From positions 28,837-68,439 of the forward strand of contig PBAZ01000021.1 in the NCBI GenBank assembly GCA_002717565.1: 39,603 bases of DNA. The letters are read 5' to 3'. Positions 1 through 39,603 of this stretch are shown piece by piece. Made by a program: the position numbers and the translations under genes. Each line of letters begins with the position of its first letter. The stretch's first letter is position 1. The notes below the pieces were generated by a model, which saw only the letters and a program-made list of their open reading frames with translations, did not search any database and was not told the DNA's origin. The stretch is from Chloroflexota bacterium. GTDB lineage: Bacteria > Chloroflexota > Dehalococcoidia > Lucifugimonadales > GCA-2717565.

Positions 1-1116
1 TTCTTGAAACTGTCTGCCTTCCAGGACGATTTGCTCGACTGGATGGAACACCAGCCTCATTGGCGTACTAACGTTTCGAACTCGAGTCGGAGCTTTCTGC
101 AAAGCGGATTGAAGGACAGAGCAATAACGCGGGATTTGAATTGGGGTGTTCCGATCCCAATGGAAGGATATGAAGACAAGCGCATCTATGTCTGGTTCGA
201 AGCGGTAATCGGCTACCTGTCCGCCGCGATAGAATGGGCTGGGCAATCCGACGACTCTAGCGCTTGGTTGGATTTTTGGAAGGATAAAAATACAAAAAGC
301 TATTACTTTATTGGGAAAGATAACATACCTTTCCATAGTATTATTTGGCCGGCCATAATTATGGCATACGGCCATGATCTTAACTTACCCTATGACGTCC
401 CTGCCAATGAATTCCTCAGCTTGGAAAGTCGCAAATTCTCTACAAGTCAAAACTGGGCCCTATGGGTGCCTGATTATCTGGAATATTATGATCCTGACCC
501 CCTCAGATATATGTTAACGATGAACATGCCAGAGACCGGAGATTCGGACTTCAGCTGGGCAGAATTCATTCGCAGAAATAACGATGAATTGGTCTCTACC
601 TACGGCAATCTTGTAAACCGGATATTATCTTTCACGTATCGGAACTTTGATGGCTTAGTGCCTGAACCCAATGACTTACATGAGTCTGACCTCGGTTTAT
701 TAAAGACCTCTGAAGACGTGTTAGCTAGTGTGCTAGAGACCCTGGAAGCCGTGAAGATACGACAGTCACTGAACCAGATCTTCAGTTTGGCTCAAGAAAC
801 CAATAGGTATTTAGATGCCAAAGCGCCTTGGAAAGAAATTAAAACGGATAAAGCTTCTGCAGGGACTACCTTGTGGGTTGGGATAAATATTTTAAACAGA
901 CTCAAGATTATGTTAACTCCGTTTCTACCGTTCACCAGCCAGAAGCTTCATGAATTCTTAGGCTTTCAAGGGGATGTTAGCTCTGAACCCTGGCCCGACG
1001 ATTGGAGCACAACTCTCGTCTCTGGCGGAACTCCCTTGGCATCTCCCACTCCGTTGTACTCCAAGCTAGATGTTGATGTAGGAATCCCAGGTGAATCTGC
1101 CTTGGAGAGAGGATAA
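1..1116 (+). CDS. metG: Methionyl-tRNA synthetase, C-terminal part (5' truncated by window edge)
   Basis: DLNWGVPIP, YVWFEAVIGYLSA, YFIGKDNIPFHSIIWPA, KFSTS (KMSKS-equivalent) followed by DPDPLRYMLTMNMPETGDSDFSW. Continuous frame open to the window start; the ORF-track TTG at 4 is not a real start. Confidence 0.93.
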   Translation, partial: FLKLSAFQDDLLDWMEHQPHWRTNVSNSSRSFLQSGLKDRAITRDLNWGVPIPMEGYEDKRIYVWFEAVIGYLSAAIEWAGQSDDSSAWLDFWKDKNTKSYYFIGKDNIPFHSIIWPAIIMAYGHDLNLPYDVPANEFLSLESRKFSTSQNWALWVPDYLEYYDPDPLRYMLTMNMPETGDSDFSWAEFIRRNNDELVSTYGNLVNRILSFTYRNFDGLVPEPNDLHESDLGLLKTSEDVLASVLETLEAVKIRQSLNQIFSLAQETNRYLDAKAPWKEIKTDKASAGTTLWVGINILNRLKIMLTPFLPFTSQKLHEFLGFQGDVSSEPWPDDWSTTLVSGGTPLASPTPLYSKLDVDVGIPGESALERG

Positions 1117-2107
1117 AATTCAAGTGATTAGTGGTTTAGACTCTGCAACGTCAGCGATATATGAGCCGATTCTGGCACGGTTACAACGCGTTGAGGATCG
1201 TTTGTTAACATTGAGGAACGATTCACTACCGGATTTGGATTTGTTGATAAAACATATTCTGAACAGCGGTGGAAAACGAGTCAGACCAGCTGTTACCTTA
1301 CTGGCATCGTCCGTTCATGAAGAACAATCGGATACGTCCGTAACCATGGCTGCAGCGATAGAATTACTACACATCGCAACCTTAATACATGACGACACCG
1401 TTGACGACGCGGAGACTCGTCGGGGCGTTGCCACTGTTAGTCAGAAATGGGGAAGTAATATCGCTGTGTTATTCGGGGATTATGTCTTTGCCACTTCGGC
1501 TACGTGGGTCTGTGAAACTGAAAATGTCAGGGTAATCAGACGATTTTCAGAGACAATAATGGAATTGGCTAGCGGCCAAATTAGTGAGTTTTTTAGCAGC
1601 TTCGATGCCTTTAAAGCTCGTTCGGATTACGAGGACCGTATATACCGGAAAACGGCTTCGCTATTTTGTACAGCTGGGGAAACGGGCGCAATATTAGGGA
1701 GCGCGCCAGAACAAAGTATACAGAGTTTGCGGTCCTACGGGTATTCGATTGGAATGGCCTTTCAAATCATGGATGACGTATTGGATTTCGAGGGCAATTC
1801 TGACCATATAGGTAAGCCTGTAGGCAGCGACCTATGCAATGGTGTGTTAACATTGCCAAGTATCACCTTTCTAGAGAAATATCCGGATAATAACCCTGTT
1901 AGGAAATGGTTTTCCGATGCTCGAGATCCGGAGCAACTAAAGCTTGCGATAGATATGATCATGAATTCGGACGCTATCGCAGATTGTTATTGTGTTATTC
2001 AAAAGCATTGTGCCAGTGCGCAGGCGAGTTTAAGAGAACTTCCCAAGGGACCATCTACAGAATCACTCAATTTGTTGACCGAATACATAATGTCCCGAAC
2101 GAAATGA
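1091..2107 (+). CDS. Polyprenyl diphosphate synthase (trans-isoprenyl diphosphate synthase family)
   Basis: GGKRVRP, first Asp-rich motif LIHDDTVDDAETRRG, second motif FQIMDDVLDF, GKPVGSDL. Start could instead be GTG at 1124; the 1091 start overlaps metG. Confidence 0.93.
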   Translation: MNLPWREDKIQVISGLDSATSAIYEPILARLQRVEDRLLTLRNDSLPDLDLLIKHILNSGGKRVRPAVTLLASSVHEEQSDTSVTMAAAIELLHIATLIHDDTVDDAETRRGVATVSQKWGSNIAVLFGDYVFATSATWVCETENVRVIRRFSETIMELASGQISEFFSSFDAFKARSDYEDRIYRKTASLFCTAGETGAILGSAPEQSIQSLRSYGYSIGMAFQIMDDVLDFEGNSDHIGKPVGSDLCNGVLTLPSITFLEKYPDNNPVRKWFSDARDPEQLKLAIDMIMNSDAIADCYCVIQKHCASAQASLRELPKGPSTESLNLLTEYIMSRTK

Positions 2108-2113
2108 AGTGAT

Positions 2114-3676
2114 CTATTCGGGTAAGTCGTCATGTACTACAACACCGTCTATTACCGTGAGTATCGCATAATTAGACTCTGGCGGAGGAAGATGAGGGCC
2201 TGGAGACCATGGAAACATCGCGAGGTCAGCTTTTTTACCGATAGTTATTGAACCTTTCTCCATGTGGGTATTGTCCGAATATGCCGCGCCCAAAGTGTAA
2301 GGATATATTGCTGCTTTCAGTCGGCTTAGTAGCGGAGCGTCAGTTGGCAATGTCCCCCTGTAAAACGGAGGGCGACCGTTTAGGATAGCATCGATGCCAC
2401 ACCACGGGTTCGGGTCTATGACCGGTGCATCAGAGCTGAATGCATACGGGATATTATTCTCTGCGAATTTGGGAATCGGATATATATAGGGCTGCATGTC
2501 TTCTGGAACAGTTTCTTTATACCGCTGATGCCTCCAGTACAGGAATCCAGGCTGGGTTACAACCATAGCTTGGCTCCTAGCAATTGTTCCAATGATCGCG
2601 CTTGGGGCTTCCGAACAATGTTCAATTCGGTCATGACGGCTTATGGATTTTTCGTCATGCAGGACACCTAAAACTTCTGCAGCTGCCTGGACAGCCTGCC
2701 ATTCTACTGCGTGAATTGCTACAGGGAAGCCCAAGTCATGACTTGTCTGGACCTGATAATGCAGTTCATCTTGGCTCGGGCTTAATCTTCCGGTCGTGCT
2801 CCCTAAAATGATCTTTGTGTGCCCGAGGCGGAGACGATCATGGCATGAACCAAACGTCATTCCCTTAGTTTTAAATTGCTCTATAGAATCGATCCCAACC
2901 ATCATTGTGGTTTTCAGTTGCCATGCCCCGGATTCTATGAGGTCTACATATGTATCCCAGTGAGACTGGCCGTTTGTATAGCTCGCGTCTTGGACCGAGG
3001 TAATACCGTATTTGATGAGGTGTTCATTGGTGTTATGCATCGCGTCTCTAAATACGCGGTGGTCTAGAGTATGGCCCAAACGGTCTTTTAGAAATCTTTC
3101 ACAGTCTAAAAATACTCCACTTGGGGTAGTTGAACCATCATATCGGAAGATAATACCCGACATAGGATCCAGGGTTTCAGCATTGATATTAGCAAGCTGC
3201 ATCGCTTTGCTGTTTAACACTGTTATGTGACCAGACCTATCAGTAAGTTTTATAGGGTGGTCACACGAGACAAGATCCAATTCAGAACGGTCGAGTTTCT
3301 GTGGAGGTTCCACTAGTGCCTCATCGTAGCCGTGCCCCAGAATCCATTCATTCAATCGGGTTTCAGAAGCCTTGACACGAAGGAGATCAACCAGCCCGGT
3401 TACAGAGTTAGTATTATTGTGAGCACAGTTGACACTAGTGGTGTTCCTGGCTATCGAAAATGGGTGCATATGAGCATCTATAAAGCCAGGTATCACTAAA
3501 AACTGTTTACAGTCAATCACTCTGGTTCTGCCCGATATAAACGATTGGATATCTTTCCCGTCGCCTACCGCGACTATTCTACTATTCGATATGGCAATGG
3601 CTGTGTGTAGATCCTGCCCTGTTTCATTGGTCATGAAATTGCCGTTTAGCATTACCATGTCGACTGACTGTTCCAT
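2114..3676 (-). CDS. Amidohydrolase family protein (YtcJ-like)
   Basis: VIPGFIDAHMHPF, HVxxxNSKAM-like segment (HITVLNSKAMQLA), IEHCSEA, AFSSDAPVIDPNPW, KGSITIGKKADLAMF. Confidence 0.9.
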   Translation of the reverse strand: MEQSVDMVMLNGNFMTNETGQDLHTAIAISNSRIVAVGDGKDIQSFISGRTRVIDCKQFLVIPGFIDAHMHPFSIARNTTSVNCAHNNTNSVTGLVDLLRVKASETRLNEWILGHGYDEALVEPPQKLDRSELDLVSCDHPIKLTDRSGHITVLNSKAMQLANINAETLDPMSGIIFRYDGSTTPSGVFLDCERFLKDRLGHTLDHRVFRDAMHNTNEHLIKYGITSVQDASYTNGQSHWDTYVDLIESGAWQLKTTMMVGIDSIEQFKTKGMTFGSCHDRLRLGHTKIILGSTTGRLSPSQDELHYQVQTSHDLGFPVAIHAVEWQAVQAAAEVLGVLHDEKSISRHDRIEHCSEAPSAIIGTIARSQAMVVTQPGFLYWRHQRYKETVPEDMQPYIYPIPKFAENNIPYAFSSDAPVIDPNPWCGIDAILNGRPPFYRGTLPTDAPLLSRLKAAIYPYTLGAAYSDNTHMEKGSITIGKKADLAMFPWSPGPHLPPPESNYAILTVIDGVVVHDDLPE

Positions 3677-3744
3677 TATCTATACTCGCTACTATCTTGA
3701 GAACCTGATACTATGATTTTATCATCGTCCTGGAGAAGATTAGA

Positions 3745-4512
3745 ATGCCAGAAATCAAAATTGTCCTGTCAGGGTACACCTTTAATTCAGATCAAACAGG
3801 ACTTGGTTTATCCACAGTGGCGCTAATAGAGGGAGAGGTCCTAACCCTAGTAGATGTCGCACATTTTGGACGCCGAGTCATATTGAAAAATGCTCTGGAG
3901 GATATCGGTCTTTCGTTGGATGATATCGGAAGAGTGATTCTTACTCATGCTCATTGGGACCACTCACAGAATACCGATATGTTTCCAAACGCGGAGATTG
4001 TGATTCACGCTAAAGAGCTGGAGTATTCTAAGAACCCTCGGCCTAGTGACCACGCTACAGCGCGGTACTTCGCTGAAACCTTATCTGGGCAAAATGTATT
4101 AGAGGTCGATAGTGAGACGGTATTAGAACCTGGAGTAAAGGTTATTGAAACACCTGGCCATACTAGAGGTCATATCAGTGTAGTGGTTGACACCGAACAA
4201 GGGCCGGTTTGTATTGGAGGTGATGCGTTTTCTGACGCAGGTGCCTTGCATCGTGGTACTCCAGCTCTGGTTTTCTGGAGTGAATCAGAGGCAAGAGAGA
4301 GTATACGAAATATTATCGCGGAGAGCGATACTATTTATCCGGGACATGATCGCCCATTTAAAATTATTAATCAGGATGAAATAGAGTATCTTGTCGAGGC
4401 TCCATCGATTAAATTCACTGGAGTCCTTGACCAAATGGGCAGCACCTTTTCAGTGGATGTGGCATTAGCTCCCAATAGAGGAACAACGGTGCAACCCGAG
4501 GCATGTGATTAG
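3745..4512 (+). CDS. MBL-fold metallo-hydrolase
   Basis: LTHAHWDHSQN, ETPGHTRGHISV, GGDAF, YPGHDRPF. Confidence 0.9.
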   Translation: MPEIKIVLSGYTFNSDQTGLGLSTVALIEGEVLTLVDVAHFGRRVILKNALEDIGLSLDDIGRVILTHAHWDHSQNTDMFPNAEIVIHAKELEYSKNPRPSDHATARYFAETLSGQNVLEVDSETVLEPGVKVIETPGHTRGHISVVVDTEQGPVCIGGDAFSDAGALHRGTPALVFWSESEARESIRNIIAESDTIYPGHDRPFKIINQDEIEYLVEAPSIKFTGVLDQMGSTFSVDVALAPNRGTTVQPEACD

Positions 4513-4544
4513 AATGAGTCAGGATACGAATCTGTTATAACCTT

Positions 4545-5186
4545 ATGAAAACTAAATCAGCCATCATATTTGATTGGGATCTGACATTATGGAACAGTTG
4601 GGACCTCCACATTTGGTTATTGAAGTATACGGCGGACGTTCTTCAAGTTGTGCCTCCCGAGCCGAACGTTGTGGCCGACGCATATGGTACTCCATTTTTA
4701 ACTCATCTAGAACACGTTTTAACCCTTCCGATCGACCGTATCCTCCCTGTTTACATGGGTATGTATCATGCGCTGGTCCAACAAAAGGGTCACTTGTACG
4801 ATGGGGTTCTACCCACTATAGGTGTGTTATCCGATCAGGGATTAACGATGGCAATTTTGTCTGACAAGAGGCAAGTCTTCGGCGAATTGGAAGTTGATAT
4901 CTCAGGAATACAAAATCATTTTCAATACATCTCCTTCCTTAACTCAGGAAGAGAATACAAGCCGTCTCCTAGTAGATTATATGAAGTCTGCGACATCTTG
5001 GGACTGACCTCAGGACAGGTGCTTTACGTCGGTGATTCCGTATCGGATTTACAGTGCGCAAAATCGGCAGGAATAGACTTTGGGGCCGCAATGTGGGCAT
5101 CCCTGAATGCTAATGGACTAAGATCAGAGTCCGAGTACGTATTTCAGCAGCCGGCTGACATCCTCGACTCGCTGATTCACAGTTAA
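4545..5186 (+). CDS. HAD-family hydrolase
   Basis: IIFDWDLTLWNSW (motif I), ILSDKR, KPSPSRLYEVC, VGDSVSDLQCAKSAG. Confidence 0.88.
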   Translation: MKTKSAIIFDWDLTLWNSWDLHIWLLKYTADVLQVVPPEPNVVADAYGTPFLTHLEHVLTLPIDRILPVYMGMYHALVQQKGHLYDGVLPTIGVLSDQGLTMAILSDKRQVFGELEVDISGIQNHFQYISFLNSGREYKPSPSRLYEVCDILGLTSGQVLYVGDSVSDLQCAKSAGIDFGAAMWASLNANGLRSESEYVFQQPADILDSLIHS

Positions 5187-5193
5187 CGCATCC

Positions 5194-6102
5194 TTACCTG
5201 GGTTGCAATGTGGCGCTTCTATGCTGCTCGTCTGCATGATAGGAACTTCTGACAAGTGGCCCAGAAGCGACATGTTTGAATCCCATGCTAACTCCCTCAC
5301 CTCGCAGAAATTCGAACTCAGCAGGTGTATAAAAGCGGTCCATCCGGATGTGCTGCTGGGATGGTCGTAGATATTGGCCAATCGTCAATAAATCACAGTC
5401 AACCGCTCGGAGATCTCGCATTGTTTCGATCACTTCTGAGATGTCCTCTCCCATTCCGACGATTATGCCGGACTTGGTAGGAATAGACGGTGCTAATCGT
5501 TTAGAATTAACCATGAGTTCCAGAGATTGGTCGTAGTTACCTTTAGGACGGACCAGTCGAAAGATAGTGCGTGTCGATTCAATATTGTGATTTAAGACAT
5601 CGGGTTCGGCAGTTAATACTGTGGCAAGTGGTTCGACCAACCCCATGAAATCTGGAATAAGCACTTCCACTTTGCAACTTGGAAGAGCCTTATGAACTCT
5701 TTCGATACATTCAGCAAATATACTCGCTCCACCATCTTCCAGATCATCCCTATTTACGGACGTGATCACACAATACTCCAACTGCATGTCTTTTGCGGTC
5801 TGGGCGAGCCGAATAGGTTCTAAGGGATCCACTTGGAAAGGTTTTCCCGTGGTTACAGCGCAATATCTGCACGCCCGTGTGCAGATATCTCCTAGTATCA
5901 TGAACGTGGCTGTCCCACGTTCCCAGCATTCTCCGATGTTCGGGCAATGTGCTTCTTCGCATACGGTATGCAGATTCTTAGATCGCATCAAGTTCTGTAA
6001 CTCGATGTACCGCGGACCACCTGGCATTCGGACCTTCAGCCAATCTGGAAGTCGGGGCCTTGATTCATCGGGTTGTGTATTGGGAATCTTGGCTTCTGTC
6101 AT
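5194..6102 (-). CDS. lipA: Lipoyl synthase
   Basis: CEEAHCPNIGECW, radical SAM CTRACRYCAVTTGKP, SVNRDDLEDGG, HNIEST, IVGMGE, C-terminal VRSSYHA. Confidence 0.97.
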   Translation of the reverse strand: MTEAKIPNTQPDESRPRLPDWLKVRMPGGPRYIELQNLMRSKNLHTVCEEAHCPNIGECWERGTATFMILGDICTRACRYCAVTTGKPFQVDPLEPIRLAQTAKDMQLEYCVITSVNRDDLEDGGASIFAECIERVHKALPSCKVEVLIPDFMGLVEPLATVLTAEPDVLNHNIESTRTIFRLVRPKGNYDQSLELMVNSKRLAPSIPTKSGIIVGMGEDISEVIETMRDLRAVDCDLLTIGQYLRPSQQHIRMDRFYTPAEFEFLRGEGVSMGFKHVASGPLVRSSYHADEQHRSATLQPR

Positions 6103-6719
6103 AATAGCTCAGCTATACGAGGCGTCAGCCTCGCCTTCTCCGCGCATAGAATTGAGTCAATAGTGGTCACGGCGTGTTGGACATCTCCTTCTATATTGAT
6201 TACGCGATATTCAAACTCGGAGATTCTACCTAATTCTTCTTCCGCAGTGTCAATTCGTCTTTGGAGGTCTTCTGGTGACTCTGTTTGGCGTTGCGATAAC
6301 CGTAAAATAAGGCCTGATCTGGATTCGGCAATTATGAAAATTAAGATGGCTTCAGGAATGATTTCTTTGATAGTTGCCGCTCCTTGCACGTCTATCTTCA
6401 GGATAACATCTTTTCCTGCTTTCAGACTATCTCTGACCTCTGATCTCGGCACGCCATAAAAGTTTCCATAGACTTCTGCGTGTTCTAGGAACTCTGCCCT
6501 CTCCACCTTTCGCAGAAAAGCTTCTCGTGTTAAGAAGTGGTAGTCTCTTCCATCTTGTTCTCCGGATCTTAATTCACGCGTAGTGGCTGTAACCGGAAAA
6601 TGCCAGGGTCTGTCCAATTTTCGTAGTTCGTTGATAACAGTATCCTTACCTACTCCAGACGGACCTGAAATAATGGCTACAAGAGGAATTGCGGGATTAG
6701 CTTCTGGGATATCCGTCAT
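6099..6719 (-). CDS. gmk: Guanylate kinase
   Basis: P-loop ISGPSGVGKDTVI, TTRELRSGEQDGRDYHFLT, VYGNFYGVPRSEV, VILKIDVQGA. 4-bp overlap with lipA. Confidence 0.96.
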   Translation of the reverse strand: MTDIPEANPAIPLVAIISGPSGVGKDTVINELRKLDRPWHFPVTATTRELRSGEQDGRDYHFLTREAFLRKVERAEFLEHAEVYGNFYGVPRSEVRDSLKAGKDVILKIDVQGAATIKEIIPEAILIFIIAESRSGLILRLSQRQTESPEDLQRRIDTAEEELGRISEFEYRVINIEGDVQHAVTTIDSILCAEKARLTPRIAELL

Positions 6720-6765
6720 ATAAAATCACATGCTTCAAAATTTACATAGCAACGGGTCTTTTAGG

Positions 6766-7776
6766 TTATTTTTTTTCTTTACTGTCGCCCCAACCGCTCA
6801 TTAACTTTCGCAAGCGGGTACCTTGCCTCCCAAAGAACATTTGAGCCATACCATCACCGAACGTGGGCATTTCAGTTTGCGGGCTAATGATGCGGTTATC
6901 CTGCTGGACGCTACCCGCCATCCATTGAGTGCGGGCCGTTTTAGCTTGTTGGAATAGATTTTCCAGAGTACCGGACTCCAGTGATCCTGGATCAGCAAGA
7001 ATAGACCGATATTCTTGTAGTTCTTGAATAGCAGCGTCTATCCACCCGACTATGGGTTCCGAGTTTCCATGACAGATATCTCTATGCATTGTAACGTCCC
7101 CCGACGCTAGTCTGCTGATATCACGATAACCCGAAGCTGCCAACTCAGATATCTCTTGCCAATTCGGGCTCTTGGAAGTACACCCTACTAGCGCTACGGA
7201 TAAAATGAATGGGAGATGACTTGCGGCCGCAACAAAACTATCGTGTTCTTCTGCTCCTATAAAGAGAGGTTTGGCTCCTACAGCCTCTACCATTGTGGTT
7301 ACCTCTGACACTGCTCGCTCGGTAGCGTTACGGCTAGGGATCACGCAGTAGACTTTATTAGCGAAAAGGTTGGCATCCGCGTTTAACGGGCCAGATGCCT
7401 CACTCCCAGCCATTGGGTGACCTGCGACGAAATTGACACGATCTGGAAGATGTTCTTCGGCCCATTTCAGTACTATAGCTTTTGAACTACCTACATCCGT
7501 AACCACGCAGTCATCTGGTAGTTCTGGTCCGATTACTTCCAATAAGGCTTCCATTGCCATTAATGGTGTGGCCAATACTACAATGTCTGCGGTGTCTACC
7601 GCAGGGATAAGCCGGTTCTCAACGTGGTCGAATGCTCCCGATTTCTGTGCTCCTGTGCGCGAAGCATGCTCCAGATCGGTGCCGATAATAGTGAGGTCTC
7701 GCAGTGCCGAACCTCTGAGAGCAAGGGCTAGCGAAGTGCCCATTAGGCCCGTACCGATTATTGAAATTGTTGGCAT
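6766..7776 (-). CDS. tyrA: Prephenate dehydrogenase
   Basis: Rossmann IIGTGLMGTSLALAL, VTDVGSSK, GHPMAGSEASGP, SHLPFILSVAL, GYRDISRLASG. Confidence 0.93.
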   Translation of the reverse strand: MPTISIIGTGLMGTSLALALRGSALRDLTIIGTDLEHASRTGAQKSGAFDHVENRLIPAVDTADIVVLATPLMAMEALLEVIGPELPDDCVVTDVGSSKAIVLKWAEEHLPDRVNFVAGHPMAGSEASGPLNADANLFANKVYCVIPSRNATERAVSEVTTMVEAVGAKPLFIGAEEHDSFVAAASHLPFILSVALVGCTSKSPNWQEISELAASGYRDISRLASGDVTMHRDICHGNSEPIVGWIDAAIQELQEYRSILADPGSLESGTLENLFQQAKTARTQWMAGSVQQDNRIISPQTEMPTFGDGMAQMFFGRQGTRLRKLMSGWGDSKEKK

Positions 7777-7983
7777 ACGCCTCCGAGTTGATGTGCTGAG
7801 AGAATGTTTTTCAGCATAACTGTTAGGATTCTGTTGATCATAATATTATACTATGCGTCAGCCCCAGGGAAAACGTGCGCGCGGTCTATCAGCGGGCGGT
7901 AGGACCACTAGAAACCCTATATTCTTCAGCTGATCAATCATATAATAACGCGGCGATTCTATAACAACACTGGAGGAACCTCA

Positions 7984-8706
7984 ATGCCGAACCAACCTGT
8001 ATCAGATGAAAAACTTCAAATCCTGAGCGCGATCCCGACGCAGACTTTGATTGACGCACTTTGGGTGATGAATTGGCCAATGAGTATGATTGAGGGGGCA
8101 TTACCATTACAGGCTGGACAGAAGCTTGCTGGTCGAGCAGTGACTTTGCGCTTCGTACCACACCGTCCTGATTTAGCTGCAGATAAACCGAAAGCCGAGC
8201 AGTCTGCCGAATATGTAGCCTTTGAATTGTGCGGGCCTGGCGAAGTCCTAGTAATTGATGCTATGGGATGGCAGTACAGCTCAATTGGGGGGGACATAAA
8301 ATTCTATAGGTTGTTCCAACGGCAAGTAGGTGGACTGGTAACGGATGGAGCTGTCAGGGACACAGCATCTTTGAAGGATTACGGGTTTCCAGTGTATTCT
8401 GCTGCTGCTACTGCCAAACAAGGGCCTGCAGAATTTTGGCCGTGGGAAGTTAATGAAGCTATCCAGTGTGGCGGCGTATTGGTTAGGCCCGGTGACGCTA
8501 TTATAGGGGATGATGACGGGGTCGTAGTAATAGCATCATCAATGGTAGACGAAGTCATCAGAATTGCACACGAACGGGAGGAAGTGGAAGAAGTAATAAA
8601 GGCCCAGTTGAAGCTCGAAAAGTGCTCGCCAGGAAAGTACTATCCGTTCAACGATACGACTTGGGAATTATTTAAGGAAAAAACAGGAAAAGACCGGTAT
8701 CAATAG
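7984..8706 (+). CDS. RraA family protein (HMG aldolase / dimethylmenaquinone methyltransferase-like)
   Basis: AGRAVTLRF, GEVLVIDAMG, GGLVTDGAVRDTASLKDYGFPVYS, VRPGDAIIGDDDGVVVI. SD ctggagg upstream. Confidence 0.93.
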   Translation: MPNQPVSDEKLQILSAIPTQTLIDALWVMNWPMSMIEGALPLQAGQKLAGRAVTLRFVPHRPDLAADKPKAEQSAEYVAFELCGPGEVLVIDAMGWQYSSIGGDIKFYRLFQRQVGGLVTDGAVRDTASLKDYGFPVYSAAATAKQGPAEFWPWEVNEAIQCGGVLVRPGDAIIGDDDGVVVIASSMVDEVIRIAHEREEVEEVIKAQLKLEKCSPGKYYPFNDTTWELFKEKTGKDRYQ

Positions 8707-8819
8707 TAGAGTTGAGATGTAAGCTTGTAAATTAGGACTGTGGTGGTTAATGTTAGGGTTACGTCGAAATATGCTTATTCATAAAAATAATTAATAGTTA
8801 GGTTTGCAAGGAGGGTTAT

Positions 8820-9374
8820 ATGGCAAGAATTCCAGTGGCTACCAGGGATACTGTACCATCTCATCAGGCGGTGGTGTTTGATGAATTGTTCGCAAACGGA
8901 GAGGCTCCTCACTACGGACCTGGGTCCGTGCTGGCTCACGTACCAGAGTTATCTAAACGCAACACCGCTCTCAATAATTATCTTCGCGATGATTCGTCAC
9001 TCCCGAAAAAAGCGCAAGAATTCGCGATGATAGTAACGGCCAGAGAGATGGATTGCCAGCATATTTGGAATGCACATGCCGGATCAGCTCGCGAGGCCGG
9101 GGTCGACGATGATACAGTTGACGCGCTTCGAGAGGAGGAAGAACTATTTGACTTACCTGCTGATGAAGAAGCAATCGTCAACTATGCTCGCTCGTTGATA
9201 CAAAATCATTACGCTAGTAGAGGCTCATATCAGATGGCTCTTGAGCAGTTCGGACGACAGGGTCTAATTGAGCTTACCATGATAATTGGTCAGTACTCTA
9301 TGCTCGCTATGACCATAAACGCGTTTGACACGAATTTGCTGCCAGATCGGTCTGAACCTTTGTTGCCTGTCTAA
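8820..9374 (+). CDS. Carboxymuconolactone decarboxylase family protein
   Basis: AMIVTAREMDCQHIWNAHAGSAREAGV, ELTMIIGQYSMLAMTINAFD. Close paralogue of 29898..30452. SD aaggaggg. Confidence 0.9.
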   Translation: MARIPVATRDTVPSHQAVVFDELFANGEAPHYGPGSVLAHVPELSKRNTALNNYLRDDSSLPKKAQEFAMIVTAREMDCQHIWNAHAGSAREAGVDDDTVDALREEEELFDLPADEEAIVNYARSLIQNHYASRGSYQMALEQFGRQGLIELTMIIGQYSMLAMTINAFDTNLLPDRSEPLLPV

Positions 9375-9414
9375 TCGAAGAGTCTATGGGGGCCTAACAT
9401 AGTGCATACTGTGA

Positions 9415-10413
9415 TCATACGTTGGAGGAGCTGATCTCCCTGTAAACTTGGAGCCTATGTCGGCAGCTATCTACGATGAAGATATCTCCCAAATCATTTG
9501 ACTCAATTGCAGTAGGTCCCCAGAAATAACTTTCCACGTTCGCAGACGGTTCTCCTCTTGCAGTTTGCCGGCCAGTTAAATCCGGTAATAGATTCGCGGA
9601 CAGGCGGGCCTCTGCCTCCTGCGGGTTGGCCTGTAGATAATCTTCGGCCCATTTCGAATCTTCGGCTTGGCCATAAAGGAGTTGTACAGGGTCTGACCCA
9701 GCAAGTACGACTACTCTATTATTGCCCCAATCTGAGACTATGAAGTACCCGCTGTTTGTGGTTAATATATGGGAGGGCCGGTATAAACCTGTATGCTCGC
9801 TATCGAATGTCGCTGTGATATCACCGGCCTCGTCTAGTACTTTAATTGAATCATCTCTCCAATCACACACAAAAAGGTCAGAGCCTAGTAAGTCTAACCC
9901 CCACGGGAAGTTGAGGTTGCCAATACCTCCCCATGAGGCAAGGTATTCACCTTCTGTAGTAAACAGTTGTACCCGGTGATTCATGCTGTCGGATACATAT
10001 AGAGTGCCATCACTTGCGAACTTAACGTAAGAAGGACGATTCAGTTGACCAGCATCTCTCCCGCTCACTCCAAAGTGATGAGTGAGTTGCCCATCGGGTG
10101 TGAAGAAGGATAACCGATCTAGGGCTTCATCAGCGATGACAATCTCTCCCGATGCTGTGTAATCTATCGAACTCGGCCACCAGAATTCACCCGGTCGTAT
10201 TCCTCCTGTGCCAAACTCGCGAATATATTCCCCATCCGATGTGCAGACGCTTACGCGCTTGTAAGGAAGTCGTATGCCCACTTCAGGCCCGGCTCGATTA
10301 AGTACGTAGAGTAGACCGTCAGGGCCGATGCACATATCGATTGGGTTATTAAATCCTCTTCCCTCGTTGGAGAGGAACCCTATTGTGTGACTGTATGCCA
10401 GAACAGATTTCAT
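9415..10413 (-). CDS. NHL-repeat beta-propeller protein
   Basis: Repeats such as FNNPIDMCIGPDGLLYVLNRA, LNRPSYVKFASDGTLYVSDSMNHRVQLFTTEGEYLASWG, GDIFIVDSCRHRLQVY. Confidence 0.88.
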   Translation of the reverse strand: MKSVLAYSHTIGFLSNEGRGFNNPIDMCIGPDGLLYVLNRAGPEVGIRLPYKRVSVCTSDGEYIREFGTGGIRPGEFWWPSSIDYTASGEIVIADEALDRLSFFTPDGQLTHHFGVSGRDAGQLNRPSYVKFASDGTLYVSDSMNHRVQLFTTEGEYLASWGGIGNLNFPWGLDLLGSDLFVCDWRDDSIKVLDEAGDITATFDSEHTGLYRPSHILTTNSGYFIVSDWGNNRVVVLAGSDPVQLLYGQAEDSKWAEDYLQANPQEAEARLSANLLPDLTGRQTARGEPSANVESYFWGPTAIESNDLGDIFIVDSCRHRLQVYREISSSNV

Positions 10414-10453
10414 GATTTCCTATAGCGACTAGCGCCAATACAAGAGAAGCATC

Positions 10454-11863
10454 CTATGCCATCTGATATTCCCTCGTAGATACAATCATTTGGAGTAACT
10501 CCGTTACACGCTGCTCTGAGCAGGGTATAGAGTCAGGCCGCGCGAAAGAAAGATTGCCCCATTTAGAAGCGTACTCAACGAGTGTTTCAATGGTCTTACT
10601 CGGCATGTCGTATACTGCCATCGCTTCAAGACAACTGTGGACTAAGGTCTCAGGTTCGATGGTAGGGCCGTAAGAGCGTACGAAATCTATAATGGATCTT
10701 ATCCCTGGATGAGAGCTATTACTGATTTCTTTTGTCGAGGCGTTAAGTCTTTCAACCAGACTGCCGGTTTCTATCCATTCTGATCCTGTATGCCACCCTT
10801 CGACAGTGGGTGGATTCAATATCTCCTGCCCCATAAAATTCACATCCATGGCTGTCAGGACGATGGTCCAATCTGGAAATTGGTGGCTTTCTGCAAGCCT
10901 GCAGGTCTGGACAACAAGTTCAATTGGGCTCATCACCTTAGACCTGATATTATGAATTGACTTAAAGTAGTCCGAGTTGAATAGTTCCCGAAGCACCTGT
11001 CGGATGTCTCCATGACATTTCAAAAATACTCGTGCCAATTCATCAACCGAACGCTCGTCTATAGCATCAGATACGAAGTAGCGGTAGAGCTTTTCGCATA
11101 TGAACCGCGCCGTCGCAGGGGAAGAGCAAATCATATCCAATATATCCTCGCCGTTAAAGCGTCCAGTTTGTCCAAGGAATGTTTTGACGCCGTCGTCGTG
11201 ATTTTGAGGTATGTATTCGAATTGCCAATCTAATCGCCCGTAAGGCCATATCGAGTCTCTTTCAGCCCTTCTACTCATATATTCGGCGTTTCTAATGCTC
11301 CAGCCAGTGAACGATCTAGCGCAATTCTGTACATCTTCTTCGGTGTACTGGCCAATGCCCATGGAGAAAAGCTCCAATAGTTCCCTACCGTAGTTTTCGT
11401 TGGGGGCCCCCATTTTGTTATCTTTATTGTCTAGCCAAAAAATCATCGCTGGATCTTTCGAGAGTTCGAGAAGTATTGCCCGTAGATTGCCCAGTCCAAA
11501 TTGTCTGAACATATCGATTTGATTTACCACCGCTTTGGCGTGATTGAGCTTTCCATATGCAGTAGCGAAAAGTCCATGCCAGAACAACGCCATTTTCTCT
11601 TCCAAAGGGCTGCGGCTGTTTACTAATTTATATAACCAGTTTGCCTGAGAACTTTCAATCAGCATCAAGCTATTTTGGTCTACGTGATAGCGCCGGATTA
11701 AATCGTCATCCATATTGGGATGAAGTTCCGGATAAAGTAGCTCCTCTACGGCAGCTTCATAAGTCCCGTTGCAAAGCCGCTCTACCTCGACACGAGTGGC
11801 CCCCAGGCCCGCTCGTCTTAAAAGATGCGCAAACAGTCGCTTGTTTTCTGGTGTCAGTGACAT
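10454..11863 (-). CDS. DUF1800 domain-containing protein
   Basis: N-terminus MSLTPENKRLFAHLLRRAGLGAT, MALFWHGLFAT, NYGRELLELFSMGIGQYTEEDVQNCARSFTGW, VEGWHTGSEW. Start placed at the internal Met; the longer ORF (to 12091) would overlap the PFK gene. Confidence 0.88.
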   Translation of the reverse strand: MSLTPENKRLFAHLLRRAGLGATRVEVERLCNGTYEAAVEELLYPELHPNMDDDLIRRYHVDQNSLMLIESSQANWLYKLVNSRSPLEEKMALFWHGLFATAYGKLNHAKAVVNQIDMFRQFGLGNLRAILLELSKDPAMIFWLDNKDNKMGAPNENYGRELLELFSMGIGQYTEEDVQNCARSFTGWSIRNAEYMSRRAERDSIWPYGRLDWQFEYIPQNHDDGVKTFLGQTGRFNGEDILDMICSSPATARFICEKLYRYFVSDAIDERSVDELARVFLKCHGDIRQVLRELFNSDYFKSIHNIRSKVMSPIELVVQTCRLAESHQFPDWTIVLTAMDVNFMGQEILNPPTVEGWHTGSEWIETGSLVERLNASTKEISNSSHPGIRSIIDFVRSYGPTIEPETLVHSCLEAMAVYDMPSKTIETLVEYASKWGNLSFARPDSIPCSEQRVTELLQMIVSTREYQMA

Positions 11864-11931
11864 TAGAGCTCCTGCTGCATAAGTGTTGACAGAGTATACC
11901 AGATAATACCAAGACAGAAGTAAGATGTCTG

Positions 11932-13116
11932 TCAGAATCTCAGGAATGCAGGCAAGGGGTTTCCAATCAGCGGTCCGGCATATTCGTAAAAACTTTCGGT
12001 CGGGAGGTTGGTTCCAGGTGTCCGAAAAGACAAAGGAACAGTCGCAACGCGGTTCGCGACGGTCTCTACGGAGGTCAATCCCGTTTTGCACACATATGGT
12101 GAGTTGGAAGACCTGACTAGGGTTACCATACGATCGGTGAATCCAGATGCTGCTGCTTCGATGGCAGCAAGTCCGACCAATTTCGCTTCTTCCTTGTCAC
12201 TACTTGAGATATTTTCAACAAAGCTTCTTTGTATGGTCCCGGGGTATTCATGGCGCACCCGTGTGTTCAAGGCATTTGATAACATATTAGTTAAGTGCTT
12301 GCCCGGGCTTTCATGATAAGCGTGCCCAAAGTCGTCAACCAGCAACGGTTTGGTTTCCGGACCTAGTATACCCTCTGTACCTCTACAATTCTCTGATATA
12401 ACTGCAACAGCGAACCCAAATTTAGTATAGGCATCGGACATTATCTGGACGAACAATTCTTCATCGATTGGCACTTCCGGTATTCCAATAAAATGCGGAG
12501 CGTCTTGGTCGGACCTCTTCCCCAGACCTGATGCCATAGCAAGCCATCCCGCGTCTCGGCCCATGACCTCAATAACAGTAATCGGGGATGCTTTGCCCAT
12601 AGAGAGAGCATCCTGTCCTGAACCCATGGTAGCGAGGGCGACAAACCTAGCCGCACTTCCATACCCTGGGGAATGATCCGTTTGGACCAAGTCATTGTCG
12701 ATTGTCTTAGGTACGTGGATCACACCTAAGCTCATTCCGCTCGCTTTGCCGGCTTCTGAGATTTTTGCAGTAGTATCGGCGGTATCGTTTCCCCCAATCA
12801 AAAATAGATAACCGATACCATGACGATCTAGCGTGTCTAGCAAAGGCTGGATGTCGGTATCGTTAAGTTTTTTACGAGTTGCTCCTAAGGCAGCTCCCGG
12901 AGTCTGACGTATTGCTGCCCAAGAGGAATCAGTAACGCTACATAGATCAGTGAGGGAGTCTGATATTAAACCTTCAATGCCTCTAAGTGATCCGAATATT
13001 TGCGAGGAAGGAAAGGAAGTTTGGGATCCATTAACAACTGCCCAAAGACTTTCATTGATAACGGGTGTGCAACCACCAGATTGCAATACAGCTATGTTTG
13101 CACGCTCAACTCCCAT
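11932..13116 (-). CDS. 6-phosphofructokinase family, probably diphosphate-dependent
   Basis: GGCTPVINESL, LIGGNDTADT, PKTIDNDLVQTDHSPGYGSAARF, VIEVMGRDAGWLA. GGND/PKTIDND resemble PPi-type rather than ATP-type (GGDGS/PGTIDND) enzymes. Confidence 0.9.
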   Translation of the reverse strand: MGVERANIAVLQSGGCTPVINESLWAVVNGSQTSFPSSQIFGSLRGIEGLISDSLTDLCSVTDSSWAAIRQTPGAALGATRKKLNDTDIQPLLDTLDRHGIGYLFLIGGNDTADTTAKISEAGKASGMSLGVIHVPKTIDNDLVQTDHSPGYGSAARFVALATMGSGQDALSMGKASPITVIEVMGRDAGWLAMASGLGKRSDQDAPHFIGIPEVPIDEELFVQIMSDAYTKFGFAVAVISENCRGTEGILGPETKPLLVDDFGHAYHESPGKHLTNMLSNALNTRVRHEYPGTIQRSFVENISSSDKEEAKLVGLAAIEAAASGFTDRMVTLVRSSNSPYVCKTGLTSVETVANRVATVPLSFRTPGTNLPTESFYEYAGPLIGNPLPAFLRF

Positions 13117-13120
13117 TGAC

Positions 13121-14419
13121 TTAAAACACGTTCCATCTGGGGCGTTGGCCTGCCTCCCGTACTAGCTTGTCTGGAAGCCAATCCCGCAGGTTTGGACTTA
13201 TATAGAAGGTCGGCTCGATTAAATCCGACTCCGATGAAATTAGACCTTCATCTAAGGCCAGTTTCGCCTCCGGAGTCCCTGGCATCAAGCTCAGGCCGAT
13301 CCGAAGATTCACGAGAGCCGGATCCAACTGTTTCAGGAACTGCAGTTTCTCTTCCACTGAACCGCGTGTTTCTCCTGGACCCCCAAATCTTTGAGAAATA
13401 CTGTACTTGAGGCCCCGATCTTCACACATGCGACATGTTTCTAGGAGTTCTTCGTTGTTCTTTTCTAAATTATTTCCATCATGAGCATCGCCACCTGCGG
13501 AAGTCATCAAAACCAACCCGCAACCGGAAGTTTTCATAAGGTCAATTAATTCAGTGTCACAACCAAACGGGCCTAGACACGTATTCCAGCGTAACGACAC
13601 ATGCGCATCAATCAGAGATCTACAAAGGTCTTTTGCATGTTGTAGAGGTGCATTGAAGCAGTTGTCGATAAAGAACACCTTTTTCAAATCATATTCGGAC
13701 CGCATGTGAATCACTTCATTTACGACTTCTTCGATAGGTCTAATAATTCTCCACAGCGTGTCGCTTTCTTCTATGTTTTGACTTTGGGTGGGGTAATAAA
13801 ACCCGCCCAGTTTTGTCAGAATACCTACCCCAAAACCCGCATGCGCGTACTTTTGCATATCAAGTCTTTCGAGATTTGGCGGCCTATCGAATGTCGAACT
13901 GCAACGACCATTCGAACTGATGGTCAAGCCATTATCAGAGTAAACCACGCCTGGCAATTTATTGGGGCTTGGCTCGCCAATCTCTAATCGATCTACCAAC
14001 TCTGAAAAAGCTTCCCCTGCATCCCCGACGATGCCGAAATCGGGTCTCACATATTCAAAACATTCGACCGGTAATATGCTGAACGCGGGTCCGCCACAAA
14101 CTATACGTGCGTTACTCAATTCTCTAATACAAGCTACGACCTCTTTCGTGATTGGCAGCTGCCATTGAGGATCTAGGTAACTATGATTACTGAGATTCCG
14201 CATCGATATCCCGACGACATCAGGAGCAAAGCTTTTGGTCTTCTCAGAGACTTCTTCTAAATAATCTTCACCAGCGAACATTAGATCTAAGGTCTCAACT
14301 TGATGTTTATTCTCGTCTAGGTAGGCGGCGACGTAAGCTAGTCCAATTGGGACAGGTCTAGCATCCATGCGACTCATTAGCCGATTGTGTCGGTTAGTGG
14401 CAATCAATAATACTCTCAT
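13121..14419 (-). CDS. Cobalamin-binding-domain / radical-SAM-like protein lacking the CxxxCxxC motif
   Basis: N-terminal MRVLLIATN...PIGLAYVAAYLDENKHQVETLDLM...PDVVGISMRN...IVCGGPAFS, then rSAM-like barrel VFFIDNCFNAPLQHAKDLCRSLI, LMKTSGCGLVLMTSAGGD, GGPGETRGSVEEKLQFL. The segment where CxxxCxxC is expected reads LTKLGGFYYPTQSQNIEE. Confidence 0.8.
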   Translation of the reverse strand: MRVLLIATNRHNRLMSRMDARPVPIGLAYVAAYLDENKHQVETLDLMFAGEDYLEEVSEKTKSFAPDVVGISMRNLSNHSYLDPQWQLPITKEVVACIRELSNARIVCGGPAFSILPVECFEYVRPDFGIVGDAGEAFSELVDRLEIGEPSPNKLPGVVYSDNGLTISSNGRCSSTFDRPPNLERLDMQKYAHAGFGVGILTKLGGFYYPTQSQNIEESDTLWRIIRPIEEVVNEVIHMRSEYDLKKVFFIDNCFNAPLQHAKDLCRSLIDAHVSLRWNTCLGPFGCDTELIDLMKTSGCGLVLMTSAGGDAHDGNNLEKNNEELLETCRMCEDRGLKYSISQRFGGPGETRGSVEEKLQFLKQLDPALVNLRIGLSLMPGTPEAKLALDEGLISSESDLIEPTFYISPNLRDWLPDKLVREAGQRPRWNVF

Positions 14420-14558
14420 GATCCCTCCATACCCAATCTGATTGTGTAGATTTTACACTCTCCAATGAATCTTGGCATTCGATGATTCACTCTATGGTAC
14501 TCTTAAATTATACTGTTCAATATATACTCCTGTGACTTTATGAGGATTAACGTCTGGT

Positions 14559-15134
14559 ATGAAGCATTCTGTTGGGAACATTGTCTTGCTGAGCGTCTCT
14601 TCACTGTGTCTGATTCTCATAGGAGCCTGCACTTCATATGTGGGTTCTTCCGGCAAGGAAGCAGCGCTTACTCGAGTTAGTCAATCAGATTCCATCATTG
14701 CAGGTGGCATAGCTTACACAAGCTACGGTAATTCAGTGTCGCTGCCTGGTGAAGAAGTCCTTTGGAACGAGTTGAATGGGACACCTCTAGTGTTGAATTT
14801 CTGGGCGGGGTCATGCCCCCCATGCAAAGCTGAAATGCCGGATTTTCAAGAACTTCATGAAACGATCGGGGATCGCGTGAAGGTAATTGGAATTGACGTC
14901 GGTCAGTTTTCTGGGCTAGGAAGTAAAACTGAAGCTGAGGTATTGCTAGAGAGCTTATCCATCACCTATGAGACAGGATTTAGCTCCGATCCGGCCGTTA
15001 TGGAGAGGTACGGGATCCTAGCGATGCCCACTACAGTCTTTATTCGAGATGATGGTACCATCGCGCGTACATGGGCGGGCATAATTACCGGCGACAAACT
15101 TGACATTGAAGCCGAGAAACTTCTAAGCGATTGA
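14559..15134 (+). CDS. TlpA-like thioredoxin-fold lipoprotein
   Basis: Lipobox-like LILIGAC, VLNFWAGSCPPCKAEMPDFQEL, YGILAMPTTVFIRDDG. Confidence 0.9.
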   Translation: MKHSVGNIVLLSVSSLCLILIGACTSYVGSSGKEAALTRVSQSDSIIAGGIAYTSYGNSVSLPGEEVLWNELNGTPLVLNFWAGSCPPCKAEMPDFQELHETIGDRVKVIGIDVGQFSGLGSKTEAEVLLESLSITYETGFSSDPAVMERYGILAMPTTVFIRDDGTIARTWAGIITGDKLDIEAEKLLSD

Positions 15135-15224
15135 CTACTGAAGAAAATGTGCCTTGAGCGAATTGCATCCCTGGTATAGGTAAAATAAAATGTACCCGAA
15201 CAATATAAAGAAAGTGTAATAGAG

Positions 15225-16184
15225 ATGAATACAGAAAAGATAAGTTTTGGGGTAAATTTAAGTGTAGACGACTATGGCGATTGTGGGAAGTTTGCCTCTG
15301 TGGCAGAAGATCTTGGGTTTGATCGTGTATGTACTGGAGAGCACGTTATGGATGGCAATCCTCCGCGGCCTACCATAATGACAATCCCTGCCATGGCTGC
15401 AGCAGCCGGAGCAACACAGCGTATAAGAGTTATGACGGGAATAGTTATAGCACCTTTGTACCACCCAGTTATGCTCGCAAAATTAGTTGCCAGTCTCGAT
15501 ATCGTTTCCAATGGCCGTTTAGACTTCGGAATAGGAATTAGTGGACAGAGGGGAACCAAAGTAGAGTTTGACGCATTAGATATACCGGTCTCTTCTCGTG
15601 GCCGCCGAACCGATGAGATGCTGGAATTAATGAAGCGATTATGGACAGAGGATCACGTTACACATTCGGGAAGATACTTCAATGTGGAAGATGTCACGTT
15701 GCTACCTAAACCCCATCAGACACCTAGCCCACCAATATGGGTGGCCGGCCGTAGTGAGGCTGCTATGAGGCGGGCCATTGTCCATGGCAACGGATGGTAT
15801 CCATACCTTTTTACTGTACGTCGCTTAAAGGCAACTAATGAGCAGATTGTTTCAATCGCTAACGAAATGGGAAAGGACCTAAGTGGCTTTCATTGGGGTC
15901 TGAACCAGCCAACTGCAATTTCATTAGACTCCAAAGCCGCACTGGACAGTGCTATAAGAAACGTAGGCCAGAGATACGTTACCGCCGAAAGAAGTGCTGA
16001 AGATATAGCCAAGGCTTTGTGTGTAACAGGAACCCCAGAAGAATGCATAAGAAGTATAGAGGAACGTGTAGAAACAGGGGTGAAAGAAATCAACTTCGGG
16101 TTCCTCTCGGACACACCGGATGAAATGTACAGACAAATGGAGCTGTTTTCCGAAGAAGTAATGCCCCATTTCAAACACAATTAG
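15225..16184 (+). CDS. LLM-class flavin-dependent (F420-type) oxidoreductase
   Basis: EDLGFDRVCTGEHV, LASLDIVSNGRLDFGIGISG, RGRRTDEMLELMKRLWTEDHVTHSGRYF, PPIWVAGRSEAAMRRAI. Confidence 0.92.
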   Translation: MNTEKISFGVNLSVDDYGDCGKFASVAEDLGFDRVCTGEHVMDGNPPRPTIMTIPAMAAAAGATQRIRVMTGIVIAPLYHPVMLAKLVASLDIVSNGRLDFGIGISGQRGTKVEFDALDIPVSSRGRRTDEMLELMKRLWTEDHVTHSGRYFNVEDVTLLPKPHQTPSPPIWVAGRSEAAMRRAIVHGNGWYPYLFTVRRLKATNEQIVSIANEMGKDLSGFHWGLNQPTAISLDSKAALDSAIRNVGQRYVTAERSAEDIAKALCVTGTPEECIRSIEERVETGVKEINFGFLSDTPDEMYRQMELFSEEVMPHFKHN

Positions 16185-16186
16185 AC

Positions 16187-16615
16187 ATGCCTCGGTTATC
16201 TTTAACTTCACTAATACCAGGAGCCCCGAAAGAGGTCTTCCAATACGTGACAAAGTTTCCCGTTTCAGGGAACCCTGCTCTTGCAATACTCGAAGATACA
16301 TATGGAAAGGTGATAGAGAGCACGGGTAATATATATATCTTCCATGACAAACAACATGATTACATCACGTGGGAATGCCAGTTCGACGCGCCACACAAAC
16401 GAACTATGAAAGCGTTGAACTCCAGTTGGTCTGACAGAACGGATACTTTCATCAAAGCGGGAGCAAACACTCTGTGGACTATTGATTGGCAATCAAAGGC
16501 TACCGGTTTAGCAGTCTACACTCAATGGATGGCTTTTCATATCAAAGTAAAACGAGAAGCGTATCGAAACATCATTGATCCAGTGGTTTCGCACTTCCGG
16601 GACACCAACAAATGA
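16187..16615 (+). CDS. SRPBCC (START-like) family protein, putative
   Basis: LIPGAPKEVFQYVTKFPV N-terminal pattern, about 142 aa, C-terminal amphipathic helix. 2-bp gap after the LLM gene. Confidence 0.55.
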   Translation: MPRLSLTSLIPGAPKEVFQYVTKFPVSGNPALAILEDTYGKVIESTGNIYIFHDKQHDYITWECQFDAPHKRTMKALNSSWSDRTDTFIKAGANTLWTIDWQSKATGLAVYTQWMAFHIKVKREAYRNIIDPVVSHFRDTNK

Positions 16616-16688
16616 GATCGACTTGACAATATTTGACATTATTCGTAGCCGGGAATAGGCTTGAGATTAACGCGACGGGAGTTCAATC

Positions 16689-17813
16689 ATGGATCATAGA
16701 TTCAAAGAGTTATTGGTATTACGTGACGCCAAAGAAAATGGCGACGGCACAGTATTAAAAATTACGACTAAGGGCGACACTGTCATCCATGCGATATCAG
16801 TGGCTCGGGAAGGTTTTTCTTACACTGGACCAACTTGGACGTATCTGTTTGAGAGCGATGGGCTAACTCTAATAGACGCTGGAGAAGCCGGATCCCTTCC
16901 TAGGCTCGAGGACGGCCTAGCGGTAGCCGGCTTTAAACTTCAGGATATTGACAGGGTGATTATCAGTCACGGCCACGAAGACCATGACGGGGCAGTGTCC
17001 GAACTCGTAGAGAAAGCAGATATAGAGGTCTGGGCGCATGAAATTTACGCCCATCTCCAAGCTTATGATCCCCGAACTATTAGCCGGAGAGTCATTTCCC
17101 CAATACAGAAAGAGATGTGGCGAGTAGCAGATCTGAATCGCTCTTTCCCTCCCACATCACCACAAAGGGACGAATACGTGAGACGTCGGCAAGCTCTTAC
17201 AATTGACCACCCAATTAAGGCTAACGAAACGATTGGAAAGCTAGAGATACTGCATACTCCAGGGCATTCTCCTGACGAACTGTGTATGAAGCTCGACGAA
17301 GTGATTTTTACTGGAGACCATGTATTGCCAGAGATTTCACCACACCCGACAATGAAGGCAGAGTTTCCCCCAGAAATTAAAGCAAATCTCCCTGACAGTT
17401 ACAAAGATGCCGACAAATGGTATGGCTTGTCACGTTATTTGCAATCTCTCAAGATAATAGTGGATTTCGGTCCAGAGAGAGAACTCCTACCAGCGCATAG
17501 ATACTACAATCGGGGCCATTTCAACTTTATTAACACGGAGCGTGCCGCAATTATCCTAGACCATCATGGTCAACGTCTTACAGATATATTAGAGAAAGTT
17601 GGGGCTGGAGAAGTAAATCTAGAAGATCTTACACGCGCCGTATTCGCTCATAGAGAACTCCTATCCGACAACTTGTTGGCCGGTTTAAGCGAGGTAGTAG
17701 CGCATGTAGAAATTTTGGAAGAGGTGGGAGATTTAGAAGTATCAGAAGATGGGGTAATATCTGCCACTGGTGTATCAAATCATTTGGGTTTCCTAAGTGC
17801 CTTGCAGGCGTAG
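16689..17813 (+). CDS. MBL-fold metallo-hydrolase
   Basis: TLIDAGEAGSL, RVIISHGHEDHDGAV, ILHTPGHSPDELCMKL, IFTGDHVLPEISPHP. Confidence 0.92.
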   Translation: MDHRFKELLVLRDAKENGDGTVLKITTKGDTVIHAISVAREGFSYTGPTWTYLFESDGLTLIDAGEAGSLPRLEDGLAVAGFKLQDIDRVIISHGHEDHDGAVSELVEKADIEVWAHEIYAHLQAYDPRTISRRVISPIQKEMWRVADLNRSFPPTSPQRDEYVRRRQALTIDHPIKANETIGKLEILHTPGHSPDELCMKLDEVIFTGDHVLPEISPHPTMKAEFPPEIKANLPDSYKDADKWYGLSRYLQSLKIIVDFGPERELLPAHRYYNRGHFNFINTERAAIILDHHGQRLTDILEKVGAGEVNLEDLTRAVFAHRELLSDNLLAGLSEVVAHVEILEEVGDLEVSEDGVISATGVSNHLGFLSALQA

Positions 17814-17851
17814 GTTAGTCATTTCACAGAGAGTAACTACCCCAAACGTCG

Positions 17852-18634
17852 CTACTGACCATGCGCAGCAACCATATACCGCCCACCAACTACATTGATT
17901 TGATCTCCAGTAACGTAACTGGATTCATCTGACGCTAAATATAGACACGCATTTGCGATGTCAGATACCGTACCGAGCCTGCCTAAGGGCACTGGGTCTA
18001 GGTTGCGAGCAGTCGCCTGACCAAGTTCTGGATTATGAGGAGCCCATTCGGGGTGTCTCCTGCTTGTATCAATAGTTCCTGGGTTGACCATGTTTGCTCT
18101 TATATTGTTCGGAGCGAATTCTGCGGCAACGGCTCTGATAAACCCCCAAAGCCCCGTCTTGGCGGCTGTAACTGCGGAGGTCGATGGCCTTCCAGTAATC
18201 GCGGCCATACCACCTATTCCTATGATACTACCTGTCTGACGCTCTTGCATCTGCGGGATCAGCGCTTTACATAGATAGAAGGTGGAATGGAGATTTATGG
18301 CGAATACTCTATGCCAATCTTCATCGGATACCGTTAGTAAATCATGGTGAGGACGTATAGCCGCATTGCTAACAAGTATGTCTACTTGGCGTAATGCATC
18401 AATACTGTTCTGAGCAAACTTGGAACATTGCGTTGACTCGGCTACGTCTACTTGTTCGGTGTAGACGTTCGCTCCAAATTCGCGACACTCGTCCGCAACC
18501 GCACTCAGATCGTCTGGGCTATTTAGAGAGCAGAGTGCTAGATTCGCGCCTTCTCTTGCAAACGCGGTGGCAATCTCGCGACCGATGTTTCTACTAGCAC
18601 CGGTGATCAGGGCTGTCTTACCTTCAAGTCTCAT
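17852..18634 (-). CDS. SDR-family oxidoreductase
   Basis: ALITGASRNIGREIA, DILVSNAAIRPH, AAKTGLWGFIRAVAAEFAPNNIRANMVNPG, YLASDESSYVTGDQINVVGG. Confidence 0.94.
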   Translation of the reverse strand: MRLEGKTALITGASRNIGREIATAFAREGANLALCSLNSPDDLSAVADECREFGANVYTEQVDVAESTQCSKFAQNSIDALRQVDILVSNAAIRPHHDLLTVSDEDWHRVFAINLHSTFYLCKALIPQMQERQTGSIIGIGGMAAITGRPSTSAVTAAKTGLWGFIRAVAAEFAPNNIRANMVNPGTIDTSRRHPEWAPHNPELGQATARNLDPVPLGRLGTVSDIANACLYLASDESSYVTGDQINVVGGRYMVAAHGQ

Positions 18635-18658
18635 ATCATTATCCTCGGTATGTGACGT

Positions 18659-19420
18659 TTATATAAGCTGGGCTGGTGTGAAAATCCCTTCCATATCTTG
18701 TTCCGTGGCTGGGTCTTCTGCAGTCATATTCAGCTCGGTTTCCATGAACCAATAGATTTGCTTCAGGTGATGTGTACTATGGCTTAGGATTATGTTAAGT
18801 AACTCCAAAACTGTCACTTCACCACCATAGTGGGCAGGTACAACCCGGTCAAAGGCATCTTCATTTTCACTGTTAAGGAACTTCACTATATCTTGTCGCA
18901 CAGTCTCGCCATACTGGCATATCTGGTCTGAAGTTATGACATCGCTCAGCCTCTCCCTAATAGCCTGCATATCATCGGTACTCATACTCCCATGTTCATG
19001 ACTCTTCCAAGCAAGTTCAGGAAACGAGATGATATGTACGATGGAATCCCTGACTCGCTCAGGTCTCCACGGAACGTCTCGTAGGAGTTGATCTGGCGTT
19101 AATTGTTGAGCCGCTCTCATTGCTGCCGATAAGATCAAGTCATACTTTTCAGCCAACCAGCTCGTTCGACCAGAATGCTCTAATGCCGTGGTCAAATTGA
19201 GCGCGGGAATCAGTTTTTTCGGGTAATAACCGATTATCACTTCCGACCCATCTATTATAGTAACGGGCGCAGCCTTAATGCCTCGTGATTCAAGATCTAG
19301 CCGTGCTGGTTCGTCTGTTAAGAGGTCGTGGTGTTCAAAATGAACTCCATTTGATCGTAAGAACTCTTCCAGAGTTCGACAACTGAATCAACCAGGGTTG
19401 GTATAAACGTGTACATCCAT
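18659..19420 (-). CDS. Predicted selenoprotein: glutaredoxin-like domain (UxxC) fused to a DinB-like domain; in-frame TGA at codon 11
   Basis: Reverse-strand translation from ATG 19420: MDVHVYTNPG[TGA]FSCRTLEEFLRSNGVHFEHHDLLTDEPARLDLESRGIKAAPVTIIDGSEVIIGYYPKKLIPAL..., continuous with the ORF-track 18659..19240 (DinB-like, HSTHHLKQIYWFM). Grx beta-alpha-beta pattern, cis-Pro motif APVT, SD GAGGAG 8 nt before ATG. Confidence 0.85.
19354..19383 (-). promoter_or_regulatory. Candidate bacterial SECIS element
   Basis: RNA after the UGA: UUCAGUUGUC-GAACUC-UGGAA-GAGUUC-UUACGAUC. Perfect 6-bp upper stem with a UGGAA loop starting 17 nt after the UGA. Lower stem UUGU/ACGA (one U-G) across a C/UU internal loop. 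Confidence 0.68.
19388..19390 (-). other. In-frame UGA, candidate selenocysteine codon
   Basis: TGA at codon 11 at the position of the first active-site Cys of a glutaredoxin CxxC (PG-U-F-S-C). TGA functions as a normal stop elsewhere in the window (e.g. 2105..2107). Confidence 0.82.
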
Positions 19421-19428
19421 TTTGTAAG

Positions 19429-19434
19429 CTCCTC
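19429..19434 (-). promoter_or_regulatory. Shine-Dalgarno for the Grx-DinB gene
   Basis: Reverse strand GAGGAG-cttacaaa-ATG; 8-nt spacing. Confidence 0.7.
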
Positions 19435-19465
19435 ACTATATAACTTTCACAATTCGTATCCGCTA

Positions 19466-19489
19466 GACCACTATTAATTACTTGTGGTC
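19466..19489. repeat. Inverted repeat GACCAC-N12-GTGGTC
   Basis: 6-bp perfect arms in the gap between the PAC2-like gene and the Grx-DinB gene; no T-tail. Confidence 0.4.
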
Positions 19490-19507
19490 ATAATATAACA
19501 GTCAGTG

Positions 19508-20422
19508 TTAGGGCAGATCACCGGCGTCGGGGTCGGATAATTCCTCTGACACATTTAAATAGGAATTATATTCATACTCGTTTGCTGCTTTATCGATAAT
19601 ATCTTTAGCCTCTTGATTATTTTCGGCTATACGATCGAGAGTCTTTTTTAGAGCTGCAGACTCCTTTACCCCCAATTCTCTAAGCTCTCCAAGATCGAGT
19701 GATAGTCCGCACATGTCTTTGAGACGACGCATAATATCGTAGTATGCTCTGTGATCTGTGTTTATCCCAACTTGTCTGTTTTTCTGCGTAGTGAATGGGT
19801 ACATTGGAGCCATCGCACCAATGCGTAACACTTGATTTTGTGGGTACTTATAATGGGCCAGATTTACCAGAGCCATTCCAATCGTAGGTCCTTGTCGGCC
19901 TGTACTACCGTAGTTTGAATATTGAAAGGCGTAATTATCAAGATCTTCTCTCATTTTCGGGTCACTGTAGACACAGCTAACCCGCCGCTCTAGTTCCGGA
20001 GGAGCAGGCCCGTTATACCCCTCTATAGTAATCGTTCTCGTGACCCCTAAACGATTGATGGCTTCAAAGAACGCCTCACCATATCGTTCGATGTCGTACC
20101 AAGGCTCATTACCTCTGAATATGAGGAGACCGTCGCCTGCGTCGTAAAAGGAATTCTCCCAGGTTGGAGGTGAAGAAGGTAGTCCGTCCTCAAATGATAC
20201 CCTCGGTCGAAAAATGTCGTGAGTTCCGGCTATATGGAACGGAAAACAGATGTGTCCAATTTCAGTACTCATCTCACCAATCTTTTTGGCACCTGTCTTA
20301 TTGATTAAATAGCGAGACAAACCACTTGATATATCCCCACCGTCAGACCATTGCCTACGCCACCCAGCTATCAGATAATTGGCTTTAGGTATCTCAGTAA
20401 AGTGACAATATTTCTCGTCCAT
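19508..20422 (-). CDS. PAC2-family protein (proteasome-assembly-chaperone-like), putative
   Basis: YLIAGWRRQWSDGGDISSGLSRYLINK, GDGLLIFRGNEPWYDIERYGEAFFEAINRLGVTRTITIEGYNGPAP, GPTIGMALVNLAHYKYPQ. Confidence 0.65.
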   Translation of the reverse strand: MDEKYCHFTEIPKANYLIAGWRRQWSDGGDISSGLSRYLINKTGAKKIGEMSTEIGHICFPFHIAGTHDIFRPRVSFEDGLPSSPPTWENSFYDAGDGLLIFRGNEPWYDIERYGEAFFEAINRLGVTRTITIEGYNGPAPPELERRVSCVYSDPKMREDLDNYAFQYSNYGSTGRQGPTIGMALVNLAHYKYPQNQVLRIGAMAPMYPFTTQKNRQVGINTDHRAYYDIMRRLKDMCGLSLDLGELRELGVKESAALKKTLDRIAENNQEAKDIIDKAANEYEYNSYLNVSEELSDPDAGDLP

Positions 20423-20529
20423 TGTTTAACTTCTCGTTCGTAACTAAATATTGAGGTTGTTAGTCTTGATACACATTTCTGGTATTATACACCTTATCTA
20501 AATCTGCTTTGTTTATGACAGGAGGACAT

Positions 20530-21312
20530 ATGGCCTCGGTGGGACGACTCTCCGGAAAAGTAGCGTTGATAACCGGAGCAAGTAGTGGACTCAGCGGTTC
20601 ATTGATGGGATTTGGTGGCGCCGCAGCAAGGCTATTTGCTGACGAAGGGTGCAGTGTAGTCCTGACAGATATAAAAGACGAGGACGGCATAAACACCGCG
20701 AAGCAAATCCGAGATCTCGGCGGTACGGCAACCTACCACCATCTGGATGTTACCAAAGAAGAAGACTGGATTACTATTCTCAGGGAGACGGTAGACAGTT
20801 ACAACAAGATAGACATTCTCGTAAACAACGCTGGCAGTAGCGCTCGCTACACTATAGAGGAAACGACTTCCGAAACCTGGCAGGCTCAAATGGATATCCA
20901 TGGCAAGGGTGTGTTTCTTGGTACAAAACACGTCATTCCCTACCTGCGGCAAAATGGTGGCGGGTCCATAATCAATATTTCATCAATATACGGAATGATT
21001 GGGTCACCTTCGTCTACGGCGTATCATATTGCGAAGGGGGCGTCTCGCCTCTTTACAAAATCGGCAGCAATCCAATACGCTTCAGAAAACATAAGGGTGA
21101 ACTCCATACATCCAGGATTCGCATTCACGCCATTGACCGAAGTGAATTATTCCAAACCTGACTTACAGGAATGGGTGCTGGATCGGATACCTCTGGGGCG
21201 CATGGGAGAAGCTATGGAAATTGCGTATGGGATTCTCTACCTTGCGTCAGACGAAGCATCATTCGTCACGGGTTCTGAGCTAGTGATAGACGGCGGAACT
21301 ACCGCTCAATGA
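20530..21312 (+). CDS. SDR-family oxidoreductase
   Basis: VALITGASSGLSGSL, DILVNNAGSSARY, SIINISSIYGMIGSPSSTAYHIAKGA, YLASDEASFVTGSELVIDGG. Start moved to 20530, preceded by caggaggacat. Confidence 0.93.
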   Translation: MASVGRLSGKVALITGASSGLSGSLMGFGGAAARLFADEGCSVVLTDIKDEDGINTAKQIRDLGGTATYHHLDVTKEEDWITILRETVDSYNKIDILVNNAGSSARYTIEETTSETWQAQMDIHGKGVFLGTKHVIPYLRQNGGGSIINISSIYGMIGSPSSTAYHIAKGASRLFTKSAAIQYASENIRVNSIHPGFAFTPLTEVNYSKPDLQEWVLDRIPLGRMGEAMEIAYGILYLASDEASFVTGSELVIDGGTTAQ

Positions 21313-21314
21313 TC

Positions 21315-23369
21315 CTACCGTGGAAATGCTTCCTTGACACCACCATCCACTGGGATCATTGCTCCTGTTGTTCTGGATGAGCGCTCTGATGCCAAGAAAA
21401 GCACGGTTTCAGCAACATCCTGCGCTCTAACCTGGCGTTTTAAGAGAGTCCTGTCATGGTAAAAGGCTTCCAGCCCGTCTACCGTAACTCCGTGCGCTGC
21501 AGCTCTTTCTTCACGCAACTCGGTGGACCATAGCTGTGAGCCTTCAAATATAGCATCAGGGTTGACGACATTAACCCGAATTCCATTAGCACCTGTCTCC
21601 AAAGCTAACACCCTCGCCAGCTGCACTTCCGCGGCCTTGGATACGCTATAAGCTCCAAATTCAGCTCCAGGCGCAGGGACATTCTTGGTTCCAATGAACA
21701 CCAAACTTCCACCTCGGTTCTGTTCTTTCAGGATTTGAATGGCCTTAGCGGCTACTAAGAAATGACCAGTCGTGTTGATATCTAGGGAACGCTGCCAGTC
21801 AGATAGTTCCAGTTTATCAATTGCCCCTACAGGAGCTATCCCTGCATTGGATACGATAATATCTATACCACCATATTGAAGGCGCGTTTGCTCAAATGCG
21901 GCCGCCACTGAATTGGGGTCGCTTACGTCTAATGAAAGGCCGATGGCTCTGTCAAAACCATTCGCGGTTACTATGTCGGCCGCCACTGATTCCGCTGCGT
22001 TACCGGCAATGTCAGTCACGACAACATGTGCACCCTCGCTAGCCAGGCGCTCTGCAATAGCCTTCCCTATACCGCTGGCCGCCCCAGTTACTAATGCTAC
22101 TTTCCTTGCAAGCTCCTTCTCTGGCGGTGCCATTGTTAGTTTATACAGTTCTAGAGGCCAATATTCGGCATCGTAAACATCCTGTGGGGTTAGTGAACTA
22201 TACTGGCTTATCGCTTGAGCTCCACCCATTACATTGATGGTGTGATGGTATATATCCGAAACTATTCTCGCGGCGTGGGCATCGCGACCGGTTGTCCACA
22301 TTCCGACTCCTGGCATGAGGATCACGCGTGGATAGGGATCCAACATGGGGTGTTCTCCTGACGTATGTTTCTCATACCAAGACGTATAATCTGTAACGTA
22401 CTGGTCCATAGCATCATCTATTAATCCCTTGATATCCTCTAGATCGTTCACATCAACCGGATCGACCCACAGTGGCCGGCGCTTTGTATGTATGAGATGA
22501 TCCGGAGTAGCGGGGCCAATTGCGCTTAACCTTTTACCTTCTTCGCTACTTAGAAAAGTCAACACAGACTCGGATGCATCGTATTTGAGTACCATCCCTT
22601 GTCTCTCTGAGACTAACCCGCGAATGTATGGACCGATATCGCTAGCAAGCTTCCTTCTATGTTCATCGCCATTCTTACTAGGCAAAACTGACCCAAATAC
22701 AGATTTGCGACCCTTAGCGATGTATTCTTCTGCCTTGTTCACAAGTGATATATGCTTGTCGTAAGCCTCTTTCGTATCACTGCCCCAAGTGAATAAACCA
22801 TGGTTCATGAGAACCACTCCGTCCAGAGCTGGTGCTTCTTTAACCGCCAGTCCGACCAATTTGCTTAGCTTAAAGCCTGGTCGATAGTAATCCACAACCG
22901 CGATTTTGTCTCCGTACACATCGGCTAAGACTGAACTAGAGTCGTGATTATTAGTCAGCGAAACTACCGCATCAGCGTGCGAATGTGCCACACTCATAAA
23001 CGGTAAAAATGCGTGTAACAGGGTTTCTATTGATGGTCTAGGAGACTCTCCATCCATTAGACATCGTTCTAGGTAAGCGACCATATCTTCATCGGACATG
23101 TCCTCTCGGTCAAAAAGTGGCATGATGTTGTCATGATTAAGTCGCGGAAATTGTGCCCGGTGCATAGATTTCATATCTGATCCAGAGCCCTTTATCCACA
23201 TAGCAGGAGCTTCATTCCCCATGAAATCTTTCTCAATAATTTTAATCGACGTGTTCCCACCTCCCCAAACCACAAGAGAGGTGTCTGCCCCAATTAGGTT
23301 AGTCATATAGACGAGCTTATCTAGCTCATCGAGTCCATCAGCTTTTGTTGGGTCCCATAGGTTCTCCAT
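21315..23369 (-). CDS. Bifunctional class II aldolase / short-chain dehydrogenase
   Basis: N-terminal aldolase domain (GGGNTSIK, MSVAHSHADAVVSLTNN, LMNHGLFTWGSDTKEAYD) plus C-terminal SDR (ALVTGAASGIGKAIA, SNAGIAPVG, YSVSKAAEVQLARVLALE). Confidence 0.92.
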   Translation of the reverse strand: MENLWDPTKADGLDELDKLVYMTNLIGADTSLVVWGGGNTSIKIIEKDFMGNEAPAMWIKGSGSDMKSMHRAQFPRLNHDNIMPLFDREDMSDEDMVAYLERCLMDGESPRPSIETLLHAFLPFMSVAHSHADAVVSLTNNHDSSSVLADVYGDKIAVVDYYRPGFKLSKLVGLAVKEAPALDGVVLMNHGLFTWGSDTKEAYDKHISLVNKAEEYIAKGRKSVFGSVLPSKNGDEHRRKLASDIGPYIRGLVSERQGMVLKYDASESVLTFLSSEEGKRLSAIGPATPDHLIHTKRRPLWVDPVDVNDLEDIKGLIDDAMDQYVTDYTSWYEKHTSGEHPMLDPYPRVILMPGVGMWTTGRDAHAARIVSDIYHHTINVMGGAQAISQYSSLTPQDVYDAEYWPLELYKLTMAPPEKELARKVALVTGAASGIGKAIAERLASEGAHVVVTDIAGNAAESVAADIVTANGFDRAIGLSLDVSDPNSVAAAFEQTRLQYGGIDIIVSNAGIAPVGAIDKLELSDWQRSLDINTTGHFLVAAKAIQILKEQNRGGSLVFIGTKNVPAPGAEFGAYSVSKAAEVQLARVLALETGANGIRVNVVNPDAIFEGSQLWSTELREERAAAHGVTVDGLEAFYHDRTLLKRQVRAQDVAETVLFLASERSSRTTGAMIPVDGGVKEAFPR

Positions 23370-23393
23370 TAATCGTAGGCTCCTAATCGTTTT

Positions 23394-24767
23394 TCATTTT
23401 TGTATAACAAGGCTACTAACCAAACTGGACAGATCTCGCTGCGTATCTAGTGTCCACCACTGACTAATAATTTTATTGGCTTGCGATTCGTTTAGATAGA
23501 TATCCGTTTGCTCTCTGAATTTGTTTTCCACTTCGACGTCACTCATAGCGTTACTGGGATGCCCCTTGTGATAACCCAGCTCTGCATAGTGCTCAACCCC
23601 AGAATCCATACGAATTAATACTTTACTTACACGCTTCTCGGGAAACAATTGCGTCGCGCTCTCATCTGATACAACGTTTATCTTCTTCATTAATTCTCTG
23701 ACTGTTTCATCACCTAAGTACCCATCGGAGAAATAATCATCGTTTATTTCTCCGAACAATAACATTATCGCGACACAATACGGTAGACTATGATCCGCTG
23801 TTTCCCTGTTGAGCGGGCTCCATTTTTCGCGTACATCCGCCATTACATTCACTCCAAATTGGAAAGTGCGCACCTCAACTTCGGAAATCTTGTGGATCGA
23901 ATCAATATCAGATCGTAGTTCTAAAATGCATTCTAACGCAGTTTGGGCAACTGATCCTACTGCGAAATGCTTCATGCTTGCCTGCATGATGCGAAACGGT
24001 TCTTCTTTGCCACCAAACTTTCCTAGTTCGAACTCACCAGATATTCCGTGGAAAAAACCTCTAGGACCGTCAAAGATATTTAACGGACCAGTCATACCTT
24101 GCTTCGCTAGAGATGCCGAGAAAACACCATTGCGAACTCCGTTGGCAGCCGCGCAACCTTTCCACATTGACACTTCCCCAAAACGGACTTCACCTAGGGT
24201 TATGTTCGACGCAGTTGTAAGAGCGATAGCATTGGCGGTTTCGTCCTGAGACAAACCCATTACTTTACATGCGGAGCACGTAGAGGCAATTGCTATGGCT
24301 ATGGATTGATCAAATCCGTAGTCGCGAAACGGTACTCGGTCAGCCAATCTAGCATAGATTTCCCATGCGATAACAGAACCTAACAGGACTTCCTTCCCCG
24401 TTACTCTCTCTTGTTCGGCAACAGACAGTGCGGATGGGAACGCATCACTCGGGTGGCCGCTCTCTTTCGCCTCCGGACCTTGATAAAAATCGTTGAAGTC
24501 CAAATACCGGACCATCGAGCTGTTCACAAAAGCTGCCATCTCAGCAGTAGTTTGTTGCTGACCCCATAGTACTGTGGCCGGTGACTTTGAGCTGCTCATT
24601 TCTGCTAGGGCGACGCCAATTTGAACGGGTGGACTACTGAATGCTCTGGGAGTACATGCCAACGTATCTAACCATAGCCGTTTGGTTTGGTGAGTAATAT
24701 CGGCGGGCAGATCCTCATACGTAATGTCGCTAACGTATTGGCTGATATGACTTAACACTTTGTCCAA
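23394..24767 (-). CDS. MmgE/PrpD family protein
   Basis: LWLDTLACTPRAF, VRYLDFNDFYQG, HPSDAFPSALSVAEQERVTGKEVLLGSVIAWEIYARL, MWKGCAAANGVRNGVFSASLAKQGMTGP, FAVGSVAQTALEC. Confidence 0.93.
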   Translation of the reverse strand: MDKVLSHISQYVSDITYEDLPADITHQTKRLWLDTLACTPRAFSSPPVQIGVALAEMSSSKSPATVLWGQQQTTAEMAAFVNSSMVRYLDFNDFYQGPEAKESGHPSDAFPSALSVAEQERVTGKEVLLGSVIAWEIYARLADRVPFRDYGFDQSIAIAIASTCSACKVMGLSQDETANAIALTTASNITLGEVRFGEVSMWKGCAAANGVRNGVFSASLAKQGMTGPLNIFDGPRGFFHGISGEFELGKFGGKEEPFRIMQASMKHFAVGSVAQTALECILELRSDIDSIHKISEVEVRTFQFGVNVMADVREKWSPLNRETADHSLPYCVAIMLLFGEINDDYFSDGYLGDETVRELMKKINVVSDESATQLFPEKRVSKVLIRMDSGVEHYAELGYHKGHPSNAMSDVEVENKFREQTDIYLNESQANKIISQWWTLDTQRDLSSLVSSLVIQK

Positions 24768-24808
24768 CTTACACCTACCAAGATAATGAGTGAATATCCT
24801 TGTCGGCT

Positions 24809-25651
24809 CTAATTTTCCCTTGTAGATTCAGCTAATGGTTCGTCTATTATCGCTAGGGCATCCTCCACATACGGCCAGCCGCGATACCAACCTGCCTGCG
24901 ACACTAATTCACAGACTTCCCGTTGTGTTAGGGATCCATTCAAACAACGACGAACATGTTCACCAAACTGGTGCCAGTGGCCTCGGCACATCAATGCAAC
25001 CAATATACAGGCCATCCGCTCTTTTGTACTCAAGTCACTTCTACGCCACACTTCGCCGTATTCATACGACTCAATCAAACGATGCAATTCCGGTATAAAC
25101 TGCTCTTCCAGAGAATCTAATCTGGATAGAACGACGCCACTATCCATGTTACTCGTTATTACACACTGGGCGTGCTGAAACTTTTTTTCGACAGAATCCA
25201 GCCAATCCGCCTTTAGTGGCATACGGTCTTCCGATATCCACTCAGTGCGTTCATTAATGACCCGTTGTGCCTGACTCAACGCGAACACCGTTGCTGGAAT
25301 TCCTGCATAAAACATAAGTTGTAGAAACAGACCTTTAATTTTTTGCGGGCTCATACCCAGCGACAATCCAACCCGCACCTGATGATGCAGGCCAAACCCC
25401 CACCCATTGCAACATTGCGCGGAAATTGTAGCAATACTCCGCAATGTAACGTCCAATCCTGGGACTTGCCAAACACCACCCCACATAACTTCATCTTGAA
25501 GCTTTACATAGTCTGTGCTGATACTTGGCAATGCACCAGTGAGACGTCCTTCTGGCACAAACCGGTCTATAAAGCTCTTTAACTGCTGAGACGCGGTAAA
25601 CAATTCATGGGAGGTGATATTAATCGGCATAACAAACTCGAATAGCCTCAA
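24809..25651 (-). CDS. Carboxymuconolactone decarboxylase family protein, two CMD-like repeats
   Basis: WGGVWQVPGLDVTLRSIATISAQC...GLFLQLMFYAGIPATVFAL and FGEVWRRSDLSTKERMACILVALMCRGHW...CELVSQAGWYRGWPYVEDAL. Tandem paralogue of the next gene. Confidence 0.85.
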   Translation of the reverse strand: MRLFEFVMPINITSHELFTASQQLKSFIDRFVPEGRLTGALPSISTDYVKLQDEVMWGGVWQVPGLDVTLRSIATISAQCCNGWGFGLHHQVRVGLSLGMSPQKIKGLFLQLMFYAGIPATVFALSQAQRVINERTEWISEDRMPLKADWLDSVEKKFQHAQCVITSNMDSGVVLSRLDSLEEQFIPELHRLIESYEYGEVWRRSDLSTKERMACILVALMCRGHWHQFGEHVRRCLNGSLTQREVCELVSQAGWYRGWPYVEDALAIIDEPLAESTREN

Positions 25652-25659
25652 CCATAATA

Positions 25660-26460
25660 TTATTTATCTCCGGTGTTCGAGTCTAATAGAATATCCGACA
25701 CGGCGCGGAGAGCATCTTGTACGTATGGCCAACCCCTATACCAACCCGCTTGAGAGAACACCCCGCACACCTCCCTTGCCGATACTCCTGAGTTAAGAGC
25801 GTATTGGGTGTATTGCCTCAATTGAGCCATATGCCCTCGACACATCAACGCGGACAAGACACAAACCAAGCGCTCTTTGTTGGAGAGTATATTTCTTCGC
25901 CATACCTCCCCGAAATTATAGGCATCAACGATCTGCGAAGCTTCGGGTACGAGGCGCCGCGCGATGGAATTGCCGATTTCCTCAGCTGAGCCGGCTCCCC
26001 AAGTCTCTGACATTCTTTGGTGGCCTGCCTTCAATTTATCGGCAATTGAGGGCATCCATTCCCATGTCTCTGCGGTATCAAGATCTTTCCATTCTTGTCT
26101 TTCATTTATAACTTTCTGGGACTCCAGCAATCCAAAGACAGTCGCGGGAATCCCTGCGTAGAACAACAATTGAATGAAAATCTCCTTGATCTCAGGAGGT
26201 GTGATTCCAATAGTTAAGCCAGTCCTAACCTGGTGTTCAATCCCAAAGTCATATCCGTTAACACATTGGGCAGATATTGTGGCGAAACTTTTCAGTCGGA
26301 GGTCCAGATCTTCTGTTTGCCAGACCCCGCCCCACATGAGTTCATGCTGAATCTTTACAAAATCTGACAATACAGGCTCGGGCCTTTCATATGGAAGATA
26401 TTGGTCGAAAAACCCCCTTAATTTCGCGGATTTGGCCTGCAATTCATTTACTGTACTCAT
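25660..26460 (-). CDS. Carboxymuconolactone decarboxylase family protein, two CMD-like repeats
   Basis: WGGVWQTEDLDLRLKSFATISAQC...IFIQLLFYAGIPATVFGL and FGEVWRRNILSNKERLVCVLSALMCRGHM...CGVFSQAGWYRGWPYVQDAL. Confidence 0.86.
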   Translation of the reverse strand: MSTVNELQAKSAKLRGFFDQYLPYERPEPVLSDFVKIQHELMWGGVWQTEDLDLRLKSFATISAQCVNGYDFGIEHQVRTGLTIGITPPEIKEIFIQLLFYAGIPATVFGLLESQKVINERQEWKDLDTAETWEWMPSIADKLKAGHQRMSETWGAGSAEEIGNSIARRLVPEASQIVDAYNFGEVWRRNILSNKERLVCVLSALMCRGHMAQLRQYTQYALNSGVSAREVCGVFSQAGWYRGWPYVQDALRAVSDILLDSNTGDK

Positions 26461-26486
26461 CCGTTCCTCCTATGAAAGATCTGTAG

Positions 26487-27263
26487 TTAAACCACAGGGT
26501 TACTCAATCTACCGATACCAGCGATTTCCACTTCAACTGTGTCCCCTGGATTTAATTGTTCAACTGCACCTGGAGCTCCTGTCAAAATCAAATCACCTGG
26601 ATAAAGTGTCACAAACTCACTGATCCGACTGACTGTTTCATAGCAGTTATAGATCATACCCGACGTCTCTCCGGTGTCGTGCACGGATTCATTTAAAATT
26701 GTGGTGATTTGAGTTTTGTGCGGGTCCAAATCAGTCTCAATCCAAGGTCCGACAGGGCCGAAGGTATCGGTGCATTTTCTCCGCCAATTAGACAAATCTT
26801 TTGACCATTCGCCTTCACCGCTGACATCGTTCGCACAGGTGTACCCAAATATGTAGTCGGGTGCGTTGAGGGCATCCACGTGCTTAGCTCGCTTCCCAAT
26901 TACCACGGCGAGTTCACCTTCATAGTGAACATAGTCCGCGTCAGACGGAAGTTCGATCTTAGATCCCGTACTGATAATGCAGCTCGTTCCTTTCTGCCAT
27001 GGCCTAAACTCCTGCGCGTCCCTTTGAATACGATCTGTATCCAAAGCCTGTTCTTGATGGGCGATATGCGCGGCGTAATTCAACCCCACAGCCCAGAAAC
27101 TTCTGGGTTCACAGGGCACCAGAAGTTTTACTTCGCCTAAGTCATACGACGTATTTGTGACCACATAATCACCGTATACGTTCCCATCTATCAAATAGAC
27201 AGAATCTCCCTCCACGAGTCCATAGGAAACGCTTCCCTCAACTGAAACTCTGCAAATCTTCAT
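26487..27263 (-). CDS. Fumarylacetoacetate hydrolase family protein
   Basis: AVGLNYAAHI, HYEGELAVVIGKRAKHV, GYTCANDVSGEGEWSKD, DTFGPVGPWIETD, LYPGDLILTGAPGAV, PGDTVEVEIAGIGRLSNPV. Confidence 0.95.
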   Translation of the reverse strand: MKICRVSVEGSVSYGLVEGDSVYLIDGNVYGDYVVTNTSYDLGEVKLLVPCEPRSFWAVGLNYAAHIAHQEQALDTDRIQRDAQEFRPWQKGTSCIISTGSKIELPSDADYVHYEGELAVVIGKRAKHVDALNAPDYIFGYTCANDVSGEGEWSKDLSNWRRKCTDTFGPVGPWIETDLDPHKTQITTILNESVHDTGETSGMIYNCYETVSRISEFVTLYPGDLILTGAPGAVEQLNPGDTVEVEIAGIGRLSNPVV

Positions 27264-28804
27264 GAGTTACTGCCTTGTATAGTTCCTAATAATTCTTGCG
27301 CTAGCTTTTCCGCCATCATAATGGTTGTAGCGTTAGTATTAGCGCGTACTATTTCCGGCATGATAGAAGCGTCAATAACTCTTAAACCAGAGAGGCCATG
27401 TACGCACGCATTTTCGCCTACAACCGCCATCTCGTCCGAGCTGGGCCCCATTTTACAGGTGCAAGAACTATGACCCGCGACTGTAGCAGTTGTCTGCATC
27501 CAGTTATCCAAGGCATCGTCATCAATTAGCACATCGTCTTTCGGAGATATGCGCGCGCCGACAGTGTTTTTCAACGGCAGTTGATTGAATAGGGCAACAA
27601 CAGTCCGAACGGCATCTCGAAGGCGTTGTCGATCGAAAGGGTCGTCCAAGAAGTTAAATCGGAGTTCTGGTTGAACGTGGTGGTCAGTGCTGATCAATCT
27701 GACTGTCCCGACACTATGGGGCATCTCCAGCCTTATCCCTACTCGAATGTCCGGTGACTCTTCGTCTGGAGGATATGACGTGGTTGGTTGGACCTGAATT
27801 TCGTTCCTATAATCTGACCCACAAGTAGTAAATCTCAAGCTGACCTGATTCCTGGGATGAGATGAGAGTATGGGATTATTCGGAGTTTCGTGGAATCGTA
27901 TTGATGCACTTGGGTGATTTTTGAGGTTTTCACCGACACCCGGGAGGTTAATCTCAACGGGAATTCCCAGTGCTTTCAAGGATTCCTCTGGCCCTATTCC
28001 CGATAACAACAATAGATGGGGAGAACCTATAGCCCCTGCACTGATAATAATCTCTTTGCCAAAGATGCTAAATTCTTGATCTCCGCTTTCAACCAAGACA
28101 CCAAAGGCAACAGCATCTGCACAAAGCACCTTTGTTACATGCACATTTGGCTTTATGGTGAGATTCATCCGGTGGCGGGAGAGGGCCAAATACGCCATAG
28201 CCGTACTTACCCGAACTCCATTAGGATTATTTAGAGGCATCGCTCCAACACCGGTACCGTCGGGAGCATTCATATCTTCATCAACATCGAACCCTGACTG
28301 CACGCAAACATCGTAGAATGCCCGTTGCAGAGGGGTCCAGCGTTCGGCAGAATGCCGGACAACCGGTATGGGGCCCTCAGAACCATGCCAATCTCCCTTA
28401 ATAACCATATCCGTTTCTGATTTCCGGAAATAGGGAAGCACTCTGTCAAAAGCCCAGCTGGGATTCCCAAGATACGCCCAATTGTCAAAATCCTCAGGCA
28501 AGCCTCTTAGGAATATTTGGTGGTTTATAGCACTAGTACCACCGGTTACCTTTCCCCTAGCAACCAACGCAGGTTGTTTTTGCTGTTCGTTGGCATACCC
28601 GAAAAAGTTCCAGCTATGCTCTGCATTAAGCTTGGAGGCCGCTTGGTGCATATCATATTTCAGTGTTTCGGGCAGTAAATCATCGCTCGGATAGTCTGGT
28701 CCAGCTTCCAACAGAAGTACTGACACAGCTGGATTCTCACTTAATCGACTGGCGAGGACTGAACCTGCGGAGCCGGCACCCACTATGATGTAGTCATACT
28801 GCAT
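27260..28804 (-). CDS. GMC-family oxidoreductase
   Basis: YIIVGAGSAGSVLASRLSE, GKVTGGTSAINHQIFLRG, GAIGSPHLLLLSGIGP, VAGHSSCTCKMGP, LRVIDASIMPEIVRANTNATTIMMAEK. 4-bp overlap with the FAH gene. Confidence 0.96.
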   Translation of the reverse strand: MQYDYIIVGAGSAGSVLASRLSENPAVSVLLLEAGPDYPSDDLLPETLKYDMHQAASKLNAEHSWNFFGYANEQQKQPALVARGKVTGGTSAINHQIFLRGLPEDFDNWAYLGNPSWAFDRVLPYFRKSETDMVIKGDWHGSEGPIPVVRHSAERWTPLQRAFYDVCVQSGFDVDEDMNAPDGTGVGAMPLNNPNGVRVSTAMAYLALSRHRMNLTIKPNVHVTKVLCADAVAFGVLVESGDQEFSIFGKEIIISAGAIGSPHLLLLSGIGPEESLKALGIPVEINLPGVGENLKNHPSASIRFHETPNNPILSSHPRNQVSLRFTTCGSDYRNEIQVQPTTSYPPDEESPDIRVGIRLEMPHSVGTVRLISTDHHVQPELRFNFLDDPFDRQRLRDAVRTVVALFNQLPLKNTVGARISPKDDVLIDDDALDNWMQTTATVAGHSSCTCKMGPSSDEMAVVGENACVHGLSGLRVIDASIMPEIVRANTNATTIMMAEKLAQELLGTIQGSNS

Positions 28805-28840
28805 ATCTAGTCTCTACAAAATTAAAATATGGGGGAGTTT

Positions 28841-29848
28841 TTAGGCTGCATCAAGATCGAGTAACACTTCAAGATTGCGCCACAGGATTTTCTCTTTCTC
28901 TTGCTCCGTCAAAGACTCCAAGCTATTTATCCAATGGACAGGGGATGGGTCCCATGCGACGTATGGCCAATCACTTCCCAGTACCACCCGCTCAATTCCG
29001 ACTTCATCGATTAGGAAGCGAAGGGCTCTTTCGTTCATGGTGATACAGTCATAATACAACTGGCTCTGATAAGTACTTGGGGGTCTCGATATATTGGTCC
29101 TGGCCTCTGCTCTAACCTGCCAGCCGCGATCCATTCGGCCCATACCAAAACATGCGGCGCCTCCACCATGTGCAACACATACCTTAAGGTTCGGACATTT
29201 TTCCAGGACACCTCCTAGAATAAGGGTAGCCACGACCAGCGTGTCTTCCAGCGGAACTCCAAAGCTGTTTCCCATCGAGTACTTTGCGAACGTTTCAGCA
29301 ACTAAATTATTGTTCGGCTGCGGATGATAAAATAGTACAGCACCCATATCTTCAGCAGCTTGGAATAGTGGTAAGAATTCTGGCTCATCCCAGTTCTTCC
29401 CGTTGACGACTGTGTCTAGTTCAGCTCCCTTAAATCCCAAATCGGTCATACATCGTTCCAGCTCGCCTATAGCCGTAGGTACATCTTGCATAGGTAGCGT
29501 TCCTAAACCAATGAAGCGCTCTGGCCAAGCCGTGGTCATATCATATATCTCGTTATTGATATCGTGAGCAAGTGCTAAGCCATCTTGGACATCCAAGTCG
29601 TAACCGAACATGGGAGTAGCAGTGGATACTACTTGTATGTCGACCGACTGACGGTCCATATCCTCGATTCGCTCGCTCGGAGTTGAGTTGAGCTTGTCGG
29701 AAGTGACTCCGTCTCTACGTGAGCCATTTGTTGTAAACTGACGTCCATTAATTTCCTCTAGGCGCATACCATACCAGGATTCCCCCGATTCGGCAGCGCG
29801 CCAGAAGCTTTGAGGCATTAGATGTGCGTGGATGTCAATAGTCTTCAA
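28841..29848 (-). CDS. Amidohydrolase family protein (ACMSD-like)
   Basis: KTIDIHAHLMPQSFW, AHDINNEIYDMTTAWPERFIGLGTLPMQD, VCVAHGGGAACFGMGRMDRG, VVLGSDWPYVAWDPSP. Probable TTG start at 29848 with SD aggag. Confidence 0.92.
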   Translation of the reverse strand: MKTIDIHAHLMPQSFWRAAESGESWYGMRLEEINGRQFTTNGSRRDGVTSDKLNSTPSERIEDMDRQSVDIQVVSTATPMFGYDLDVQDGLALAHDINNEIYDMTTAWPERFIGLGTLPMQDVPTAIGELERCMTDLGFKGAELDTVVNGKNWDEPEFLPLFQAAEDMGAVLFYHPQPNNNLVAETFAKYSMGNSFGVPLEDTLVVATLILGGVLEKCPNLKVCVAHGGGAACFGMGRMDRGWQVRAEARTNISRPPSTYQSQLYYDCITMNERALRFLIDEVGIERVVLGSDWPYVAWDPSPVHWINSLESLTEQEKEKILWRNLEVLLDLDAA

Positions 29849-29897
29849 TGAATATCTCCTAGATACATAAAGTCGCAATGTAGTTTGATTTTAGCAA

Positions 29898-30452
29898 TCA
29901 AACAGGGAGTCTGGGTTCAGTAGAATCGGCACTTATTTCAACCTCAAACGCATTCAATATGAAAGCGGTTTGAGCATAGTGACCCATGAGTGTAGTGAGT
30001 TCTACCAAATATTGCGTGCCAAACAGATCAAGCGCCTTACTAAAGGTATTATCGGTTATCCTGTGAGCTGTGTAAAACTCGGTAGCGTAAGCTATTATGA
30101 CACTCTCTTCATCGGAGATCTGTGGCATAGTCTTCTTTTCCCTAAGAGCGTCAATCAATTGATCTGATATCCCTTCTTTCCGCGCTGCTGGAGCGTGGGC
30201 ATTCCACACGTAAGCACAATCCATTAGCCGTGCAGTAGTTATTATGGCAAGTTCGAGGTACTTTTTCTCGAATTGAACTTCGTAACGCAGATAGTTTGTT
30301 AGAGCCCCGCGCCTGCTAGCCATCTCTGGACTGTTGATTGTAATCGACGTAGGCCCGGATAGTCGCCCGTTGTTTGCATCCATGACCGCATCATAGGCAT
30401 TGCGAAATTCTTCCGGAACACTATTCCTATCGGCCGCCGGTATACGAGCCAT
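29898..30452 (-). CDS. Carboxymuconolactone decarboxylase family protein
   Basis: LAIITTARLMDCAYVWNAHAPAARKEGI, ELTTLMGHYAQTAFILNAFEVEI. ATG at 30452 preceded by ggaggg. Confidence 0.9.
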   Translation of the reverse strand: MARIPAADRNSVPEEFRNAYDAVMDANNGRLSGPTSITINSPEMASRRGALTNYLRYEVQFEKKYLELAIITTARLMDCAYVWNAHAPAARKEGISDQLIDALREKKTMPQISDEESVIIAYATEFYTAHRITDNTFSKALDLFGTQYLVELTTLMGHYAQTAFILNAFEVEISADSTEPRLPV

Positions 30453-30608
30453 ATATCCCTCCAATACTGGTATTTATAATTTGTTGTTCCCTGAACATGG
30501 ATCGAATTGTATTTAGAAGTCTATGTTGTGGCAAGTCGCCGTCGAAGTTACCTGTGGCCAACTTCGTGAGGTATGATACCCTTACACAATAATGAATACC
30601 GGAGGTAT

Positions 30609-31565
30609 ATGCTCGTGCCACAAATAGAGACAGTCCTCGGCCCCATCTCAACTGACGATCTGGGATTCACTCTATGCCACGAACACGTTGGGACGAATGC
30701 CGCAGGCATTCGCCAGATATATCCTGAATTCATAGACCCAGGGCTAGAAGATCAATCAGTCGAAGCACTGACGCAGGCACGTCAAGAGGGACTTAAAAGC
30801 ATAATCGATCTAACCACAATTGATCTTGGAAGAGATATTCAACTGATAAAGCGCGTCTCAGAACGGAGCGGAGTTCAAATCGTCGCGGCCACTGGCAATC
30901 ACCTCGCAGTGCCAAGACCATTTGGAGACGTGGCCCCGAAAGTTATATCGGAGCTATATATCCGTGAAATACGCGTCGGCATCGAAGGGACCGGAATTAA
31001 AGCAGGGATCATTAAAGTAGCTAGTGACGCTGGTGGGGTCACTCCACCACAAGAAGTGATACTACGAGCTGCAGCTCTTACCCACTTAGAGACGCAGTCA
31101 CCGATCTCGACCCATACATGGTCCCCAGACAAAGTAGGCCTACAACAAATAGCAATCCTCAAGGAAGAAGGGGTAGACCTCACAAAGGTCTACATAGGAC
31201 ACAGTAATGATGACACTGACATCTCATACCTGCATGAGCTCCTTGACAATGGTGTGTGGGTCGGGCTAGATCGATATCCTGGTGGAATTCGACCAGGCAC
31301 CCCTGACTGGGAAAAACGGACAGACATAGTCAAGCAATTAATCGATGAGGGGTTCGTCCAACGCTTGATCCTGTCACATGACTACTCCGTTCCGAAAGCG
31401 CGTCACGGTGCCAAAATGCAAGAAGAGCGCTTTCGGGCCAATCCTGATGGATATAACTTTATAACCAGAAAGGTTTTGCCGCGGCTCCTGGAACTCGGCG
31501 TCACACAAGATGATATTGACAAGATGATGATCCACAATCCCAAGCAGTTCCTGGAAGGGCGCTGA
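30609..31565 (+). CDS. Phosphotriesterase family metal-dependent hydrolase
   Basis: LGFTLCHEHVGTN, GIIKVASDAGGVTPPQEVILRAAA, PISTHTW, VYIGHSNDDTDISYLHELLDNGVWVGLDRYP, LILSHDYSV, MMIHNPKQFL. Start set to 30609 after cggaggt. Confidence 0.93.
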   Translation: MLVPQIETVLGPISTDDLGFTLCHEHVGTNAAGIRQIYPEFIDPGLEDQSVEALTQARQEGLKSIIDLTTIDLGRDIQLIKRVSERSGVQIVAATGNHLAVPRPFGDVAPKVISELYIREIRVGIEGTGIKAGIIKVASDAGGVTPPQEVILRAAALTHLETQSPISTHTWSPDKVGLQQIAILKEEGVDLTKVYIGHSNDDTDISYLHELLDNGVWVGLDRYPGGIRPGTPDWEKRTDIVKQLIDEGFVQRLILSHDYSVPKARHGAKMQEERFRANPDGYNFITRKVLPRLLELGVTQDDIDKMMIHNPKQFLEGR

Positions 31566-31605
31566 TAGTATCGCCGGCCTAAGTGATGTGAGTATGTCTA
31601 ACTAA

Positions 31606-33039
31606 ATGTTCGTATCCCGACGTTGGCTTGTTTTCTCTGCTGTCGCAGTGGGAACTTTTTGTTCAGTAATTGATCACGGAAGTGTAAGTGTAGCTCTACC
31701 CTCTATTGCGAACTATTTCGCTACAGATCTGCCTACTACACAGTGGGTAGTGATTGTGTTTTCCCTCACAATAGTCATTCTTTTGCTCCCGATGGGCCGA
31801 CTAGGTGATATTTGGGGTTTAGCAAAAATTTATTACCTTGGATGCACGATACTACTTTTGGCAACCATAGGGGCCAGTGCTTCGCCGAGTATGGGAATCC
31901 TACTACTAAGCAGAATATTCCAAGGCTTAGGTGCAGCGATGACGCAAGGCTTAGGTATGGCCCTAGTCATTTCCACCTTTCCCGGGAATCAACGCGGAAG
32001 AGCAATCGGATTAATTATGACGACAGTCGGATTGGGAGCGATTGCCGGCCCAGCGTTTGGTGGCTTGCTTGTTGATCTCTATGGGTGGCGAGCAGTGTTT
32101 CTTGGAAACATTCCGTTGCTCTCTCTTAGTCTGGCGTTAGCTGTCACGGTCAGACGCATGAAGGACGAACAAACGCTTGAACGAGCCTACGCTATTGAAC
32201 CTTTTGATTGGATGGGTGCTGGGACCTCCGGATGCGCTATCTTAGGTGTAATGCTAGTTGCGACTAACCCTAGAATCGTATTTGCGCACTTTGTGTTGCC
32301 GATTCTTACCTTCTCAGGGATAGCAATTCTTGTAATAGCATTCATTTTGAGGGAGATCCGTTCAGTATCACCCATAGTGGACCTTAATCTGTTCAAAGTG
32401 CCGCGCTTTTCTTGGGGCGTTACAGGAGCTTTCCTAATGTTCTTCGGAAGCTCCGGCGTGTTGTTCCTCACACCTTTCTATTTGCAGGAGATACTAGGGT
32501 ACAGCCCCAAGGTTTCGGGGCTTGCTGTTATTCCTGGGGCTTTTTCTATGGCCGTTTGTGGCGCACTGAGTGGACGATTGTCTGACTATTTCGGCTGGGG
32601 TAGGTTCACTATCCTCGGTCTCATGATCTCGGCTACGGGCCTTTTAGTCTTATCCTTTCTATCGCTGAATTCAAGCTTGATGCATGTAATTGCGGGACTA
32701 CTACTGCATAGCACAGGGATGGGAATCTTCTACTCGCCCAATTCAAGCGCCATCTTGAGTTCCACCCCAGAGAACCAGAGGGGATTGGCCTCAAGTATGG
32801 TAAACCTTGTCCGCAATTCTGGGAGTATAGTAAGTGTTGCCTTAGTCACCAGCGTCGTAACTGTAACCATGGGTTCTTTGGGGTTCGATCCCAGTCTCGA
32901 CGCCGTGATATCAGCGGACACCGCTGGTACGGCCGCGGCATTCGTAATTGGTTTACAATGGGCCTACCGGTGTCTGGGATGCCTCATATTACTCGCGCTC
33001 GTATCAACGCTATTCCAGATGAAATCTCAGATTAGGTAG
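31606..33039 (+). CDS. MFS transporter (DHA2/EmrB-like)
   Basis: VALPSIANYF...TTQWVVIVFSLTIVILLLPMGRLGDIWG motif A, LLSRIFQGLGAAMTQGLGMALV, GRAIGLIMTTVGLGAIAGPAFGGLLVDLYGWRAVFLGNIP; about 14 hydrophobic segments. Confidence 0.94.
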   Translation: MFVSRRWLVFSAVAVGTFCSVIDHGSVSVALPSIANYFATDLPTTQWVVIVFSLTIVILLLPMGRLGDIWGLAKIYYLGCTILLLATIGASASPSMGILLLSRIFQGLGAAMTQGLGMALVISTFPGNQRGRAIGLIMTTVGLGAIAGPAFGGLLVDLYGWRAVFLGNIPLLSLSLALAVTVRRMKDEQTLERAYAIEPFDWMGAGTSGCAILGVMLVATNPRIVFAHFVLPILTFSGIAILVIAFILREIRSVSPIVDLNLFKVPRFSWGVTGAFLMFFGSSGVLFLTPFYLQEILGYSPKVSGLAVIPGAFSMAVCGALSGRLSDYFGWGRFTILGLMISATGLLVLSFLSLNSSLMHVIAGLLLHSTGMGIFYSPNSSAILSSTPENQRGLASSMVNLVRNSGSIVSVALVTSVVTVTMGSLGFDPSLDAVISADTAGTAAAFVIGLQWAYRCLGCLILLALVSTLFQMKSQIR

Positions 33040-33063
33040 CAATCCATTACCCCTGTGAGTTGA

Positions 33064-33915
33064 TTACCAGTCCAAATACGATCTAATTTGAGCTAAAACC
33101 AAGTTTGGATGCTCCATAGGTACAAAGTGAGACCCCTCTGGAAATTGATAAAATTGGAACTCTCGGGCCTCTTTGCTTAATGTCTGTACGGCCTTGTCAC
33201 TAGTTTTTTGGTTGCCTTCATAATTCCCAACGGCCAACATGTATCGCGCGCCTAGACCGCGCAGAACCTGAGAGGTATCCATGAGGTTACGAGTTTCGTA
33301 AAATGTCGCTTCAACCAGATTGGAACACTTTATTTGCGCTGTGCCGTCATCCAGAACACGGGTTCCACCGTAAATGTAGTCACTGAACACTTCATCTGTC
33401 CACGTCTGAAACACGCGCCTGTTCCGATAGGCCTCATACATTATCTCTTGTGTTTCCCAGATCATTCTTTTCTGGCCTGTCCTTTTTAACCGCTCTGCCC
33501 GCTCCTCAGGACTTAGGCGAGACATTGGGCCATCACCGACTCTAGTATCAATCAACATGATTTTTTCTAATTGCCCTGGTACCACGTGATCTGAGATCAA
33601 GAGTGACATACCGCCCGCTGAATGGCCGACTCCCCAGGCACCATTGATACCCAATTCTCGAATGAACGCTGCTATATCCTCACCCATCTTGAAAAACTCA
33701 TAGTCTTTCCCTGGATCGTCGGTGTCGCCATGCGCTCTAAGGTCAAGAGACAGCACGTGGTAATCACTGGCCAATGACCGAGCTGCGTTGTTCCATATTT
33801 GGGCGCACAATCCGATGCCGTGAGTCATTAAAACAGTCTGGGCGTCTGAATTCCCCCAATCCAAATAATGCTGTTTCAATCCATTTGCTACTATATATTT
33901 ACTTACCGGTTCCAA
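33064..33915 (-). CDS. Alpha/beta hydrolase
   Basis: VLMTHGIGLCAQIW, VLSLDLRAHGDTDDP, AWGVGHSAGGMSLL, FPEGSHFVPMEHP. TTG start at 33915 proposed because the longer ORF runs into the terminator hairpin. Confidence 0.88.
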   Translation of the reverse strand: MEPVSKYIVANGLKQHYLDWGNSDAQTVLMTHGIGLCAQIWNNAARSLASDYHVLSLDLRAHGDTDDPGKDYEFFKMGEDIAAFIRELGINGAWGVGHSAGGMSLLISDHVVPGQLEKIMLIDTRVGDGPMSRLSPEERAERLKRTGQKRMIWETQEIMYEAYRNRRVFQTWTDEVFSDYIYGGTRVLDDGTAQIKCSNLVEATFYETRNLMDTSQVLRGLGARYMLAVGNYEGNQKTSDKAVQTLSKEAREFQFYQFPEGSHFVPMEHPNLVLAQIRSYLDW

Positions 33916-33949
33916 TGTACATACACCTTTCAAATAAATTCGCACAAAA

Positions 33950-33976
33950 TTATGGGGAGAATCCTTCTCCCCATAA
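33950..33976 (-). terminator. Rho-independent terminator for the hypothetical gene 34006..34488
   Basis: Reverse strand TTATGGGGAGAA-GGA-TTCTCCCCATAA followed by TTTTG: 12-bp perfect stem, 3-nt loop, short U tract. Confidence 0.7.
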
Positions 33977-34005
33977 AACATCCTAAGTTAGGATCCTAGT
34001 AAAGA

Positions 34006-34488
34006 CTAATAATTCGTAGAAATCAAGTTTTCTCCGATGGCTTGCCCTCGAAGATCTCCGGAGTCATCCAAATGCGCCTTGATCGCAATTAGACCCTTCT
34101 TGACTAGGTCAGAATTCAATTTGCCGGCAGCGTCTTCGTGCTCTGCTTCTTTCAACAATGAAGCGCATTCACTGCTTATTTGATCAAAACTCCATGTTAC
34201 TTGAGCGTCGACGCTCTCTACTCCGTCTGGGAAGTCTACGTGAGAGTTACCTGGTCGTCCTTTTCTATCGTAACCACCACGATGCCAGTGGCCCGGTTTA
34301 TCGTGACAGTCGTATCGGATTACCTCTTCGTTACCTACGTCCACTCCCAAAGTGGGTCCGCCCATTCCTTCAGGACCAGGCCTGAGAATTCTGCAGGGCC
34401 ACACGTAAAGAGATACCTGCCCATCATCGGATAGCGGCACGGTCAAAGCTTGTCCCCTATATGTTTCTCCATCAATTTTCCTAGCCAT
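34006..34488 (-). CDS. Small hypothetical protein
   Basis: ORF with ATG at 34488 preceded by ggaggaaaca and followed by an intrinsic terminator. Sequence VIRYDCHDKPGHWHRGGYDRKG is distinctive but not confidently assigned. Confidence 0.65.
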   Translation of the reverse strand: MARKIDGETYRGQALTVPLSDDGQVSLYVWPCRILRPGPEGMGGPTLGVDVGNEEVIRYDCHDKPGHWHRGGYDRKGRPGNSHVDFPDGVESVDAQVTWSFDQISSECASLLKEAEHEDAAGKLNSDLVKKGLIAIKAHLDDSGDLRGQAIGENLISTNY

Positions 34489-34605
34489 TGTTTCCTCCTC
34501 TGTTAGGATTCTGTTCACTTACCCCCAAGCATAGCACAACTCGAAATAAACAGGAATATCCTCTTTGTGAGATGGTCTCTTACGTGCCCGTCCACTACAC
34601 CGTAA

Positions 34606-34634
34606 TTGACATTAATTCAGTCCAAAGCTACAGT
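34606..34634 (+). promoter_or_regulatory. Candidate sigma70-type promoter for the LLM gene
   Basis: TTGACA-N17-TACAGT. Confidence 0.5.
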
Positions 34635-34698
34635 TCTTACCGTTGCCCCAAGACAGGGGTGCCCTCGTTTTTAATTTTTGGGGAGACCACACTATACG

Positions 34699-35613
34699 AT
34701 GAAGTTTGGCGTAAATCTCATTAATTTCGGACCAGGAGTAGGACCGGATTCGATGGAGGAATGGGTTCACACCTCAGAAGAGTGCGGCTATCACTTAGTC
34801 ATGACATCCGATCATATCGCTATTCCAGAGGAAGTCCAATCCAGATACCCCGCACCCTTTTATGAGCCTATTTCCACTCTCGGCTGGATGAGCGGGATTA
34901 CTAAGTCAATAGAAATAGGCACCACAGTATTCGTCGCCCCGTATCGTCATATTCTAGAAACAGCAAAGGCTTGCTCAAGTATTGATCAGTTTTCTAACGG
35001 ACGTCTGATTTGCGGATTCGGTGTTGGATGGTCCGTGCAAGAGTACGAAGCCTTAGGTGTCCCATATCACTCTCGCGGTGCGATAACTAACGAGTATCTG
35101 GCAGCACTAAAAGTCTTGTGGACCAACGACATTGCCTCTTACAAGGGGAGATTCATCTCCTTTGAGAACATCTACACTGCTCCAAAGCCAAAGCGAGTGC
35201 CTCCTATCTGGGTAGGAGGGTATAGCGATGCTGCTCTCAAAAGGGCCGTTGATTTCGCCGATGCTTGGCATCCAATTCGAATAAGTTTGTCCAATTTTAA
35301 AACCACCGGTATTGCCCGCCTTGACCGCATTGCCAATCAATCCGATAAACCTAGTCCTGATATATGCCCGCGCATTAAGCTAAAGGTGACTCCCGAAGCC
35401 ATTAAATCCGAAGACCGTCTCGCAGGGCACGGAACCATCGCTCAGATTAGAGACGACCTGTTGACTCTTGAAGAACTAGGATGTCAATATGTCCTATTTG
35501 ACACATATAATGAAGACCATACTGTTCCTGACCATGCGAGGCAAGGTATATCCTGGTTAGTCACGCTTGCCGATCAAATTCTTGACCTTAAACAGGAAAC
35601 AATTCAAAGCTGA
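34699..35613 (+). CDS. LLM-class flavin-dependent oxidoreductase
   Basis: MKFGVNLINFGPG, LVMTSDHIAIP, SSIDQFSNGRLICGFGVGWSVQEYEALG, PPIWVGGYSDAALKRAVDFADAWHPI. Confidence 0.93.
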   Translation: MKFGVNLINFGPGVGPDSMEEWVHTSEECGYHLVMTSDHIAIPEEVQSRYPAPFYEPISTLGWMSGITKSIEIGTTVFVAPYRHILETAKACSSIDQFSNGRLICGFGVGWSVQEYEALGVPYHSRGAITNEYLAALKVLWTNDIASYKGRFISFENIYTAPKPKRVPPIWVGGYSDAALKRAVDFADAWHPIRISLSNFKTTGIARLDRIANQSDKPSPDICPRIKLKVTPEAIKSEDRLAGHGTIAQIRDDLLTLEELGCQYVLFDTYNEDHTVPDHARQGISWLVTLADQILDLKQETIQS

Positions 35614-35672
35614 ACCCAAATTATTGAGCAGTTGATCACCGATCAAATACGCGACGTTGAAGGAGGATATTC

Positions 35673-37214
35673 ATGAAATACGATTACATCATAGTTGGTG
35701 CCGGCTCGGCGGGTTGCGTGCTTGCTACTCGCCTGACAGAAGATCCTAACAAGTCCGTCTTGTTGCTGGAGGCAGGCCCAGATTATCCGGACTTTGAGGA
35801 GTACCCAAACGATTTGAAATTCGGTTACGACCAAACTGCCTCCGCTATAAATGCCCCGCATAACTGGTCTTGGTATGGAACCGCCACTCCAGAACAAGGT
35901 CCCATGCCGGTACCTAGGGGACGCGTTGTTGGTGGGTCAAGCGCTATAAATGGTCAGGTATTCCTTAGAGGAGTTCCAGAGGACTATGACAACTGGGCTT
36001 CTTGGGGCAACGATGAATGGTCGTTTATCAAGACATTGCCATACTTTCGAAAAGCGGAGACAGATACGGATATCAAAGACGATTTTCATGGTTCAGACGG
36101 TCCAATACCTGTCAGGCGGCACAAACCGGAGACTTGGTTGCCTGCTCAGACCGCGTTTCGAGAAGCCTGCATCGCCGCAGGGTATCCTGAAGATCCCGAC
36201 ATGAACAATCCAGATTCTGGTGGGGTTGGGCCAATTCCAATGAACAATCCCAATGGGGTCCGCATGAGTACCGCTCTTACGTACTTGAACCCAATCAGAA
36301 ATCGATTGAATCTCACAGTTAGATCGAGTGTAACCGCTCATAAGATAGTTGTTGAATCAGGGATAGCTGTCGGAGTAACTGTAGAGAGTGGCGGTGAGGT
36401 TTTTACCGTTGAAGGCGATCAAATCATAGTCAGCTCAGGCGGGATAGCATCCCCCCAACTACTGTTACTGTCTGGGATAGGCCCCAAGGACCATTTAACA
36501 CAGATGGGTATTCCAGTGGTTCATGAAGCACCCGGAGTCGGTCAAAACTTGAGAGACCACCCCAACGTTCGAGTTCCCGTTCGGGTGAAAGATGATTTCC
36601 CAATGGATCCGCAAGCTCCACGTACTCAATTAGCTGTTCGGTATACAGCAGATGGTTCTAAAGATCGTAACGATATGCAAATACTGCAATCATCGTTCTC
36701 CTCTCCGATGGGTGGAGATCCTCTCGAAGGCGAGGGAATCCGATTCACGGTAATGCTCGAATTAGCCGAAGGCGCAGGCGAATTAACGCTATCTAAAGTG
36801 GATCCATATACCCAACCCAATCTAAATTACCGTTTTATGGAAACACCGTGGGATCGGGAGCGAATGAGGGAAGGGGTCAGAATATGCCTTAACCTTCTTC
36901 AGCACGACAAATATCAGGAATTCGCGTTGGAGCCGATAACCCCAACTCCAGCGGATCTGGCATCTAATGATACGTTGGATCAATGGTTATTGCAGAACGT
37001 CACCACCACCCACCATATATCGGGAACTTGTAAAATGGGCCCATCGAATGATCCCATGGCGGTGGTGGATCAATATTGCCACGTGTATGGTGTAGATAAC
37101 CTTCGCGTAGTTGACGTCTCAGTCCTACCAGACTGTATTCGAGCCAACACCAACTGCACAACGATTATGATCGCAGAGCGCGTTTCCGATTGGATAAATA
37201 ACAACGAACACTAA
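35673..37214 (+). CDS. GMC-family oxidoreductase
   Basis: YIIVGAGSAGCVLATRLTE, GRVVGGSSAINGQVFLRG, GGIASPQLLLLSGIGP, HHISGTCKMGP, LRVVDVSVLPDCIRANTNCTTIMIAE. Confidence 0.96.
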   Translation: MKYDYIIVGAGSAGCVLATRLTEDPNKSVLLLEAGPDYPDFEEYPNDLKFGYDQTASAINAPHNWSWYGTATPEQGPMPVPRGRVVGGSSAINGQVFLRGVPEDYDNWASWGNDEWSFIKTLPYFRKAETDTDIKDDFHGSDGPIPVRRHKPETWLPAQTAFREACIAAGYPEDPDMNNPDSGGVGPIPMNNPNGVRMSTALTYLNPIRNRLNLTVRSSVTAHKIVVESGIAVGVTVESGGEVFTVEGDQIIVSSGGIASPQLLLLSGIGPKDHLTQMGIPVVHEAPGVGQNLRDHPNVRVPVRVKDDFPMDPQAPRTQLAVRYTADGSKDRNDMQILQSSFSSPMGGDPLEGEGIRFTVMLELAEGAGELTLSKVDPYTQPNLNYRFMETPWDRERMREGVRICLNLLQHDKYQEFALEPITPTPADLASNDTLDQWLLQNVTTTHHISGTCKMGPSNDPMAVVDQYCHVYGVDNLRVVDVSVLPDCIRANTNCTTIMIAERVSDWINNNEH

Positions 37215-37238
37215 TCTTATAATGGAGCCTATAAACAA

Positions 37239-38843
37239 ATGCCAAACATGACCGGCGGGCAAGCACTAATGCGATCATTACACCTAGAGGGTATACGAGT
37301 TATATTCGGGTTGCCGGGGGTGCAAATGTACCACGCTATGGATGCCCTCTACGACCACCCTGATATTCGATTTATTACTACTAGGCATGAGCAAGCGACA
37401 ACGTACATGGCCGACGGATTCTCTAGAGCTGGTGGCGGGATAGGCACAGCGCTAATGGTTCCTGGCCCCGGCTTATTGAATGCTTCCGCCGGTATATCAA
37501 CGGCGTACTCCGCGTCTTCATCTATATTAGTTGTGTGCGGCCAGATAGAGCGGGATCTAATCGGATCGGATCGTGGGATGCTCCACGAAATAAATGACCA
37601 GATTGATGTAATAAAACCAATCACCAAATCAGCCCGCCGCATCACGGATCCGACCGAAATACCCACAGCAGTAAGAAGCAGTTTCAAAGACCTTACGAGC
37701 GGGCGGCCACGCCCTGTGGAGATCGAAATCCCTCCAGAAACCTTGGCCCAAACCGCAGATATTGACCTGCTTGAACCTGAGATTGAGCAACGCTTATCTC
37801 CAGACCCTGAGTCCCTATCGGAAGCCGCCCGCATACTCTCGTCAGGAAAGAAGCCCCTTATTTGGGCCGGTGGAGGTGCCATATCCTCAGAAGCTGGTGA
37901 GGAATTGCTCAATTTGGCGGAATACATCCAGAGTCCGGTCATAATGACCGCTGAAGGCAAGGGAGCCATCTCCGACAGGCATCCTCTCAGCCTAGGTTCG
38001 TTACGACTTCGAAACGACCCAGTCGCCAAGGATGACCCAAATTTTGATGTAATTCTAGCAGTCGGAACGCGTCTTGCATTTCCTGCATGGTTAGATGGGC
38101 AAAAAGTTATCCAGATAGATATTGACCCAAGTGAAGCCGGTCGCAATTACGACAACACACACAGGCTGATCGGAGACGCAAAAGTCAGCCTAGGACAACT
38201 ATTAGAGCAATTAAAAACCATAATGAGTCCAGCCCAAAATGCATATTCAATGGTTGACGTATTAAGAAAGCGAAGGGCCGAGACCGCCATTCGGGTAGAA
38301 CCACAGGAGTCTTTCCTCTCTGCTATTCGCTCCGCCGTGCCCGATGACGGCATCCTTATATCGGGTATGACGCAGATGGGATATTACGCTCGAGGCTTTT
38401 TCCCTGTCTATGAACCAAAGACATTCATGACCTCGTCCTACTCCGGAAACTTGGGATATGCTTTCCCATTCGCATTAGGAGCAAAGGTAGCCCAGCCTGA
38501 CAAAGCTGTAGTAGCGTTATCTGGAGACGGTGGCTTTTTATTTAATTCACAGGAACTTGCTACTGCCGTCCAGTACGATATAAATGCCATAGTAGTGGTA
38601 TTTAACGATAGTGCTTATGGAAACGTCATGAGGGACCAAGTTAATCGTTTCGATAGCCGGACTATTGGAGTTGATCTACATAACCCTGACTTTATGAAGC
38701 TCGCAGAAGCCTACGGAGCTCGCGGATTACGCGCAAATGGCCCAGAGGACTTGGAAAACGTAATTTCGGACGCAATAGCAGGAAATCGACCAACGTTAAT
38801 TGAGGTCCCAGTAGGGATGATGCCAACCCCCTTTGAAAACTGA
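37239..38843 (+). CDS. Thiamine-diphosphate-binding protein (acetolactate synthase large subunit-like)
   Basis: FGLPGVQMYHAMDAL, RHEQATTYMADGFSRA, LMVPGPGLLNASAGISTAYSASSSILVVCGQ, ALSGDGGFLFNSQELATAVQYDINAIVVVFNDSAYGNV (GDG...N ThDP motif). Confidence 0.94.
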   Translation: MPNMTGGQALMRSLHLEGIRVIFGLPGVQMYHAMDALYDHPDIRFITTRHEQATTYMADGFSRAGGGIGTALMVPGPGLLNASAGISTAYSASSSILVVCGQIERDLIGSDRGMLHEINDQIDVIKPITKSARRITDPTEIPTAVRSSFKDLTSGRPRPVEIEIPPETLAQTADIDLLEPEIEQRLSPDPESLSEAARILSSGKKPLIWAGGGAISSEAGEELLNLAEYIQSPVIMTAEGKGAISDRHPLSLGSLRLRNDPVAKDDPNFDVILAVGTRLAFPAWLDGQKVIQIDIDPSEAGRNYDNTHRLIGDAKVSLGQLLEQLKTIMSPAQNAYSMVDVLRKRRAETAIRVEPQESFLSAIRSAVPDDGILISGMTQMGYYARGFFPVYEPKTFMTSSYSGNLGYAFPFALGAKVAQPDKAVVALSGDGGFLFNSQELATAVQYDINAIVVVFNDSAYGNVMRDQVNRFDSRTIGVDLHNPDFMKLAEAYGARGLRANGPEDLENVISDAIAGNRPTLIEVPVGMMPTPFEN

Positions 38844-38911
38844 AGGCCCAAGCTATTCTCGGATGCTATACTAATATTACAACTTAATTAAACACGGGGA
38901 TAAAACGACAA

Positions 38912-39603
38912 ATGGCAACTGATCAACAATCGCAATTAGACTACATCGAACTAGCCCAACAGCTAGCTCCAGTCATAAAGGAAAATGCAGAAAGGATCAA
39001 CTCCGAAAGACAGATTCCTTCTGACATCGCGGAGGACCTTGCTGACCGCGGCTTCTTTCGACTACTTCTTCCGAAATCTTTGGGCGGGGCGGAAATAGAG
39101 CATTCAAAGTTCTTGAATATCTTAGAGATAATAGCTGAATCAGACACAAGTACGGCTTGGTGTCTCAACCAGAACAATGTCTGGTCTACTTCGTCTACTC
39201 GTATGCCAGAGTCCACTGCGTCAGAAATTTGGAAAGAACAACGAGCCGTGGTAACTAACGGGCCGCCGTCAGGCGCCTGCAAAGCTGTTCCTACTGAAGA
39301 TGGGCATATCCTCACTGGGAGATGGAATTTCAGCAGTGGGTGCACTCACGCGACATGGATAGCAGCCCTATGTCCCATAGGCAACAAAGATGGTTCCACA
39401 TTGGTTAGTACTGACAGAAAGGATATGAAAATATTCTTGATCCCAAAGAAACAAGTTGAATTTGTAGACACGTGGGACGCTAAGGGCATGCGTGGGACTT
39501 CCAGCTTTGGTTTCGAATTATCGGACATGTTCGTCCCCTCGAACCATAGTTACGACCAAGACGACGCTGAGCCGTGGAACAACGGCCCCCATTACATCAT
39601 TCC
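38912..39603 (+). CDS. Acyl-CoA dehydrogenase-fold protein, possibly an HsaA/DszC-like flavin monooxygenase (3' truncated by window edge)
   Basis: Translation MATDQQSQLDYIELAQQLAPVIKENAERINSERQIPSDIAEDLADRGFFRLLLPKSLGGAEIEH...ESDTSTAWCLNQNN...LTGRWNFSSGCTHATWIAALCPI; open to window end. Absent from the ORF track because it has no stop. Confidence 0.88.
   Translation, partial: MATDQQSQLDYIELAQQLAPVIKENAERINSERQIPSDIAEDLADRGFFRLLLPKSLGGAEIEHSKFLNILEIIAESDTSTAWCLNQNNVWSTSSTRMPESTASEIWKEQRAVVTNGPPSGACKAVPTEDGHILTGRWNFSSGCTHATWIAALCPIGNKDGSTLVSTDRKDMKIFLIPKKQVEFVDTWDAKGMRGTSSFGFELSDMFVPSNHSYDQDDAEPWNNGPHYII

Follow-up and report, generated by a model that had tools for sequence, protein, structure and literature searches.

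A probable selenoprotein in which a UxxC redoxin is fused to a DinB/YfiT domain

A DinB-like open reading frame on the minus strand of the window (the whole 39,603-nt stretch of DNA that was analysed) raises the question of whether an in-frame TGA upstream of its start codon encodes selenocysteine (Sec). The plain open reading frame (18659-19240) starts at a GTG at 19240, which is located inside a redoxin domain, as the preliminary description had supposed when it placed this start in the middle of a domain. The sequence also bears out that the same frame runs upstream through one TGA to an ATG at 19420, which follows GAGGAG. The frame from 19420 to 18659 comprises 253 codons, and the TGA at codon 11 is its sole interruption. 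When TGA is translated as U, Pfam detects Glutaredoxin (5.4e-8, residues 3-59) and DinB_2 (8.2e-7, residues 165-222), both above cut-off and both in one 253-aa frame, in agreement with the Grx-DinB fusion proposed earlier. The TGA corresponds to the first residue of the UxxC motif, which is the first catalytic position of the redoxin domain. Judged by the sequence comparisons given below, the identity and architecture of the locus are very probably those of a genuine selenoprotein, an NrdH/cGrx1-type UxxC redoxin fused to a DinB/YfiT domain. Its features are as follows.

18659..19420, minus strand: predicted full selenoprotein gene, 253 aa, from ATG to TAA with TGA (Sec) as codon 11 (sequence and homologues)
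19429..19434, minus strand: ribosome-binding site GAGGAG, 5´ of the ATG at 19420 (sequence)
19388..19390, minus strand: in-frame TGA, U11 of UxxC (same-column TGA or Cys in homologues)
19202..19414, minus strand: N-terminal redoxin domain, residues ~3-73, with U11, C14, cis-Pro P52 and G64 (Pfam PF00462, model, Foldseek, PDB profile)
18662..19165, minus strand: C-terminal DinB/YfiT (STL) domain, residues 86-253, with H129, H214 and H218 invariant (Pfam PF12867, alignments, Foldseek)
19361..19377, minus strand: predicted bSECIS apical hairpin, 7 bp (fold; family pairing and covariation)

The TGA is conserved among the relatives of the gene. Among 294 genomes of the class, a protein search revealed full-length relatives with one TGA each, which occupies the first UxxC position in every relative that was read; the closest of the nearer relatives, found by an added search, shares 61% identity. 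When 250 genomes of the order were searched with a profile, 54 of them had matches. TGA is present in 62 of the 63 matches, two of which also contain TAG, and the lone match without TGA starts beyond the active site; every match that spans the active site has TGA. The TGA occupies the same column in the 39 distinct fusion loci checked, a count that leaves out one locus (L201) for which the motif search gave no resolution, and most fusion copies contain no further disruption. In one genome (G335; L055/L073), the Sec Grx-DinB gene seems to be frameshifted within its DinB half, possibly due to an assembly error. U11, C14, P52, G64, H129, H214, H218 and Q221 are invariant in an alignment of 15 sequences.

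A scan of named genomes with a Cys motif yielded 80 loci, almost all of which encode full-length Grx-DinB proteins of Pseudomonadota. The Cys forms are distributed among Burkholderiales, Roseomonas and its relatives, Rhodospirillales and Halieaceae, with one locus labelled Marinimicrobia, and those in plasmid records are labelled 'glutaredoxin domain-containing protein' or 'DinB family protein'. When the Cys forms are included in the alignment, C/U11, C14, P52 and the three His are still invariant. Homologues thus show either TGA or Cys at the U11 column with conservation on both flanks, which is the pattern that the preliminary description had predicted. The tree, which has no fixed root, requires two state changes between the Sec and Cys forms, and f12, a Sec group from the same class, is placed with the Cys clade. 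The recurrence of the same-column TGA architecture in dozens of genomes, together with ~80 Cys counterparts, indicates that it did not arise by chance.

To either side of the GTG, the gene was compared with its counterpart in genome G485, a contig of which is syntenic with the window over ~17 kb at 71-73% nucleotide identity. Codons 1-60 (TGA omitted) differ by 27 synonymous changes and 1 non-synonymous change (dN 0.015, dS ~2.2), which indicates that the segment 5´ of the GTG is coding, and codons 61-253 differ by 105 synonymous and 7 non-synonymous changes. The TGA has persisted while silent sites became saturated. The upstream frame could alternatively be a decayed remnant, or the TGA a misread TGC or TGT, so that the true gene would encode a 193-aa DinB protein from GTG 19240; the plain list of open reading frames does start the gene there, and the bin that contains the window is both draft and chimeric. 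This reading is highly improbable, as the TGA is kept in the 39 checked loci, purifying selection extends 5´ of the GTG, most copies have no other disruption and the Cys homologues are full length. The order scan, the 39-locus conservation and the codon-change ratio rule it out in both of the forms against which the preliminary description had warned: sequencing error is excluded by a TGA that is kept across independent genomes near synonymous saturation, and decay is excluded by the 27:1 ratio in codons 1-60.

A single in-frame TGA within an otherwise open frame would also be seen if the codon were read as Trp or another residue, by a variant code or by plain readthrough. The chance of this is minute, since TGA ends 12 of the 35 large open reading frames in the window, TGG is used as the Trp codon 193 times, several homologues themselves terminate at TGA, and tRNA-Sec and SelB are present. 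The homologues, moreover, show Cys and not Trp at this column. Recoding to Trp was excluded on the basis of the normal use of TGA as a stop in the window, the homologous Cys and the Sec machinery. A scan of the window for UxxC/CxxU-type motifs flanked by long open stretches gave no second selenoprotein candidate.

The machinery for Sec insertion, whose absence would have weighed against the earlier proposal, is present in the bin (tRNA-Sec at 67 bits, SelA, two SelB and SelD) and in G485 (tRNA-Sec, SelA and SelB). Among the fusion-bearing genomes examined, tRNA-Sec was found in 15 of 16 (absent in G338), SelA in 15 of 16 (absent in G319), SelD in 12 of 13 (absent in G316) and SelB in all 7; the three genomes that lack one part are drafts, and each holds other parts of the machinery. 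The SelD gene of the bin (L019, G000:C1:265846-266766) itself contains an in-frame TGA and a GGA-loop hairpin, which are shared by most SelD genes of related genomes.

The bin (G000; contigs C8, C16 and C21; L011, L012, L225-L228) is chimeric, with a contamination of 4.9%. Its two SelB genes are found in one gene order, flanked by genes that we take from their sequences to be HemW-like and NurA-like, yet the two proteins are only 45% identical. The C16 SelB is 96% identical to the SelB of G485 (family f116), and the C8 SelB is nearest to that of G294, from the bin's own family. The 96% identity and the ~17-kb synteny indicate that the window contig most likely derives from an organism akin to G485 whose DNA entered the bin. 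The gene content hints at a possible Chloroflexota (SAR202/Dehalococcoidia) origin of the host. The idea that the two SelB represent two SECIS specificities for two hairpin types was rejected, since the C16 and C8 proteins reflect a mixed bin and SelD in the same genomes uses GGA-type beside GU-type loops.

SelB and tRNA-Sec would insert Sec at the UGA of codon 11, aided by a stem-loop located just 3´ of it. Most Sec genes of the family contain a common type of hairpin, a 6-bp stem at +17..22/+28..33 (counted from the TGA) that is capped by an NGU loop (CGAAAG-AGUUU-CUUUCG). In this stem 98.8% of the cells are paired, two pairs show changes on both sides, and the covariation exceeds all 500 shuffles as well as slid versions. 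The Cys genes form 2-4 of these 6 pairs, despite encoding nearly the same residues. In the window subfamily, most members have a helix of 9 pairs at +11..19/+28..36 (83% paired), the covariation of which exceeds 500 of 500 shuffles. The window copy does not form this longer helix; a compact hairpin (GAACUCU-GGA-AGAGUUC) is present in the window and in L202, and is possible too in L051, L203 and L209. The 7-bp hairpin of the window, with a GGA loop that begins 18 nt past the UGA, folds at -7.6 kcal/mol and is weak by energy alone (z -1.1). Since it also shows no family-wide covariation, the SECIS of the window copy is a prediction, and its exact form is the least certain element of the gene. 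A fixed 6-bp hairpin at +11..16/+22..27, when tested across the window subfamily, gave covariation no better than shuffles and was rejected as a subfamily-wide SECIS, the 9-pair helix being better supported. The family hairpins, the same-column TGA, the Cys homologues, the Sec machinery and the selection on the upstream codons all agree with Sec at the UxxC position, as originally suggested.

The AlphaFold2 model (37 sequences) has a pLDDT of 94.7 and a pTM of 0.90. In Foldseek searches, the N-terminal part matches cGrx1 and NrdH, and the C-terminal part matches YizA and YjoA of B. subtilis. The N-terminal part shows a Trx fold with UxxC and a cis-Pro, among which U11, C14 and P52 are invariant, and the C-terminal part forms the four-helix bundle with three metal His that is typical of STL proteins. 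In the position of the GG glutathione-binding motif, G64 alone is kept and is followed by Tyr, as in NrdH. The full glutaredoxin layout described earlier is right as a layout, but the domain is nearer to redoxins of the NrdH/YruB/cGrx1 type than to classical glutathione glutaredoxins. Its NrdH-like features suggest thioredoxin reductase as a possible electron donor.

The same class also contains many stand-alone UxxC glutaredoxins with an in-frame TGA, often of the GUGPCxMVKVYLS type (L027, L033, L035, L058, L059, L061-L063, L067, L074-L076 and others), which are likely to be unannotated Sec glutaredoxins. In L036 and L050, a UPYC glutaredoxin with TGA is followed by a longer C-terminal extension that looks PDZ-like by eye; L032, L034, L038 and L043 are their Cys counterparts.

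In the window, the gene is adjoined by PAC2 and SDR genes and then by aldolase-SDR, MmgE/PrpD and CMD genes. In three genomes (L080-L082), two oligopeptide-type ABC permeases lie directly 5´ of the Sec Grx-DinB gene. Recurrent neighbours are MmgE/PrpD, luciferase-like monooxygenase and CoA-transferase. The Cys locus of Variovorax SRS16 contains SDR, a tripartite transporter, CoA transferase, acyl-CoA dehydrogenase and MmgE/PrpD, and that of Roseomonas marmotae (L188) contains an oligopeptide ABC transporter, isochorismatase, an AtzG-like protein and amidase. Counts of neighbouring genes revealed no single conserved partner; the neighbours differ between clades, and the theme that they share, catabolism, is broad. 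These neighbourhoods suggest a role in the degradation of organic compounds more than in general redox balance.

STL enzymes use a metal bound on three His to activate a low-molecular-weight thiol, and redoxins reduce mixed disulfides. By analogy, the thiol/selenol transferase role put forward in the preliminary description is plausible, and we tentatively propose, at somewhat less than even confidence, that metal-thiol activation by the DinB domain and dethiolation or thiol recycling by the Sec redoxin act jointly. The DinB domain would bind a divalent metal on its three His, and this site would activate a low-molecular-weight thiol for reaction with a catabolic intermediate that is electrophilic or forms disulfides. 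The Sec redoxin domain would then reduce the resulting mixed disulfide or recycle the thiol, which would unite thiol transfer and dethiolation in one polypeptide.

It is also possible, if a little doubtful, that the DinB domain of the selenoprotein is another kind of metal enzyme, such as a hydrolase or an isomerase (cf. maleylpyruvate isomerase), or a binder of substrate or partner, and that the redoxin performs general dithiol reduction. The DinB superfamily is diverse, an isomerase would suit the catabolic context, and characterised thiol transferases are only weakly similar (19.9 bits and E 0.00066 for the mycothiol transferase model NF047843, the cut-off of which is 170), whereas the metal-binding His triad and Q221 do not vary and a thiol-active redoxin partner is kept in every full-length member found. 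A selenoprotein for protein dethiolation or for defence against oxidant or metal stress, in which the DinB domain only anchors a thiol cofactor, would be in keeping with the typical antioxidant function of UxxC redoxins and with cGrx1 of Clostridium oremlandii as the nearest solved homologue; it is unlikely, as the Sec and Cys lineages both reside in catabolic, not stress-related, neighbourhoods. A new selenoenzyme class, in which one catalytic cycle would be shared by the Sec redoxin and a thiol-transferase domain with a His3-bound metal, is speculative and rather improbable. If such a cycle exists, the metal-bound thiol would add to, or be displaced from, the substrate and the selenol would remove the thiol reductively, providing a one-protein step of reductive detoxification or isomerisation in the catabolism of organic compounds.

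None of the 119 prokaryotic selenoprotein families and subfamilies in the 2026 inventory (PMC13188914) is a DinB entry, and no NCBIfam model covers a Grx-DinB fusion. Searches of open-licence papers retrieved no description of a selenoprotein that combines DinB with glutaredoxin and nothing on selenocysteine in SAR202. The prokaryotic selenoproteome would thus gain a two-domain family, with members in 54 of the 250 genomes scanned in one order. Since plain calling of open reading frames leaves only an orphan DinB domain, Sec Grx-DinB genes are probably concealed in public annotation. Among the Burkholderiales that can be cultured, Paraburkholderia xenovorans (LB400, L114:3977-4741) and Caballeronia carry Cys orthologues, in which the function is immediately accessible to tests, and the Sec/Cys pair permits a direct test of what selenium contributes to a redoxin coupled with a metal site.

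Among known systems, the redoxin domain resembles that of PDB 7c10/7c12, which we take to be cGrx1 of Clostridium oremlandii; both are UxxC redoxins, with ~40% identity over 73 residues and an rmsd of 0.8-1.0. In contrast to cGrx1, which is a single 84-aa domain, the window protein has an additional fused DinB domain. cGrx1 of C. oremlandii is a known natural selenoprotein (refs 85 and 109 of PMC13188914). The STL/DinB-YfiT proteins (BstA-H of B. subtilis and mycothiol S-transferase) share the four-helix bundle and three metal His, and H67/H160/H164 of BstA resemble H129/H214/H218 of the window protein in pattern; they contain neither a redoxin domain nor Sec, and their structural identity to the window protein is ~10-19%. 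All eight B. subtilis STL proteins, including YizA and YjoA, act as bacillithiol transferases that depend on a metal and conserve three His (PMC5815605). The NCBIfam families UXX-star (NF041212) and HUGP/GUXX-star (NF045501), the latter a fusion, also carry Sec in a glutaredoxin-like domain, but the window protein scores far under their cut-offs (31.2 bits against 66 and 13.9 bits against 325, respectively) and the models lack a DinB part. The Cys Grx-DinB proteins of Pseudomonadota align with the window protein over the full length and have both domains in the same order; they differ in having CxxC for UxxC and no hairpin, at 20-26% identity.
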